Virus record (IMG/VR): IMGVR_UViG_3300008107_000064 | Location: 1-55,405 of that record | Strand: one strand, 5' to 3' | Source: a virus | Length of the DNA stretch: 55,405 nucleotides | Shown here: piece by piece, positions 1 to 55,405 of the stretch | Position numbering within the stretch: position 1 is the stretch's first letter | Layout: each line of letters begins with the position of its first letter | Position numbers and translations under genes: made by a program | The notes under the pieces: model-generated | The model's database searches: none | The model's input: only the letters and a program-made list of their open reading frames with translations | Told to the model about the DNA's origin: nothing

Positions 1-1
1 T

Positions 2-595
2 TGGAATAGCTCTGGGTCTACTGGTGGTTCCGGGGGTGGCGCAGGTGGCAATGCTGCTGGTGGCACACGTTCTGGCTCTGCTGGTAATTCTGGCGGATAT
101 TCTCCGGTCGAAGGTTACGCAGGTGGCTCGTCGTATCATGCACCCGGTGCAGGCGCTGGTGGCGGCGGCGGTGGCGGAGCGTCAATGGTCGGTTATAACG
201 GTCAGTCTGTTTCGCCGTATAAAGGTGGCAATGGCGGGGACGGCGTGCAGTGGCCTGCTTCCTCCGGTACATATTACGGCGGCGGCGGCGGCGGTGCAGG
301 CGTTTCTGCCGGTGCACCAGCGGCGGCTTCTGGTGGTCTTGGCGGCGGCGGTGCTGGTTTTGCTACTGTCCCCGGCGCAAACTGGGGTAGCGGCGTAGCG
401 GGTACTGCTAATACTGGCGGCGGCGGCGGCGGCGGTCGTAATGCAACTGGAGCTTCTGGCGGTTCTGGTGTTGTAATTATTCGTTACCCAGATAGCTACA
501 CAGCAGCGGTTTCGACAACAGGTTCTCCCACAATCACTGTGTCTGGTGGATATCGCACGTATAAGTTTACGGGATCAGGGAGCATCACGTTCTAA
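2..595 (+). CDS. Glycine-rich tail fibre/adhesin, C-terminal part (5' end outside window)
   Basis: The frame is open from base 2, so the start lies outside the window. About 197 residues are visible, dominated by long glycine runs broken by short Ser/Ala/Tyr patches. They end in a compact tail with the motif SGGSGVVIIRYPDSY and a beta-rich finish (TVSGGYRTYKFTGSGSITF). Glycine-rich stretches of this kind occur in phage receptor-binding proteins, where they can form polyglycine-helix sandwiches. The stop overlaps the next ATG by one base (TAATG). It is probably the end of the LamG fibre gene that starts at 54422 at the other end of the window. Role as an adhesin is inferred from composition and place. 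Confidence 0.7.
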   Translation, partial: WNSSGSTGGSGGGAGGNAAGGTRSGSAGNSGGYSPVEGYAGGSSYHAPGAGAGGGGGGGASMVGYNGQSVSPYKGGNGGDGVQWPASSGTYYGGGGGGAGVSAGAPAAASGGLGGGGAGFATVPGANWGSGVAGTANTGGGGGGGRNATGASGGSGVVIIRYPDSYTAAVSTTGSPTITVSGGYRTYKFTGSGSITF

Positions 596-963
596 TGGCA
601 CACTTTGCTCAATTAGACGAGAATAATCTCGTCACTCAGGTGATCGTTGTCAGCAACGATGTCATCAACAATGAACCGTTCCCACAAAGCGAACCAATAG
701 GGATTGCGTTCTGCAAATCGCTGTTTGGTCAAAATACAAATTGGGCGCAGACATCGTATAATGCCAGCTTCCGTTATAACTATGCGGGAATCGGCTATCT
801 GTTTGACGCAACAGCGGGCGCGTTCATTCCTCCGAAGCCTTATCCATCGTGGCTTCTCAACACCCAGACTTTCCAGTGGCAGGCTCCCGTGCCTTATCCA
901 AATAACGGCAAGACATATCAGTGGGATGAAGCAACTCAGTCTTGGGTAGAGGTGGACATCTAA
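595..963 (+). CDS. Conserved phage protein of unknown function, fibre-associated
   Basis: A 122-residue protein with no domain I can name. It opens with MAHFAQLDENNLVTQVIVV, a pattern I recognise from short virion-module proteins of marine and freshwater phages. The rest is rich in Tyr, Trp, Asn and Pro, with FNATAG-like and YPSW/WQAPVPYP segments, suggesting a small beta-rich domain. It overlaps the upstream fibre stop and the downstream ATG by one base each, so it is co-translated with both. Its position right after the fibre gene suggests a fibre cap, chaperone or decoration role; this is inference only. Confidence 0.75.
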   Translation: MAHFAQLDENNLVTQVIVVSNDVINNEPFPQSEPIGIAFCKSLFGQNTNWAQTSYNASFRYNYAGIGYLFDATAGAFIPPKPYPSWLLNTQTFQWQAPVPYPNNGKTYQWDEATQSWVEVDI

Positions 964-1217
964 TGGACTGGCAGACGATTCTCAACTTTGTAGCGGGTGC
1001 AGCCATCGCAGTTGGCGGCTGGTTTGCGCGTGAGCTTTGGGGCGCGGTTAAGTCTTTGCGGGAAGATCTACACCGATTGGAGGTTGAACTTCCAAGCAAC
1101 TACATCCGCAAAGATGAGTTCCAAGAAGGCATCAAAGAGCTAAAAGACATTTGCCGCCAGATTTTTGACAAGGTGGACAGCCTAGAAAAGCGCAAGGCTG
1201 ACAAGAATGGACTATGA
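963..1217 (+). CDS. Small membrane protein with one N-terminal TM segment
   Basis: 84 residues from the ATG overlapping the previous stop (TAATG). An upstream in-frame start at 942 exists, but the overlap start is the natural one. Residues about 5-22 (TILNFVAGAAIAVGGWFA) form one hydrophobic helix. The rest is charged and helical, with an LREDLHRLEVELPSNYIRKDEF stretch of coiled-coil character. It is the first of four consecutive membrane proteins ahead of the endolysin, so a role in lysis (holin accessory, pinholin or antiholin) is plausible but not shown by any motif. Confidence 0.75.
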   Translation: MDWQTILNFVAGAAIAVGGWFARELWGAVKSLREDLHRLEVELPSNYIRKDEFQEGIKELKDICRQIFDKVDSLEKRKADKNGL

Positions 1218-1674
1218 CAACATTACCAAACCTATAGCTGTCGTGACCGCTATGATGAGTGCGGTTGGCGGTGGCTATGCGTTGGTCGATAAGTTTGGGT
1301 GGATGAAGAAAGACATCCTGAAATGGGATGCTGAGCATTTTCAAATATCAAATGGTCCAGCCCATGAGCCTTTTCGGGTGATTGTGGCTCGCCAGAAAAT
1401 CAGGGACGACTGTTTGGTTGAAGACTTCACCCTAGAAGTCAGGGATTCTAACTACATCGTTCACCGTGCAACGCCATCCGTGGTGAAGTTTTCCGGGCCA
1501 GCCAGTCACAATGTAGACAAGCTTGGCTATACGATGACGATTGAAGCGCCGGAAACGGTTACTGCCGGGGAGGCTAAACTTCTGGCCCGGATCAGCTATA
1601 AATGCCCGGAGGGAAATGTCATTATTTCCTATCCAGACCATAAAAACTTAACGTTCAAAATAAAGGAGAAGTAA
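1207..1674 (+). CDS. Membrane-anchored protein of unknown function in the lysis cassette
   Basis: 155 residues, overlapping the previous gene by 11 bases. An N-terminal hydrophobic helix (about residues 8-27, PIAVVTAMMSAVGGGYALVD) is followed by a roughly 120-residue soluble domain with alternating beta-like segments ending in FKIKEK. The layout fits an inner-membrane anchor with a periplasmic or cytosolic beta domain. There is no lipobox or proline-rich stretch, so a classical spanin is not supported. The stop overlaps the next ATG (TAATG). Confidence 0.72.
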   Translation: MDYDNITKPIAVVTAMMSAVGGGYALVDKFGWMKKDILKWDAEHFQISNGPAHEPFRVIVARQKIRDDCLVEDFTLEVRDSNYIVHRATPSVVKFSGPASHNVDKLGYTMTIEAPETVTAGEAKLLARISYKCPEGNVIISYPDHKNLTFKIKEK

Positions 1675-2141
1675 TGGATCCAGCGACCATCTCATTGGTT
1701 TTTGGGATGGCAAAGGGTGCATACGAAGCGATCAAAGCAGGCATCAAGATCGGGCGGGAGATTCAGGGTATGGCTGGCGATGTAGCCAAGCTATACGGTG
1801 CCGTAGGCACTCTGACCCGTCTTTCAGCAGAAAAACCAAAGCCTAAACTTTTCTCAAAGGTCTCCGCCGAAGAAATGGCGATGGACATCGTCGTCAAGCG
1901 CAAACAAGCCGAGGAGTGGTTCAACCAAGTCAAGAACGAGTTCGTGTCAACATACGGGTTGCGCGGATGGCAAGAGGTGGAGAAGGAACTTGTCCGCATC
2001 CAGAAGGAGCAGAAGGCGGCCCGCCTGAAAGCCCAGAAAGAAGCGGAAGAGTTCCAGCGCGAGGTGATGATTGTGCTGGCAATAGGTGGTAGTGTAATTG
2101 CCATCATTGTTGGTGTCTTCATCGTTGCGCTTGTCGTTTAG
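1674..2141 (+). CDS. Helical protein with C-terminal membrane anchor
   Basis: 155 residues. The first part is helical with alternating Gly/Ala and Lys. The middle (about residues 80-130) is highly charged, with repeated KEQKAARLKAQKEAEEF-type heptads, so a coiled coil is likely. Residues about 131-155 form a hydrophobic C-terminal helix (IVLAIGGSVIAIIVGVFIVALVV). The shape is that of a tail-anchored protein. It lies between another membrane protein and the holin, so a lysis or superinfection role is possible. I do not recognise the family. Confidence 0.72.
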   Translation: MDPATISLVFGMAKGAYEAIKAGIKIGREIQGMAGDVAKLYGAVGTLTRLSAEKPKPKLFSKVSAEEMAMDIVVKRKQAEEWFNQVKNEFVSTYGLRGWQEVEKELVRIQKEQKAARLKAQKEAEEFQREVMIVLAIGGSVIAIIVGVFIVALVV

Positions 2142-2150
2142 GAGGGGATC

Positions 2151-2675
2151 ATGGACTTGCTCAAAACATTCGGCCCGCTGCTCCAGCAAGTTGCGCCTAG
2201 CCTCGCCACGGCCTTGGGAGGCCCGCTGGCTGGCATGGCTGTCAAAACCCTATCCAACGTCCTCCTCGGTCACGAAGCCGGTTCTGAGGACGATGTGAAG
2301 GCAGCTCTTGAGAACGCATCACCCGAAACGCTGGCGCAGCTCAAGCAGATCGACGCCGAGTTCAAGATCCGCATGAAGGAACTGGACATCGACCTTGAGC
2401 GCATTGCCGCTTCTGACCGAGACAGCGCCCGCAAGATGCAGACGGCCACCCAAGACTGGGTGCCGAGAATGTTAGCCCTTCTTATAACTATTGGTTTCTT
2501 TGGCATTCTGGTGTGGATGCTGATGAAGGGCATGCCGCAGACCGGCACCGAAGCCTTGTTGATGATGCTTGGCGCATTGGGGACAGCATGGACTGGGGTC
2601 ATAAACTTCTATTATGGTTCAAGCGCGGGGTCCAAAGAGAAGAACAATATTCTGGCTCAAAAGGACGGCAAGTAA
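2151..2675 (+). CDS. Holin, three-TM gene-transfer-agent type
   Basis: 174 residues with RBS AGGAGGGG seven or so bases before ATG. It resembles the 3TM holin family named from gene transfer agents. There is a Gly/Ala-rich amphipathic N-terminus, a charged helix with the family hallmark DRDSARKMQ followed by WVPRML, then two strong hydrophobic segments (LLITIGFFGILVWMLM and ALLMMLGALGTAWTGVINF). The C-terminus is charged. Holins collect in the inner membrane and open it at a set time, releasing the endolysin. The endolysin is the next gene and starts on this gene's stop codon. Family assignment is by motif recall. Confidence 0.85.
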   Translation: MDLLKTFGPLLQQVAPSLATALGGPLAGMAVKTLSNVLLGHEAGSEDDVKAALENASPETLAQLKQIDAEFKIRMKELDIDLERIAASDRDSARKMQTATQDWVPRMLALLITIGFFGILVWMLMKGMPQTGTEALLMMLGALGTAWTGVINFYYGSSAGSKEKNNILAQKDGK

Positions 2676-3274
2676 TGAACTTCTTTGGCGACGCCCGCAA
2701 AGTCACCCCCGAAGACATCGACCTGATTGCGCAGAGCATCAATGTCGAGCCCGCCGCTTTCCGCGCTGTCATCGCCGTCGAGGCAGCAGGATCCGGCTTT
2801 GACAAGGCCGGGCGCCCCAAGGCGCTTTTCGAGCGGCACCACTTCTACAAGCACCTGAAGGACGCGCCGGGCTTGCTGGCCAATGCAGAGGCCGAGGGCC
2901 TTGCCTATCCCAAGTGGGGCACCAAGCCCTATCCCAAAGGCTCTGACGCCGTCTATGCCGAGATCGAACGCGCCTGCGCCATCGACGAAGAGGCCGCGCT
3001 TCTTTCCACATCTTGGGGTCTTGGCCAGATCATGGGCTCCAACTTCAAGATGGCCGGCTGCCCCTCTGTCTTCCAGATGGTCAAAGAGGCCTGCGAATCG
3101 GAAGCCAATCAACTGAGCCACATGGCTGCCTTCATCCGGGCCGCCGGCTTGCAGGACGAGCTGATGACAAAGAACTGGGCCAAGTTCGCCCGTGGCTACA
3201 ATGGCCCCGGCTATGCCCAGAACGCCTATGATGTTAAGCTGGCACAGGCTTACGGGAAGTATTCTAATGCCTGA
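2675..3274 (+). CDS. Endolysin, N-acetylmuramidase family
   Basis: 199 residues. The pattern fits the phage N-acetylmuramidase family (DUF3380-type): VIAVEAAGSGFD with likely catalytic Glu36, ALFERHHFYKHL at 50-61, STSWGLGQIMGSNF at about 110-123, and FARGYNGPGYAQNAYD near 170-185. The enzyme cleaves the glycan backbone of peptidoglycan at the end of infection. No signal peptide is seen, so export depends on the holin encoded just upstream. The ATG overlaps the holin stop. A second peptidoglycan enzyme, the secreted transglycosylase at 13948, lies in a different operon. Confidence 0.9.
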   Translation: MNFFGDARKVTPEDIDLIAQSINVEPAAFRAVIAVEAAGSGFDKAGRPKALFERHHFYKHLKDAPGLLANAEAEGLAYPKWGTKPYPKGSDAVYAEIERACAIDEEAALLSTSWGLGQIMGSNFKMAGCPSVFQMVKEACESEANQLSHMAAFIRAAGLQDELMTKNWAKFARGYNGPGYAQNAYDVKLAQAYGKYSNA

Positions 3275-3920
3275 GACCATGACCTTCGCCTCCCTTAAGG
3301 AGGACATTCGGCGCTATCTTGAGCGCGGCTTCACGCTCGCGTCTGACCAGATCGTCTATGAGCAGATCCCGCGCCTCATCAATCTGGCCGAGCGCCGCAT
3401 TGCGCGTGAGCTGAAGGTCGAAGGTCTCATCAACGTCGTCACCAGCACCATGCAGGCTGGCCTTGCCGTTTACCCAAAGCCTGACCGCTGGCGCTCAACC
3501 GTCTCATTCAATTATGGCACCGGTGACAACGGCAACGAATACACGCAGCTCTTTGCGCGTTCCTACGAATATGTCCGCGAATATTGGCCCGATCGCACCG
3601 AAACCGGTGCGCCGCTGTTCTACGCTGAATACGACTATAACAACTGGATCGTGGCGCCCACGCCGGATGCCGCTTATCCGTTCGAAGTTCTGGTCTATCA
3701 GCTCTTGCCGCTACTCGATGATGCCAACCAAACAAACTGGCTCACCGATTATGCGCCGCAGGTTCTTCTTTACGGTGCTTTGCTGGAAGCGACCCCGTTC
3801 TTGAAGAACGACGAGCGCATTCAGGTTTGGCAATCCATGTATGACCGCGCCGCGCAGGCGCTCAATGGTGAAGATCTGTCGAAGATCCTTGACCGCTCTG
3901 CCCGTCGCACGGAGGTCTAA
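3267..3920 (+). CDS. Head-tail adaptor protein (SU10 adaptor-like)
   Basis: 217 residues from the ATG at 3267, which overlaps the endolysin stop; a second ATG at 3279 is also possible. The N-terminal helical region (FASLKEDIRRYLERG, then IPRLINLAERRIARELK) is typical of ring-forming adaptor proteins under the portal of SU10-like and related podoviruses. The middle has a beta insertion (WRSTVSFNYGTGDNGNEY), and the C-terminus returns to helices (YAPQVLLYGALLEATPF). In the virion it would join portal to nozzle. The nozzle-like gene lies two genes downstream. The family call is by pattern, not by search. Confidence 0.75.
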   Translation: MPETMTFASLKEDIRRYLERGFTLASDQIVYEQIPRLINLAERRIARELKVEGLINVVTSTMQAGLAVYPKPDRWRSTVSFNYGTGDNGNEYTQLFARSYEYVREYWPDRTETGAPLFYAEYDYNNWIVAPTPDAAYPFEVLVYQLLPLLDDANQTNWLTDYAPQVLLYGALLEATPFLKNDERIQVWQSMYDRAAQALNGEDLSKILDRSARRTEV

Positions 3921-5144
3921 ATGACTACCTATACAGACGTCTTTGGTGGCACAAACATCTATCCGTCCGACGTGTCTTATCTCGCATTCAATTTGAATGC
4001 TTCTGACGTTACTCTGTCATGGCCGACTGAGACCAATGCGCCAGCAGATGGAACGACGATCGCCGCGCGCATCATGAATGTGAACTGCACAGCAGCCGGT
4101 CGAAAAGTCTATCTTCCTCCTGCAAATCAATCCGGCCCCGGCCAGCCCTTCCTGTTTAACAATGTCGGCAGCACAACTTTCACAATCGTCGGCAGCACAG
4201 GCACCGTGATCTGCACTGTTGCGTCTGGCACCTTGTGGCAGGTCTACATGACCGGCAACAGCAATGCTGCCGGCGTGTGGTCGTCTTATCAGTTCGGGTC
4301 AACGACATCTATCGCCACTGCTGGCGCTCTTGCAGGTGCTGGTCTCAAGGCCATCACAACGACGCTCAATCAAGCGATCTCTGTCACAACGCTGAACTCC
4401 AATTATACGCTCGGCGCGGCAGAACGTGCTCAGTTCATCAACTGGACTGGCGCGAGCGGCACGGTTTCTTTCGCTGCGGCATCAACATTGGGATCAGACT
4501 GGTTCTGCTACATCCGCAACAGCGGGTCGAGCAACATCACTCTTGACCCAAGCTCGGCTGAACTGATCGACGGCGGCTCGACGCTTGTGATCGCGCCTGA
4601 AGATTCGTGCATGATTATCTGCGACGGCGTCGGTTTCTACACCGTCGGTCTGACGCAGGCTACGGCGGGAACATTTGACTATCTCGCAATCGACGTGTCA
4701 GGCACTGGCAATTATACGCTTTCCACATTTGAGCTGGACCGAATTGCCTACAATCTGTTTGGAACGCTGACTGGAAATCGAAACATCATCGTGCCGGCCA
4801 CGATCCAACAGTATTGGATTACCAATGACACGACAGGTGCCTACACTCTGACAGTGAAAACATCAGCAGGCACTGGCATTGTCGTTCCGCAGGGCGAAGC
4901 GCAAATCTTGTATTGCGACGGCACAAACGTCGTTCAGGCCCAGACAAGCGCTGGCATTGCAACGCCGATCCCGATCGCAGATGGCGGGACAGGCGCAACA
5001 ACTGCATCTGGCGCCCGCGTGAATCTTGGTGGCACAACGGTTGGTATCTCGCTCTTCACTGCTGCAAGCGCAGCGGCGGCTCGCAATGATATCAATGCGC
5101 CATCCGTCGATGAAACCATTCAATACGCACTGGCGCTTGGCTGA
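3921..5144 (+). CDS. Structural protein, tail fibre-like
   Basis: 407 residues, starting at the base after the adaptor stop. Repetitive beta-strand character dominates (VTLSWPTET, TTLNSNYTLGAAERAQFINW, NYTLSTFELDRIAYN). Near the C-terminus is the motif IPIADGGTGATTASGARVNLG, common in phage tail-fibre proteins just before their distal or attachment end. The repeated NYTL-x6-ER/DR pattern suggests at least two copies of one beta module (around residues 150-200 and 250-300). It probably forms a side fibre or appendage at the connector. The specific partner is unknown. Confidence 0.7.
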   Translation: MTTYTDVFGGTNIYPSDVSYLAFNLNASDVTLSWPTETNAPADGTTIAARIMNVNCTAAGRKVYLPPANQSGPGQPFLFNNVGSTTFTIVGSTGTVICTVASGTLWQVYMTGNSNAAGVWSSYQFGSTTSIATAGALAGAGLKAITTTLNQAISVTTLNSNYTLGAAERAQFINWTGASGTVSFAAASTLGSDWFCYIRNSGSSNITLDPSSAELIDGGSTLVIAPEDSCMIICDGVGFYTVGLTQATAGTFDYLAIDVSGTGNYTLSTFELDRIAYNLFGTLTGNRNIIVPATIQQYWITNDTTGAYTLTVKTSAGTGIVVPQGEAQILYCDGTNVVQAQTSAGIATPIPIADGGTGATTASGARVNLGGTTVGISLFTAASAAAARNDINAPSVDETIQYALALG

Positions 5145-6679
5145 TGGCACCCACACCATACATCATCAAGTCTCTTCCCGGCATCAAGCGCGACGGTACG
5201 CGCTTTGAGAACGGGTTCTATGTTGATGGGCAGTGGGTCAGGTTCCAGCGTGGCTTGCCGCGCAAGATGTGGGGCTATCGTCGCATCAGCAATGAAATGC
5301 CTGAGATTGCACGCGGCCTGAGCGGTTACAATCAGAACGGTCTTCTGTACCTGATGACCGGCAGCAAGAGCTATCTCACACAGTTTCAGGTTAATCAGAA
5401 CGGTCTTGTCACATCTATCAATGACCGCACGCCGACTGCGTTCCCTGCAAATGATGCTCACCTGTGGACGTTTGATACCAGCTTCGACTCTGTCGGAGTT
5501 TCACCGGGCTCATACATCTTCGCGCATCCCGGTCACAACCTTGTCGAGATCGACAGCGACACGACTGCAAGCCTTTATTGGGGCCTTGTCAATGACACGG
5601 CGGATCTGACGGCTAACACGGCACCAGCAGTGTCCGGCGGTGTTGTCAGTCTGTATCCTTATGTCTTCGTCTACGGTTCCAACGGCTTTGTGGCATGGTG
5701 CGTTCCAAACAGCCCGAACGATTGGTCTGGATCAGGCTCTGGATCAGCATATGTCACGTCACAAAAGATCGTGGCTTCTTTGCCGCTGCGCGCCGGTCCC
5801 GGCAATGCGCCAGCAGGCTTGTTCTGGTCCTTGGATAGCTTGGTGCGCGCGACATTTGTCGGCGGATCCGCTGTCTTCCAGTTCGACACCATCACATCTC
5901 AGACGTCGATACTGTCATCGCAATCGCCGATCGAATACGATGGAATCTTCTACTGGTGCGGCGTTGACCGCTTCTTGATGTTCAACGGTGTCGTGCGCGA
6001 GATCCCGAACCAGCTCAATCAAAACTGGTTCTTCGACAATTTGAACTATGCTCAGCGTCAGAAGGTCTTTTCCTACAAGGTGCCGCGTTTTGGTGAAATC
6101 TGGTGGTGCTATCCGCGAGGTGATGCGACCGAGTGCACGCACGCTGTCATCTACAACGTACGCGAAAACACTTGGTACGATACAGAGCTGCCAAACGGCG
6201 GGCGCTCGGCTGGCAAGTTCGTGACGGTGTATCAGTATCCCATCACGACCGGCACTCAAGAAACCGACGCAGGCTTCTACAAGCTTTGGCAGATGGAGTT
6301 CGGCGTCGATGAAATCGACGGCACGCAGATCAATTCGATCCCGTCATACTTCCAGACCGCCGACATCTCAGCAGTTGCTGATCAGCAGCAGCCGAAGAAC
6401 CGCTCACTGCGTGTGGCTTATATCGAGCCTGACTTTATCCAAGAAGGCGAAATGACCTGTCAGGTCACCGGCAGGGCCAACGCCCGATCGCCTGAAGTCA
6501 CCAGCTCCGAGCATGCCTTCCCTGCTACGGCTGCAACGCCTCAAGAGCAGGTGGTCTTCTTCAAGGAAACTCGGCGCGAAATGCGCTTCATCTTCAAATC
6601 CAATGTGGTCGGCGGCGATTACCAGATGGGTCAATGCATCGCCCACATTGAAACCAGCGACGGGACGCTCCTTGGATGA
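5144..6679 (+). CDS. Tail nozzle-like protein (packaged-DNA stabilisation type)
   Basis: 511 residues, starting on the previous stop (TGATG). It opens with a short basic region (RDGTRFENGFYVDGQWVRF), followed by repeated beta-blade-like segments with YPYVFVYGSNGFVAW, FYWCGVDRFLMFNGVVREI and WWCYPRG. The overall look is a beta-propeller of the sort seen in P22 gp10-type and other podoviral nozzle proteins, which close the tail channel and hold packaged DNA. It follows the adaptor, as expected for that role. The C-terminal 90 residues are a separate beta domain. Assignment rests on layout and composition, so the exact family is uncertain. Confidence 0.68.
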   Translation: MAPTPYIIKSLPGIKRDGTRFENGFYVDGQWVRFQRGLPRKMWGYRRISNEMPEIARGLSGYNQNGLLYLMTGSKSYLTQFQVNQNGLVTSINDRTPTAFPANDAHLWTFDTSFDSVGVSPGSYIFAHPGHNLVEIDSDTTASLYWGLVNDTADLTANTAPAVSGGVVSLYPYVFVYGSNGFVAWCVPNSPNDWSGSGSGSAYVTSQKIVASLPLRAGPGNAPAGLFWSLDSLVRATFVGGSAVFQFDTITSQTSILSSQSPIEYDGIFYWCGVDRFLMFNGVVREIPNQLNQNWFFDNLNYAQRQKVFSYKVPRFGEIWWCYPRGDATECTHAVIYNVRENTWYDTELPNGGRSAGKFVTVYQYPITTGTQETDAGFYKLWQMEFGVDEIDGTQINSIPSYFQTADISAVADQQQPKNRSLRVAYIEPDFIQEGEMTCQVTGRANARSPEVTSSEHAFPATAATPQEQVVFFKETRREMRFIFKSNVVGGDYQMGQCIAHIETSDGTLLG

Positions 6680-6912
6680 TCGACCCTCGCGGCATGACTG
6701 TTACTGACTGGACCGATTCGATGGTCTATACTCTGGAGCAATACGGGACGGTCGGGCGTCTCGATGATCCAGATCGGTGGCAGAACTGGGCTCTGGGTGT
6801 GGTCTCGCTCTTCAAGGTCGGAGAGCAAAACCCGCCAAACCCATTGAATTATGATAACTGGCAAGAGTGGGCATTTGCTTTCACCCGTGCCGTAAACCTT
6901 CCCGGTGGCTGA
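6676..6912 (+). CDS. Small conserved virion-module protein of unknown function
   Basis: 78 residues, overlapping the nozzle-like gene by four bases (ATGA). It is Trp-rich (TDWTDSMVY, DRWQNWALGVVSLF, YDNWQEWAFAF) with two similar DxWQxWA repeats, suggesting a small helical protein with an internal duplication. No known domain was recognised. Its place between the nozzle-like protein and the internal proteins suggests a minor tail component. Confidence 0.7.
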   Translation: MIDPRGMTVTDWTDSMVYTLEQYGTVGRLDDPDRWQNWALGVVSLFKVGEQNPPNPLNYDNWQEWAFAFTRAVNLPGG

Positions 6913-6913
6913 C

Positions 6914-8305
6914 ATGACGATCTACTCACCCGACTATCCTGCCAACTACCAGCCTCTGGCCAATGATGCCGCCGATTCGTCGTTTCGCGGCAATCCCATG
7001 GCGGCCTTTTACGAAGGCGGTCGCGTAGGTACGAAACCTGTCAGCATTCGCGTGCCGAGCGAGCCGGCCAATTATGCCAAGGGCGGCCTCGCAGCAGAAG
7101 CCCGCCGGGTTCGAGATGCAGGCGTCGGTGGCGACGAGCTGATCATCCACATCAACCGTGACGAATACGAACAGCTCAAGGAGCAGTGGGGCGAGCCTAC
7201 GATCAACCCGCACACCGGCATGCCTCAGTTCACGCCCTTCTATAAGCAGAAGTGGTTTGCCCCCGTTGCAGCGCTGGCTTCTGCCGCGCTTATGGCGACA
7301 GGTGTGGGCGCTCCGCTTGGCGCTGCTATCCTGCCTGCTTCGCTGGCTGGTGAGACTATTGCAGGCGCTGCTCTGCCCAGCCTTGTCGGCAACGCCCTCA
7401 TTGGCGCTGGCACGGGTGCTATCACCGGCGGCAGCAAGGGAGCCCTCACTGGTGCGGCTCTGGGCGGCCTTGGGACGCTTGCTATGGGCGCTCTGGGCTC
7501 CACTGCCCCCAGCGTCACCGGCACCGGCTCAGAGGGCTTCTCTGGCTGGTGGAGCCGCATGGGCTCTGGTGATTATTTTGGTGGAGCAGCAGCGGCTGAT
7601 AAAACTGCAAAGCTTTACCCCTTGAATGCACTTGACCCAACGTCTGCATCTGTTGGCCCATATGGGCCACAAGTTCCTCCCGGCTCAGAGGGAGCTTTTG
7701 AAGCTGCTTCTAAAGCAGGGAAAGCGGTAGCAGAGGGTGCTTCGCCCTACATTGCTCCCGGAACTGCTAAAAGTGCGGGGCTTCTTGGCGGTCTTATGGA
7801 TTCCAAGATGGCTATCCCAGCGGCTCTGTTGGCCGCGTCGGCTCTTGGTGGCGGTGGGGCTCAGAAGCTTCCCACGGCGGCTGCCGGATCAACGGCTAAT
7901 ACGACCGATCCCAACATGACCAAGCGGCTTGAGACTGCACCTCTAACACGCACGCGCATGGCTATGCCGGACAATTATTATACCTATGGCTCGACAGGCG
8001 AAAAACGCTACTATGCGGCCAAGCAGGAAGACGAGACGCCGATCGTAAATGCTGCCACTGGCGGCCCGTTGAGCCGCTTCGTGCAGGGCGGAGGCACTGG
8101 CAGATCCGATAGCATTGATGCTAAACTCTCGGACGGTGAATACGTCATTGACGCCGAGACCGTTGCGCTTCTTGGCGATGGATCTTCAAAGGCCGGGGCC
8201 AAGCGCCTCGACCAGTTCCGTGCTAACATCCGCAAGCAGAAAGGCCGCGAGCTGGCAAAGGGCAAGTTTAGCGCCGATGCCAAGCGACCGGAGGAGTACA
8301 TCTAA
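6914..8305 (+). CDS. Internal/ejection-type virion protein with Gly/Ala membrane-active region
   Basis: 463 residues from the ATG at 6914; a GTG at 6905 is an alternative. Two early motifs, FYEGGRVG and NYAKGGLAAEARR, precede a 100-residue Ala/Gly-rich hydrophobic region (about 115-215) that could cross membranes. The C-terminus carries LSDGEYVIDAETVALLG followed by a basic helix rich in Lys/Arg, a motif I know from podoviral internal proteins of aquatic phages. A role in forming the DNA ejection conduit fits the composition and the run of similar genes downstream. No enzyme motif is seen. Confidence 0.65.
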   Translation: MTIYSPDYPANYQPLANDAADSSFRGNPMAAFYEGGRVGTKPVSIRVPSEPANYAKGGLAAEARRVRDAGVGGDELIIHINRDEYEQLKEQWGEPTINPHTGMPQFTPFYKQKWFAPVAALASAALMATGVGAPLGAAILPASLAGETIAGAALPSLVGNALIGAGTGAITGGSKGALTGAALGGLGTLAMGALGSTAPSVTGTGSEGFSGWWSRMGSGDYFGGAAAADKTAKLYPLNALDPTSASVGPYGPQVPPGSEGAFEAASKAGKAVAEGASPYIAPGTAKSAGLLGGLMDSKMAIPAALLAASALGGGGAQKLPTAAAGSTANTTDPNMTKRLETAPLTRTRMAMPDNYYTYGSTGEKRYYAAKQEDETPIVNAATGGPLSRFVQGGGTGRSDSIDAKLSDGEYVIDAETVALLGDGSSKAGAKRLDQFRANIRKQKGRELAKGKFSADAKRPEEYI

Positions 8306-9303
8306 TGGCGTTCCTCAACTTCCTGACGCAGGGGCAGCCCCTTCCTTCGACGTCGTCAAGCCTGACCACGTCGCAGGTGCCGCAGTATCTGTCTGATTAC
8401 CTCTACAACTTGATGTCCGGCGCTTACAGCGCTGCGCAGGAAGAGTATCAGCCCTACACCGGCCCTCGTCTTGCCGGCTTCTCTCCCGATCAGCTCGCTG
8501 CGTTTGATGTGACGCGCCAAACCGCTGGCGCATACAAGCCGCAGCTCACGGCAGCAGAACAAAGTGCCGCTACTGGCGCTGGTTTGAGCCCGACTGAAGC
8601 AGCTCAGCCATATTTTCAGGCTGCCTCGGCCAATCTGCCGGGCGTCGTGAACCAGTACATGAACCCCTACATGGAGAATGTCACCAACCGCATGGGTGAC
8701 ATTGCAGCTCGCCAGATCCGCGAAAAGCTCATGCCGGAGCTGGGCGACACCTTTACCCGCGCTGGTCAGTTTGGCTCAACTCGCCAGCAAGAGCTGGCGC
8801 AGCGTGGCGTCCGCGACATTTCCGAGAACCTTGCCAGCCAGATCGGCGCGCAGCTTGCTCAGGGGTACACCACAGCCGGCCAGCAGGCTCAGGAAGATCT
8901 GCGCCGTCAGGCGTCGATTGGGCAGGCCGCTGGTACGCTCACCGGCACCGAGATGCAGAACCTTGCCAACCTTGCCAACGTGCAAGCATCGCTTGGCCAG
9001 AAGCAACAAGCCCTCGGCCTGCAAGGCGCTGGCGCTCTGGAAACAATCGGCATGACCCAGCAAGGTCAGGCCCAGAGGAACCTCGACCTCGCCTATCAGG
9101 ACTTCCTGCGTCAGACGCAGTATCCGAAGGAGCAGATCCGCTTCCTCAACGAGGCTGTTCGCGGCCTTCCTTCTGGCGGTGGAACGCAGGCAGGCACGAC
9201 GACTTCAATGGGTCAGCAATATTCTGCCTCGCCACTGGCGCAGCTCGCCAGTGCGGGCATGAGTGCCGCTGCTCTTAGCAACCTGCTGGGAGGCTCTCGC
9301 TAA
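8305..9303 (+). CDS. Virion protein, helical, Gln/Ala-rich (likely internal protein)
   Basis: 332 residues. The N-terminus is probably flexible (TQGQPLPSTSSSLTTSQVPQ). It is followed by long helices rich in Gln and Ala with QYMNPYMENVTNRMGDIAAR, RAGQFGSTRQQELAQRGV and repeated NLANLANVQASLGQKQQAL. The C-terminus is Gly/Ser/Ala-rich. Similar proteins sit in the internal or tail-tip gene cluster of many podoviruses and are probably ejected or form a tail plug. It starts on the previous stop codon (TAATG) and ends the same way, so the four genes from 6914 to 12892 form one translational unit. Confidence 0.65.
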   Translation: MAFLNFLTQGQPLPSTSSSLTTSQVPQYLSDYLYNLMSGAYSAAQEEYQPYTGPRLAGFSPDQLAAFDVTRQTAGAYKPQLTAAEQSAATGAGLSPTEAAQPYFQAASANLPGVVNQYMNPYMENVTNRMGDIAARQIREKLMPELGDTFTRAGQFGSTRQQELAQRGVRDISENLASQIGAQLAQGYTTAGQQAQEDLRRQASIGQAAGTLTGTEMQNLANLANVQASLGQKQQALGLQGAGALETIGMTQQGQAQRNLDLAYQDFLRQTQYPKEQIRFLNEAVRGLPSGGGTQAGTTTSMGQQYSASPLAQLASAGMSAAALSNLLGGSR

Positions 9304-10826
9304 TGGCCAACCCAGTCAATCAAGTCATGGCAGATTTGGAAAACGTGCGGCCCGCGCCGGGTGAGCCGATCCCTGATAACGTGGTGGCTATGGCGGATCC
9401 GTTCGCCAACAATCCCATGCTGTCGATGATCTACAAGCAGATGCAGCAGGAGGCGGCTGCGCGCCAATCTGCTCAGAAGCCAATCCTTGATATGTACCAG
9501 AAGCAGATCGACGCCTATGGCCAGAAGGGCATGTCGGATCTCGACAAGGCTTCGATCTTGTTTCAAGCCGCTGGGGCTCTTGCAGCTCCCACGCGCTCTG
9601 GTGCTCTCATGGAGAGCGTTGGCGCGGCAGGCAGTGCTGTGTCAGGTCCACTTCAGAAAGCGGCGCAGGCTGATCGCGATCGTCAAGAAAAGCTCATGCA
9701 GCTCCAGATGGCTCGCGCGAAGCTTTCTGCCGAAATGGCTGGCACCGGCGGTGTGAGCCCGTCTAATCTGTTGCAACTCTACAAAATGCAACTTGAGATG
9801 CAGCCAAAGCCTAGCGAGACAGAACGTCTCTTGCAGACACTTTCACCTGAAGAGCGTCAAGCCGCTGTTCGTAGCAAGCTTGGTATTACGCCACAGTTGG
9901 GTGAAACAGAGCGCCTCTTGCAAACTCTTCCAGAAGAAGAGCGCACAGCCGCTATTCGCAAAAAACTCGGCGTCGGAGAAACTGAAGGTAAGCCAGTTCC
10001 TCTTACTCTTAGCGATGGGTCAACCGTCACTGCTCTCTTCAAGGATGGAAAGTTCTACGATCCATTGACCGGGAAGCTTTTTAGCGAAGAGCAAACGATC
10101 TCGAACCGTCAACAGGTTGCAGCCGCCGATCGTAAAGATCAGGCTGTCGAACTTGGCGTGCCCGTTGAAGCTCGCGATCCTTTCTCTAACTTGCCTCCCA
10201 AAGAGCGCGAAAAGGCACGCACTGCACGATACAATGCAGACACACGTCTTTTGCAGAAACAGGCTGATGAAGTGCCTGATGCCGCGCTTCGTGCTGAAAT
10301 TGCCGATTACAATCGCTTCGTTATGCTCAATAACGAAAACCAGAGGACTGGCCCTGCTTGGGCAAAGACTGGTGCTTGGACCGCTACTGCTCAGCAGATG
10401 TCTGAAATCGAGGCAAAACTTAAAATTGCCGCCGGTAAGGATCTCAAAGGCGCCGCGTCTGATCGAGACGTTGCCATGTTTGGTCAGGCTGTTCCATCTC
10501 TCAGCAAAGACATCAAGGCAAACGCCAACATTGCGCGCTTTGGTGAAATGCGTGCAAAAACTGAACTTGAGCGCCGTCAGTTCATGCGTGACTATCTTGC
10601 TGTCAATAAGAACCTCGACAATGCCGACCGTCTTTGGCAGCAGTATTTGAACGACAATCCGTTCTTCAAATATCCAGAGCGCGGATTTGACCCCAGCAAA
10701 ATCAAGATTGATGATCTTGTTCGAAACGACAAGAGAATGTCGTATCAGGAATATTTCCGCAACAAGATGGGAAATAGGCCAACAACAGTTCGCCGCGATG
10801 CTAGTGGCGCCCTTGTGGCTGATTAA
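9303..10826 (+). CDS. Large helical internal virion protein with a short tandem repeat
   Basis: 507 residues, mostly charged helix. Around residues 160-225 there is a clear tandem duplication: SETERLLQTLSPEERQAAVR followed by GETERLLQTLPEEERTAAIR, each ending in (S/K)KLG(I/V). Downstream is a small beta domain (PVPLTLSDGSTVTALFKDGKFYDP) and then more helices. There are no catalytic motifs. It is likely part of the internal core or ejectosome, judging from length, composition and neighbours. The repeat may be a protein-interaction hairpin. Confidence 0.65.
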   Translation: MANPVNQVMADLENVRPAPGEPIPDNVVAMADPFANNPMLSMIYKQMQQEAAARQSAQKPILDMYQKQIDAYGQKGMSDLDKASILFQAAGALAAPTRSGALMESVGAAGSAVSGPLQKAAQADRDRQEKLMQLQMARAKLSAEMAGTGGVSPSNLLQLYKMQLEMQPKPSETERLLQTLSPEERQAAVRSKLGITPQLGETERLLQTLPEEERTAAIRKKLGVGETEGKPVPLTLSDGSTVTALFKDGKFYDPLTGKLFSEEQTISNRQQVAAADRKDQAVELGVPVEARDPFSNLPPKEREKARTARYNADTRLLQKQADEVPDAALRAEIADYNRFVMLNNENQRTGPAWAKTGAWTATAQQMSEIEAKLKIAAGKDLKGAASDRDVAMFGQAVPSLSKDIKANANIARFGEMRAKTELERRQFMRDYLAVNKNLDNADRLWQQYLNDNPFFKYPERGFDPSKIKIDDLVRNDKRMSYQEYFRNKMGNRPTTVRRDASGALVAD

Positions 10827-10837
10827 GGAAAGATACC

Positions 10838-12892
10838 ATGGCCAAAGTTATCGAGGGCTTCAGCTTTCCTGATGACGCAACAGGCGAAGAGATCAATGCT
10901 TTTCTCGCAAAGAACCGAAAGGCTCCTGCGCAGAAAAATCCTATGTCAGAAATGCCAGAGCAACGTCCTGATTTGTCTTGGGGCGAATATGCGAAAGGCC
11001 TTGGTCGATCCGCAGCCGCTGGCCTGACCTTTAACTTCAGCGATGAAGCGATCGCAGCTTTGCGCTCCCGCATTGAAGGCATTTCCTATGACGAGGCGCT
11101 CGCCGACGAGCGCGCCAAGAAGAAGGCCTTTGAAGGCCAGTATCCTGTCGCGGCATTTGGGGCTGAACTTGCCGGTGGCCTGCCCACCATGCTGGTGCCC
11201 GGTCTCGGCCCTGTAAAGGCCGCCCAGACGGCTGGGCGTGTCGGCAAGGTAGTCAATGCCCCTATCACCCAGATGGCCACCGCAGGCGCCAAGCAAGGCG
11301 CTCTGAGCGGCATGGGAGAGGCAGAGGGTGGTATCGGCGATCGGATAGAAGGTGCCGCCACAGGCGCTGCTACGGGCGCCGCTGTGGGTGCTGGCCTCGG
11401 CGTTGCCGGCAAGGCCGTCGCGCCTGTCGCGCGCAACGTCATGGAGCGCTTCCGCCCCGGTGTTGCAGACGACGTCGCCATGGCCAAGGTTCTTCAGGAT
11501 CTGGAACGCTCAGGCCTAACGCCTGCGCAGGCCAAGAAAGAGTTTGAGATCCTGAGCCAGTCTGGCGCGAAGCCCAGCTTCTTCGATGTCAGCCCGTCGC
11601 TCACCTCGCGCGCCGAATCCGTCGTGCAGCGCGAAGGCGCGGCTGGTGAGCAGATCGTCGAAGACATTGCAGCCCGCCAGAAAGGCCAGCGCAGCCGTAT
11701 CATGGGCGAGGCCAAGGGCGCGCTCGGTCAGACCAAGGGCTTCTACGACACCGCCGAGGATGCAGCAGAGGCGCTGCGTAAGAATGCAAAGCCTCTCTAT
11801 GAGAAGGCATACAAGGCCGACATTCCGCTTGAGGCTCAGTATGATTTGCAGGTCATTGGTAACGATCTCAAAGAGGCGTTCCCAGAAGCTCTGACTTATG
11901 CTCGCAAACTCTTCGCGTCCGAACGCCGCTCCGGCGATTTCAAGCGCATTGGAACGCGCGAGCTGCCGAGTGGCAATGAAGCCTTCGACATGATCCCCAA
12001 AGTGCAGCAGTGGGATTATATTATGCGCGGCCTCGGTCAGGTGATCGAGAAAGAAACAGATGCCGTCACTGGTAAGGTCACGCAGCTCGGTGGCGGCGCA
12101 AAGAAGTTCCGCAGTGAGATCGCGACAATCCTCGACAACGAGGTGCCGGACTTCGGCGCTGCTCGCAAGCAGTACAAGGGCGACCTTGAAGTGAAGCAGG
12201 CGCTAGATGATGCGCGCAAGGGCTTCAGCAATGCAGATCCAGAAGAGCTTGCCATTGCTTGGAAAGGCATGTCCAACGCTGAGAAGGAAGCCTATCGCGC
12301 TGGTGCTCTCAAGAACATCCGCGACACGCTCTTCGGCACCGGCGATTTTACTGATGCCACCAAGCGCATTGGTCAGGCCGTGCAGGACCGCCGCGAAGCT
12401 CTCAACATCATCATGCCTGACAAGCTCACGGCTCGCCTGTTCCAAGACTATCTCGGTGCAGAAGCAAAGCTTGCAGCCAATGCACAGCGCATCAAAGGCG
12501 GCTCGCAGACGGCTCGCCGTCAGCAGCTCGCCAAGGATCTCGAAGGCGATGTTGATCTCGGCATGCTCGGCGTGGCTGGTAACGTAGCCCTTGGCCGGAT
12601 GCAAACTGCCATGAACGGTGTTTTCAACATCCTCGCCAAGAGCCCCACGATCCCTGAGAAGCGCGTGGAAGCTCTCGGCAAGATGCTGCGTGAGAACGAC
12701 ATCAAGGGCGTCGAGCGCCTCACCAAGAGCCTTGAGGCTTTTGCCGCAGAACAGGAACGCAAGGCAGCGCGCGATCTGAAAGCCGGCAAAGCCGTCGCCG
12801 GTCAAGCCGGTCGTATCGCAGGCGGGAAGACGGTTGAAGAGGAAAACAGAATTGAACCTCTCGAAGCTCTTGGCCGCCCGCAGTTCCCGTAA
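10838..12892 (+). CDS. Large internal virion/ejection protein with glycine-rich hydrophobic segment
   Basis: 684 residues with RBS AAGGAAAGATACC before ATG. The N-terminus (FSFPDDATGEEINAFLAKN) looks like a short docking module often found at the start of large podoviral internal proteins. Residues about 105-205 are Gly/Ala-rich and hydrophobic (GAATGAATGAAVGAGLGVAG) and could insert in a membrane. The remaining 450 residues are charged helices without known motifs. It is the last gene of this rightward block. Its stop (TAA) is directly followed, with no spacer, by the stop of the convergent SGNH hydrolase gene. Confidence 0.65.
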   Translation: MAKVIEGFSFPDDATGEEINAFLAKNRKAPAQKNPMSEMPEQRPDLSWGEYAKGLGRSAAAGLTFNFSDEAIAALRSRIEGISYDEALADERAKKKAFEGQYPVAAFGAELAGGLPTMLVPGLGPVKAAQTAGRVGKVVNAPITQMATAGAKQGALSGMGEAEGGIGDRIEGAATGAATGAAVGAGLGVAGKAVAPVARNVMERFRPGVADDVAMAKVLQDLERSGLTPAQAKKEFEILSQSGAKPSFFDVSPSLTSRAESVVQREGAAGEQIVEDIAARQKGQRSRIMGEAKGALGQTKGFYDTAEDAAEALRKNAKPLYEKAYKADIPLEAQYDLQVIGNDLKEAFPEALTYARKLFASERRSGDFKRIGTRELPSGNEAFDMIPKVQQWDYIMRGLGQVIEKETDAVTGKVTQLGGGAKKFRSEIATILDNEVPDFGAARKQYKGDLEVKQALDDARKGFSNADPEELAIAWKGMSNAEKEAYRAGALKNIRDTLFGTGDFTDATKRIGQAVQDRREALNIIMPDKLTARLFQDYLGAEAKLAANAQRIKGGSQTARRQQLAKDLEGDVDLGMLGVAGNVALGRMQTAMNGVFNILAKSPTIPEKRVEALGKMLRENDIKGVERLTKSLEAFAAEQERKAARDLKAGKAVAGQAGRIAGGKTVEEENRIEPLEALGRPQFP

Positions 12893-13303
12893 TCACGGCA
12901 GCATGAACTTCATGGCAGGGGCTGGGTCTCTGACAGTCGTCGCAACCTCTCGGTAATTTGACGGATGGACCTTGTCCTTGCTGTCGAATAGACGAAGATC
13001 AACCAGCCCATCTCGCCGCTCCTCTGCCACCCTGTATACGGCTCCGGCTGCGTGCCTATTATACGGCACCAGCCACACAACCCTGTCTGCGACAACATGC
13101 GCCCGCACCCGTCGCAGATCTTGGAGCAAGGTTGGTGACATTGGGTCGTTGGACCCCAGCGAGATGACGACAAAGTCACGGTTCACCCATTTCATAATTC
13201 CAGCCTGCATGCCCGTTGTTCTGCCAACAACAGCCAGTTGCTCACAGCGAAGATGTTGGTTCACGCCAACAGCTATGCTGTCACCAATCACCGCACATTC
13301 CAT
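12893..13303 (-). CDS. SGNH/GDSL-family hydrolase, short
   Basis: 136 residues. All four blocks of the SGNH fold are visible: GDSI at 7-10 (nucleophile Ser9), Gly27 in VVGRTTG, GSND at 50-53 (Asn52), and DKVHP at 110-114 (Asp110/His113). The family includes esterases and acetyl-hydrolases acting on lipids or sugar O-acetyl groups. At 136 residues it is shorter than usual but has the full catalytic set. There is no signal peptide. It is the last gene of the leftward operon, starts on the stop of the upstream gene (TGATG) and abuts the convergent internal-protein gene. The substrate is unknown. Confidence 0.82.
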   Translation of the reverse strand: MECAVIGDSIAVGVNQHLRCEQLAVVGRTTGMQAGIMKWVNRDFVVISLGSNDPMSPTLLQDLRRVRAHVVADRVVWLVPYNRHAAGAVYRVAEERRDGLVDLRLFDSKDKVHPSNYREVATTVRDPAPAMKFMLP

Positions 13304-13548
13304 CAGCGTCTCGTCCTTCTCTTGTATGATTGACGGCGAGGAATAGGCGCGAGGCAGACATATTCCTCGTTCTCATATTCGTCATGACGACAGTCTAGAT
13401 ACATCTGGTGCTTGTGCTCATGTCGCTTGGAATAGATGAGATCTCCATTCGGATGCTCGTAGCAATGCATCTCATCTTGATCCAGCTCAGGCCTACGCAA
13501 AAAGCCAAAGCTCCAGTGCCACCCATGCTTCACGATTGCGTCTGTCAT
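13303..13548 (-). CDS. Small acidic/His-rich protein of unknown function
   Basis: 81 residues from the ATG at 13548, which has RBS GAGGAAGG just upstream and overlaps the GcrA-like stop (ATGA). An in-frame start ten codons earlier would overlap the regulator more. The sequence is rich in His, Tyr, Glu and Arg (KHGWHWSFGFLRRPEL, HEHKHQMYLDCRHDEYE) and ends in a basic tail (RRQSYKRRTRR). No domain was recognised. The His/Cys content might bind a metal, but there is no clear pattern. It is translationally coupled to both neighbours. Confidence 0.7.
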   Translation of the reverse strand: MTDAIVKHGWHWSFGFLRRPELDQDEMHCYEHPNGDLIYSKRHEHKHQMYLDCRHDEYENEEYVCLAPIPRRQSYKRRTRR

Positions 13549-13901
13549 TTTGCCTTCCTCACGATTGGAATATAGCAAAGCCGCGCGTGCTCCTCACAGT
13601 ATGACCTGTGATTTATTACGTTGCTACAAAATATCGGAGCAGTCATGTCGCTGTTGAGGATGTAGCGGCACGAATCATGTCTTAGCTTGACTATGTTGCT
13701 GGTCGGTTTTGGCTTCTTATCAACCGTCTTACTGACTGAACGCTTGCGCACAATGCCTGATTTACGCGGCGAGAACACCACGCCTTCTTTCTTGGCTCTA
13801 TGTATCATGCCAGAGATCACGCCTTTAGTGACGCCAATCTTCTTGGCAATTTCGTTTACAGACAGGCCTATGGCCCATAGTTTTTGGATGTCATCTAACA
13901 T
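13545..13901 (-). CDS. GcrA-like cell-cycle transcription regulator
   Basis: 118 residues from the ATG at 13901. The N-terminus is a helix-turn-helix with the GcrA pattern (IQKLWAIGLSVNEIAKKIG at 5-23, then VISGMIHRAKKEG). A basic linker follows. The C-terminal domain carries SCRYILNSD with Cys78, FCSN with Cys92, and YCEEH with Cys102/His105, which matches the conserved C-terminal region of GcrA. In Alphaproteobacteria GcrA binds sigma70 polymerase and methylated GANTC sites to activate promoters. A phage copy could redirect host or phage transcription. Its start carries the same short leader core found before the small genes at 25-28 kb. Confidence 0.85.
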   Translation of the reverse strand: MLDDIQKLWAIGLSVNEIAKKIGVTKGVISGMIHRAKKEGVVFSPRKSGIVRKRSVSKTVDKKPKPTSNIVKLRHDSCRYILNSDMTAPIFCSNVINHRSYCEEHARLCYIPIVRKAK

Positions 13902-13920
13902 GGTCTGGTCTCGTTGGGTT
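13899..13920 (-). promoter_or_regulatory. Start-associated leader core before the GcrA-like gene
   Basis: Read on the minus strand the sequence is AACCCAACGAGACCAGACC followed by the ATG. This matches the leader core (CCAACGGAGACCAGACCA-ATG) found before seven small genes in 25.9-28.2 kb. It contains the Shine-Dalgarno-like GAGA(CC) part. The longer upstream block seen in five of the other copies is absent here. Confidence 0.65.
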
Positions 13921-13924
13921 GTGA

Positions 13925-13942
13925 TGGGGGCCAAAGCCCCCA
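13925..13942 (-). other. GC-rich hairpin between transglycosylase and GcrA-like genes
   Basis: A perfect inverted repeat: GGGGGC, loop CAAA, GCCCCC, extended by a T-A pair. It lies between the transglycosylase stop (13948) and the leader of the GcrA-like gene. There is no T-tract, so it may be an RNA-stability or pausing element rather than a full terminator. Confidence 0.5.
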
Positions 13943-13947
13943 CCGGA

Positions 13948-14499
13948 TTAAAGCATTGCAAGGCGAATGTATTGCTGCTTGTACTGCTCATGGCGACGAG
14001 CAAGCTTTACATTCCACCCGCGCCAACCGGCAACATGGCACGCGGCCATCTGCTTGTGGTTGGACACACCAGATTCCAAGCACCTTTTCATGTGAGCAAT
14101 GCCGGCACGGATGCCGTATTCACACTCATGAAGCCTCTTCGGATCATAACCCAGCGCACGCGCCGAGCCGTCAATCACCTGAAACACACCCTTTGCGTGA
14201 CCATGCGCCGTGCGAGGGCCGTTGATCTTGCAGGTGTAGTTGCTCTCGATCTTGGCAAGCTTGAGCGCGCTTTGCACCCATTTCTCGCCGAGTTCTTCTT
14301 TTGCGATGCGTGCTACTGCATCAGCAACAGGCTTTTTGCTGTCAGGAACCTTGGCCGCATTTACATTCCAGATATGACCGCTCATGGATTGATAGGTCTT
14401 GTCTGTCATGAAAAAGTGGCCCGTCCACTCTTCCTCAATAGCCTTCGCTGGGTTTGACAGTAGTGTTAGTACCATCAAACTTAACATCGTATTGCGCAT
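13948..14499 (-). CDS. Secreted lytic transglycosylase (SLT-like)
   Basis: 183 residues from the ATG at 14499 (RBS AAGAAGGAA). Residues 1-20 are a signal peptide with a good cleavage site after NPAKA. The SLT-type core shows AKIESNYTC with catalytic Glu85, then GHAKGVFQV at 100-108 and YGIRAGIAHMKRC at 128-140. Such enzymes cut peptidoglycan to form 1,6-anhydro-muramyl ends. Unlike the muramidase at 2675, this protein has its own export signal and sits in the replication/recombination operon, so it may act before lysis on the host wall or help release. The 5' end overlaps the end of the DUF6378-like gene by 65 bases. Confidence 0.82.
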   Translation of the reverse strand: MRNTMLSLMVLTLLSNPAKAIEEEWTGHFFMTDKTYQSMSGHIWNVNAAKVPDSKKPVADAVARIAKEELGEKWVQSALKLAKIESNYTCKINGPRTAHGHAKGVFQVIDGSARALGYDPKRLHECEYGIRAGIAHMKRCLESGVSNHKQMAACHVAGWRGWNVKLARRHEQYKQQYIRLAML

Positions 14500-14854
14500 T
14501 AGAAGTTTCCTTCTTGATAGGTGCAAACCGCTTTGCCATAGCGGCAATGTCATCCTCTTCGGTGGTTTGTGCAGGCGTATCCGCTGCGGTGAATGCTTCT
14601 CCAGAAAACTGAGCCGAAAAAGCAGTGTAGTTTACATTGTCCACATAGTTGTCGTCCAGCAAAGGATTGACGCGGCGACGCGCCAGCTTCACGGCTTCGA
14701 GAACAGATGTGATGTCATATTTTGTGAGTTGCTTGCCAGTAATCAATGTTGCCATTTGTGCAGCAACTTCAAACAGAAACTCAGGGTTCCCGTATTGCTC
14801 ACCGCGATCGTTCACGACAACAGCGGAATGCATGAGGATGTCTTTGTGGTTCAT
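14435..14854 (-). CDS. DUF6378-like protein
   Basis: 139 residues from the ATG at 14854, which overlaps the upstream stop (ATGA) and has GGAG six bases before it; an ATG 12 bases earlier is less likely. The first 90 residues match the DUF6378 pattern: HKDILMHSAVVVNDRGEQYG, FEVAAQMATLITGKQ, then YDITSVLEAVKLARRRVNP and DDNYVDNVNYTAF. Family members are common in phages and have an all-helical look reminiscent of MazG-type proteins, but no activity is established to my knowledge. The C-terminal 45 residues are acidic and probably disordered. The call is by pattern recall. Confidence 0.7.
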   Translation of the reverse strand: MNHKDILMHSAVVVNDRGEQYGNPEFLFEVAAQMATLITGKQLTKYDITSVLEAVKLARRRVNPLLDDNYVDNVNYTAFSAQFSGEAFTAADTPAQTTEEDDIAAMAKRFAPIKKETSNAQYDVKFDGTNTTVKPSEGY

Positions 14855-15099
14855 TTTGGGCTCCATAGTTTGATCTTGGCGATGTAGCGATGATTTAGCG
14901 CGATCGCCCCGTGGTCTTCGAACACACCTTGTTCGTTGGGATAGGTTTCGTTCACGATGATGTAGTCTTTTGATTGTAGCTCTTGTGTGATCTCCTCTAG
15001 ATTGTTGGACTTGTGATACACGATAACACGATGAAGCAGCTCAGCAGCTCTTTCCTTCGTGCTTCGTGTCGGTATGGTTAAGATCATCTCAAACATCAT
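14851..15099 (-). CDS. Small protein of unknown function
   Basis: 82 residues; starts at 15099, 15096 (tandem ATGs) or 15087 are possible. The sequence is a compact alpha/beta mix (MILTIPTRSTKERAAELLH, then KDYIIVNETYPNEQGVF and IALNHRYIAKIKLW) with no known motif. It overlaps the genes on both sides and belongs to the leftward operon between the VRR-NUC nuclease and the DUF6378-like gene. Confidence 0.65.
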   Translation of the reverse strand: MMFEMILTIPTRSTKERAAELLHRVIVYHKSNNLEEITQELQSKDYIIVNETYPNEQGVFEDHGAIALNHRYIAKIKLWSPK

Positions 15100-15355
15100 T
15101 TCGGATTCTCCAAAGCCTCATTGCCTCCTCTTCGACATATGGCCTGATAAGCGCCGGCAATCTGTCCAAAGCTCTGCGCCTTGTTTCCTTGTCCGGCAAT
15201 TTCAGGATCTCGCACGCGCCTTCATAGATCTGAAGACGGCATGCAGATTGGATAGCAGGCTGCGCCAGTTCATAGTGCAGCGTGCCTGATAGAACTTCAT
15301 AGATCTGCTCGCTTGGTCTTTTCCAAGTAGATGTTGAACGCTTCTTCTGCCGCAT
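15089..15355 (-). CDS. Small conserved phage protein, helical
   Basis: 88 residues from an ATG at 15355; the upstream candidate at 15373 overlaps the nuclease even more. No ATG lies between the nuclease stop and the conserved part, so either start overlaps the end of the VRR-NUC gene. The conserved region ends with ALDRLPALIRPYVEEEAMRLW, which I recognise from small hypothetical proteins in alphaproteobacterial phages and prophages (DUF7696-like). It is all-helical, with no catalytic motif. The true start is uncertain. Confidence 0.62.
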   Translation of the reverse strand: MRQKKRSTSTWKRPSEQIYEVLSGTLHYELAQPAIQSACRLQIYEGACEILKLPDKETRRRALDRLPALIRPYVEEEAMRLWRIRNDV

Positions 15356-15716
15356 CGACACCCAACGCCACACAGGCGAAGCTCCCTAGTTGTTGCGCAA
15401 CACGCAGATATTCCAACTGTGCTGGCTGGAAGCGAGATTGCGTGTGGTCGCGCCGCTTCAGCTCACACACGAATGCAGGTGAGCCCGGTATCACGATATC
15501 AGGCGCGCCCTCTGTCATGCCTTCTGCTTTCTGGTGGTCAACCTGAAAGCGCGTGCGCTTGCCTTCATTGCGTGGATGCAGCGCAAGCTTTCCCCATGTG
15601 TCAGGATACTTGCGGCGGATCCGCGCAAAGAACGTGACTTGCTCGTTGTTCTCAGAAGGGCACGCCCCCCTGAAGGATTGGTCTCCATAGACAGGGATGT
15701 CATGCGGCAATTTCAA
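15297..15716 (-). CDS. VRR-NUC domain nuclease
   Basis: 139 residues. The PD-(D/E)XK nuclease core of the VRR-NUC type is visible: early EQVTFFARI with Glu25, GAPDIVIPGS with Asp73, and FVCELKR with Glu85 and Lys87. VRR-NUC proteins cut branched DNA such as Holliday junctions or flaps, and phages often encode one next to a helicase. Here the gene overlaps the end of the SF2 helicase gene by 17 bases. The likely job is resolving replication and recombination intermediates before packaging. Confidence 0.85.
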   Translation of the reverse strand: MKLPHDIPVYGDQSFRGACPSENNEQVTFFARIRRKYPDTWGKLALHPRNEGKRTRFQVDHQKAEGMTEGAPDIVIPGSPAFVCELKRRDHTQSRFQPAQLEYLRVAQQLGSFACVALGVDAAEEAFNIYLEKTKRADL

Positions 15717-17436
15717 GATTGAAAGCCCTCACTTCGTAGAAGTCACCAACTTTGCGGTAGGTGATCGTGTGCGGTTGCTGGTTGTTGAGAGCGTTGAACA
15801 TGTTCAGCGTGGCAACAGCGTTCGGATGCTTTGGCGTGAGCTGCACCCAGAACGTGAACGAGTGATCTTCTGTGACCACCTTCACCATGCGCGTTGGGTT
15901 GCCAGCTTTGCTCACGCTTGGTTTTGCACTCCAGCCGGTTACCATTTCAGTCCGCCACTGCTTGAGATCGCGGATCTTTCGCTCTGCTGCAAGCCTTAGC
16001 TTTTCATTCGGGTCCACCAGTTCCGCATTACAAGCCTCACATCGACGAGCAGCAATGTCGTTCTCGTGCTCACACTCAGAACATTTCTTCGCAGTCCAGC
16101 GATACGAGCATTGACGGAGTTCGTTACCGAGGAGATGAACCGCTGTGCAGCGTCGTCCAAAGTGCGCAGGAATGGGACCAAAATCGCCTTGGAGCGGATT
16201 TCCATCAAGGTCCACAAAATAACCGCTGCGGTCAATTCCAAACCGATCAGGATTAGGCCGAGCACGAAACACATTATCCACATCACATACAGGGCAGGTG
16301 CATGTAAGATCTTCTTCATTTTTAGATGCCTTCTTCTCTTTGATCTCAGGATTAAACACGTCACCATCTGGGCAGTGACGCTCGACGTTCTCGGCATAGT
16401 CCAGAACAAGACAGTTCTCTTTGCCATCATGCAAACGCAGGCCGCGACCAATGATCTGCTGCATTAGGCCGACCGATTCCGTGGCACGCAACATCGCGAT
16501 AACATCGACATGCGTGGCATCAAAGCCGGTCGTCAGCACCGCCACGTTGACGATATATTTGATCTCTTGCGCCTTAAACGCAGCCAAGATCCGCTCGCGC
16601 TCCTTCTTCGGCGTCTCGCCGGTCACGATCGCCGACAACTCAGGCGGCAGGCTGGCAAGGCACTCCTCAGCGTGCGCAACCGTTGCAGCGAAGATCAGTA
16701 CGCCCTTACGATCGCGAGACTGCTCGACGATGTCAGCAATGATACGCGCCGTCTTGCGCCCGTGGCCGAGATAAGCACGCTCAACGTCTTCAGCATTAAA
16801 GTTGCCCATGCTGTTCAGTTGCAAGTGCTTTGTCTTGTAGCTCTCAGCGTTCAAATCACCAATCACCGGCGGCGTAAGATAGCCCTGATCAATCAGCTCA
16901 TGTGCGCGGATGCGATACACGCAGCGCGTGAAGAAGCCATTTGTACCAGCCTGCCCGCCGTTCTCCCACTGCTTGAACACATAGCCGCTGCCAAGCCTGT
17001 AGGGTGTCGCAGACATGCCAACAACGCGCATGTTGTGATTAGGGATCCTGTCGATGATCTTACGAATTGTGGGCGTAATACCATGGCACTCGTCAATGAT
17101 AATCATGGCGATCTCATTGCCAAAGCGCTCGATGCTGTTCAGCACCGTCACAGGCGTGCCAAACACCACAGGATGCTCGCGGCACTTAATGCCAACGCTC
17201 GCCGAGAAAAACGAAGCATCACCGGGATACTTCGCATGGTTCTGCTCGACCAGCTCCTTCGATGGCGCGATGCACAACACATGCTTTCCGCTCATTTCAT
17301 GCACGGTCTTTGCAAGCTCGGCGATAATGTGGCTCTTGCCGGCGCCGGTCGCTGCTTCGATCATGCAAGGTTCGGTGGTCTTCTTAATCCAAGCAACGAT
17401 CTTGTCGTGGGCTTCTTGCTGGTATGGTCTAAGCAT
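15700..17436 (-). CDS. SF2 DEAD/DEAH-type helicase with C-terminal zinc ribbons
   Basis: 578 residues. Helicase motifs in order: RPYQQEA (3-9), Walker A ATGAGKS (29-35), DECH (115-118), SAT (142-144), a helicase-C region with TTGFD near 302-306, and QIIGRGLRL (327-335). After the motor come Cys clusters (CTCPVC at 379-384, then CSEC and CEAC around 445-465) that look like zinc ribbons. It is a DNA-dependent ATPase likely remodelling forks or branched DNA with the VRR-NUC nuclease just downstream. It overlaps the PD-(D/E)XK gene upstream by eight bases. A restriction-like role with the neighbouring methyltransferase and nuclease is a weaker alternative. Confidence 0.88.
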   Translation of the reverse strand: MLRPYQQEAHDKIVAWIKKTTEPCMIEAATGAGKSHIIAELAKTVHEMSGKHVLCIAPSKELVEQNHAKYPGDASFFSASVGIKCREHPVVFGTPVTVLNSIERFGNEIAMIIIDECHGITPTIRKIIDRIPNHNMRVVGMSATPYRLGSGYVFKQWENGGQAGTNGFFTRCVYRIRAHELIDQGYLTPPVIGDLNAESYKTKHLQLNSMGNFNAEDVERAYLGHGRKTARIIADIVEQSRDRKGVLIFAATVAHAEECLASLPPELSAIVTGETPKKERERILAAFKAQEIKYIVNVAVLTTGFDATHVDVIAMLRATESVGLMQQIIGRGLRLHDGKENCLVLDYAENVERHCPDGDVFNPEIKEKKASKNEEDLTCTCPVCDVDNVFRARPNPDRFGIDRSGYFVDLDGNPLQGDFGPIPAHFGRRCTAVHLLGNELRQCSYRWTAKKCSECEHENDIAARRCEACNAELVDPNEKLRLAAERKIRDLKQWRTEMVTGWSAKPSVSKAGNPTRMVKVVTEDHSFTFWVQLTPKHPNAVATLNMFNALNNQQPHTITYRKVGDFYEVRAFNLEIAA

Positions 17437-17869
17437 AGCGAATGAACCTTTTCATTGGAATAAGCCCACACGGTTCTGTGTCTTGTTTATCGCCACGGTC
17501 ATATCGACCGGCAATTACAAGATCAAAAATAGGCCAATCGTTGCTCGTGAATGTTGTTGCATAAGTTCCGTCTGGTAGGCCAATAGCCAACACAAATGGA
17601 ATGCTATGCGTGTCGCTCCACGCTTTTGCGCTTTGAAGTTTATGAGCGCTCAAAATCAAGCCGCCCATTTCATCTAGCTTTTCAAAAGTGTAATTGCGGC
17701 ACTTAATTTCCATCACCGCTACGACCTTGCCGCTGCGCTTGATGGCATAATCCACCACACAGGCTGGTTTCATTTTAACAATGTCGCAAAGCCAAATAGA
17801 GGCAAGGGTCTCAGCGACTTGTGCTTCTTTTTGTCTATCAGCGCTTGTTTCGTAGAGGGGACGGCTCAT
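17429..17869 (-). CDS. PD-(D/E)XK nuclease-like protein
   Basis: 146 residues. A nuclease-like core is seen: a helix with Glu20, then VVDYAIKRSG with Asp40, and AVMEIKCRNY with Glu54-Ile-Lys56, followed by a helix and strands. Phages use such small nucleases in recombination or DNA degradation. The start overlaps the methyltransferase stop (ATGA) and the end overlaps the helicase start, so the three are co-translated. The family is inferred from the D...ExK pattern only. Confidence 0.72.
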   Translation of the reverse strand: MSRPLYETSADRQKEAQVAETLASIWLCDIVKMKPACVVDYAIKRSGKVVAVMEIKCRNYTFEKLDEMGGLILSAHKLQSAKAWSDTHSIPFVLAIGLPDGTYATTFTSNDWPIFDLVIAGRYDRGDKQDTEPCGLIPMKRFIRYA

Positions 17870-18378
17870 TTGCTCACGAATCTGGTCTGGTTGGTTGGGC
17901 TGCCAAATTTATACCAACAGCAGTTGTCTTTGCCAACCGTGTTGCCGAACCATTTCACGCGGCCCACACTGACGATTAAATGACACCTGTCGAGATATTG
18001 ACGGGCCTGCTTAGTAAACATCCAGTCGGCATCGAACAGGAACCACGTCGGGCGCAGCATCGAACACCGCTCGATGAGCTGGTGCAGGACTACTCGCGAC
18101 CACGGGGGGTTCGTGATGATATGCGTGGCCTTACCCACATCTTCGTGCGTAAGAAAAGCCGCATCATGGTGCGTGTACGGCGACCCGGAATCTGCGTCGT
18201 AAGAACTAACACAGCGATGACCGTGCCGCTCCAGATGGGTGATAAGATGCCCCTGACCAGCGCACGGCTCGCAGAACTTAGTCTCAACAGGCAAGTGCGC
18301 CAGCAATGGCAGCACAGCCTCGTAAGGCGTGCTGTAGAAATCCATTGGCTTGCGCGGGAGATCACTTCTCTTTCCCAT
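17866..18378 (-). CDS. DNA adenine-type methyltransferase-like protein
   Basis: 170 residues. Class I SAM-dependent features: FYSTPYEAVLPLL (motif X-like, 14-26), CEPCAGQGHL (motif I, 36-45) and ITNPPW (motif IV, NPPW at 90-93), the catalytic tetrapeptide of N6-adenine or N4-cytosine enzymes. It is small and has no obvious target-recognition domain, so it may be an orphan enzyme of relaxed specificity. It would mark phage DNA against restriction or replication errors. It overlaps YqaJ upstream and the nuclease downstream. It is not CcrM-like (no DPPY), so specificity for GANTC is not supported. Confidence 0.8.
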   Translation of the reverse strand: MGKRSDLPRKPMDFYSTPYEAVLPLLAHLPVETKFCEPCAGQGHLITHLERHGHRCVSSYDADSGSPYTHHDAAFLTHEDVGKATHIITNPPWSRVVLHQLIERCSMLRPTWFLFDADWMFTKQARQYLDRCHLIVSVGRVKWFGNTVGKDNCCWYKFGSPTNQTRFVSK

Positions 18379-19231
18379 TGCTCAACATCCAATATTCAAC
18401 CGGCGCGCCGCGATAAGGTGTGAGATCAAGATCGGGCAAGTGCTCCTTGACGATCTTGGCATAAGCAACAGCGCCATCGCGCTTCGTCTTGGTAAGCTTG
18501 CGCGTGCCAAACATCGCATCCCGGCCAGACGAGATCTCAACCAGCTTGTCGAGCAGTTCTTTTTTCCGCTCTTCGTAAAGCTTGATGGCCTCGATCGTGT
18601 CGTCATACTCCGCAATGATCTGCGGCGCATCGAACTCGGCGCGCTTGGGTGCAAGATGGCGCTCAGGCTTGGTCACCTCAATCAGATACGCCTCATAAAA
18701 CGCGCGCAGCTCCTTCATGGCATTGGTGATGAACACCTCATCACGCTGCACAACCTCAAGAGCCGTCTTGCTGGGGCACCACTGGTAGAAGTCGCAGTAA
18801 TCGCGCCCGGTGACAAACAACTGCACCTGCATCTGCGCATAGTAATGCATCTGCTCCTGTGCGCTCTTGAAGCGGCCTTCGCCGTTGCGCAGGCTGTAGG
18901 GACACTTGATCTCGATCAGGCCATTGGTGCCGATCAGGCCGTCAGGCGATGCGCCGAACCAGTCTTCATACTTGTAGAACCCGCACAGATCGACCTTGCA
19001 GCCCGTTTCCATCTCGTACTCAACCAGCGCGCCGGGCTCGTTAAGTGTGCCCCACTGCGTGGCTGCGTTGCCTTTGAACTCCGATTCCGCGCCGTGATAC
19101 TCGCGCACCATGCGGCGCATGACGTCATCCGGCTTCATGAAAGGCGACAGGCCGAGGATTGCACCAACGCTCGATCCCGTCACACGCCCCTTGCGCTGTT
19201 TGAACCAGCCTTCACTTCTCTGTTCCATCAT
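18362..19231 (-). CDS. YqaJ-type recombination exonuclease
   Basis: 289 residues from the ATG at 19231, preceded by GGGAG at the right distance; an upstream in-frame start adds 26 codons without a good RBS. The lambda-exonuclease-like (YqaJ) core shows WFKQRKGRVTGSSVGAILG (10-28), GTLNEP with Glu65, SPDG with Asp97 and EIK at 107-109. The enzyme resects DNA ends for annealing or strand invasion. Partners in the same operon are the ssDNA-binding-like protein and the Sak4-like ATPase, forming a phage recombination set. Confidence 0.9.
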   Translation of the reverse strand: MMEQRSEGWFKQRKGRVTGSSVGAILGLSPFMKPDDVMRRMVREYHGAESEFKGNAATQWGTLNEPGALVEYEMETGCKVDLCGFYKYEDWFGASPDGLIGTNGLIEIKCPYSLRNGEGRFKSAQEQMHYYAQMQVQLFVTGRDYCDFYQWCPSKTALEVVQRDEVFITNAMKELRAFYEAYLIEVTKPERHLAPKRAEFDAPQIIAEYDDTIEAIKLYEERKKELLDKLVEISSGRDAMFGTRKLTKTKRDGAVAYAKIVKEHLPDLDLTPYRGAPVEYWMLSNGKEK

Positions 19232-19418
19232 TCTTTCTCCCAAACGTAATGTTGTTTTCTGCGCGAATGTCTTGATTGCGCCAAGACCAACAAGTTCCGT
19301 CCTGCTCAAAGCAAACCCAGATCAGATCATGCTCTGGGCCGTAATCAATCAACACATGCGCTAAAGCTTTACCCTGTGGTGTTACGACAGGAATTGCCGG
19401 GTTAAGTTGGAGGAGCAT
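19212..19418 (-). CDS. Small conserved phage protein of unknown function
   Basis: 68 residues. The pattern PVVTPQGKALAHVLIDYG, then LIWVCFEQDGTCWSW and NITFGR, is one I recognise from many phage hypothetical proteins. It looks like a small all-beta domain. The end overlaps the start of the YqaJ gene by 20 bases and the start overlaps the upstream gene, so it is embedded in the operon. No function can be given. Confidence 0.7.
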   Translation of the reverse strand: MLLQLNPAIPVVTPQGKALAHVLIDYGPEHDLIWVCFEQDGTCWSWRNQDIRAENNITFGRKNDGTEK

Positions 19419-19713
19419 CTTTCTTCTCCCCTAGTGCAGCGCGGGCAATTGGTGCGGCCCAATGCAGTGGATACAGGTCACTTGTTTCAGCAATTTCACG
19501 CAATGCTTTTTCAAGTTGTTTAATACGACTTTCGTGCAATTTACGTTCTGCATCCATTGCGTTGGCATAGCCGCGTTGTTCTGCTTCAATCAGTTTCTCA
19601 TTAAATGACTCAATTTGAACAGCGGCTTTTATAGCTGAACAATAATCATGAGTGTTGTCGTCAAAGACTAGATAACAAGCATCGCGCAGCCGCTTCACAA
19701 GATCATCGCTCAC
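19402..19713 (-). CDS. Coiled-coil protein of unknown function
   Basis: 103 residues. The N-terminus (DDLVKRLRDACYLVFDD) and centre (EKLIEAEQRGYANAMDAERK, then IKQLEKALREIAET) are helical with heptad spacing, so a coiled coil is likely. This type, starting MSDDLVKRLR, is common among short phage proteins. The start overlaps the upstream gene (ATGA). No enzymatic motif was found. Confidence 0.68.
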   Translation of the reverse strand: MSDDLVKRLRDACYLVFDDNTHDYCSAIKAAVQIESFNEKLIEAEQRGYANAMDAERKLHESRIKQLEKALREIAETSDLYPLHWAAPIARAALGEKKDAPPT

Positions 19714-20063
19714 AGTCCTTCTCCCTCTTCAAAGTCCAGATCAACCTTGATGCAAGCGATGCGTGGAGCCACATCTTTACAAAAGAGATTGTCAGCTTCT
19801 TCTCTGTAATTGTGGGCAATTACTGATCTGTTTACATGCACATTCAGCCACACGGTGCGCTTGATGTGGGGGCGAACTTCAATGAGGTCTGCATCTCTGC
19901 TTTTGTAAAGGTTAGACCCATCTTTTTGCCAAATTGCAGCGTTCCACCTGTCTTCATAATCACGAATAGCACCATGAATAGGCTCTAAAGGGTGTCCATC
20001 AGTCGCATAGATGCGAACCTCACGGCCATCGCGGGTCTTATAGGTCTTGTCCTTGTTGATCAT
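19710..20063 (-). CDS. Conserved phage protein with a TRDGREVRIY motif
   Basis: 117 residues. The front half, YKTRDGREVRIYATDG, then IHGAI and WQKDGSNLY, is a small beta domain found in many phage hypothetical proteins that follow replication genes. The back half is less conserved (RTVWLNVHVNRSVIAHNYR). It overlaps the gene upstream by 26 bases and the one downstream by four. Function unknown. Confidence 0.68.
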   Translation of the reverse strand: MINKDKTYKTRDGREVRIYATDGHPLEPIHGAIRDYEDRWNAAIWQKDGSNLYKSRDADLIEVRPHIKRTVWLNVHVNRSVIAHNYREEADNLFCKDVAPRIACIKVDLDFEEGEGL

Positions 20064-20247
20064 TTTTTAGCACTCCGCAAACGACGGGAACACTCACAGG
20101 GTTGATCTGGTCATGCTTCAATAAAAAGCTCAGTGTCTGCTCAAGAAGCTGAATGCGCGACTCTTGATGTTCTAAAACAAGAGCCGCCTCATCCAACACC
20201 AGCAAGTCAGAACCGGCCAAAGACCTAAGCTGCTCACTCAGTGTCAT
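20038..20247 (-). CDS. Small helical protein of unknown function
   Basis: 69 residues. The first 45 are leucine-rich and helical (LSEQLRSLAGSDLLVLDEAA, then IQLLEQTLSFLLKHD), the end is Val/Pro-rich. The start overlaps the HTH gene stop (ATGA). There are no recognised domains; it may form a coiled-coil dimer. Confidence 0.6.
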   Translation of the reverse strand: MTLSEQLRSLAGSDLLVLDEAALVLEHQESRIQLLEQTLSFLLKHDQINPVSVPVVCGVLKNDQQGQDL

Positions 20248-20597
20248 GACTTTGCCTCCCGCTCTTTCATCATGGCATCGGCAAGCTCGTATGCCAGTTC
20301 AGCGCGCTCTTGTGGGCTGAACCATGATTCATGCTTAGCCATGATCCCCGTCAGCGCCGCCATCGCGAACTGGTCGCGCAAAGTGAAGGGTTCTGGATCA
20401 ATGGTGTGTTTGATCTTAAATGAGTCTGGCATTTCATTAGTTATAAAGTCGTTGACTTTTTCAACGCTGAAAAAATTACGCCGACCAATTGTCATGTCTG
20501 GCTTGACGTTTTTCTTTTTCATCAAAATGTAAAAATAAGATTTGCTGATCCGAAGATAGTTTGCAGCTTCTTCAATTGTCAAAAGATTGTTGCGCAT
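20244..20597 (-). CDS. Excisionase-like HTH fused to a phage RDQFAMAAL module
   Basis: 117 residues with RBS AAGGAG nine bases before ATG. Residues 1-55 are a winged HTH of the excisionase/AlpA kind (LTIEEAANYLRISKSYFYIL, then VKPDMTIGRRNFFSVEKVNDFI). The C-terminal half contains FTLRDQFAMAALTGIMA and AYELADAMMKER, a module that occurs on its own in many phage hypothetical proteins. Without an integrase in view it is more likely a regulator or DNA-architecture protein than an excisionase. The fusion is unusual. Confidence 0.75.
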   Translation of the reverse strand: MRNNLLTIEEAANYLRISKSYFYILMKKKNVKPDMTIGRRNFFSVEKVNDFITNEMPDSFKIKHTIDPEPFTLRDQFAMAALTGIMAKHESWFSPQERAELAYELADAMMKEREAKS

Positions 20598-20658
20598 TGC
20601 TCTGATCTCCTTGGATTGGATTAGGTGAGCAGTTTAGCCGCGTGCTCAGGCGGGACTG

Positions 20659-21171
20659 TCAGAACGGCACGTCTTGCGTGGCAGCAGCAGAAGGAGCAGC
20701 CGCAGCACCCTTCTTCGGCGACACAGCGCCGATCCAGTTGCCGGTCTTGATCTCACCGGTGGCGTTGTCTTCGATCTTCCACTCCATGACCTTGATAATC
20801 ATGGGCTTGTCAGACAAACACGCGCCGAGCGATTCATCAGTGGGCTCAACACCAGCAGCCTTCAGCTTGCCACCTGCGTTGAAGTCAATCGCGGCAAGCA
20901 TACGCATAGCCTTTTGCTTCTTGGCTGCTGCATCCTTCGCACGCGGGTCAGGATCCTTCACCCACAACTTCTGAAACACCTTGCGGTTCTTGTACTCGGC
21001 TGGCATCAACACCGTCCAACGCAGAGAGATGTACTCATTGTTGTCGCGGTCGCGATCCCATTTTGCTTCGTCAATAGATGCAAGGCAGCTCGTATCAGCA
21101 GGGATCGGCTTGATATCGCCGCCACCGCTCTCGAACTCACCAGTGCTTTCTTCAATGTTCCAGAAACTCAT
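20659..21171 (-). CDS. Single-stranded DNA-binding-like protein
   Basis: 170 residues. It lies directly after the RecA-like ATPase gene (ATGA overlap), where phages usually place an annealing or ssDNA-binding partner. The core looks like an OB-type beta domain (SLRWTVLMPAEYKNRKVFQ, then NWIGAVSPKK), and the C-terminus ends in the DVPF acidic-aromatic tip common to ssDNA-binding proteins. DUF669-type proteins in this position have a similar layout. The call is inferred from context plus the C-terminal tip. Confidence 0.68.
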   Translation of the reverse strand: MSFWNIEESTGEFESGGGDIKPIPADTSCLASIDEAKWDRDRDNNEYISLRWTVLMPAEYKNRKVFQKLWVKDPDPRAKDAAAKKQKAMRMLAAIDFNAGGKLKAAGVEPTDESLGACLSDKPMIIKVMEWKIEDNATGEIKTGNWIGAVSPKKGAAAAPSAAATQDVPF

Positions 21172-21923
21172 GACAGTGCTCCAACAAAGTTTTTCAGGGG
21201 ATTGACACCGATCTCGACATTGATCGGCTCAGTGATGCCAAAACGGTTCTTCGAGACATTCGCAGCAGTTGCGTGACAGATCAGCACGCGCGTGCCGTCC
21301 GAGATCGCCTTCTTGCGCTCGCCTTCACCAGTGGTGAACGTCTCAAGCTTCAAGAAGCCAACCACGTCAACGTCATCGACATAGGCAGGCATCGACTTTT
21401 CATGCAGGCGCAAAGTGTAACGCATGTAGGCGTCATCATCCGGCGGCTCGATGCGGCTTGTGTCGGCGTGCGCCACAAAGACCGTATTCATGCCGCGCTT
21501 CTCTGCGAGGATCCCCGCAGCCTTCCGCAAGCGCGCGTGCATGGCCGCAACAGCATCGCGACCGGCACCATATCCCCCCAACGCCTGTTGGATGCCCTTG
21601 GGCTTCTTGGGGTCGTTCTCAACCACATAGGCAGCGAACATGCGCTCAAGCGCCGTGACCGAATCAACGATCAAGGTCTTGTACTCGTGCTCTTCATGGA
21701 TGAGGCCTTTCAGTTGCTCCCACAGCGCATCAGGCCCCGACAATGTCGGGAACGCATCAGGACGCTTGTCGGCGGGGATCGCCTGCAAACCGTCTTCAGC
21801 GCGGATCACGATGGGCTTGGGGAACGTGCAGGCAAGGGTGGTTTTACCCAAGCCGCTATCGCCACAAATCGTGACGATTACTGGGCGGTCAGCGGGTTTG
21901 CTGACCGTGGACAAAATGCTCAT
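21168..21923 (-). CDS. RecA-like recombination ATPase (Sak4/AAA_24 type)
   Basis: 251 residues from the ATG at 21923, with AAGGAG seven bases upstream; the ATG at 21929 is too close to the RBS. Walker A GDSGLGKTT is at 21-29 and the Walker B-like strand TLIVDS at 83-88. The rest (GYGAGRDAVAAMHARLRKA, NTVFVAHAD) fits phage Sak4-like single-strand annealing ATPases. It is the first gene of the leftward recombination operon, so its promoter lies in the divergent region 21924-22020. Confidence 0.88.
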   Translation of the reverse strand: MSILSTVSKPADRPVIVTICGDSGLGKTTLACTFPKPIVIRAEDGLQAIPADKRPDAFPTLSGPDALWEQLKGLIHEEHEYKTLIVDSVTALERMFAAYVVENDPKKPKGIQQALGGYGAGRDAVAAMHARLRKAAGILAEKRGMNTVFVAHADTSRIEPPDDDAYMRYTLRLHEKSMPAYVDDVDVVGFLKLETFTTGEGERKKAISDGTRVLICHATAANVSKNRFGITEPINVEIGVNPLKNFVGALS

Positions 21924-22020
21924 TGGCATTCTCCTTCTCTTCAACGGGTTGACCCTAGGCCGAATCCAGTGTCATTGTCAACAACACGCTGTGGCAAAAC
22001 AAATATGGACCTGTGAGGAC
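21924..22020. promoter_or_regulatory. Divergent promoter/operator region
   Basis: 97 bases between the leftward Sak4-like gene and the rightward HTH gene. Inverted repeat GTTGAC (21948-21953) / GTCAAC (21977-21982) spans the centre. A leftward -35-like TTGACA lies at 21976-21981, with a CTAGGG hexamer 17 bases on that is a poor -10. GAATC (a GANTC site) lies at 21962-21966 between the repeat arms. A short palindrome TTGTCAACAA is also present. This is the likely operator for the HTH protein encoded at 22021. Promoter positions are by eye only. Confidence 0.5.
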
Positions 22021-22221
22021 ATGGATAGACAACTCCAGAAGCAATACGAGGATCTGCACGCGCGCGTGGTCGCTGCGTTGGCCGATCGAAACCTCGCGAA
22101 AGTTGCTCGTCTTGTGGCTCTTCATGAGAACACGATCAGGTCGATCGCGAATGGCAAAAATAAAAAACCTGCCATCGAAACCCTTGAGATCCTTGCAGAT
22201 TATTTGTTCGGGAGTCGCTGA
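22021..22221 (+). CDS. Small HTH regulator (Cro/CI-like)
   Basis: 66 residues with GAGG three bases before the ATG. The HTH core is LAKVARLVALHENTIRSIANG, followed by PAIETLEILADYLF, the pattern of Cro/CI-family DNA-binding domains. There is no C-terminal dimerisation domain. It is divergently oriented from the recombination operon, with an inverted repeat between them. It is followed without gap by the primase-polymerase gene, whose ATG overlaps its stop. It probably controls both transcripts. Confidence 0.78.
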   Translation: MDRQLQKQYEDLHARVVAALADRNLAKVARLVALHENTIRSIANGKNKKPAIETLEILADYLFGSR

Positions 22222-24470
22222 TGTACCGGGAATTTCGGGAGGCCGGGTACCGCTTTTTCGGGCTCTATGGCGCTGACAAGCATGGCAACTGCGCCTGTGG
22301 CAATAAAGACTGCAAGGCAGCCTACAAGCACCCGCTCGCATCCAACTGGCAGCATACGCCGGAGCGCGATGACGAGCAGGTCGAGACCATGGAGCTGACC
22401 GACCAGCTCAAGACCGGCTACGGCGTTTTGATTCGCGGGCTGTTCGTGATCGACGTCGATGCCCGCAATGGCGGCGTGCAGTCATACGAACGACTCAGGA
22501 ACGATTTCCCGGCTGTGGAAAAAGCGGGACTGATCGTGAACACCGGCAGCGGTGGCGGCTCGCAGCATCTCTATTTCACCCTGCCAGAGGGCATTGCACT
22601 CACGCAGCACCACCCCGACTATCCCGGCATCGACTTCAAGTCGTCTGGCTATGTCGTCGGCCCCGGCAGCCTGCACGCATCCGGCAGCCGCTACGAAGTC
22701 GCATACGGCTCGCCTTACGACATCGACAAGGCACCCGCCGACCTGATCGACCTGCTGCGCAAGCCTGAAAAGCACCGCGCCGAAGTGCAGGGCACCTTCT
22801 TCGACGTCTCGCACAAAGACCTTGCCGAGATGGTCAACGTGATCGACCCCGACACCGATCACGAAACGTGGGTGCGCTGTGGCATGGCGCTGCATCACGC
22901 ATCAGGCGGAACAGCCTTTGAGGTGTGGGACCAGTGGTCAAACCGTGGCACCAAATATCCGGGCCGCGATACGCTGGCCAAACGCTGGCACAGCTTCGGC
23001 AAGTCAGCCAACCCCGTCACGCTGGCAACGCTCATCCACTATGCCGAAGCCGCAGGCTGGCAGCAGCCGGTGACCTTCGAGGCCACAGAACAGTTCGACG
23101 AGCCCAGCCCCACACTCGACATATCAAACGTCAATTTGAAGCGCCCGCCCGGCTTTGTGGGCGTCGTGGCTGAGTGGATCGAGGACCAGAGCTTCCGCCC
23201 GCGCGAACATCTCGCAGTCGCCTGCGCTCTTACAGCCGTCGGCAACATCGTGGGCCTGCGCTACACCGACGATGTCAACAATGTCTCGACCAACCTCTTC
23301 ACCTTCTGCGTGGCGGCTTCTGGCTCCGGCAAGGAACCGATCCAGCAGGCCATGGCGCAGGTGCTTCGGGCAGCGCGGATTCAGCAGGCAGTGCATGGCA
23401 CGATCAAGTCGGAGCAGGAGATCGTGCGCAACATGGTCGATCATCAGGCGGCCATGTTCATCGTCGATGAGATCGGCATCTTCCTGAAAAAGGTCAAGAA
23501 CGCTCAGCTCAAGGGCGGCGCCTCCTATCTCGACGGCGTGATCGGCGCGCTCATGTCGGCCTATTCCAAGGCCAATGGCTTCTTCCTGCTGAGCGGCGAT
23601 CTCAAGAAAGAAATCCGCAAGGGCCTGAAGGGAGAGCTGCAACAGCTTGAGAAGCAGGAGAACCCTTCGCCTGCCATCATCTCCCGCGCGGCAGCCGTTC
23701 GGCGCGCTCTGGAGACCATAGATTTCGGTCTGGAGCGCCCCTTCGTGAGCCTGTGTGGCTTTACCACCCCTGAGACCTTTGACGAGCTGGTGGACTTCTA
23801 CAACGCGACCAATGGCTTCATTGGCCGGTCCCTGCTCTTCAACGAGCGCGAGACAACACCGCCCCGCAAGAAGAAGTTCAAGCAGCGCCCCATGCCCGAA
23901 GACCTGCGCCGGTCGCTGGAAGATCTTTACGCTGCCGGGAGCTGCGACCTGACCGGCACGCAGCGTGTCGAGTATTACGGCGACAAGATCCACGTTCCGA
24001 CCACACCGGGCGGCGTGGAGCTGTTGGAGAAGGTGTCGGACGCCTTCGAGGCCATGGCGGAAGAGGCCAAGGCCGCGACCGGGCTGGAGGCGCTCGCCAT
24101 GCGTGCCTATGAGCAGGTCGCCAAGGTCTCGCTGATCCTCGCGGTGCCGGGCGGCATCCGCACCGAGGAACACATCCTGTGGGCCTTCGCTCTGGTCAAG
24201 CGCGACCTTGAAGAAAAGGGCCGCCTCGTCACGTCTAATGAACGGGTGAAGGATGCACCGGCGGAGGCGCTGCGTGCGCGCTTGCTGAACCTGATCTCCG
24301 GCGACGAGGGCGAGACCCTTGGTGTGATCTGCAACCGCATGAGGAAATATCGCAAGGCCGACATTGAGAAAGCGCTGGCTGAGATGGTGAAGGCCAAGAA
24401 GGCCGAGATCCTTGAGACCAAGCACCGCTTCAACGGCTCGACGATCAAGCGATACAAGGCCACCAGTTAG
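22221..24470 (+). CDS. Primase-polymerase / helicase fusion (Prim-Pol + PriCT + ATPase)
   Basis: 749 residues. Residues 1-190 are a primase-polymerase domain: CACGNKDC (24-31), VIDVDARNGG with Asp78/Asp80, TGSGGGSQHLYF with SQH at 114-116, and GIDFKSSGYVVGPGS with Asp138. Residues about 195-275 resemble the PriCT-2 region. The C-terminal part is a DUF3987-like ATPase/helicase with Walker A ASGSGK (366-371) and Walker B FIVDEIG (about 413-419). It would prime, possibly polymerise, and unwind phage DNA. No other polymerase is seen in the window. The stop codon lies inside the following terminator. Confidence 0.88.
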   Translation: MYREFREAGYRFFGLYGADKHGNCACGNKDCKAAYKHPLASNWQHTPERDDEQVETMELTDQLKTGYGVLIRGLFVIDVDARNGGVQSYERLRNDFPAVEKAGLIVNTGSGGGSQHLYFTLPEGIALTQHHPDYPGIDFKSSGYVVGPGSLHASGSRYEVAYGSPYDIDKAPADLIDLLRKPEKHRAEVQGTFFDVSHKDLAEMVNVIDPDTDHETWVRCGMALHHASGGTAFEVWDQWSNRGTKYPGRDTLAKRWHSFGKSANPVTLATLIHYAEAAGWQQPVTFEATEQFDEPSPTLDISNVNLKRPPGFVGVVAEWIEDQSFRPREHLAVACALTAVGNIVGLRYTDDVNNVSTNLFTFCVAASGSGKEPIQQAMAQVLRAARIQQAVHGTIKSEQEIVRNMVDHQAAMFIVDEIGIFLKKVKNAQLKGGASYLDGVIGALMSAYSKANGFFLLSGDLKKEIRKGLKGELQQLEKQENPSPAIISRAAAVRRALETIDFGLERPFVSLCGFTTPETFDELVDFYNATNGFIGRSLLFNERETTPPRKKKFKQRPMPEDLRRSLEDLYAAGSCDLTGTQRVEYYGDKIHVPTTPGGVELLEKVSDAFEAMAEEAKAATGLEALAMRAYEQVAKVSLILAVPGGIRTEEHILWAFALVKRDLEEKGRLVTSNERVKDAPAEALRARLLNLISGDEGETLGVICNRMRKYRKADIEKALAEMVKAKKAEILETKHRFNGSTIKRYKATS

Positions 24471-24483
24471 GTGGCCTTTTTTT
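24458..24483 (+). terminator. Rho-independent terminator after primase-polymerase
   Basis: Stem GGCCACC (24458-24464), loop AGTTA, GGTGGCC (24470-24476), then seven T residues. The gene's TAG stop lies in the loop/stem. Confidence 0.9.
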
Positions 24484-24698
24484 CATGCAGTTCGCCAAAC
24501 CTTTAAGACGTCGCCGTCTTTTTTGCTTTTGAACTTTTTCCCGTTTTTGTGACCATATGTATGGCAAGCGGCCTGAGCTTTTTTGATTGCATCAGGATCA
24601 TCAATGATGGCGCAGTCGCCAACATCCATCATTTTCCATGGCCAAACTAAGCGGCTTTCATCGACCGGGATGAGGCTATCTTTTATAATTGTAAACAT
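24483..24698 (-). CDS. Small protein of unknown function, Lys/Asp-rich
   Basis: 71 residues from the ATG at 24698, which has AAAGGAG seven bases upstream; in-frame starts further up lack an RBS. It opens with FTIIKDSLIPVDESRLVWPW and continues with DVGDCAIIDDP, then a basic end with HTYGHKNGKKFKSKKDGD. The VGDSxxxxDP-like order recalls a small phage domain with an HTH-like basic half, but I cannot name it. A promoter-like sequence sits at 24721-24749. It reads towards the terminator of the primase gene. Confidence 0.7.
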   Translation of the reverse strand: MFTIIKDSLIPVDESRLVWPWKMMDVGDCAIIDDPDAIKKAQAACHTYGHKNGKKFKSKKDGDVLKVWRTA

Positions 24699-24960
24699 GG
24701 ATATCTCCTTTCGTTTTATATTTATGTAATGTTTTGTTATTTCGGTCAACCGATAGCAGGTGCTTAGTGCATAGTTTTGTAGTTAGTAGGCTAAGTTGTT
24801 GAAATCATTATTTTTTAGTGCCGAGTGCTTAGTTCTCTATATAGAAAAAAATCTCTTCAAAAAAACCCATGAGATTAGGAGAGATTAGAAAGTAGTATTA
24901 GACTCGTTTTTGGGCATTAAAAATATGAATATAGATAAATAACTATCTACTACTAACACT
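24699..24960. promoter_or_regulatory. AT-rich intergenic region, candidate replication origin or control region
   Basis: About 260 bases with no gene, strikingly AT-rich against the GC-rich coding DNA. It has repeated TGCTTAGT (two copies), a direct repeat GAGATTAG...GAGATTAG near 24870, an interrupted inverted pair AGTAGTA/TACTACT, and a GACTC (GANTC) at 24901-24905. A leftward sigma70-like promoter occupies 24721-24749. Origin function is inferred only from AT content, repeats and the nearby primase gene. Confidence 0.4.
24721..24749 (-). promoter_or_regulatory. Sigma70-like promoter for the 71-residue gene
   Basis: On the minus strand: -35 TTGACC (24749-24744), 17-base spacer, -10 CATAAA (24726-24721), followed by an AAAGGAG RBS and ATG at 24698. 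Match is by eye. Confidence 0.5.
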
Positions 24961-24963
24961 ATA

Positions 24964-24987
24964 AAAAGCCCAGTTTTCCGGGCTTTT
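24964..24987 (-). terminator. Rho-independent terminator of the leftward small-gene array
   Basis: Stem AAAAGCCC/GGGCTTTT with an eight-base loop (AGTTTTCC on the plus strand). On the minus strand it ends in CTTTTTAT, just past the stop of the HTH gene at 24992. The symmetric A/T flanks could also let it work on the plus strand. Confidence 0.8.
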
Positions 24988-24991
24988 GTGT

Positions 24992-25210
24992 TTAGCGCGG
25001 CGCTGCTAAGTGCTTGCTAAGCGCCCGGCCCAACCAAGCCTCGTCGATGCGGCCATCGTCGAGCGCTTCGAGCAGCAGCTCGGTCGAGCGCGGCAGCGGG
25101 CGTATGCCATGCACCCATTGGTGGACCGCACGCTCAGTGCGGCCCGTGATGAAGGCGAGATCCTTGTGGCGGATGTTGTGCTTGCGCAGGAGCGTTTGCA
25201 GGTCAGTCAT
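24992..25210 (-). CDS. Small HTH protein
   Basis: 72 residues. The HTH pattern is LLRKHNIRHKDLAFITGR, then TERAVHQWVHGIRPLPRSTELLLEAL, typical of short Cro/CI-like phage regulators with a 'W...G.RP.P' recognition region. It is the last gene of the leftward array, with a terminator directly downstream. Its start overlaps the end of a 31-codon membrane peptide gene. It may repress early genes or the nearby AT-rich region. Confidence 0.75.
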   Translation of the reverse strand: MTDLQTLLRKHNIRHKDLAFITGRTERAVHQWVHGIRPLPRSTELLLEALDDGRIDEAWLGRALSKHLAAPR

Positions 25211-25298
25211 TGTCGAGCTTCACAGGGAACAGGAGGAACACGATGCCTGCCCAGATCAGGAAGGCGATGGCGACGATGATGATGGTCTCTACGAGCAT
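25203..25298 (-). CDS. 31-residue single-TM peptide
   Basis: A short ORF from the ATG at 25298 with a good RBS (GGAGG seven bases upstream). The peptide is almost entirely one hydrophobic helix (ETIIIVAIAFLIWAGIVFLL) with a short KLDND end. Its stop overlaps the start of the HTH gene and its start overlaps the end of the preceding gene, in line with the tight packing of the operon. It may be a small membrane effector or leader peptide. No homologue is known to me. Confidence 0.55.
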   Translation of the reverse strand: MLVETIIIVAIAFLIWAGIVFLLFPVKLDND

Positions 25299-25432
25299 TG
25301 GAGGGCCTCCAGAGCCTCAAGGCTGGTCAGGTGGTGGCTCAGGCCGCCAGCGGGCGTCAATGCCCGCCAGCGGCCATCCTTGGAACGCTTAACCCATCCA
25401 AGAAGCTTGCCTTGCCAATAGAAGGTCATCAT
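25289..25432 (-). CDS. Small basic protein, 47 residues
   Basis: Starts at 25432 (or the next codon, 25429), overlapping the upstream stop (ATGATGA). The peptide contains TFYWQGKLLGWVKRSKDGRW followed by a Leu/His-rich tail. It looks like a small beta domain of the kind found in early phage genes. A longer in-frame start upstream would read through the neighbour's frame with poor composition and is rejected. Function unknown. Confidence 0.58.
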   Translation of the reverse strand: MMTFYWQGKLLGWVKRSKDGRWRALTPAGGLSHHLTSLEALEALQCS

Positions 25433-25629
25433 GGCTGCACCACCCGGCATAGGGCCTTGCGGATGAGGTGTTCGCGGGCCTTGGCCTTCGGCACAAAGCG
25501 CACCTTGATCGTGTTGCCCTCGGCATAGCGCTCGCGCTTCACAGGCGTGCCCAGCCAAACGTGGGGGAGGTTGGGGTCCGCACACTCGCGGACCCGGTAG
25601 AGCTGGTTGGCGTTAGTTTCGATGATCAT
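25429..25629 (-). CDS. Small basic beta-rich protein, 66 residues
   Basis: Starts at 25629 by ATGA overlap with the gene upstream. The sequence (NANQLYRVRECADPNLPHVW, then GTPVKRERYAEGNTIKVRF) is basic and suggests a small beta-barrel. The C-terminus is an amphipathic basic helix (KAKAREHLIRKALCRVV). Function unknown; DNA or protein binding would fit its charge. Confidence 0.6.
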   Translation of the reverse strand: MIIETNANQLYRVRECADPNLPHVWLGTPVKRERYAEGNTIKVRFVPKAKAREHLIRKALCRVVQP

Positions 25630-25904
25630 TTGTGAACCTCGATATTGACGGTGGGCTTCACGCGGACGGTTTCGATCAGGGTGGTCTTGGAGCACTCGAT
25701 GATCTGGGCCGGGGTCAGGATGGCCTTCACGGCCTTCTGGTCGAGCGCCACGCGCTCCGACAGGCCGACAGAGACGATGGCGTGCTCGCCGATGATTTCG
25801 TCGCGGCCAGTGGCCTTGATCTCGGCCTTGCACTCGTCCAACAGGCGGGTGAGGGCGTCGATCTCGTTCTTGAGGGCGAAGTAGCGGTCAGCAAGGTTGG
25901 TCAT
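25626..25904 (-). CDS. Helical phage protein of unknown function, 92 residues
   Basis: Residues 1-35 are a charged helix or coiled coil (YFALKNEIDALTRLLDECKA, then EIKATGRDEI), followed by a beta-like IGEHAIVSVGLSERVALDQK and a C-terminal strand pair. This layout of short coiled coil plus small beta domain is common in phage early proteins. The gene is preceded by an extended copy of the repeated leader. Confidence 0.62.
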   Translation of the reverse strand: MTNLADRYFALKNEIDALTRLLDECKAEIKATGRDEIIGEHAIVSVGLSERVALDQKAVKAILTPAQIIECSKTTLIETVRVKPTVNIEVHK

Positions 25905-25957
25905 TGGTTTGGTCTCCGTTGGTCTATGATTCTGTGTACCAGAACTTTGTTCCGGTC
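25902..25957 (-). promoter_or_regulatory. Repeated extended leader, copy 1 (diverged)
   Basis: Minus-strand order: GACCGGAACAAAGTTCTGG, a six-base gap, GAATC (25932-25928), then CCAACGGAGACCAAACCA and ATG. The upstream block differs at several bases from the other extended copies, but the GAATC and the start-proximal core are kept. Likely promoter plus RBS cassette. Confidence 0.65.
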
Positions 25958-25958
25958 G

Positions 25959-26108
25959 TCAACCTAAAATATTTTGCAGGTGGGCATAAAGGTGCGCGGC
26001 GCCGTTGCCGGTCTGCGTGTCCTCAACGTCCGTGTAGTTGTCGATGAAGTCCAAGGCCTCCTGCAAGGCAGCCTCCAGTTCGATGATGCGCTTCTGTTCT
26101 TCGGTCAT
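25959..26108 (-). CDS. Small acidic protein, 49 residues
   Basis: Starts at 26108 directly after the leader core. A longer in-frame start would overlap the upstream gene and lacks the leader. The peptide is a charged helix (EEQKRIIELEAALQEALDFI) followed by a short Asn/Gly tail with NGAAHLYAHLQNILG. It resembles short coiled-coil proteins of phage early regions. Function unknown. Confidence 0.62.
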   Translation of the reverse strand: MTEEQKRIIELEAALQEALDFIDNYTDVEDTQTGNGAAHLYAHLQNILG

Positions 26109-26124
26109 TGGTCTGGTCTCCTCA
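26106..26124 (-). promoter_or_regulatory. Repeated leader core, copy 2 (short form)
   Basis: Minus strand: TGAGGAGACCAGACCA followed by ATG. It is the core only. The TGA is the stop of the upstream gene, so no room remains for the upstream block. It supplies the RBS (GGAG). Confidence 0.7.
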
Positions 26125-26364
26125 GTCTTCGTAGCAGGCTTCTTCGGCGGTCCACTTGATCTGCTCCCAAATGGTGGACTGAAGGTCGTCAACAGTCACA
26201 GTGATCGGCAGCGGCTCACCGTCCTCGTCGGTGAGCTTAATCTTCCAGCCGGTCACGTCGATGATGCCGTCGCGGTCAAAACGAAGATCCACAGTGCCGT
26301 CTGCATACACGACGCCAGAGCGGTGGGGGACGATGATCTCTTCGAAAGTGTAGGTGTGCCACAT
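26122..26364 (-). CDS. Small protein of unknown function, 80 residues
   Basis: The sequence has beta-like pairs (EIIVPHRSGVVYADGTVDL, DGIIDVTGWKIKLTDEDGE) and an acidic C-terminal helix (WEQIKWTAEEACYED). No known domain. It is acidic and may be a DNA-mimic or binding inhibitor, but this is speculative. It is preceded by an extended leader. Confidence 0.62.
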   Translation of the reverse strand: MWHTYTFEEIIVPHRSGVVYADGTVDLRFDRDGIIDVTGWKIKLTDEDGEPLPITVTVDDLQSTIWEQIKWTAEEACYED

Positions 26365-26437
26365 GGGGTTGGTCTCCGGTTGGTCTGATATTCACAATAA
26401 GCATTTCGCGATTCGGTGCAAGAACTTTTTTCTGGTC
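26362..26437 (-). promoter_or_regulatory. Repeated extended leader, copy 3
   Basis: Minus-strand order: GACCAGAAAAAAGTTCTTG, four bases, GAATC (26414-26410), a unique stretch, then CAGACCAACCGGAGACCAACCCC and ATG. A perfect hairpin (GTGAGGGG/CCCCTCAC with a four-base loop, 26438-26457) sits immediately upstream, over the previous gene's stop. Confidence 0.68.
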
Positions 26438-26457
26438 CCCCTCACTTTTGTGAGGGG
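26438..26457 (-). other. Hairpin over the stop codon of the 207-residue gene
   Basis: Perfect eight-base stem CCCCTCAC / GTGAGGGG with a four-base loop. The TGA stop of the upstream gene lies inside the stem. The sequence after it on the minus strand is A-rich, not T-rich, so this is not a classical terminator. It may insulate the next cassette. Confidence 0.55.
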
Positions 26458-27065
26458 CGGGTGATAATGGTCTGGGCGACGCCATCGCGGTAGTCGTGCG
26501 CCTTGATGGTCGCCTTCACAACGATGTTGTCGCCACGCTCGCCGAGCTGCTTCGAGCCCTTATAGACCACCACATTGCCGTCAGCGTCTTCGCAGACATG
26601 GACGAAGGTGAAGCCGAACTGGGTCTCGAAGCTGGTGGTGAACTTGATGCCCAGATCGAACTCGCGGCGCTCGCCGACGGTGCCAATGTGCTTGGCGCTC
26701 TCGCGCTTGGCAGCAATGGTCGCTTCGCGCTTGGCAAGGCGCTCGACAGCGCCGTCAATCAGGCGCAGGCAGGCTGCTTCCTGACCGGATGTGAGGCGGC
26801 CCCAGTCGCACAGGCTGGTGTAAAGCTTGCCGTAAAACTCACCGGCAGCAGCCTTCACCGTGGGGTGCTGGCCAGACGTGCGATCGAACTCACCAAGCTC
26901 GAACAGAAAGTCGATGCAGCGCTGGGCGGTCGGGCTTTCCTTCAGCCAGCGGGCGCGGGCACCCTTGGCGCGGTTGGCTGCAATGCGAGCATGCGCAGCA
27001 GCGATATACTTGGCGTGGTTCTCAATATGGTCCGGCACTTCGATGTGGGGGAAAGTCTGGCTCAT
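26442..27065 (-). CDS. Conserved phage protein with C-terminal beta domain, 207 residues
   Basis: Starts at 27065 after the leader; a longer in-frame start overlaps the leader and is rejected. Residues 1-110 are helical and basic (HAKYIAAAHARIAANRAKGA). The middle is a Lys/Glu-rich helix (AVERLAKREATIAAKRESAKH). The last 70 form a beta module with VHVCEDADGNVVVYKGSK, KGD-like turns and VVKATIKAHDYRDGV, a pattern seen at the C-terminus of several phage proteins of unknown role. It is the largest member of the small-gene array. Confidence 0.68.
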   Translation of the reverse strand: MSQTFPHIEVPDHIENHAKYIAAAHARIAANRAKGARARWLKESPTAQRCIDFLFELGEFDRTSGQHPTVKAAAGEFYGKLYTSLCDWGRLTSGQEAACLRLIDGAVERLAKREATIAAKRESAKHIGTVGERREFDLGIKFTTSFETQFGFTFVHVCEDADGNVVVYKGSKQLGERGDNIVVKATIKAHDYRDGVAQTIITRPSQK

Positions 27066-27138
27066 TGGGCTGGTCTCCGTTGGTCGATGACCCTTTGTCT
27101 CATGATTCGGTTTTAGAGACAAGAACTTTTTTCTGGTC
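27063..27138 (-). promoter_or_regulatory. Repeated extended leader, copy 4
   Basis: Minus-strand order: GACCAGAAAAAAGTTCTTG, 11 bases, GAATC (27108-27104) within CGAATCATGAGACAAAGGG, then TCATCGACCAACGGAGACCAGCCCA and ATG. Nearly identical to copy 7 over the upstream half. Confidence 0.72.
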
Positions 27139-27144
27139 GGCAAA

Positions 27145-27167
27145 GGCCGGCAATTGAATTACCGGCC
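27145..27167 (-). other. Hairpin upstream of leader copy 4
   Basis: GGCCGG / CCGGCC inverted repeat with an 11-base loop containing AATTGAATT. It lies between the stop of the 114-residue gene and the leader of the next gene. There is no T-tract. Confidence 0.5.
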
Positions 27168-27181
27168 CAGCTTTGGTCAGG

Positions 27182-27526
27182 TCAGCGCAGGGCCTCGGCG
27201 CGGTCGAGGACGAGGGCGCTGATGCGCTCCTTGCTGGTGAAGAAATTGTCGATCTTCGAATAGATGCTGTAGACGTCGCGCGCAGCCGCCTGAAGCGCAG
27301 GCGCATTGATCAGCATCACACGCTCGCTCTTGATGTCCACCGGGCTGTTGCAGGACAGGTCATGCTTCGTCCACTCGGTGACGATGCCCTGACGGTTCAC
27401 CTTGGCCACAATCGCGAAGCAATAGCTGACATAGGTGTTCTTCTTGAACGTGTTGGCCTCGGTCGAGACGCTGGTGCGTTCGAGCACGAACACGTCGCCG
27501 CGCTTGGCTTTAGGGGTCTTCTTCAT
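27182..27526 (-). CDS. Basic protein of unknown function, 114 residues
   Basis: Starts at 27526 after the leader. The N-terminus is basic (KKTPKAKRGDVFVLERTSV). The middle is beta-like (TYVSYCFAIVAKVNRQGIV) and the C-terminus helical (FFTSKERISALVLDRAEAL). It could be a small nucleic-acid-binding fold, but I cannot name a family. Confidence 0.62.
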   Translation of the reverse strand: MKKTPKAKRGDVFVLERTSVSTEANTFKKNTYVSYCFAIVAKVNRQGIVTEWTKHDLSCNSPVDIKSERVMLINAPALQAAARDVYSIYSKIDNFFTSKERISALVLDRAEALR

Positions 27527-27607
27527 GCTGGTCTCCTTGGTTTGGGTTGGTCTGACCTGATCTTTATTTCATGATTCGATGATCGAGACAAGAACTTTTT
27601 TCTGGTC
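27524..27607 (-). promoter_or_regulatory. Repeated extended leader, copy 5
   Basis: Minus-strand order: GACCAGAAAAAAGTTCTTG, 11 bases, GAATC (27577-27573) in CGAATCATGAAATAAAG, then CAGACCAACCCAAACCAAGGAGACCAGC and ATG. It begins two bases after the preceding gene's stop. Confidence 0.7.
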
Positions 27608-27608
27608 T

Positions 27609-27866
27609 TCAGAAGCGCGCGTACTCCTCAAGGTTTGCGTGCTCGGGCTCGTCACCGGCGTGGAAGCCTGCCTCCTCCAGCTCCGCCCACAGGGCGTCAT
27701 AGGCGCGGTCGTGGAGGCGGTCGAGCAGGATCAGCATGGCCGCGTTGACGGTCGTCACGTTGTTGATGGTCTTCACCGTGCAGAGGGTGCGTGCAAGCGA
27801 GACGAGGGTCTCGGTCGGGCGGCGCTTCAGGGAGGTGTGGGTTTCAGCGAAGTCGAGGATGTTCAT
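27609..27866 (-). CDS. Small acidic protein of unknown function, 85 residues
   Basis: Mostly helical: ETLVSLARTLCTVKTINNV, NAAMLILLDRLHDRAYDALW, then an acidic end (EEAGFHAGDEPEHANLEEY). No motif is recognised. It starts after the short leader core. Confidence 0.62.
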   Translation of the reverse strand: MNILDFAETHTSLKRRPTETLVSLARTLCTVKTINNVTTVNAAMLILLDRLHDRAYDALWAELEEAGFHAGDEPEHANLEEYARF

Positions 27867-27883
27867 TGGTCTGGTCTCCTTCA
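27864..27883 (-). promoter_or_regulatory. Repeated leader core, copy 6 (short form)
   Basis: Minus strand: TGAAGGAGACCAGACCA followed by ATG. It is the core only, starting at the stop of the upstream gene, which leaves no room for the upstream block. Confidence 0.7.
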
Positions 27884-28180
27884 GTAGGTGTAAAAGCCGG
27901 GGCAGATGCCCAGATAGCCGCCGGTGCTGTTCTCGCGGCGCAGAAGCTCGGTCAGGTCAATCGCGCCGACCCAACGGCCCCAAGCCTCGTTGAAGAACAC
28001 CACATAGCGGGCGGCAGGAGCGTCCGCGCGGCCAGCCTTGTCGAAGTAGGTCGCGGCCTTCTGGGCAGCCTGCGCAGTCGCCTTCTCAGCAGCTTCGCGG
28101 GTCGCGTAGTTCTTGCAAGGGTTCTTATTGGTGGCGCGGTAGTCTTCGATGCGGGCGGTGAGGGTGTCGATGATGTTCAT
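27881..28180 (-). CDS. Small protein of unknown function, first gene of the leftward array
   Basis: 99 residues. The sequence is helical and Ala-rich in the middle (REAAEKATAQAAQKAATYFD), then has a beta part (RYVVFFNEAWGRWVGAIDLT). The 'ARYVVFxxEAWGRWVxAID' pattern looks like a small conserved phage module. It is preceded by the most complete extended leader and is probably an early gene. Function unknown. Confidence 0.63.
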   Translation of the reverse strand: MNIIDTLTARIEDYRATNKNPCKNYATREAAEKATAQAAQKAATYFDKAGRADAPAARYVVFFNEAWGRWVGAIDLTELLRRENSTGGYLGICPGFYTY

Positions 28181-28264
28181 TGGTCTGGTCTCCGTTGGGT
28201 TGGTCTGTTTCGATGACCCTTTGTCTCATGATTCGATTTTCCGTACAAGAACTTTTTTCTGGTC
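28178..28264 (-). promoter_or_regulatory. Repeated extended leader, copy 7 (first of the array)
   Basis: Minus-strand order: GACCAGAAAAAAGTTCTTG, 11 bases, GAATC (28234-28230) in CGAATCATGAGACAAAGGG, then CAGACCAACCCAACGGAGACCAGACCA and ATG. No other leftward gene lies upstream, so at least this copy should hold the promoter of the array. Confidence 0.75.
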
Positions 28265-28408
28265 TTTGCAAATTTTTTTGGGGGTGCTATGAAAGGCCAT
28301 GCAGCGCGACATAGCCATGGTGATCTGCTCCTTTGGAACCGGCCAGCCATGCGCAGAGCCGTGCTGTTGGTGCTTGGAACACGCCCAAGCAATTTTGGAG
28401 GTCATACA
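28265..28408. promoter_or_regulatory. Divergent intergenic region between the early array and packaging operon
   Basis: 144 bases between the leftward array and the GapR-like gene. It starts with an A/T-tract, then is GC-rich. No clear -10/-35 pair is visible for the rightward genes. An in-frame ATG at 28289 could extend the GapR-like protein, but the GGAGG before 28409 argues for the later start. It presumably holds the late or middle rightward promoter. Confidence 0.4.
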
Positions 28409-28627
28409 ATGCAGAACAACCAACTCAAAAGCATCGTCGAGCGCATCGAGCGGCTTGAGGAAGAGAAAGCAGCCATCCTCTCCGACATCAAAGACGTGCT
28501 GTTAGAAGCCAAATCAAACGGCTTCGAACCCAAGATCATCCGCAAGGTCATCGCCCTGCGTAAGATGGACCCAGACGAGCGCGAGCAACTCAATCTCATG
28601 ATTGAAACCTATATGGCCGCGCTGTAA
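28409..28627 (+). CDS. GapR-like nucleoid protein (DUF2312 family)
   Basis: 72 residues with GGAGG seven bases before ATG. It matches GapR/DUF2312 closely: QLKSIVERIERLEEEKAAI, DIKDVLLEAKSNGFEPK and RKVIALRKMDPDEREQ. In Alphaproteobacteria GapR clamps over-twisted AT-rich DNA and supports replication and transcription. The phage copy may help replication, packaging or host DNA take-over. It is the first gene of the packaging/morphogenesis operon. A strong inverted repeat lies between it and terS. Confidence 0.85.
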   Translation: MQNNQLKSIVERIERLEEEKAAILSDIKDVLLEAKSNGFEPKIIRKVIALRKMDPDEREQLNLMIETYMAAL

Positions 28628-28649
28628 GATTAACCCGTCCCCTCGGACG

Positions 28650-28702
28650 CCCGGCCCCGTTGCCTCAGCGACCCCGCACTTCACTGTGAACGCGGGGCCG
28701 GG
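28650..28702 (+). repeat. Inverted-repeat region with two competing hairpins upstream of terS
   Basis: CCCGGCCCCG (28650-28659) is perfectly complementary to CGGGGCCGGG (28693-28702). The right arm can instead pair as GCGGGG (28692-28697) with CCCCGC (28672-28677), enclosing TTCACTGTGAA, which forms its own stem. The two structures exclude each other. The position just upstream of terS also makes it a candidate packaging (pac/cos) site or attenuator. Confidence 0.7.
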
Positions 28703-28726
28703 TTCTAACAGTAGGACACAAAACCC

Positions 28727-29140
28727 ATGGTCATGGGCCGACCCTCAAAATACTCCGAAGAACTCGCCGAGCGTATCTGCACCGAGATCGCCAACGGAAA
28801 ACCCGTCTTCGCCATCTGCCAAGAAGACTGGTGCCCATCAGAATTTACCATCTACAAATGGCTGAGGGACAAGGAAGACTTTTCAAAGGCTTACGCGCAC
28901 GCGCGCGAGATCCAGCAGGAGCGCTTCGCAGCCGAGGTGATCGCCATCGCCGACACCGAAAAAGACCCGGCCATCGCACGCAACCGCATGGATGCGCGCA
29001 AGTGGTACGCCGGCAAGGTCAGCCCGAAGAAGTGGGGCGACCGCGTCGATATCGACGCTAAGGTCGAAGTGAACTCAGGGCCCAGCGAGAACCTCATGGC
29101 CCTGCTCGCAATGGCTGAAAAGAATGGCAAATCTAATTGA
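28727..29140 (+). CDS. terS: Terminase small subunit
   Basis: 137 residues; an ATG two codons later (MGRPSKYS) is possible. The N-terminal GRPSKYSEELAERICTEIANG and WCPSEFTIYKWLRDKEDF form an HTH DNA-binding region typical of Sf6-type small terminases. The C-terminal region has NRMDARKWYAGKVSPKKWGD, a conserved element of this family. It recognises phage DNA and hands it to the large subunit, whose gene overlaps its end by 17 bases. Confidence 0.88.
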   Translation: MVMGRPSKYSEELAERICTEIANGKPVFAICQEDWCPSEFTIYKWLRDKEDFSKAYAHAREIQQERFAAEVIAIADTEKDPAIARNRMDARKWYAGKVSPKKWGDRVDIDAKVEVNSGPSENLMALLAMAEKNGKSN

Positions 29141-30560
29141 GCTGTGGAACCGCCTGACCCCGCAGGAGCGCGTCCTCGCAGACTGGCGGATGGGATGGCT
29201 GCGGAAACGTCTCGATCACCAGATCCCGCCACCCGGCGAAGACTGGACCGTCTGGCTGCTGCTCGCAGGCCGTGGCGCCGGCAAGACCCGCACCGCTGCC
29301 GAGACGATCGGCGAATGGGCAGCCATGCAGCCGGGCACCCGCTGGTTGGTCTCAGCCCCCACCTACGGCGACCTGATCGGCGTTTGCTTCGAAGGTGAAT
29401 CCGGCCTGCTCAACGTCGTCCCCCGCGAGCTGGTGGCGTCGTACAACAAGAGCGACGTCGAGCTGAAGCTCGCCAACGGATCTATCCTCAAGGGCATCAC
29501 AGCCGAAAAGCCAGAACGCTTTCGCGGTCCCCAGTTCCATGGTGGATGGCTCGACGAGCTGGCAGCGTGGCAGTATGCCGACGAGGCCTTCGACCTGCTT
29601 ATGTTCGGCATGCGCCTCGGCGATCGGCCCCGGCTGATCTGCACGACAACGCCTAAACCGAACACCATCATCCGCAATTTGCTCAAGCGCGAAGGCAAAG
29701 ACGTTGCCGTCACCCGCGCGTCCACTTATGCCAATCTCGACAACCTCGCGCCAACATTCCGCGACCAGATCCTGCGCTACGAGGGCACAACGATCGGGCG
29801 CCAAGAGATCCACGCCGAGGTGATCAACCCCGAAGAAATGGGCATCATCCGCCGATCGCAGATCAAGCAATGGCGGGGCGACCTGCCAGAACTCGACTTC
29901 GTCGTGCTCTCGCTCGACACTGCATTCACCGAAGAAACAGGCGGCGGGTCCGACCCAGACTATTCAGCCTGCGTCGTCTGGGGCGTGTTCAGCCCGCGCG
30001 CCGATCGCCGGGACATCATCCTGCTTGATTGCTGGCAAGAGCGGCTCGGCTTTCCCGATCTCATCGTGCGCGCCAAGAAGGAAATGAAGGCCGTCTATTC
30101 GCCCCGGCAGAAGGCCCTCATCAAGCCGCTGGTCGGCCCCAGCTACATGGAAGACTCTGGGCGCAAGCCTGACGTCATGCTCATTGAAGACAAGGGATCA
30201 GGCATCAGCCTGCGGCAGATGATGGCCCGCGAAGGCCTGATCGCCGCGCCCTACAACCCCGGCAGGGCCAGCAAGCTTGACCGCCTGCACGCGATCTCGC
30301 CGCTCTTCGCAGCCGGGCGCGTGTGGATCACCGAAAGCAGCAAGGTGCCGGGCGAGTTCGTGAGCTGGGCGCAGCCGCTGATCGAGCAGCTCTGCACCTA
30401 TTCTGGCAAAGACACGATCCCGCACGACGATCTGATGGACGCAGCCGTGCAGGGCTTACGTTATATCGCCGATCGCGATATGATCCGCGTCACGCGCCCT
30501 GAGCCGCCAGAGCCACGGGCTTACGATGATCGACCGAAGGGCAACCCATATGCCGCTTGA
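29124..30560 (+). CDS. terL: Terminase large subunit
   Basis: 478 residues. ATPase: Walker A GRGAGKT at 49-55, Walker B GWLDEL with Asp144/Glu145, and coupling motif TTTP at 174-177. Nuclease: SLDTAF with Asp265, LIEDKGSG with Glu355/Asp356, and HDDLMDA with Asp435/436/439. It is the DNA-packaging motor and headful or cos nuclease. All key residues are present and length is typical. It overlaps the small subunit and the large downstream ORF (10 bases). Confidence 0.95.
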   Translation: MANLIELWNRLTPQERVLADWRMGWLRKRLDHQIPPPGEDWTVWLLLAGRGAGKTRTAAETIGEWAAMQPGTRWLVSAPTYGDLIGVCFEGESGLLNVVPRELVASYNKSDVELKLANGSILKGITAEKPERFRGPQFHGGWLDELAAWQYADEAFDLLMFGMRLGDRPRLICTTTPKPNTIIRNLLKREGKDVAVTRASTYANLDNLAPTFRDQILRYEGTTIGRQEIHAEVINPEEMGIIRRSQIKQWRGDLPELDFVVLSLDTAFTEETGGGSDPDYSACVVWGVFSPRADRRDIILLDCWQERLGFPDLIVRAKKEMKAVYSPRQKALIKPLVGPSYMEDSGRKPDVMLIEDKGSGISLRQMMAREGLIAAPYNPGRASKLDRLHAISPLFAAGRVWITESSKVPGEFVSWAQPLIEQLCTYSGKDTIPHDDLMDAAVQGLRYIADRDMIRVTRPEPPEPRAYDDRPKGNPYAA

Positions 30561-33500
30561 TGACGACGAAACAGCCGCCCAGCGCATGAACCGCGTCAGC
30601 CGGGAGATCCGGGCAGGCGCGCAGCCGATCCTCGGCGGTGGCTACAGCGCCAACATTGGCGGCAGCATGGGGCCGCTGTCTGGCACTGCGTTCTCGTCAT
30701 CGAACGACCGCGTTGCCGGCCAGCCGAGCGTCGCAGGCGTCGCAGCAGGCCTCGGCCCTCTGTCAGCACAGTTCATCAAGCCCACGCAGCGTGGCGCCCC
30801 AGCAGCCTATGGCGTTGGCCTCGGCGGCAAGCCGTTCGACGCCGACACCTACTTCGGCGTGAATGCGACGAAGACGCCGGGCGGCATGCAGTATGGCGTG
30901 AACGTCGGGCGCGATGGCGCGTTCTTGTCTGGCAACTACAACCCGACGCGCCGTGATGTGAACATCATGGGCGGCTATGAGCGCAGGTTCCAAGAAGGCG
31001 GCCCGGTGACGCCGCGCAGGCTTGGCTCGATGATCGTGCCGCCTGAAGAGCAGGGCGCCGTTAGTCCGAGCTGGCAAGGCGTCGGCGAAGGATTGCAGAC
31101 TGTTGCGTCTGGCATTGGGCCCGCGTTGCAGAGCGCTGGCGAATATGTCTCGTCTGTCAGCCCCGGCCAGTTTGTCAGCGACGTCGGCACGGTTGCTGGT
31201 CACATGTACGAAGCTGCAAAAGAAAACCCCGCAGAGTTTATCGGCGGTGCAATGCCGCTTATTGGCAACATCTACTCAGCAAAAGACGTATCAGAGCTGA
31301 AGGACAAGATCCGCGCTGCACGCGAAGCCGGTCGTGAAGACATCGCGCAAACGCTGGAGAAGTTCGCACCGCTCGCAGCCGCTGGCGCTGTCATGCCGTT
31401 TGGCGCTGGTGCAGCAACAGGCGCTGTTGTTCGAGGCGCGGAGCGCGCCGCTGCAAAGGGCGCAGCAAAAGACATCGCAAAGCTCACCGATGATGTTGCA
31501 GCAACTGACAAGGCAGCCGTCGAAGGCGTCGTGTCATCCGCTGAACATGCCGCCGCTGTCGAAGCGCCGCAGGTGCCGCAGTCCGTGTTCCAACCCGAAC
31601 CAGTCATGACTGCGTTTGAAAACACGCCTACACCAGAAGTGATGCGTGAAAGCATCATTGGTGAGATCTCGCAGTCGATCGCGGCCAGCGATGGCGCAGT
31701 CGCAAAGCTCCCAACAACAATGGGCCTCGGCCCGATGTACGTTGTCGATAGCGGTGTGCAGCCAGAAGGCAAAGGATTCATCCTTGCCGGTACGACCAAC
31801 AAGAATGCATCCGCGCAGATCGAGGGCATCTCGCCTCTGCTTGAGAAATATTCCGATATGGCCTTGAACCCGGATCAGTGGGCGACAGGCATGGCAGAAG
31901 CAACCGGCAACGCAAATGTTGTCGCGCCTCCGTATCGCTTCATGAAAGAGATCCTGCCCGGTGGTGACTACGAAGTCATCCTCAAGAATATGACGCCGGG
32001 TCAGGTCGCCGAGCGTAAGCAAGGCATCGCAGCCGGCAAAGAGTTCTTCGATGCATTCGTCAACGGACAAATGAAGGTCGAAGACACTGGCAAGCTCTTC
32101 ATGTGGGGCATGCTGTCGCGCGGTGTTAATCCTTACACCCATGAAGGCCTGTTCATCGACGCATTCAGAGGCATTGAGCCTTGGATCAAGATGGCGGCTG
32201 AAGGCAAGTTCACCAAAGAAGTCGCTGAAGGCCCCTACAAAGAATGGGCCGCAAGCAGTGCGCAAAAAGGATCAGGTCAGCCCGGCGCTGGCGCTATGCA
32301 CAACCTCAATGCGTTTGGCGAAGACTTCCTGCTGAAGATGGGAACGCCCGGCGCTGATGGCATTACGCCATTGCAGAAGCTTCACGATCTCATGTGCGAC
32401 CCTAATCTGTCGGGCCGCGACATTCGTCGTGCGTTTGCTGAGACTGGCGAAGGTGTGGGCATCGACAACAAGGTCGTGTCGTTCATTCTGCTCGCGACAG
32501 GCCGCGATGACGTTATGGTCATCGACCGCATTCAGCTCAAGAACCTGTGGGATGATGGTCGCTTCGAAGACTTCAACATCTGGGACGGCATCTCTGTCCC
32601 GGTGGTGAAGACGGCGGATGGAAACACAACGCGCTTCCCGCCAACCGAAGAAGGCCGCGCACAGGCGAAGGCATTCAAGGAAGCCAACCCCGGATCCGAA
32701 TCCAGCAACGCAGCCGTCACCGGCTCGTCGCTTGCTGAAGCCACCTACGGTGCCAAGGGCATTTTGGTCTATGAGGCGATCGAAGATGCACTGATGAAGA
32801 ACGTACAGGCGCTTTATGACCGTATCGGCATGGGCGATGAAATCATCACGCCCGGCATCTTCCACTGGGATACATGGGTGGCCCGCTCCAATCAGGAAGC
32901 CTCCCACGGCTCTCTTCCTGCCATTCTCAGGCAGGCGCAAGGCGTGGAGGATCCGCTGGCCGGGATCTACTCTAAGCAGGGCGACTACCAGACATATGCT
33001 TATGGGGCTAAGTATTTCCGTGGACCGGAAGGCCCCTACTTTACCATGCCGCTTTCGACCGGCGATGAGCTGCGCCTGAGCGTGCAGGAAATGCAGCGTT
33101 TGCAGGGCGAGCTGGCGGATTACACCAAGGGCGCTGTGCCGGTGCCAACTCCTGTCGTGACAAATCCTGTCACCGGCGAGCTGCGTGAGTTCGCCAATAC
33201 CCCTGCTGGCCGCAAGGAAGCCAATGCCTATGCGGCTGAGCTGACGGCGGCTGCCCGTGAAGAAGCGCGTGCCGCTAATCCTTCGTTGTCGCGTTCAGAG
33301 ATTACTGCTATAAAGGTACCTGTCGATGAACGCGGTTTCTCTGTTTCGTCGATAGAAGGACGACCTTGGTATGAAGACCAATCCATCAATCGAGAACGGG
33401 TCGATAAGCTCATCAGAAATGCAGCCCAGCGGTCAGAACAGTCTGCTGGATCAACTGCTCAAGCGGCAGTACCCAATGTCGCAGGACGAACAGTCAGCGA

Positions 33501-34713
33501 AGCCAGAAGTGCAGCAGGGTTCGAATCTGGACTACCACGCACGTATGGACAAGTGGCTGGAGGATCACTCCAACGAGTGGTAGCAAACGATCCACCGGCG
33601 TTCAGCGCGCCGGTGGTCAATGCGTTTGAACCAAACCCATCCGCGTCGTCAGTTTACAATCAAGCCAATCACTCGACCCCGCTCGTCTATGAGCTGGAGA
33701 CTGGGTCACAGGCAGCAAAAGACTTCCACGCTGCGATCGCAAAAGCGAAGAAGCAAAATCCATTCGGCGCTGCGGTGACATTGTACAAGCCAAAAGAATA
33801 CGCAGGCATGCGCTTGTTCTTGACGCCAGACGGCACGGCTGGTTTTGCACTGAAGGGTGACGACATCGTCTCGGTGTTCAACGCTGCGAACGGCCCGCAT
33901 AGGAAAGTTGCGAACTCGTTGCTTGATGTGGCTATCTCGCAAGGCGGTCGCAAGCTTGATGCGTTCGACACCGCTCTTCCAAAGATCTATGCGGCAAGCG
34001 GTTTCAAGACGACATCGCGCATGTCGTTTGATCCGCAATATGCGCCACCCGGCTGGAACTATAAGACGTTCGCCGAGTTCAACGACGGTAAGCCAGACGT
34101 CGTTCACATGGTCTACGATCCGCGCCACAATGCATCGTATGATCCAAGCGATGGCCGTTTCTTCAAGGACTACGATGATGCTGTCGAGCATCAGAGCAAG
34201 GCCGTGAAGACAACGAACAACTATATTGATGCCACGCGCAAGGCATACGACAAGCGCATGAAGAAGGCGACGGAAGCAACGTCGTTCATACCCGGCTTTG
34301 CCAAAGGTGGGGCTGTTGAAAAGAAAACAGACTTCGGAGACCTGATCTTCGATGTCGCGCATCTTGCTGCGCGCAAAGACATCACCAAGCGCCAGATGGC
34401 GCTGTTGGTTAAGCTTGCGACAGGCGCGGATGCAGAATGGTCCGCTAATGTTGCGGGCCACTTGATTGGCGGCGATGGCACAAAGCTTCGACTGCATGCA
34501 GAGCGTCATCCAAAGATTGTGAAGGCTGTCGCACGCATCAATGAGATGCTCGGCGGCAACAAGTGGAAGGGGCTCACCGATGAGCACCCGCTCGCTGGTG
34601 CGCGCGTCAATCATGAGCTGATTGAAGAAGCGATGAACAGTGGCATGATCAAAGACAACGCCGAAATGAAGAAGGCGCTGCGCAAGCTCATGGAAGGATC
34701 AACCCATGGCTGA
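30550..34713 (+). CDS. Giant multidomain virion/polyvalent-type protein
   Basis: 1387 residues from the ATG at 30550; an in-frame start at 30526 lies inside terL. The N-terminus is Gly-rich with FQEGGPVTPRRL. A hydrophobic Ala/Gly region lies near 270-310. Around 633-660, GVGIDNKVVSFILLATGRDD then VMVIDRI resembles the helix-hairpin-helix and catalytic-Asp region of HhH-GPD glycosylases. Around 1040-1190 there is a GNAT-like segment (VANSLLDVAISQGGRKLDAF, LPKIYAASGFKTTSRMSF, DVVHMVYDP). FAKGGAVEKK precedes the C-terminus. It may be ejected with DNA and act in the host. Domain calls are by eye and tentative. Confidence 0.65.
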   Translation: MPLDDDETAAQRMNRVSREIRAGAQPILGGGYSANIGGSMGPLSGTAFSSSNDRVAGQPSVAGVAAGLGPLSAQFIKPTQRGAPAAYGVGLGGKPFDADTYFGVNATKTPGGMQYGVNVGRDGAFLSGNYNPTRRDVNIMGGYERRFQEGGPVTPRRLGSMIVPPEEQGAVSPSWQGVGEGLQTVASGIGPALQSAGEYVSSVSPGQFVSDVGTVAGHMYEAAKENPAEFIGGAMPLIGNIYSAKDVSELKDKIRAAREAGREDIAQTLEKFAPLAAAGAVMPFGAGAATGAVVRGAERAAAKGAAKDIAKLTDDVAATDKAAVEGVVSSAEHAAAVEAPQVPQSVFQPEPVMTAFENTPTPEVMRESIIGEISQSIAASDGAVAKLPTTMGLGPMYVVDSGVQPEGKGFILAGTTNKNASAQIEGISPLLEKYSDMALNPDQWATGMAEATGNANVVAPPYRFMKEILPGGDYEVILKNMTPGQVAERKQGIAAGKEFFDAFVNGQMKVEDTGKLFMWGMLSRGVNPYTHEGLFIDAFRGIEPWIKMAAEGKFTKEVAEGPYKEWAASSAQKGSGQPGAGAMHNLNAFGEDFLLKMGTPGADGITPLQKLHDLMCDPNLSGRDIRRAFAETGEGVGIDNKVVSFILLATGRDDVMVIDRIQLKNLWDDGRFEDFNIWDGISVPVVKTADGNTTRFPPTEEGRAQAKAFKEANPGSESSNAAVTGSSLAEATYGAKGILVYEAIEDALMKNVQALYDRIGMGDEIITPGIFHWDTWVARSNQEASHGSLPAILRQAQGVEDPLAGIYSKQGDYQTYAYGAKYFRGPEGPYFTMPLSTGDELRLSVQEMQRLQGELADYTKGAVPVPTPVVTNPVTGELREFANTPAGRKEANAYAAELTAAAREEARAANPSLSRSEITAIKVPVDERGFSVSSIEGRPWYEDQSINRERVDKLIRNAAQRSEQSAGSTAQAAVPNVAGRTVSEARSAAGFESGLPRTYGQVAGGSLQRVVANDPPAFSAPVVNAFEPNPSASSVYNQANHSTPLVYELETGSQAAKDFHAAIAKAKKQNPFGAAVTLYKPKEYAGMRLFLTPDGTAGFALKGDDIVSVFNAANGPHRKVANSLLDVAISQGGRKLDAFDTALPKIYAASGFKTTSRMSFDPQYAPPGWNYKTFAEFNDGKPDVVHMVYDPRHNASYDPSDGRFFKDYDDAVEHQSKAVKTTNNYIDATRKAYDKRMKKATEATSFIPGFAKGGAVEKKTDFGDLIFDVAHLAARKDITKRQMALLVKLATGADAEWSANVAGHLIGGDGTKLRLHAERHPKIVKAVARINEMLGGNKWKGLTDEHPLAGARVNHELIEEAMNSGMIKDNAEMKKALRKLMEGSTHG

Positions 34714-35167
34714 CTTCACGCCGGAAGATCTCGGCAACATGGATGATGGTGCTGAGACGCAAGAGACGCTTGAGATCTTGCGTCAGTCTATCATTCAAGA
34801 AGAAGGCACCGATGCCAACATCGAAGAGCGTTTGAAGCAGCTCTACATTTGCCTGAAAGCGAACGAGATGTTCATCCTTCGCATTGGCAACACGGTGTTC
34901 TTGTTGCGCCCGATGGGCGGAACGTCCGTCGAGTTCCACGTCGCAACCATCGAAGATCCGAAGACGCTGATGGATCGCATGGTGACCGGCGCAAAGACGC
35001 TGAAGGGTTTCGGCTATACGCATGTGCGTTCTTACTCTTCCAATCCTGCATTCGTTCGCATGGCGAAGCAGATGGCATCGAGCGCGTGGGTGAAGCCTAC
35101 AATCACGCAGCAGCCGCCACGGGAAAATGACAAGTTCCCCGTCTATCAATTCGATGCGGATCTTTAA
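34706..35167 (+). CDS. Conserved phage protein, possibly acetyltransferase-like
   Basis: 153 residues, overlapping the giant protein by eight bases. The N-terminal 50 residues are an acidic helix. The rest is an alpha/beta domain (ANEMFILRIGNTVFLLRP, VEFHVATIEDPKTLMDRMV, then GYTHVRSYSSNPAFVRMAKQ). The order of strands and helices recalls small GNAT-like proteins carried by T7-like phages in the virion module, but no acetyl-CoA motif is convincing. Function otherwise unknown. Confidence 0.62.
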   Translation: MADFTPEDLGNMDDGAETQETLEILRQSIIQEEGTDANIEERLKQLYICLKANEMFILRIGNTVFLLRPMGGTSVEFHVATIEDPKTLMDRMVTGAKTLKGFGYTHVRSYSSNPAFVRMAKQMASSAWVKPTITQQPPRENDKFPVYQFDADL

Positions 35168-35169
35168 TC

Positions 35170-37662
35170 ATGCCTGTTATCGCCGCCGTAGCCGTCGTTG
35201 CAGAAGTTGTTGGCGCAGTCGCAGGCGTTGAGCTTGCTGCTGGTGCGATCGGAAGCGCAGTGCTTGGTGGCGCTGTTGCGGAAAGTTCTGTCATTGCTTC
35301 TGCTGTTGGCGGCGCTGTGCTTGGTGCAGGAACAGGCGCGCTTACATCTGCGGTCACAGGTGGCAACGTATTACAAGGTGCTGCGCTTGGCGCATTGACG
35401 GGTGGTATCGGCAGCGGCGTTGCGCCAATCATTGGCGAAGCTGTGTCTGGAGCAATCGGTGCGGGATCTATTGCAAACGGCGTGACCACTGCGATCTCTT
35501 CATTGGTTGGCGGCACAGCAGGTGGACTAGCACAAGGTCAAGACTTCGGCGAAGCAATGCTAAATGCGCTGCCCGGCGCGCTTGGCGCTGGTATGTTCGT
35601 TGGTTCTGGCTTGAAAGATCTTCTGTCTGAAACTGTCGATGGTTTCTTTGATTCAACCGGCGATGACCTTGTCGATAACACAACAACAGATTGGGACGGT
35701 GATGGCCGTCTTACCAACCGAGATGTTGCGCCTGACATTGACGGCGATGGAAGAATTACTGAAGCAGACGCTGATAGATATATCGCGCGCTATGAAGGCG
35801 ATGAGCCTGTCATTGAAGGTGAAGTTGGCGAAGTTCAAGGGCCGCCTATGCCGCCCGAAGACAACGCTACAATTAGCGAGCGCGTGCAAGCGCAGATTGA
35901 TGCAAAGAACGCTGAAAGCTTGAATGTTCCTGAAGGTGCTACACCAACAAAAATTCTTGATCTTGCGCGTGAAGCGGCAAATCGCGGTGTGCTTGAGCAG
36001 TGGGCAAACAATGCTGACAATGCGAACGCATGGAACACTGCTGTAAAGAGCGGTCTTCTTGTCACTGAGGTAGGTCAAACAGACTTCCTTGACGAAGTTG
36101 TCGCAAAGAACAACGCGGTGCGTGCAGCGCGTCCAACATTCACTGCGCCAACACTGAGCGATGTGTCGTTCACTGAATCTCTTTATGATCCTGCTGAAGT
36201 TGCAGCTATCACGAAGAGCCCGCAGGCAATCTTTGAGATCATGGAAGCAAACCGTCCGACAACGGTCGAGGCAAAAGCGCCGAGCATCTATGATTACATC
36301 ACAGAAACAAATAAAGCTTCTGTGCAGGCTGCTGAGAGAGCATGGAACCCGCCGAGCGCAGACACGCTGACGGCGGCTGATCGCACGCTCGCGCAGACAA
36401 GCGCATATGAGAAGTTGCAGAACGCTGCCACACGCAATCAAGAGATCATTGAGTTCTATCAAAGCCTCGATCAGAAGACGATGTTGCCGACCGAGAAGGC
36501 GAACCTTGCCGATGCGCTGCAAGCGCAAGACAAGATCATCAGCCTCATGGGCAAGTATGAGCCGACAATCGCGCAGGCAGCGCCGACGGTCGATTACAGC
36601 AACTACGGCATGACCGGCGAAGTGGTGCAGGCGCAGTCCGCACCCGTTACGCCGCAGGTCGTGGATGCGAGCGGGTTTGATCCGCTGGCTGGCCGCTCCT
36701 CAGTCTATGCGCCCACGCAGATGGTCTCCAACCCGAACGCCTACGGCATGATGGGCGAGCAGTCGTTCTACGGCGGCCCCCTGACACAAACTGGCACCGT
36801 GGGCGCGCCCAGCTCTGGCGCTATCGGCTCTGGTGACGTCGCCGGCTTCTTAGACCGCATGACTGCTGATGCCTATCAGTCAATGCTGGCGCAGCCCAAT
36901 CAGGTCGCGGCTGCGCCAAGTTCTGGCAATATCAGCATCCCGTCCCTGACGATCCAAGGACCGGGGGTCACGATCCCCTCCGGCACTGGCGTCACAACCA
37001 CGATTCCGACGATCACGCCAACGCCGTTGGCATCGCTGGGGACCGGCACCGGCACGACGCCCCCAATCCAGTCAGCCACGTCTACGCCTTACGACTATAC
37101 GATCTACCCGAACTTCCAGCAGGAGCTGGAGAAGCAGCGCGAGATCGCCTTGGCTGGCACCGGCACGACGCCGGGGGGCACTTATACGGGCACGCTCAAC
37201 CCTGCTGGCGGGCGCTCGCTCGGAGATATGTCTGGGCTAAACTTCTACAGTTACGGCATGGGCTCTGAGAACCCGTTTTATAGGGCGCCTGCGGCGGCCA
37301 AAGGCGGCTATTTCGACGCTGATGCATACTTTGCAGAGGGCGGGCTGGTTGCCCCTCCTAAGCCTCCTGTGCAGCCTACAGTGGCCGCTTATCCGACCAT
37401 GGCCTACACGGATGGTCAGGGGCTCGTTGGCGCTGTTTCTGCCCCGCCGGCGCTCACGCCTTACGATATGTTCGGGTCCGACGCGCCGCATGCATCGCCC
37501 ATGGCGCCCGCGCCGGCTGCCGCAGCGCCAACCATGACGCCTGACAGCCCGCTATTGGCTATGCGCAACGTCAATGCTACGCCTGTCGCGGCTCCGATAT
37601 CGCAAAACCCAAATTTGGGGTACTCTCTCGGCATGTCGCCTCTCTCGCGGCTCAAGGGTTAA
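35170..37662 (+). CDS. Large virion protein with membrane-active N-terminus and two EF-hand-like loops
   Basis: 830 residues. Residues 1-140 are Gly/Ala/Val-rich and hydrophobic. At 175-186 (DWDGDGRLTNRD) and 190-201 (DIDGDGRITEAD) are two consecutive calcium-loop motifs of the EF-hand/dockerin kind. The centre is helical. The last 300 residues are Pro/Thr/Gly-rich with KGGYFDADAYFAEGG near 715-730. It is likely an internal or ejection protein whose shape or interactions depend on calcium. No enzyme motif is seen. Confidence 0.65.
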   Translation: MPVIAAVAVVAEVVGAVAGVELAAGAIGSAVLGGAVAESSVIASAVGGAVLGAGTGALTSAVTGGNVLQGAALGALTGGIGSGVAPIIGEAVSGAIGAGSIANGVTTAISSLVGGTAGGLAQGQDFGEAMLNALPGALGAGMFVGSGLKDLLSETVDGFFDSTGDDLVDNTTTDWDGDGRLTNRDVAPDIDGDGRITEADADRYIARYEGDEPVIEGEVGEVQGPPMPPEDNATISERVQAQIDAKNAESLNVPEGATPTKILDLAREAANRGVLEQWANNADNANAWNTAVKSGLLVTEVGQTDFLDEVVAKNNAVRAARPTFTAPTLSDVSFTESLYDPAEVAAITKSPQAIFEIMEANRPTTVEAKAPSIYDYITETNKASVQAAERAWNPPSADTLTAADRTLAQTSAYEKLQNAATRNQEIIEFYQSLDQKTMLPTEKANLADALQAQDKIISLMGKYEPTIAQAAPTVDYSNYGMTGEVVQAQSAPVTPQVVDASGFDPLAGRSSVYAPTQMVSNPNAYGMMGEQSFYGGPLTQTGTVGAPSSGAIGSGDVAGFLDRMTADAYQSMLAQPNQVAAAPSSGNISIPSLTIQGPGVTIPSGTGVTTTIPTITPTPLASLGTGTGTTPPIQSATSTPYDYTIYPNFQQELEKQREIALAGTGTTPGGTYTGTLNPAGGRSLGDMSGLNFYSYGMGSENPFYRAPAAAKGGYFDADAYFAEGGLVAPPKPPVQPTVAAYPTMAYTDGQGLVGAVSAPPALTPYDMFGSDAPHASPMAPAPAAAAPTMTPDSPLLAMRNVNATPVAAPISQNPNLGYSLGMSPLSRLKG

Positions 37663-37665
37663 TCC

Positions 37666-40089
37666 ATGATTGATGACAAAGATCTCGGCGAAGAAGTCGA
37701 AATGGAAAACGACGAGATGGACGTCGAAGAGAACGACGACGGCTCGGCAGTTGTAACCATTGAAGAGCCAGAAATTGCCGAAGAGGCGGAGTTCTATGTG
37801 AACCTTGCCGAAGAGATGCCGTCTTTCGATCGTATGACGATCTCTTCACAGCTCCTTGAGTTCATCGAGCGTGACAAGGAAGCCCGCTCGCTGCGCGACA
37901 AGCAGTATGAAGAAGGCCTGCGCCGCACCGGCCTCGGCGATGACGCGCCCGGCGGTGCCAACTTCCAAGGCGCCTCCAAGGTCGTCCACCCGATGCTGAC
38001 CGAGGCCTGCGTGGACTTCTCGTCCCGTGTTGGCAAAGAGCTGCTGCCGCCCGGTGGCCCGGTGAAAGAGCACATTCCCGGCGAGATCACCATCAAGAAG
38101 CTTGAAAAGGCAAAGCGCTCGCGCACTTTCATGAATTGGCAGCTCACGCACCAGATGCCTGAGTTCCGTCCAGAGATGGAACAGCTCCTGACGCAGGTGC
38201 CGCTTGGTGGTGCGCAATATCTCAAACTCATCTGGGATGATCAAAAGAGCCGCCCGACCGCGCTCTTCATCCCGATCGACGATGTCTATCTTCCCTACAG
38301 CGCGACAAGCTTCTACAGCGCAGAGCGCAAGACGCATGTGCAGTATCTCACCAAGATGGAGTTTGAGAAGCGCGTCAATACAGGCATGTATCGCGATATC
38401 AACCTTGTCGCGCCGCAAGAGCCTGATCTGACAGGGCCTGCAAAGGCCAACAACAAGATCGAAGGCCGTGAGCAAACATCGTACAATGAAGATGGCCTGC
38501 GCACCGTGTTCGAGATCTATTGCTATCTCGACTTCGAAGACAACTTTGGTCTCGCTCCCTACATCGTCACGATCGACCACACTACGAAAGAAGTTCTGGC
38601 GATCTATCGCAACTGGGATCCTGAAGATCAAAATCAGGAAGAACTAGTCCACATCGTTGAATGGGCATTCGTGCCATGGCGCGGCGCTTATCCGATCGGC
38701 CTGCCCCATATGATTGGCAGCCTGTCTGCTGCTGCGACTGGTGCGTTGCGTGCGTTGCTCGATAGCGCGCATATCAACAACTTCCCCGGCATGCTGAAGC
38801 TTAAGGGCGGATCGCGCGGCGGTCAGTCTGATCGTATCGAGCCAACGCAGGTCACCGAAATCGAAGGCGGCGTTGGTGTCGATGACATCCGCAAGATCGC
38901 TATGCCGGTGCCGTTCAATCCGCCGAATGCAGTTCTTTTCTCGTTGCTTGGTTTTGTGACCGAAGCAGCGCGTGGCGTCGTTCGCACGACATTTGAAAAG
39001 ATGCAGGACCAGAACCCGAACCAGCCCGTCGGCACCACGCTGGCGCTGATGGAACAGGGCATGACGGTGTTCTCTGCGATTCATGCGCGTCTGCATAACT
39101 CCATGCAGATGACGCTGCGCGTGCTGCACCGCTTGAACGCACAGCATCTGACCGATGACTACATCGAGCAGGTCACCGGCGAAGAAATGTGCAAGGCCGA
39201 GGACTTCCAAGGCCCGATGGATGTGATCCCCGTTTCGGATCCAAACATCTTCTCTGAGGCACAGCGCTTTGCGCAGGTGCAAGCTGTCGCGCAGCGCCAG
39301 CAGGCGAACCCGAACCTGTATGATCCATACAAGGTCGAAGAGCTGATCCTGTCGCAGCTCAAGATCCCTGACTACAAGTCACTGCTAAAGAAGCAGCCTG
39401 AGCCGATCGAGCTGAACGCGGTCAACGAGAACCTCGCTCTGACGCTGGGGCGCCCGGTTGCTGCATTCCCGATGCAGGACCATCTGGCGCATTTGCAGGT
39501 GCATCTGGATTACCTCCAGAGCCCGATCTTTGGTATGAACCCGCTGATTGGCCCCGTGTTCATCCCCGGCGTGCTCCAGCACATCAAGGAGCACATGGCA
39601 TACTGGTACTCGCTCAGCATGTATGAGCAGACCAGCGCGGCTGCGGGCGTGCCGCTTGATCTCTTCCTTGAGAAGAAGGACGAAGAAGTGTCGGCAGAGC
39701 TTGATCGCACGCTGGCCATGGCATCGCAGCGCTTCATGCCAGACATTCAGGCAAGCTTGCAGGGCGTGCCGCCGGTCATCCAGCAGGCCATGGAAGTCAT
39801 GTCGCAACTTGGCCCGAAACAGCCGGTTGATCCGTCGCAGATCTTGCAGGCCGAGACGCAGCGCAAGGCGGCATACGATCAGGGCCGACTGGAGATCGAC
39901 AAGGCGCGCCTTGATCGCGAAGCACAGCTCGATCAGATCAAGATGCAGGAGCGTCAGATGGAGATCGAAGCTAAGATGGCGATGAACCGCGAGGATAACA
40001 TCACCGCCAAGGAACTTGCCGTGTTTGAGGCCGAGCAGGGCATTAAGACACCATATTCAACAGGCCGAGGCATCAACCCTAACCCGTGA
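37666..40089 (+). CDS. Portal protein (SU10-like)
   Basis: 807 residues. After an acidic N-terminus it shows portal features: DRDKEARSLRDKQYEEG-type helices, ASKVVHPMLTEACVDFSSR, the wing/stem region with WAFVPWRGAYPIGLPHMIG, and GTTLALMEQGMTVFSAIHAR. The C-terminal crown/barrel helix is long and charged (QLDQIKMQERQMEIEAKMAM). It forms the dodecameric ring at the packaging vertex. Size and motifs match large podoviral portals. It stands four bases after the previous stop. Confidence 0.85.
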   Translation: MIDDKDLGEEVEMENDEMDVEENDDGSAVVTIEEPEIAEEAEFYVNLAEEMPSFDRMTISSQLLEFIERDKEARSLRDKQYEEGLRRTGLGDDAPGGANFQGASKVVHPMLTEACVDFSSRVGKELLPPGGPVKEHIPGEITIKKLEKAKRSRTFMNWQLTHQMPEFRPEMEQLLTQVPLGGAQYLKLIWDDQKSRPTALFIPIDDVYLPYSATSFYSAERKTHVQYLTKMEFEKRVNTGMYRDINLVAPQEPDLTGPAKANNKIEGREQTSYNEDGLRTVFEIYCYLDFEDNFGLAPYIVTIDHTTKEVLAIYRNWDPEDQNQEELVHIVEWAFVPWRGAYPIGLPHMIGSLSAAATGALRALLDSAHINNFPGMLKLKGGSRGGQSDRIEPTQVTEIEGGVGVDDIRKIAMPVPFNPPNAVLFSLLGFVTEAARGVVRTTFEKMQDQNPNQPVGTTLALMEQGMTVFSAIHARLHNSMQMTLRVLHRLNAQHLTDDYIEQVTGEEMCKAEDFQGPMDVIPVSDPNIFSEAQRFAQVQAVAQRQQANPNLYDPYKVEELILSQLKIPDYKSLLKKQPEPIELNAVNENLALTLGRPVAAFPMQDHLAHLQVHLDYLQSPIFGMNPLIGPVFIPGVLQHIKEHMAYWYSLSMYEQTSAAAGVPLDLFLEKKDEEVSAELDRTLAMASQRFMPDIQASLQGVPPVIQQAMEVMSQLGPKQPVDPSQILQAETQRKAAYDQGRLEIDKARLDREAQLDQIKMQERQMEIEAKMAMNREDNITAKELAVFEAEQGIKTPYSTGRGINPNP

Positions 40090-40097
40090 GGAACATC

Positions 40098-40295
40098 ATG
40101 GATAACAGCCTTCTCCCGCAGCACAAGCGACTCGCGATGGGCATGCCCGTCAACAACGAGCCTGCTGGTGCTTCCAAGAACATGACCGGCGACATGGTCA
40201 AGCCGCACAAGCCTTACGGTATCCACAAGAACCTTTCGGGCAAGAGCGACAAGCATGCGCAAAGCAAGCTCTCAAGCTTTGATGGCCGGAAATAA
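40098..40295 (+). CDS. Small basic protein between portal and chaperone genes
   Basis: 65 residues from the ATG at 40098 (GAGGA five bases upstream); an in-frame ATG at 40086 is too close to the portal stop for its own RBS. The sequence is polar, with NMTGDMVKPHKPYGIHKN, and looks mostly unstructured. I do not recognise it. It could be a minor head protein or assembly factor. Confidence 0.6.
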   Translation: MDNSLLPQHKRLAMGMPVNNEPAGASKNMTGDMVKPHKPYGIHKNLSGKSDKHAQSKLSSFDGRK

Positions 40296-40315
40296 GTTCT
40301 TGACATGGTGCGGGC

Positions 40316-40543
40316 ATGATAGAACAGATCATAAAGAGGCTACTCGAAGAGCAATCTAGAGTAGCCCACGAAAGCATGGAGCAGCCCGGCGACGGCTCGA
40401 TATTCGAGTACGGGCGCAGGGCAGGGATCTACGCCGGTCTGGGTCGCGCACTCGCGATCATTGAGGAGACCTTGGCACAAGGTGAAGAGGACAGAGAGCA
40501 TGACAAGTCTCGTCGTGTTAGCAGGGCTATCTACGGAGAATGA
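40316..40543 (+). CDS. Small helical protein of unknown function
   Basis: 75 residues. It is helical with IIKRLLEEQSRVAHESM and RRAGIYAGLGRALAIIEE. It is preceded by AAGTTCTTGACA, which resembles the start of the repeated leaders and holds a perfect -35 TTGACA (40300-40305), but there is no matching -10. Its end overlaps the start of the GroES-like gene. The RBS is weak, so confidence is moderate. Confidence 0.55.
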   Translation: MIEQIIKRLLEEQSRVAHESMEQPGDGSIFEYGRRAGIYAGLGRALAIIEETLAQGEEDREHDKSRRVSRAIYGE

Positions 40544-40922
40544 AGAACTTTTCCCAAAGGTGAGCCCAAATATCCGCCCGCATGGGTCTCGCATTCTGGT
40601 TCAAATCCGCCGCGTTCGCACAAAGAGCAAAGGCGGCATCATCTACTCAGATGACACCAAAGACACGAAGCTGGACAACACCTGCGTGGCGAAAGTCATT
40701 GCTGTTGGTCCGCTGGCCTACAAAAATCGCAACACTATGGAAGCTTGGCCGGAAGGCGCTTGGTGCAAGCCGGGCGACTACGTCTTTGTGCCTAAGTATG
40801 GCGGTCTCCGCTGGGAACGCCCCTGTCAGGCAACCGAAAACTACAGTGGCAAGGTTCAGTTTGCGATCTTCGACGACCTCAACATCGTGGGTGATGTTGA
40901 GAACCCGTTTGAAGACGATTGA
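40500..40922 (+). CDS. GroES-like co-chaperonin
   Basis: 140 residues from the ATG at 40500. The Cpn10-like fold is suggested by NIRPHGSRILVQIRR near the N-terminus, a loop with SKGGIIYSDDTKD, CVAKVIAVGPLAYKN and the KPGDYVFVPKYGG strand. Cpn10 loops contact GroEL. Phages such as T4 carry such a cap (gp31) to fold their capsid protein, which fits the location just before scaffold and capsid genes here. Confidence 0.78.
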   Translation: MTSLVVLAGLSTENEELFPKVSPNIRPHGSRILVQIRRVRTKSKGGIIYSDDTKDTKLDNTCVAKVIAVGPLAYKNRNTMEAWPEGAWCKPGDYVFVPKYGGLRWERPCQATENYSGKVQFAIFDDLNIVGDVENPFEDD

Positions 40923-40933
40923 TGGAGGCGGCT

Positions 40934-41854
40934 ATGAACAGCACTGAAAAAGCAGAAATGCAGGAAGAAGAGATTGAGATCATCGAGGGCGAAGAGCCGG
41001 TAGAGGAGCAGTCTCAGGAGCAGGAAGAGCAGGAAGACGAGCGTCTTTCAGAAGAACTTTCTGCCGATGACGAGGCCCGCCGCGAAGCTAAGCGAGCCGA
41101 GCGCCGCCGTCGCAAGGAAAACCAGCGCTATGCGCGGGACAAGACCAAGGAAGAGCTGCAATATCTGATCGAACAGAACCGCCTGCTCCAGCAGCGTCTT
41201 GAGGCGGTCGAAACCCATGCCATGACGGCCCAGAAGGGCACGCTGGATCAAAACTATCAGCAGGCGCTCTATGGCGTGCAGGCGGCTGAGCAGGCCCTTG
41301 CAAAGGCGATCGAGATCGGCGACGGCACCCGCGTGCCTGAGCTGCTGCGCCAGCGCGATCAGGCGCTCGCAAAGGCTGCTGAGATCAATCGCATGAAGGC
41401 CGGGTTTGATAATCCCGCCCCAAGGCAGACAGCGCCATCTGTCGTCGATATGAAAGCCCGCCAATGGGCTTCGGACAATCCATGGTTCAGGCCAGACGGC
41501 AAAGACTCTGACTCGGAAGTGGTGCGTGCGATCGACGCAACGCTCACCCGCGAAGGTCTGGATCCGACCACGGATGCTTATTGGGACGAGCTGGACAACC
41601 GTCTGTCGAAGTATCTTCCGCACCGCTTTGCAGAAGAAGAAGATTCCGGTTATAGTCAGCCTCGACAGGGCCGTCGTGGCCCGCCGGTCGGTGGTGGTCG
41701 TGAGATCAGCGCACCCGGTTCCAAGAAGGTTTATGTCAGCGCCGAGCGCGTACAAGCGATGAAGGATGCTGGCTATTGGGATGACCCAGTGATGCGGCAG
41801 CGCATGTTGAAGCGCTACGCTGAAGTGGATCGTGAACTTAAATCTGCACGCTAA
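40934..41854 (+). CDS. Scaffold-like capsid assembly protein
   Basis: 306 residues from the ATG at 40934 (GGAGG five bases upstream); an ATG at 40922 would overlap the chaperone stop. The first 60 residues are almost all Glu/Gln/Asp. Then come charged helices with long coiled coil (RRRRKENQRYARDKTKEELQ, QNRLLQQRLEAVETHA). The C-terminus has KVYVSAERVQAMKDAGYWDD. This acidic/coiled-coil build and place before the capsid protein are typical of scaffolding proteins. Confidence 0.75.
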   Translation: MNSTEKAEMQEEEIEIIEGEEPVEEQSQEQEEQEDERLSEELSADDEARREAKRAERRRRKENQRYARDKTKEELQYLIEQNRLLQQRLEAVETHAMTAQKGTLDQNYQQALYGVQAAEQALAKAIEIGDGTRVPELLRQRDQALAKAAEINRMKAGFDNPAPRQTAPSVVDMKARQWASDNPWFRPDGKDSDSEVVRAIDATLTREGLDPTTDAYWDELDNRLSKYLPHRFAEEEDSGYSQPRQGRRGPPVGGGREISAPGSKKVYVSAERVQAMKDAGYWDDPVMRQRMLKRYAEVDRELKSAR

Positions 41855-41867
41855 ATAGGAGCGAGCT

Positions 41868-42404
41868 ATGAACCTTGGTAACGATGAACGCCTCAAGAAA
41901 ACAACCGACACGACACGTCGTAGCCGCGCGATGGACGATCGCCGCGTAACAGAGAGCCGAGAACTCTCCGATGATGACCGCGTCCAGATGTTCCGCGATG
42001 CGTTTTATCAAAGCGCACTGCCTGATCTGCCGGAAATCCCCGGTTATCATGTGTGCTGGTTAACGACCACCAATCCTCGCGATCCTATTCAGGGCCGCTT
42101 CCGTCTCGGCTACGAGCCGGTAAAGCCCGAAGAGGTGCCGGGTTGGGAATATGCTTCCATCAAGACCGGTGAATATGCCGGCCTTATCGGTGTGAATGAG
42201 ATGATCGCAGCTAAGCTCCCCGATCGTCTTTATTACCGCCTGATGCGAGAGGCGCACCATGACGCGCCACTGCGTGAGGAAGAACGGATCACATCCGACA
42301 TGGATTCGATGGCAGAGCGTGCAGGTCGTTCCAAGAGCCGCATGTACGAGGACGATGGTATGTCGAGCTTGCGTGAAGCACCGCCTGAACCTGAGTTCAG
42401 GTAA
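41868..42404 (+). CDS. Conserved head-module protein of unknown function
   Basis: 178 residues with RBS TAGGAG. The N-terminus is basic and disordered. The core (GYHVCWLTTTNPRDPIQGRF, then RLGYEPVKPEEVPGWE) and DRLYYRLMREAHHDAPLREE are conserved features I recall from proteins located before capsid genes in related podoviruses. It may be a head stabiliser or assembly factor. No motif gives more. Confidence 0.68.
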   Translation: MNLGNDERLKKTTDTTRRSRAMDDRRVTESRELSDDDRVQMFRDAFYQSALPDLPEIPGYHVCWLTTTNPRDPIQGRFRLGYEPVKPEEVPGWEYASIKTGEYAGLIGVNEMIAAKLPDRLYYRLMREAHHDAPLREEERITSDMDSMAERAGRSKSRMYEDDGMSSLREAPPEPEFR

Positions 42405-42430
42405 CCCTCACCTAGCAGAAGGAATCGAGA

Positions 42431-42988
42431 ATGTCCTCGACCAATGCTCCTTTCGGTATGCGCGCGGCATATAGTCCGTCGGGCACTATCCGCGAAGTCG
42501 CTGGCACAATCACCAGTGGCTACAACACCGACATCTACACGGGCCAGCCCGTGAAGATCGGCACGAATGGCACCATCGAAGTCGCCGCCGCCGGCGAGCG
42601 CCTTGTTGGTGTTTTTGCAGGCTGTCAGTATCTCCCGACCGGCGCTCAGCGTCCTGTTATCTCGCCTTCATGGCCTGCTAACACCGGTGCGACCGAGATC
42701 GTGTGCTACTACACGTCTGACCCCTATCTGGTTTACGAGATTCAGGCCGATGGCGCTGTCTCGCAGGCAGAAGTGGGCCAGCAGGCTGACTTTACGAACG
42801 TCGCCAACTCCAATGGTCTGGGTTATTCGACCTGCACCATGGACGCCGCTACGTCGTCCAGCACGGCTGCGCAGCTCCGCGTCGTCGGTATCGCCACAGG
42901 CGTGAACAACGCTCCCGGTGATGCTTACACCGTCGTTCAGGTGCAGATCTCTGAGCACCAGTTCGTCTCAACTCAGAACCCGTTCTAA
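42431..42988 (+). CDS. Capsid-associated/decoration-like protein
   Basis: 185 residues with AAGGA before ATG. Beta-rich throughout: GMRAAYSPSGTIREVAGTI, IYTGQPVKIGTNGTIEVAA, LVGVFAGCQYLP and VVGIATGVNNAPG. Proteins of this type directly before the major capsid gene in podoviruses are thought to be decoration or head-stabilising proteins. Function inferred from place and fold. Confidence 0.72.
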   Translation: MSSTNAPFGMRAAYSPSGTIREVAGTITSGYNTDIYTGQPVKIGTNGTIEVAAAGERLVGVFAGCQYLPTGAQRPVISPSWPANTGATEIVCYYTSDPYLVYEIQADGAVSQAEVGQQADFTNVANSNGLGYSTCTMDAATSSSTAAQLRVVGIATGVNNAPGDAYTVVQVQISEHQFVSTQNPF

Positions 42989-43003
42989 TAGGGAGATCCG
43001 CAC

Positions 43004-43918
43004 ATGGCTACTCCAATGCGTAGTACGGACTTCCGTTCCATCGTCGAACCAATCCTCAATGAGGCTTTCGACGGCGTCTACGACCAGCGCGCAGACGAAT
43101 GGAAGCAGGTGTTCCGTGAAGAGCGTGGCATTCCGCGCAACTATCATGAAGAGCCCGTCCTCTTTGGCTTTGGCGCTGCGCCTGAGCTGCCCGATGGCAC
43201 GGCTGTCACCTACCAGTCTGGTGGCGTGCTCTTCATCAAGCGTTACCAGTACAAGGTCTATGGCCTTGCCTTCGCTCTGACGAAGGTTCTCGTCGAAGAC
43301 GGTGATCACATCCGTATCGGCCAGACCTACGCCAAGCACCTCGCCCAGTCGCTGGTCGAGACGAAGGAGACCAACGCTGCCAACGTCCTCAACCGCGCCT
43401 TCAACGGTGCGTATGCTGGCGGTGACGGCAAGTCTCTGGTGGCAACCGATCACCCGATCGTCAATGGCACCTTCTCCAACCAGCTCTCGACCGCCGCCGC
43501 GCTGTCGCAGACCTCGCTGGAGCAGATCCTCATCCAGATCCGCAACGCTGTTGACAACAACGGCAAGCGTATCCGTTTGAACCCGACAAAGCTCGTTGTG
43601 TCGCCTTCGAACGTCTTCCAAGCGGAAGTCCTTCTGAAGTCTGTCCTGCGCACTGGCACGGGTAATAACGATATCAACCCCGTAAAAAGCATGGGGCTTT
43701 TGGATGGCGGTCAGGCCAACCTGTCGCGTCTTACCTCGACCACCGCTTGGTGGGTCGAAACCGACGCGCCGGAAGGTCTCAAGCTGATGATGCGCCGTCC
43801 GCTCGAAAAGAGCATGGAAGGCGACTTCGAAACCGACTCGATGCGCTTCAAGAGCACCGAGCGTTACGATCTCGGCTGGACCGACCCGCGCGCCGTCTAC
43901 GGCACGCCGGGTGTCTAA
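43004..43918 (+). CDS. Major capsid protein
   Basis: 304 residues with GGGAG before ATG. Features of HK97-fold capsid proteins of the Mu GpT-like branch: RSIVEPILNEAFDGVYD at the start, YKVYGLAFALTKVLVEDGD (spine/E-loop region), ETKETNAANVLNRAF, and the conserved RLNPTKLVVSPSNVFQAEVL and ERYDLGWTDPRAVYG end. A strong terminator follows, as expected for the most expressed gene. Confidence 0.85.
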   Translation: MATPMRSTDFRSIVEPILNEAFDGVYDQRADEWKQVFREERGIPRNYHEEPVLFGFGAAPELPDGTAVTYQSGGVLFIKRYQYKVYGLAFALTKVLVEDGDHIRIGQTYAKHLAQSLVETKETNAANVLNRAFNGAYAGGDGKSLVATDHPIVNGTFSNQLSTAAALSQTSLEQILIQIRNAVDNNGKRIRLNPTKLVVSPSNVFQAEVLLKSVLRTGTGNNDINPVKSMGLLDGGQANLSRLTSTTAWWVETDAPEGLKLMMRRPLEKSMEGDFETDSMRFKSTERYDLGWTDPRAVYGTPGV

Positions 43919-43932
43919 AAAACACCGACAGG

Positions 43933-43957
43933 GGGGTGGCGAAAGCCACCCCTTTGT
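43933..43957 (+). terminator. Rho-independent terminator after the capsid gene
   Basis: GGGGTGGC, GAAA tetraloop, GCCACCCC, then TTTGTTG. The GNRA loop stabilises the hairpin. Confidence 0.88.
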
Positions 43958-43999
43958 TGCATTATAGGGCCGGTCAAGCTTTTCAAGGAGAAGACCCCC

Positions 44000-44713
44000 A
44001 TGACGCAGTTCTCAGACGATCTCTGGCTTGGTGCCGCTCTCGGCCCACAGCTCAATTCCTACGCAGGCCCCGGCGCTGTTTATTCCGGCGTTGGCCCTCT
44101 CGCCCGCACCTACATCTTCGACGCCGTCCCCGCTGCTAAGTCTGCGACCGCCGTGTGCGCCGCTCAGGCTGTTGCCGCTGCTGGCAACGCAACGATCAAC
44201 GGCGCTTCTGCTTCTGGCGGTGTCGCAACCTTCGACTATGCCCGCGCTGTCAACGTCGATAGCTCGAACGTCGGTGACACGACCCAGACCGTGACCGTGA
44301 CAGGCACGGACTATTGGGGTCAGGCCCAGACCGAAGAAATCGCGCTCAATGGCACGACGCTCGTAGCTGGCCAGAAGGCTTTCAAGACCATCACGCAGGT
44401 GGCTGTGTCCGCTGCGCTCGCTGGCAACCTCACCGTCGGCAACGAAGACATCTTCGGTCTGCCCTATCGCGTGACGGACGCTGGCTATCTGTTCCGCGTT
44501 GGTTGGGCTGGCGCTCTTGCTGAAGACGCTGGCACGTTCGTGGCTGCCGATACGGCAACTGCAACCGCCACGACGGGCGATGTGCGCGGCACCTACGCAC
44601 CGTCTTCTGCTGCAAACGGCACGCGCCGCCTTGTGATTGGCATCGCGCTCACCGCTTCGCAGGCTGGCCCCAACGCCACCCAGACGGCTGCTGTCGGCGT
44701 CATCCCCGCCTAA
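44000..44713 (+). CDS. Ala/Thr-rich head decoration or fibre protein
   Basis: 237 residues with AAGGAG before ATG. All-beta character with many Ala, Thr and Val repeats (VTVTGTDYWGQAQTEEIALN, TLVAGQKAFKTITQVAVSAA). No known domain. It lies between two terminators, so it may have its own transcript. A role as capsid decoration or head fibre fits its position and composition. Confidence 0.68.
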   Translation: MTQFSDDLWLGAALGPQLNSYAGPGAVYSGVGPLARTYIFDAVPAAKSATAVCAAQAVAAAGNATINGASASGGVATFDYARAVNVDSSNVGDTTQTVTVTGTDYWGQAQTEEIALNGTTLVAGQKAFKTITQVAVSAALAGNLTVGNEDIFGLPYRVTDAGYLFRVGWAGALAEDAGTFVAADTATATATTGDVRGTYAPSSAANGTRRLVIGIALTASQAGPNATQTAAVGVIPA

Positions 44714-44719
44714 TAAGCA

Positions 44720-44738
44720 AGGGGGCCTTGTGCCCCCT
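44720..44738 (+). terminator. Hairpin terminator after the decoration gene
   Basis: AGGGGGC, loop CTTGT, GCCCCCT followed by CACTTTCCTTT. The stem is strong but the T-tract is broken, so efficiency is uncertain. Confidence 0.6.
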
Positions 44739-44760
44739 CACTTTCCTTTAGGAGGGCCAG

Positions 44761-45168
44761 ATGGTCGATACTGTTACGACCCAGACACTGCTCGACGGCG
44801 AGCGTCTGGTGATCATGAAGTTCACGAATGTCTCTGATGGATCCGGCGAAAGCGCGGTGACAAAGATTGACGTGAGCACGCTGTCTTCTAATCCAAACGG
44901 TGATGCCTGCACGGGCGTCAAGATCAACAAGATCTGGTCCACCACAACCGGCATGGCTGTGAACATCCTGTGGGATGCCACAACAGACGTGCTTGCATGG
45001 ACGATCCCGCAGGACACCAATTACTACATGTGCTTCGGTGAGCACCTCGGCGGCATTCCAAACAATGCTGGCGCGGGCAAGACGGGCGACGTTGCATTCT
45101 CCACGATTGGCGCTTCGGCTGGTGACAGCTACAGCATCATCTTGGAATGCATCAAAACCTATGGGTGA
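44761..45168 (+). CDS. Conserved structural protein, 135 residues
   Basis: RBS AGGAGGG. Beta-rich: TTQTLLDGERLVIMKFTNV, KINKIWSTTTGMAVNILWD and FSTIGASAGDSYSIILECIK. I recognise this small protein type from many podoviral head modules; it may be a head-fibre trimer or capsid component. No enzyme motif. Confidence 0.72.
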   Translation: MVDTVTTQTLLDGERLVIMKFTNVSDGSGESAVTKIDVSTLSSNPNGDACTGVKINKIWSTTTGMAVNILWDATTDVLAWTIPQDTNYYMCFGEHLGGIPNNAGAGKTGDVAFSTIGASAGDSYSIILECIKTYG

Positions 45169-45171
45169 CGC

Positions 45172-45483
45172 ATGGCGCGCTGGTGCATGGCAAAGGGCGG
45201 CTCTACGCCCGTTTACAAAACTGGTGGAGCTTGGACACGCGCTGAAGGGAAAAACCCTGAAGGCGGCTTGAACGAAAAGGGACGTGCGTCTCTTCGCGCT
45301 CAAGGTCATGACATCAAGCGCCCTGTGTCTGCCAAAGAAGCAAAGAGCAGCCCAAAGGCTGCATCTCGCCGCGCTTCATTCTGTAGCAGGATGAAAGGGA
45401 TGAAAGCGAAGCTCACATCTGCTGAGACAGCGCGCGATCCCAACAGCCGCATCAACAAATCGCTCAGGAAGTGGGACTGCTGA
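45172..45483 (+). CDS. Basic DUF6321-like protein
   Basis: 103 residues. It has the pattern GGLNEKGRASLRAQGHDIKR, then SPKAASRRASFCSRMKGMKA and TARDPNSRINKSLRKWDC, which I recall from DUF6321 proteins of phages. It is strongly basic and Lys/Arg-rich and carries an AKGG motif near the start. It could bind DNA or RNA inside the head. The next gene starts on its stop. Confidence 0.75.
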   Translation: MARWCMAKGGSTPVYKTGGAWTRAEGKNPEGGLNEKGRASLRAQGHDIKRPVSAKEAKSSPKAASRRASFCSRMKGMKAKLTSAETARDPNSRINKSLRKWDC

Positions 45484-45665
45484 TGAAGTATTCCTTCGCT
45501 AAAGGCGGCAAGATCAAGCCCTTTTGGGAGAAGTCTTTCAAGGGTGAAAGTAAGCCGCTAACGTCTAAGCAGAAAACTGCTGCCAAAGCGCGAGCGAAGG
45601 CCGCTAGCAGGCCATATCCTAACCTCGTAGACAATGCTGCGGTCGCGCGCCGCAAGGAGAAATGA
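45483..45665 (+). CDS. Small basic protein, 60 residues
   Basis: Starts on the previous stop (TGATG). Basic and Lys-rich (KYSFAKGGKIKPFWEKSFKG, LTSKQKTAAKARAKAASR). It shares the FAKGG motif with its neighbours. Probably disordered, possibly DNA-binding in the virion. Function unknown. Confidence 0.65.
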   Translation: MKYSFAKGGKIKPFWEKSFKGESKPLTSKQKTAAKARAKAASRPYPNLVDNAAVARRKEK

Positions 45666-45666
45666 C

Positions 45667-46899
45667 ATGGCCGTCAAATATGTGAAGGACTTCGAGTTCT
45701 CTGAAAAAGCTGGCTTTAAGAAGGGCGGCTCTTGTGGCTACGAAAAAGGTGGCGCGGCTAAGAAAGGCCCCGGCGTCATGGTTCTCATTGGTCTTGGCAA
45801 ACCCAAGGGCCCGATGAAGAAGTCAGAAGGCGGTGACGTTGATCGCCGCAAAATGGCTGAAATGGCCGAAGACGCTGCTGCAACGACCGAAGCAGAACGC
45901 ATTATGCGCGGTCGAGGCGCCATGACTGATACAGAATCTCGCGCTCTTGCAAATGCTCGCGCTGCCAGCAAAGGAAAAGACGCGGCTTCTAAAAGGAAGG
46001 GCTCACCTTACATTCCCGGTTCCAACATTCCGGTTGGCGCAATTCGTGATCAAGGCGAGCAAGCCGCTTCTGAAGCAGGCAGCGGTGCTCTTACTGACAA
46101 TCGTCCTCAATATGCCAAAGGCGGCAAGGCTGAAAAGAAAATCAGCAAGGTCATGACTGAGTTCAAGGAAGGCAAGTTGCACTCCGGCTCGAAAGAAGGC
46201 CCGAAGGTTAAGAGCCGCAAGCAGGCGATCGCGATCGCGCTTTCCGAGGCTGGCAATAGCAAGAAGGGCTACGCAGAAGGCGGTGTGAAAGTTGATCGCG
46301 ATAACCCACTTCCGCTGCCGTCCGATGAAGATATGCAGAAGAAGGCTTGGGCTGACCGTAAGGCTCAACGTCGCGAAGCTGGCGACAAAACCAAGAAGCC
46401 TGTCTTTGCCAAGGGCGGCTACGCAGAAGGCGGCTCAAAGAAGCCAGCTCCTATTAGCCAAGAAGAGAAGGAAGACATCGTGCGCAAGGATCAGGCTCGC
46501 GGCGTTAAGGTCATGCTCGGCACGCAGGCTAAGGCCAAGGGCGGCATGGCAAAGCACGAAGACGTTGCCATGGACCGTAAGCTTGTGAAGCAGATGGTCA
46601 AGCCTGCCGCGTTGAAGAAGGCCATGGGCGGCCCTGCTGCCGCTCCGCAGTCGCCGCTTCAGCGTATGGGCATGCAAGCTCAGGCTCCCGCTATGGGCCG
46701 CGCCAAGGGCGTGCCCGTGGCCCCCCGCGCCCCTATGATTGCTCCTCCCTCCATGGGGCAGCGCGGTGTGGGCGTGAACGCAAAGCGTCCCGGCGGTCCT
46801 GACGTCGGCAAGATCCGCGCTATGATGGCAAAAGCCGCAACCGCAGCGCGTCCTGAATCATCCCCTTCAATGATGAAGAAGGGCGGAAAGGCAAAGTAA
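45667..46899 (+). CDS. Lys/Gly-rich protein with DUF6496-like segment
   Basis: 410 residues from the ATG at 45667. Very basic, with at least eight (F/Y/K)xKGG or AEGG motifs spread along the chain. The segment around 155-200 (ISKVMTEFKEGKLHSGSKEG, then KVKSRKQAIAIALSEAG) matches the DUF6496 pattern. The rest is low complexity. It might condense DNA in the head or be a multiply processed precursor. Role unknown, but the gene stays in the head/tail module. Confidence 0.68.
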   Translation: MAVKYVKDFEFSEKAGFKKGGSCGYEKGGAAKKGPGVMVLIGLGKPKGPMKKSEGGDVDRRKMAEMAEDAAATTEAERIMRGRGAMTDTESRALANARAASKGKDAASKRKGSPYIPGSNIPVGAIRDQGEQAASEAGSGALTDNRPQYAKGGKAEKKISKVMTEFKEGKLHSGSKEGPKVKSRKQAIAIALSEAGNSKKGYAEGGVKVDRDNPLPLPSDEDMQKKAWADRKAQRREAGDKTKKPVFAKGGYAEGGSKKPAPISQEEKEDIVRKDQARGVKVMLGTQAKAKGGMAKHEDVAMDRKLVKQMVKPAALKKAMGGPAAAPQSPLQRMGMQAQAPAMGRAKGVPVAPRAPMIAPPSMGQRGVGVNAKRPGGPDVGKIRAMMAKAATAARPESSPSMMKKGGKAK

Positions 46900-46900
46900 G

Positions 46901-47983
46901 ATGGCCGTCTCTGGGACCGTATCAACGACAGTATTCAAAACGCGAAAGGTGATTGATCACGCCTATCGCCGCTGTCGGATTCTGCCTCAGAACATCACAT
47001 CCGAGATGATCGAGACTGCAAAAGACAATCTCTATTTGCAGCTCTCGTCTCTCGGCAGCCAAGGCGTGCCGCTGTGGTGCATCGAGAAGGAAATCCTGCC
47101 GCTCTATGTCGGCCAAGCAGTGATCACGCCTTCTCGCGGCACCATGGACATCTTGAATGCCTACTATCGCTGGATGTCACGCCAGACAGGCATCACGCAG
47201 ACGTCTTCGCCCGGCGGCATAACACAATATGCCTTCGATGGTGATCTCGACACATCATGCGCCCAGACAGGACCGAATGGTAATCTCACCATCATCTTCA
47301 ATGGTGATCCTCTCGATCCACAGTCGCCCGTGCAGGTGACGACCGTTGGCGTCATGATGGCAACAACCGGCTCATTCAATATCGTGTTCGAATGGTCGAA
47401 TGACGGCGTCACATGGACAACAGCACTCGCTCCCGGCGTCACCGCATATGTTGCGGGCAAGTGGCAGTGGTACGACATCGACGGCCAGCAGCCGGTTAAC
47501 TTCTATCGAATGCGCGAAACGGGCGGCAATACGCTCAACGTTGTTGAGTTCTACGCCGGCAACAGCCCGACTGAAATTCCACTTGCGCGTATGAACCGCG
47601 ACGACTGGACGAACCTGCCAAATAAAACATTCCAAGGGCGCCCGCTGCAATACTGGTTCGATCGCTCACGCGATTATCCAACCATGAACATCTGGCCCGT
47701 CACGGATCCCGGCAGCATGTTTGGCCAATTCGTGATCTGGAAGCAGCGCTATATCATGGATGTTGGCACGCTCACTGATGAGCTGGACATCCCGCAGCGC
47801 TGGTACGAATGTGTGGTGTGGCAGCTTTCATGGCGCCTTGCTATGGAGATGCCAGAGTTCGACATGAACCTTCTTGGCATGATCAAAGGCACAGCCGATG
47901 AGGCCTTGAAAGTTGCACAAGATGAAGAACGCGATAACAGCCCGATCTACTTCGCTCCTAACATAAGTCCGTACACCCGATGA
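46901..47983 (+). CDS. Tail adaptor-like protein with inserted beta-sandwich
   Basis: 360 residues. The helical frame (RKVIDHAYRRCRILPQNITS, QRWYECVVWQLSWRLAMEMP) looks like a portal adaptor. Residues about 103-225 form a separate beta-sandwich like a discoidin (F5/8 C) domain: YAFDGDLDTSCAQTG, NIVFEWSNDGVTWTTAL, then FYRMRETGGNTLNVVEFY. It may sit at the head-tail joint with the inserted domain outside, where it could bind sugars. Family call is by pattern. Confidence 0.68.
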   Translation: MAVSGTVSTTVFKTRKVIDHAYRRCRILPQNITSEMIETAKDNLYLQLSSLGSQGVPLWCIEKEILPLYVGQAVITPSRGTMDILNAYYRWMSRQTGITQTSSPGGITQYAFDGDLDTSCAQTGPNGNLTIIFNGDPLDPQSPVQVTTVGVMMATTGSFNIVFEWSNDGVTWTTALAPGVTAYVAGKWQWYDIDGQQPVNFYRMRETGGNTLNVVEFYAGNSPTEIPLARMNRDDWTNLPNKTFQGRPLQYWFDRSRDYPTMNIWPVTDPGSMFGQFVIWKQRYIMDVGTLTDELDIPQRWYECVVWQLSWRLAMEMPEFDMNLLGMIKGTADEALKVAQDEERDNSPIYFAPNISPYTR

Positions 47984-48282
47984 CAATCTTTCTTGATCCT
48001 CGCGGCAAATCGACTTTCGGCATTGGGATCTGCGCCCGGTGCTCGCGAAAGTTTTCGCTTGAAGATCTGGAATCCGATCCAAACTATCCGGGTCTTTATG
48101 TCTGCGAAGCCGACAAGGATCAGTTTGACCCGTATCGCCTTGCTGCGCGACAGCCGGAGCGCATCAATCTTTTCCACCCGCGTCCTGATACGCCTATTGC
48201 GCTCAATATGTTGGGCACGATCTCGCAGGATGATGACCTCTTCCTGATTGGCGAAGAGGGCGATGGATACTTGGTGCCATGA
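47980..48282 (+). CDS. Small protein with incomplete zinc-ribbon motif
   Basis: 100 residues, ATGA overlap with the adaptor gene. The first 45 residues look like a zinc ribbon with GICARC (Cys18/Cys21) and LYVCEAD (Cys42), but the fourth ligand is Asp (CxxD) or lost. Then comes [20 protein letters not shown], a conserved feature of this phage protein type. Probably a minor virion or assembly protein. The changed ligand is notable. Confidence 0.68.
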
Positions 48283-49955
48283 CGAATAATCCGAACGTCC
48301 CGACAAACCTTATCCCCACCAAGATCACGCAGCTCCCGCTGGCTGATACGCCGACTGCGCAGGACACGATCGTCATCGTCCAGCAGGGAAATACAAAACG
48401 CGCCAGTGTTGGCATGTTCTTACAATATGTTGGCCCAACCGGGCCGACCGGCGTAGCGGGCCCTACGGGGCCGCAGGGCGCCACGGGCGCAACAGGGGCC
48501 ACTGGGGTGGGTGCGACCGGGCCGACCGGCCCCACAGGCGCCACTGGGCCCACAGGCGATGCCTCTACAGTTCCGGGGCCCACGGGGCCGACTGGAGCCA
48601 CAGGCCCAACGGGTGACGCATCAACAGTTCCGGGCCCAACTGGCCCCACGGGGGATATCGGACCCACCGGGCCGACAGGGGCGGCTTCGACCGTTGCCGG
48701 ACCTACGGGCCCCACGGGCCCTACGGGTGACACCGGCGGCGTCGGACCTACCGGACCCACGGGGGACACGGGAAGTGTCGGGCCCACGGGCAGTGTCGGA
48801 CCCACGGGCCCCACGGGAGTGCAGGGCGATGTCGGGCCTACGGGGCCTACGGGCAGTCAGGGAAATGTTGGACCCACGGGCCCTACCGGGCCTACGGGAG
48901 ACGCATCAACTGTTCCCGGCCCTACGGGGCCCACCGGTAGCACCGGCTTGACCGGACCAACCGGACCTACCGGGGCGACCGGCGCAACCGGCGCAGGCGG
49001 CGCGCTGGGCTATTGGGGCTCGTTCTGGGATACGACAGATCAGGTCGCTGCTGCGGCCAATACGGCTTATTCTGTTGGCTTAAATAGCTACGACACCAAC
49101 AACAATGGCGTGAGTGTTGTTTCTGGCAGCCGTGTCACCTTTGCTTATGCCGGCGTTTACAGCCTGACGTTCTCTATTCAGTTCGTGAACACTGACACGC
49201 AAATCCATGACGTGAACGTGTGGTTGCGCAAGAATAATGCTGGCAGCTCTGGTGACGTGCCCGATTCTGACACCCGTCTGAGCATCCAGCAGAAGCACGG
49301 CGGCGTTGATGGCTACGGCCTGATGACCGTCAACTTCATGCTGACGCTTGCGGCTAACGACTACATTGAGATGATCTGGGCTCCCACAGACACTCAAGTG
49401 TCGATCCAGTCAGTTCCTGCCGGCACATCGCCCGTTTCGCCTTCCATTCCCGGCGTGATCTTCACCGCACAGCAGGTGATGTACACCCAGCTCGGCCCAA
49501 CTGGCCCAACTGGCGCAACTGGCAGTGTCGGACCCACCGGGCCTACGGGGGCGCCGGGTTATATCGGCCAAGACGGACCTACCGGACCTACGGGAAGCAC
49601 CGGGCCTACGGGGCCTACCGGGGAGACCGGGCCCACCGGGCCAACCGGAGCCGCATCGACCGTTGCAGGGCCTACGGGGCCTACCGGGGAGACCGGGCCT
49701 ACCGGGCCAACCGGAGCCGCATCGACCGTTGCAGGGCCTACCGGGCCAACTGGAGATACCGGGCCGACCGGGCCGACAGGCTCGATCTATCCGACAGGTG
49801 GATCGCCTGACCGAATCTTCTATGAAAACCAGATCACGGTGACGGCGAACTACACGATCACCACGAATTACAACGCAGGCACATTCGGGCCTGTGACCAT
49901 CAACTCAGGCGTTGTCGTTACGGTGCCATCTGGCTCCGTTTGGACGATTGTGTAA
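48279..49955 (+). CDS. Collagen-like tail fibre with GPT triplets
   Basis: 558 residues. After a short N-terminal region, collagen Gly-X-Y triplets run from about 52 to 240, mostly Gly-Pro-Thr. A globular beta domain (about 241-404) has [20 protein letters not shown] and [14 protein letters not shown] and resembles C1q/TNF-like trimer heads. A second collagen stretch (405-500) follows. The C-terminus has [17 protein letters not shown] and [20 protein letters not shown], shared with the 70-residue protein at 51904. It is a trimeric fibre. The Thr-rich triplets are possible glycosylation sites. Confidence 0.85.
49602..49733 (+). repeat. Two 66-bp tandem repeats in the collagen-like gene
   Basis: Copies at 49602-49667 and 49668-49733 are almost identical. 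They encode 22 residues with [17 protein letters not shown] and stay in frame. A partial third copy begins at 49734. The repeat allows length change by slippage or recombination. Confidence 0.85.
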
Positions 49956-49965
49956 GGGGGCACAA

Positions 49966-51534
49966 ATGCCGTTCAGTTCAGAAAGTGGCAAGCAACACAT
50001 AAAACGTATTGTGCAGCGCGTTCCGCATGCCAAAATGCTCGACATTGGCTGCGGCTGTGGCACTTACGCAAAGATGTTCCCAGATGCTGAATGGACCGGC
50101 GTTGAAATCTGGAAGCCCTATGTAGATCAGTATGATCTCAACAATCTGTACGGCACGCTCTTCAACGAAGATGCGCGTCATTGGATTCCCGCTGATCACT
50201 ATGATGTTGCGATTGCCGGCGATGTGCTTGAACATATGAGCCCAGAAGAAGCTGGTCGCATGCTCGATAAGCTTCGCGCCTGCGCTGACACAGTCATCGT
50301 GTCGATCCCGATCGGCTACTATCCGCAGGATCTGTACGCAGGAAATCCATACGAGCGACACATCAAAGATGACTGGACCGATCAAGAGGTCCGCTGGTTC
50401 TTTGGCGAGCCAACGTGGTCGCGCATCGACAATGAAATCGGCATCTACGTTTGGTCTAAACATAAAGTTGATCTCAAAATTGTGGTCTACGCCATCAGCA
50501 AGAACGAAGAGACCTTCGTCGAGCGTTTTTGCGCATCTGCAAAAGACGCCGACCTCATCGTCATTGCAGACACAGGATCAACAGATGGGACTGATGCCAA
50601 GGCGCGTGAGTGCGGCGCGGTGGTGCATAATATTTGTATCAGCCCTTGGCGCTTCGATATTGCACGCAATACGGCGCTCTCGCTCATCCCGCGCGACATA
50701 GACATCTGCATTTCCCTCGATCTAGACGAGGTGCTTGAGCCCGGCTGGCGCGAAGAGATCGAGCGCGTGTGGACGGATGAAACAACACGCCTGCGATACA
50801 TGTTTGACTGGGGCTGCGGAATTAAGTTCCGGTATGAGAAGATTCACGCTCGTCACGGCTACCGTTGGCACCATCCCTGCCATGAGTATCCGGTGCCGGA
50901 TCCGCGTATCAAGGAAGTATGGGCAGAGACCGACATGCTGCTGGTTTCGCACCACCCAGACCCGACCAAGAGCCGTGGCCAGTATATGGAACTGCTCGAA
51001 ATGTCGGTGAAGGAGGATCCGCGCTGCCCGCGCAATGCCTTCTATCATGCCCGTGAACTGACGTTTCACAGCCGCTGGACCGACGCGATCGGCGCCCTCA
51101 AGTCATATCTTAATATGCCAGAGGCCACATGGCCGAACGAGCGCTGCTATGCCATGCGCCTGCTTGGGAAGGCACATGCTGAGCTGGGGCAGCCTTGGGA
51201 GGCCGAGAAGTGGCTCCACATGGCCTGCGGAGAGGCGCCAAACACCCGTGAGCCTTGGTGCGAACTGGCAATGCTGATGTATCGCAGCGCCCGCTGGGAA
51301 GAGTGCTATGCCTTCTCCATGCGTGCTTTGAAGATTACAGACCGTGCGCTGGTCTATACCTGCGACCCGGCGGTGTGGGGTTTCTGGCCCCACGATCTGG
51401 CCGCGATCTCGGCGTGGCACCTAGGTTTGATAGATATCGCGATCGAGGAAGGCCGCAAGGCTGTGGAGCTTGCACCAGAGGATCCGCGCCTGCGCGATAA
51501 TCTGGAATGGTTCACTGGAAAGAAGGCCGCATAG
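49966..51534 (+). CDS. Methyltransferase-GT2 glycosyltransferase-TPR fusion
   Basis: 522 residues from the ATG at 49966; longer in-frame starts overlap the collagen gene. Residues 1-165 are a class I SAM methyltransferase (MLDIGCGCG at 24-32, VAIAGDVLEHM at 81-91). Residues 170-360 are a GT-A fold GT2 glycosyltransferase with YAISKNEE (175-182), DTGSTDGT (202-209) and the metal-binding LDLDE (251-255). Residues about 370-522 are TPR-like helices. It may glycosylate and methylate a phage or host structure. Next to a GPT collagen fibre gene, fibre glycosylation is the leading guess. Confidence 0.88.
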   Translation: MPFSSESGKQHIKRIVQRVPHAKMLDIGCGCGTYAKMFPDAEWTGVEIWKPYVDQYDLNNLYGTLFNEDARHWIPADHYDVAIAGDVLEHMSPEEAGRMLDKLRACADTVIVSIPIGYYPQDLYAGNPYERHIKDDWTDQEVRWFFGEPTWSRIDNEIGIYVWSKHKVDLKIVVYAISKNEETFVERFCASAKDADLIVIADTGSTDGTDAKARECGAVVHNICISPWRFDIARNTALSLIPRDIDICISLDLDEVLEPGWREEIERVWTDETTRLRYMFDWGCGIKFRYEKIHARHGYRWHHPCHEYPVPDPRIKEVWAETDMLLVSHHPDPTKSRGQYMELLEMSVKEDPRCPRNAFYHARELTFHSRWTDAIGALKSYLNMPEATWPNERCYAMRLLGKAHAELGQPWEAEKWLHMACGEAPNTREPWCELAMLMYRSARWEECYAFSMRALKITDRALVYTCDPAVWGFWPHDLAAISAWHLGLIDIAIEEGRKAVELAPEDPRLRDNLEWFTGKKAA

Positions 51535-51564
51535 GCTGTAGGATAGAGGCAAAGGAAGATCACC

Positions 51565-51891
51565 ATGGCGAGCACGTTTACCTCTTATGTGGCCAAGGAC
51601 GTCGGCACGTCGCCTGTGTCGCTGATCACCGTGCCTGCGGCCACGGTTGATACGGTGATTGGCCTGTCGATCGCAAATACCAGTGCCGCGAGCATCACCG
51701 CCGATGTCTATGTGACCCGCTCGGCGGTCAATTATTACATCATCAAGGGCGCATCCGTGCCGGTCGGCTCGACATTTATCATGTCTGGCGGGGATCAGAA
51801 GATCGTGCTGATAGCGTCTGATGTGCTCAAGGTTGTGACCAGCGCCGCAACGTCTGCGGATGTGATTGCGTCCGTCCTTGAGATGGCATGA
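51565..51891 (+). CDS. Small conserved structural protein
   Basis: 108 residues, all-beta: FTSYVAKDVGTSPVSLITVP, VIGLSIANTSAASITADVYV, YIIKGASVPVGSTFIMSGGD and ASDVLKVVTSAATSADVIAS. This protein type is common in phage tail-fibre regions, sometimes as a fibre-associated or decoration protein. Function unknown. It lies 30 bases after the glycosyltransferase gene. Confidence 0.72.
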   Translation: MASTFTSYVAKDVGTSPVSLITVPAATVDTVIGLSIANTSAASITADVYVTRSAVNYYIIKGASVPVGSTFIMSGGDQKIVLIASDVLKVVTSAATSADVIASVLEMA

Positions 51892-51903
51892 TAGGAGAGC
51901 GCG

Positions 51904-52116
51904 ATGCCTTCAAGCTCTGGCTATCTTAGGTCGGTCCCGCAGCCATCGCAGCCTACAGGCGGTGGCGGCAACAAGGCTTTTTACGAGAACGATCAAACGA
52001 TCTCGGTTGACTACACGATTCCTGCTACTAGCAACGCTATGACGGCAGGCCCGGTTACAATCAACAGCGGTGTGACCATTACGGTCCCCTCTGGCAGCAC
52101 ATGGACGGTGATCTGA
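51904..52116 (+). CDS. Short fibre-tip module protein, 70 residues
   Basis: The C-terminal 50 residues (AFYENDQTISVDYTI, then [20 protein letters not shown]) are closely similar to the C-terminus of the collagen-like fibre at 48279. It is thus a free-standing copy of the same end module, preceded by a short Ser/Pro linker. It may cap or trimerise fibres. The stop overlaps the next ATG (TGATG). Confidence 0.72.
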   Translation: MPSSSGYLRSVPQPSQPTGGGGNKAFYENDQTISVDYTIPATSNAMTAGPVTINSGVTITVPSGSTWTVI

Positions 52117-53426
52117 TGCCTATCACGCTCAAATCCACTGGTGGCGGCTCTATGACGCTGACGGCTCCAAACACCGCCAGTGACTACACGCTGACCTTCC
52201 CAGCGCAGAACGGCACGCCCATCACAACGCAGCCGAGCACCGCTGGCAATGTGCTGACATCTGACGGCACGAACTGGGTGTCGCAGGCACCGGCAAGTTC
52301 TGTAGCAACAGGAACCATCGTCACCTACGGGTCTTCTTCCACGCCTAGCGGCTATCTGGCTTGCGATGGTAGCACCTATACAAAATCATCTTACACAGCG
52401 CTTTCCACAGTGCTTGGCAACGTGATGAGCAATACGTTCACGCGAACCGCAACTGCATCTAACAGCTATTCAAGAGTCGCTGTTGCTAATGGTAAAATAT
52501 TTATCGTTGGTGCATACAGTATATCAGGGGGTTCTGGATCAAATGGTGGATATTATTCCGCAGATAATGGCGTCACATGGACAACTATTACAGCAGCAAT
52601 TGGTGGCAATGTTGCGTGGAATGGTACGCGATACGTTGCTGGCAAAGGCTACGTTGGGGGCTGCTGTGGTTTTCCAGCTGGAATTTTTTATAGCACTAAT
52701 GGAACCTCATGGACAAGTGTAACAACTGGAGTGAACTTTTCTGCCACCGGACCCGCATGGACAGGTTCTCGGTTTGTCGTTTTGAATTTTACTAGCAATC
52801 TAACTGCCTACAGTACCGATGGCATCACTTGGTCGGCTGGCGGTGCGTTGCCTGCCAGTTTCTGGGCTCAAGATGTTGCTTACGGGAACAGCACTCTTGT
52901 TGCTGTCGGTAGAACGACTTCTTCTGGCACCGGAACTGCCAAGATTGCTACGTCAACAGATGGCACAACATGGACTAGCAGAACTCCTCACGCAAACATG
53001 CTTGGTTTGGAGGGAATTAATTTCCAAAACAACCAATTTATTGTTACTGATGCTACCAATAATATCTTTACAAGTTCGGACGGCATAACGTGGACGCAAA
53101 AATATGCCTATTCGTCAACAACAAGTCCATTCAGCAATGCTGGTGCTGCCCCTGTCAAAAGAGTGGCATATAACGCTGCGGATGCGCGTTATTATTTTGC
53201 ATCATCCTACAGCACTGATTTGATCACTTGGACTAGAGTTCCCTATTCTCAAGTTTATGCAAACGCCATTGGTCAAATGGGAGAATGTGCGTCAGATGGC
53301 ACGCGACTTTATAATACATATGGCGCTGTCTATAATCCTCTTCCATATGATACATCAACGCAGTTCATCGTGCCTAACTTTGCGATCACAGTGACCGCTG
53401 GCGCGTATTACTACATCAAGACCTAA
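52116..53426 (+). CDS. Tail-collar-domain protein with inserted beta-propeller
   Basis: 436 residues from the ATG at 52116. N-terminal anchor MPITLKSTGGGSM, then a linker with NVLTSDGTNWVSQAP. A phage tail-collar domain starts at about 70 (GTIVTYGSSSTPSGYLACDG, then TYTKSSYTALSTVLGN) and ends at the C-terminus with FIVPNF and YYYIKT. Between these halves lie about 300 residues of repeated NGTxW/DGxTW beta units (VAWNGTRYVAGKG, YSTDGITWS) as in BNR/sialidase-like propellers. The insertion is AT-richer than its surroundings. It is likely a receptor-binding tail fibre. Confidence 0.78.
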   Translation: MPITLKSTGGGSMTLTAPNTASDYTLTFPAQNGTPITTQPSTAGNVLTSDGTNWVSQAPASSVATGTIVTYGSSSTPSGYLACDGSTYTKSSYTALSTVLGNVMSNTFTRTATASNSYSRVAVANGKIFIVGAYSISGGSGSNGGYYSADNGVTWTTITAAIGGNVAWNGTRYVAGKGYVGGCCGFPAGIFYSTNGTSWTSVTTGVNFSATGPAWTGSRFVVLNFTSNLTAYSTDGITWSAGGALPASFWAQDVAYGNSTLVAVGRTTSSGTGTAKIATSTDGTTWTSRTPHANMLGLEGINFQNNQFIVTDATNNIFTSSDGITWTQKYAYSSTTSPFSNAGAAPVKRVAYNAADARYYFASSYSTDLITWTRVPYSQVYANAIGQMGECASDGTRLYNTYGAVYNPLPYDTSTQFIVPNFAITVTAGAYYYIKT

Positions 53427-53435
53427 GAGGCTAAG

Positions 53436-53687
53436 ATGCAAACAATCTATCAGTACGATGGTGAAAACATCTACACAGGTGTCAGCCAAGAAATTGCTGA
53501 TGACGCCGGTTGTCCTCTTGGTTGGACCTTCTCAGTTCCGCCACCAATTCCAGATGGCAAGTTTGCTTATTACTTGCCGCCAGATTGGGTGATCATTGAT
53601 GAGCGTCCAGCGCCGCCTATCCCGCCCGAACCTGCTCCAGTTTTTTTTGAAATAGCACAACCCGGTGAAGCCCCAGCGGTGATCTGA
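53436..53687 (+). CDS. Tail fibre assembly-like protein
   Basis: 83 residues. Opens MQTIYQYDGENIYTGVSQEI and continues DAGCPLGWTFSVPPPIPDGK, then WVIIDERPAPPIPPEPAP. This form is common right after phage fibre genes and resembles tail-fibre assembly chaperones. Its stop overlaps the next ATG (TGATG). Confidence 0.72.
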   Translation: MQTIYQYDGENIYTGVSQEIADDAGCPLGWTFSVPPPIPDGKFAYYLPPDWVIIDERPAPPIPPEPAPVFFEIAQPGEAPAVI

Positions 53688-54412
53688 TGCCAATTACACT
53701 TAACGGCGCAGGGACAGGAACATTCACAGATGCCAGCGGCAACGTTGGTATTGGAACGACATCAACAGGCGGTTATCGCGTTGCTGTCGTTGGTTCCGCA
53801 GTGTCTGCGGTGCCGCTTTATTTTAATACAGATGCAACGAACAGCTACGTTTATTCCCCAAATCCTGTTTACTTGGGGTCAACGGGTGCATATCAAATTG
53901 CACTTGTTACTAACAACTCTGAGCGTATGCGTATCGACAGTTCTGGCTTCGTTGGCATTGGAACAAACGCGCCAAGTGCGATGTTGCAAGTAACCGGCAG
54001 TGCTACAACAGAAGCTCTCAAGGTGCCTAACATCGCAGAGCCTGCCACGATCTCTGCCACGGCAGCAACTGGCACGATCAACTATGATGTCTGTACCCAA
54101 TCGGTCCTGTACTACACCAGCAATGCATCGGCTAACTGGACTGTTAATCTTCGTGGGTCTAGCACGACATCGCTGAACACCTTGATGTCAACTAATGATG
54201 TCATCACCGTCAGCTTCCTTGTGACACAAGGAGCAACAGCCTACTACAACAACGTGGTTCAGGTTGATGGCTCGTCTGTCACGCCAAAGTATCAGGGCGG
54301 TACGGCATGGTCTGCTGGAAACGCATCCGGCATTGATGTCTATACCTACACAATCATCAAAACGGCTGCGGCTACGTTTACAGTTCTAGCATCGCAGACA
54401 CAGTTCAAGTGA
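53687..54412 (+). CDS. Tail fibre protein with MPITLN anchor
   Basis: 241 residues. Starts MPITLNGAGTGTFTDASGN, the same sort of N-terminal anchor as the protein at 52116, followed by GNVGIGTTSTGGYR and ERMRIDSSGFVGIGT, repeats found in phage fibres. The C-terminal 100 residues are a beta domain with NYDVCTQSVLYYTSNASAN and SFLVTQGATAYYNN. Probably a second fibre or adaptor that uses the same docking site. Confidence 0.72.
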   Translation: MPITLNGAGTGTFTDASGNVGIGTTSTGGYRVAVVGSAVSAVPLYFNTDATNSYVYSPNPVYLGSTGAYQIALVTNNSERMRIDSSGFVGIGTNAPSAMLQVTGSATTEALKVPNIAEPATISATAATGTINYDVCTQSVLYYTSNASANWTVNLRGSSTTSLNTLMSTNDVITVSFLVTQGATAYYNNVVQVDGSSVTPKYQGGTAWSAGNASGIDVYTYTIIKTAAATFTVLASQTQFK

Positions 54413-54421
54413 GGCTGATCA

Positions 54422-55405
54422 ATGCCGACAATCTTCTCACGCGGCGCTGCATCAGCTCTGGCTCTTGGATTTGGCAAGGTCAGTTCTATACTCACTGACT
54501 CCTTCTTCAAATATGTGACCCTGTTATTGCCCGGAAACGGCACCAATGCTGCACAGAATAACACGTTTCTGGATAGCAGTTCTAATAACTTCACGATCAC
54601 CCGCAACGGCAACACAACCCAAGGCACGTTTAGCCCATATGGGTCGAACTGGTCTATGAATACGTCTGTCACCGGTAGCTATCTGACAATCCCTCAAAAT
54701 ACAGCATTTGCCTTTGGTACTGGTGACTTCACCATTGAAGCATGGGTTATGCGTAATGAAGGCTCCCGCCAGCAAGGTATTGTTGATACGCGCGGCGCAG
54801 GCAGCGGCGCTGTTGGTGTACTGTTTTACCTGACTGCACAAGGTTATCTGGCAGCGTTTGATGGGACTAGCACATATATTGGCGGCAGCGTTGCCACGGT
54901 GATGCCGGGGTATCAGGCAAATGGGTTGTGGACGCATGTAGCTATCACGCGCAGCGGAACAACAACGCGCCTATTTATTAATGGAACTATTGTTGCGACT
55001 CTTGCTGGTGACACACGCAACTACGCCAATGGTGCAAGCGGTACGCTGATTGCAAGGCAATTTGGCTCAACAGCTAACGACTGGATTGGCTGGATTAGCA
55101 ACGTCCGCATCGTAAAGGGAACAGCCCTTTACACGGCAACCTTCACGCCAAGCACCACGCCACTTACAGCGGTTAGTGGAACGTCTTTGTTGACCTGTCA
55201 AAGCAATCGCTTCGTAGATAACAGCGGCAATAACTTTACAGTCACGCCGACTGGCACTCCGCGTGTTCAAAGATACAGCCCCTTCAGCCCAACTGCTTCG
55301 TACAGTGCGGCAACTGTTGGTGGTTCTGGGTACTTTGATGGCAGCGGAGATTCATTGACCGCAGCTAATAATGTCGCGCTTCAACTTGGTTCAACATACA
55401 CCGCA
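54422..55405 (+). CDS. LamG-domain tail fibre, N-terminal part (3' end outside window)
   Basis: 328 residues visible, open to the last base. After a short N-terminus comes a first LamG/concanavalin-like module: LLPGNGTNAAQNNTFLDSSS, NTAFAFGTGDFTIEAWVM, LWTHVAITRSGTTTRLFING and DWIGWISNVRIVKGTALY. A second module begins at about 300 (GSGYFDGSGDSLTAANNVAL) and is cut by the window end. LamG modules bind sugars or protein surfaces, so this is a candidate receptor-binding fibre. It probably continues into the glycine-rich end at 2-595. Confidence 0.82.
   Translation, partial: MPTIFSRGAASALALGFGKVSSILTDSFFKYVTLLLPGNGTNAAQNNTFLDSSSNNFTITRNGNTTQGTFSPYGSNWSMNTSVTGSYLTIPQNTAFAFGTGDFTIEAWVMRNEGSRQQGIVDTRGAGSGAVGVLFYLTAQGYLAAFDGTSTYIGGSVATVMPGYQANGLWTHVAITRSGTTTRLFINGTIVATLAGDTRNYANGASGTLIARQFGSTANDWIGWISNVRIVKGTALYTATFTPSTTPLTAVSGTSLLTCQSNRFVDNSGNNFTVTPTGTPRVQRYSPFSPTASYSAATVGGSGYFDGSGDSLTAANNVALQLGSTYTA

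Follow-up and report, generated by a model that had tools for sequence, protein, structure and literature searches.

A compact GcrA-family protein and candidate GcrA-type early promoters in a family of environmental phages

GcrA is a bacterial cell-cycle protein that aids RNA polymerase starts at methylated promoters, and GANTC is both the methylation site of CcrM and the site that GcrA binds. Homologues encoded by phages are already known: a putative GcrA-like regulator, gp222 of phage phiCbK, was described in 2012 and proposed to alter the replicative state of the host (PMC3556154), another homologue is gp5 of Agrobacterium phage Atu_ph08 (PMC6630229), and a GcrA annotation is present on several GenBank phages. 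No early promoters with a GcrA motif have been reported for phiCbK, and a survey of alphaproteobacterial phages, from which the family described here is probably absent, found no asymmetric distribution or positional bias of GcrA sites (PMC9437464).

Here we describe a GcrA-family gene in a 55,405-base linear virus record, the whole of which is referred to as the window. Its product resembles phiCbK gp222 in being a phage-encoded member of Pfam GcrA with an HTH and a Cys/His sigma domain in an alphaproteobacterial setting; gp222, however, has 182 aa, retains CRWPYGDP and clusters with the host proteins. With GcrA of C. crescentus (173 aa; 5yiu, 5yix, 7ye1, 7ye2) it shares the order of HTH, linker and sigma-interacting domain as well as fold matches, whereas the host protein has a longer linker, WPIGDP and a different recognition helix. 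Rhizobium phages RHph_Y1_10 and RHph_X2_30 also encode GcrA homologues (ca. 22-34% identical), some of them with two HTH regions. Apparent tandem HTH regions, two before the sigma domain, were also seen in phage GcrA proteins of three other contigs (L005:1368-1928, L006:1321-1995, L007:1468-2112), and the L006 record bears the label Microcystis phage, which is surprising, as a GcrA gene would not be expected with such a host. Taken alone, the window gene adds a further member to a known group; what goes beyond the known phage GcrA proteins are the motif-bearing early promoters, the presence of proteins made of the sigma-interacting domain only (SID-only) in the same genomic slot, and the replacement of WPIGDP.

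A divergent member of the GcrA family

The gcrA-like gene lies at 13545..13901 on the minus strand and encodes 118 aa, arranged as HTH (residues ~1-40), linker (41-70) and sigma-interacting domain (71-118, with C78, C92, C102 and H105). The first-pass annotation had placed a GcrA-like gene at these coordinates, which hold, and the strand is now given as minus: this frame is open over 118 aa and the plus-strand frame is full of stops. The start codon is the ATG at 13901, supported by an in-frame stop four codons upstream in the orthologue (L085/L099). Membership of the GcrA family, as first proposed, was confirmed by a profile search against Pfam (GcrA, PF07750; 48.4 bits, E 1.8e-12, gathering cut-off 26.9), in which the match falls in two stretches, one at the HTH end and one at the C-terminal end. 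A phmmer search of the PDB gave GcrA entries 7ye1 (E 1.8e-7) and 5yiu in first and second place, and the best PDB matches, in sequence and fold alike, are C. crescentus GcrA. The score against the NCBI equivalog NF050816 (32.9 bits) is below its cut-off of 280; judged from its sequence, the protein is a member of the GcrA family and, by the NCBI model, no equivalent of host GcrA. With P0001 as sole query no bacterial relative was found, and among viral contigs one identical fragment only.

The AlphaFold2 model of the protein (mean pLDDT 80, aligned rows including hosts) has helices at residues 2-11, 15-22 and 26-38, and its three best PDB matches are all GcrA (7ye1_G, 5yix_B and 7ye2_G), with weak E-values (0.007-0.26) that are expected for so small a protein. 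One of these, 5yix_B, is the sigma-interacting domain together with sigma70 domain 2, and the phage model reaches a TM-score of 0.76 over this target. The four Cys/His residues named in the first-pass annotation (Cys78, Cys92, Cys102 and His105) are present and, together with Tyr101, invariant across 17 phage and host sequences. The same annotation had called the protein shorter than host GcrA, and so it is, mainly because of a shorter linker (~30 residues vs ~60).

WPIGDP, a stretch of the sigma domain that is nearly invariant in hosts, is YILNSD in the window protein; a motif search found the start C[KRH]WP in 79 of 82 bacterial sequences (two of the other three look like pattern artefacts), whereas the phage family has CR[YF][IV] at this place and, preceding the last tyrosine, a cysteine where hosts have alanine. 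The recognition helix reads TKGVISGMIHR in the phage and TRNAVIGKVHR in the host. One bacterial GcrA, from an uncultured alphaproteobacterium (L140), carries CRYGIGDP and ARLCY, in part like the motif of the phage family.

An orthologue in a related phage (G027/L085) is 77% identical to the window protein, and the two genes differ at 25, 8 and 57 first, second and third codon positions, with dN 0.14 and dS about 2. dN is low in both domains, and for HTH residues 1-45 dN/dS is low as well (0.11 vs 1.06). This pattern of substitution marks the window gcrA as a real gene under selection, and we consider the product of 13545-13901 a divergent, compact GcrA-family protein with an HTH and a sigma-interacting domain. 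In a tree of GcrA sequences, host GcrAs and phiCbK form a supported group (99/95) and the window phage family falls outside it, so that a recent capture of the gene from a host appears unlikely; the phages have several long branches in this tree and do not come out as a single clade.

GANTC in candidate early promoters

GANTC is rare in the window (67 observed vs 178.7 expected), and in a set of 16 comparable palindromes no other is depleted as strongly. Pelagiphages have been described as avoiding GANTC (PMC9516812), so that its rarity by itself tells little about GcrA. Even so, five of the sites lie in a minus-strand element repeated between 25.9 and 28.3 kb, each copy located 24-50 nt ahead of a small leftward gene, in which a shared box, GAAAAAAGTTCTTG, is followed 4-11 bases on by GAATC and, in some copies, then by a -10-like sequence. 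From their position and small size we infer that the genes of this region are expressed early. The published GcrA-activation motif is YGAKTCG, with GANTC placed -40 to +40 of the start (PMC7987155), and it is matched in elements 1 (28216..28259, GAATC at 28230-28234), 2 (27559..27602, GAATC at 27573-27577), 3 (27090..27133, GAATC at 27104-27108) and 4 (26389..26432, GAATC at 26410-26414, with TTGCAC-16-TATTGT); in element 5, a divergent copy (25909..25952, GAATC at 25928-25932), the extended motif is inexact. Thus, YGAKTCG occurs in 4/5 early elements vs 9/62 other GANTC sites of the window (p 0.004).

The same association extends to the relatives. Of 54 distinct elements from the window and related contigs, 36 are followed by GANTC within 25 nt, compared with 2.8% of random 25-nt windows, and YGAKTCG is found in 35 of these 36 vs 142/944 background sites (15%), with a p of 1.5e-26 that is too small because element copies share ancestry. 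The GANTC offset ranges from 15 to 27 nt (seven offsets) and the orientation is flipped in some elements, which argues that the site was not simply copied along with its flanks. The element sites are far commoner and more motif-like than sites elsewhere in genomes that mostly avoid GANTC, and by sequence they qualify as putative GcrA-type promoters. The GANTC of the early elements might serve some purpose other than GcrA, e.g., as the site of a phage repressor or as an element that plain sigma70 reads in a methylation-sensitive way, and about a third of the elements do lack GANTC and have the look of ordinary promoters. However, 35/36 sites also conform to the GcrA-activation motif in their flanking bases and GcrA homologues are carried in the same genomes of the family, and we regard such a purpose as very improbable.

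Another promoter-like sequence, TTGACA-18-TAGGGT (21952..21981, minus strand), heads the Sak4/SSB/YqaJ/MTase/helicase/gcrA run and has GATTCG in its spacer; this site, which lacks the Y of the extended motif, is kept in L045 though the flanks have changed. Here and in the five early elements, GANTC stands within or next to the -35/-10 spacer. A scan for generic sigma70 promoters was uninformative (6 found vs 7.6 expected), and an IMG/VR-wide scan for the pattern returned 84 stretches, part of which are expected by chance. A compensation of weak -10/-35 sequences by GANTC was not supported, as the strength of these sequences did not differ significantly between elements with and without it (p 0.07).

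We give an even chance to the reading in which the gene product is a compact sigma70 cofactor of the GcrA family and the phage carries a set of GcrA-type promoters for it to act on. The most likely role of the protein is that of a sigma70 cofactor in a phage promoter system based on the GcrA motif, through which phage gene expression is probably coupled to the cell-cycle methylation system of the host. Incoming phage DNA would carry m6A at GANTC sites, left by the CcrM of the previous host, and host GcrA with sigma70 RNA polymerase would open the early promoters; these have to be active before any phage product is there, which makes host GcrA likely to be the first to read them. Later the phage GcrA-like protein, a product of the replication operon, would keep sigma70 RNA polymerase working at these predicted sites or retune it, and one may speculate that loss of methylation as the phage DNA replicates acts as an off-switch. 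The earlier suggestion that the protein redirects polymerase to phage promoters hereby gains specific but indirect support, in the form of the GcrA-activation motif in the early promoters of the phage.

Stand-alone sigma-interacting domains and rival roles

In sister phages the gcrA slot is occupied by a SID-only protein of 57-61 residues (L086, L087, L088 and L089, i.e., records G046, G012, G010 and G009; further contigs, some of the same records, are L092, L094, L095, L096 and L098). The space upstream of the SID-only gene is taken by the neighbouring gene, so no in-frame HTH is hidden ahead of it. Third-position changes dominate in these genes and dN is far below dS, a pattern indicating that the SID-only proteins are under purifying selection. 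Their model has a mean pLDDT of 70 and its credible PDB matches are GcrA entries only (sigma domains). We did not meet a stand-alone sigma-interacting domain in the open-access literature. A possible model is provided by Crl, RbpA and GrgA, small activators acting on sigma domain 2 (reviewed in PMC7403470), although their sequences are unrelated and they are not phage-encoded in that review. The SID-only proteins offer natural minimal versions by which the binding of sigma and the binding of DNA by GcrA could be told apart.

Such proteins lend themselves to another explanation, in which host GcrA alone reads the methylated early promoters and the phage protein modulates or antagonises it: its sigma-interacting domain would occupy sigma70 domain 2, displace host GcrA and later shut down early as well as host GcrA-dependent transcription. 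Small proteins kept by purifying selection in the same slot of sister phages, with a model matching only GcrA sigma domains, speak for this explanation; some SID-only phages also keep GANTC early promoters, and early promoters have to work before phage proteins exist. Yet in the window protein and its orthologue an HTH is retained at low dN/dS, a part that a pure competitor could do without, and GANTC is present in 7/7 clear elements of the two phages with a short HTH-bearing gcrA (window and G027) vs 3/10 elements of the SID-only phages (G010 2/3, G046 1/2), counts that are not independent. We consider this explanation rather unlikely. A strict pairing of a phage DNA-binding domain with GANTC promoters, also considered, was only partly true by the same counts, and the SID-only phages with GANTC elements show that such promoters can occur where the phage has no HTH of this kind.

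A different situation is met in record G022 (40,445 b), which encodes an HTH-bearing GcrA in a 203-aa frame and contains no GANTC at all (148 expected); L070 (20,012 b) likewise has 0 vs 60 expected, and G032 (60,000 b read) 1 vs 176 expected. The GcrA of G022 cannot use GANTC promoters, and that branch needs another target. The phage protein could act on the host regulon, switching on GcrA-dependent replication and division genes and turning a non-replicating cell into a good host, with the phage promoters being a separate matter. This is the published proposal for phiCbK gp222 (PMC3556154), to which the other role suggested in the first-pass annotation, a host held replication-competent, corresponds, and the long GcrA of G022 could act only on the host or via another site. 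The proposal does not account for the GcrA motif within promoters of the phage itself, and we consider it improbable. For the preferred reading of a sigma70 cofactor acting at GcrA-type phage promoters, the points against are the absence of GANTC from G022, its presence in SID-only phages, the need for early promoters to work ahead of any phage protein, the altered recognition helix and WPIGDP, the lack of a significant difference in -10/-35 strength, and the window itself, in which a CcrM-type methylase (PF01555) was sought and not found.

In its widest form, which we put forward tentatively and think rather less than evenly probable, the early transcription of this environmental phage family is built on the epigenetic GcrA-CcrM promoters of the host: methylated DNA would fire the early genes, these would go silent once replication yields unmethylated copies, and the phages' own GcrA variants, including stand-alone sigma-binding domains of 60 residues that lack a DNA-binding part, would steer the process. 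If this is true, host DNA methylation controls when the early programme of the phage runs. Homologues of GcrA in phages have been on record since 2012, together with a conjecture on the cell cycle of the host; likely targets can now be named, i.e., specific early promoters, and these make the question of their role addressable by reporter assay.

Relatives and gene neighbourhood

Through the terminase we reached 71 related IMG/VR contigs, many of them fragments, and searched 50 for GcrA and GapR, with matches in 9 and 16, respectively. The first-pass annotation had paired the GcrA-like protein with a GapR-like one as parts of a chromosome-control network. The latter, a DNA-binding protein encoded beside the terminase small subunit (28409..28627, plus strand), is real (PF10073, E 2.5e-28), and the pair is recurrent, with both proteins in 5/50 relatives (G012, G017, G021, G027 and G039). 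A 170-aa protein at 17866-18378 (minus strand) has PCAG and NPPW motifs and matches the DNA methyltransferase PHROG 799 (E 7e-34), with no Pfam match; it is not a CcrM-type enzyme. An otherwise nearly identical contig (L003) lacks 113 bases (16701-16813) inside the helicase gene, a length that is not a multiple of three; this gap is either an assembly difference or a sign of a broken copy.

A DUF6378 gene precedes gcrA in every relative compared, and between the two, in all relatives compared except L100 and including those with SID-only proteins, lies a lytic-transglycosylase-like gene (13948..14553, minus strand, just upstream of gcrA), named from a reading of its sequence since its PHROG match is weak and of unknown function. 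A GC-rich hairpin, GGGGGC-TTTG-GCCCCC (13926..13941, minus strand), separates this gene from gcrA; Rfam gave no match within 12.8-28.8 kb of the window. The hairpin occupies the same place in L085-L089 and L092-L098 and stands before all SID-only genes, with loops of TTTG, TACG or TTCG, and although stem and loop vary from phage to phage, the bases still pair. Many leftward genes have in common the leader GGAGACCAGACCAATG or a sequence close to it at 25.9-28.2 kb and at 13.9 kb (minus strand), and the leader of gcrA itself, ACGAGACCAGACCATG, is among them.
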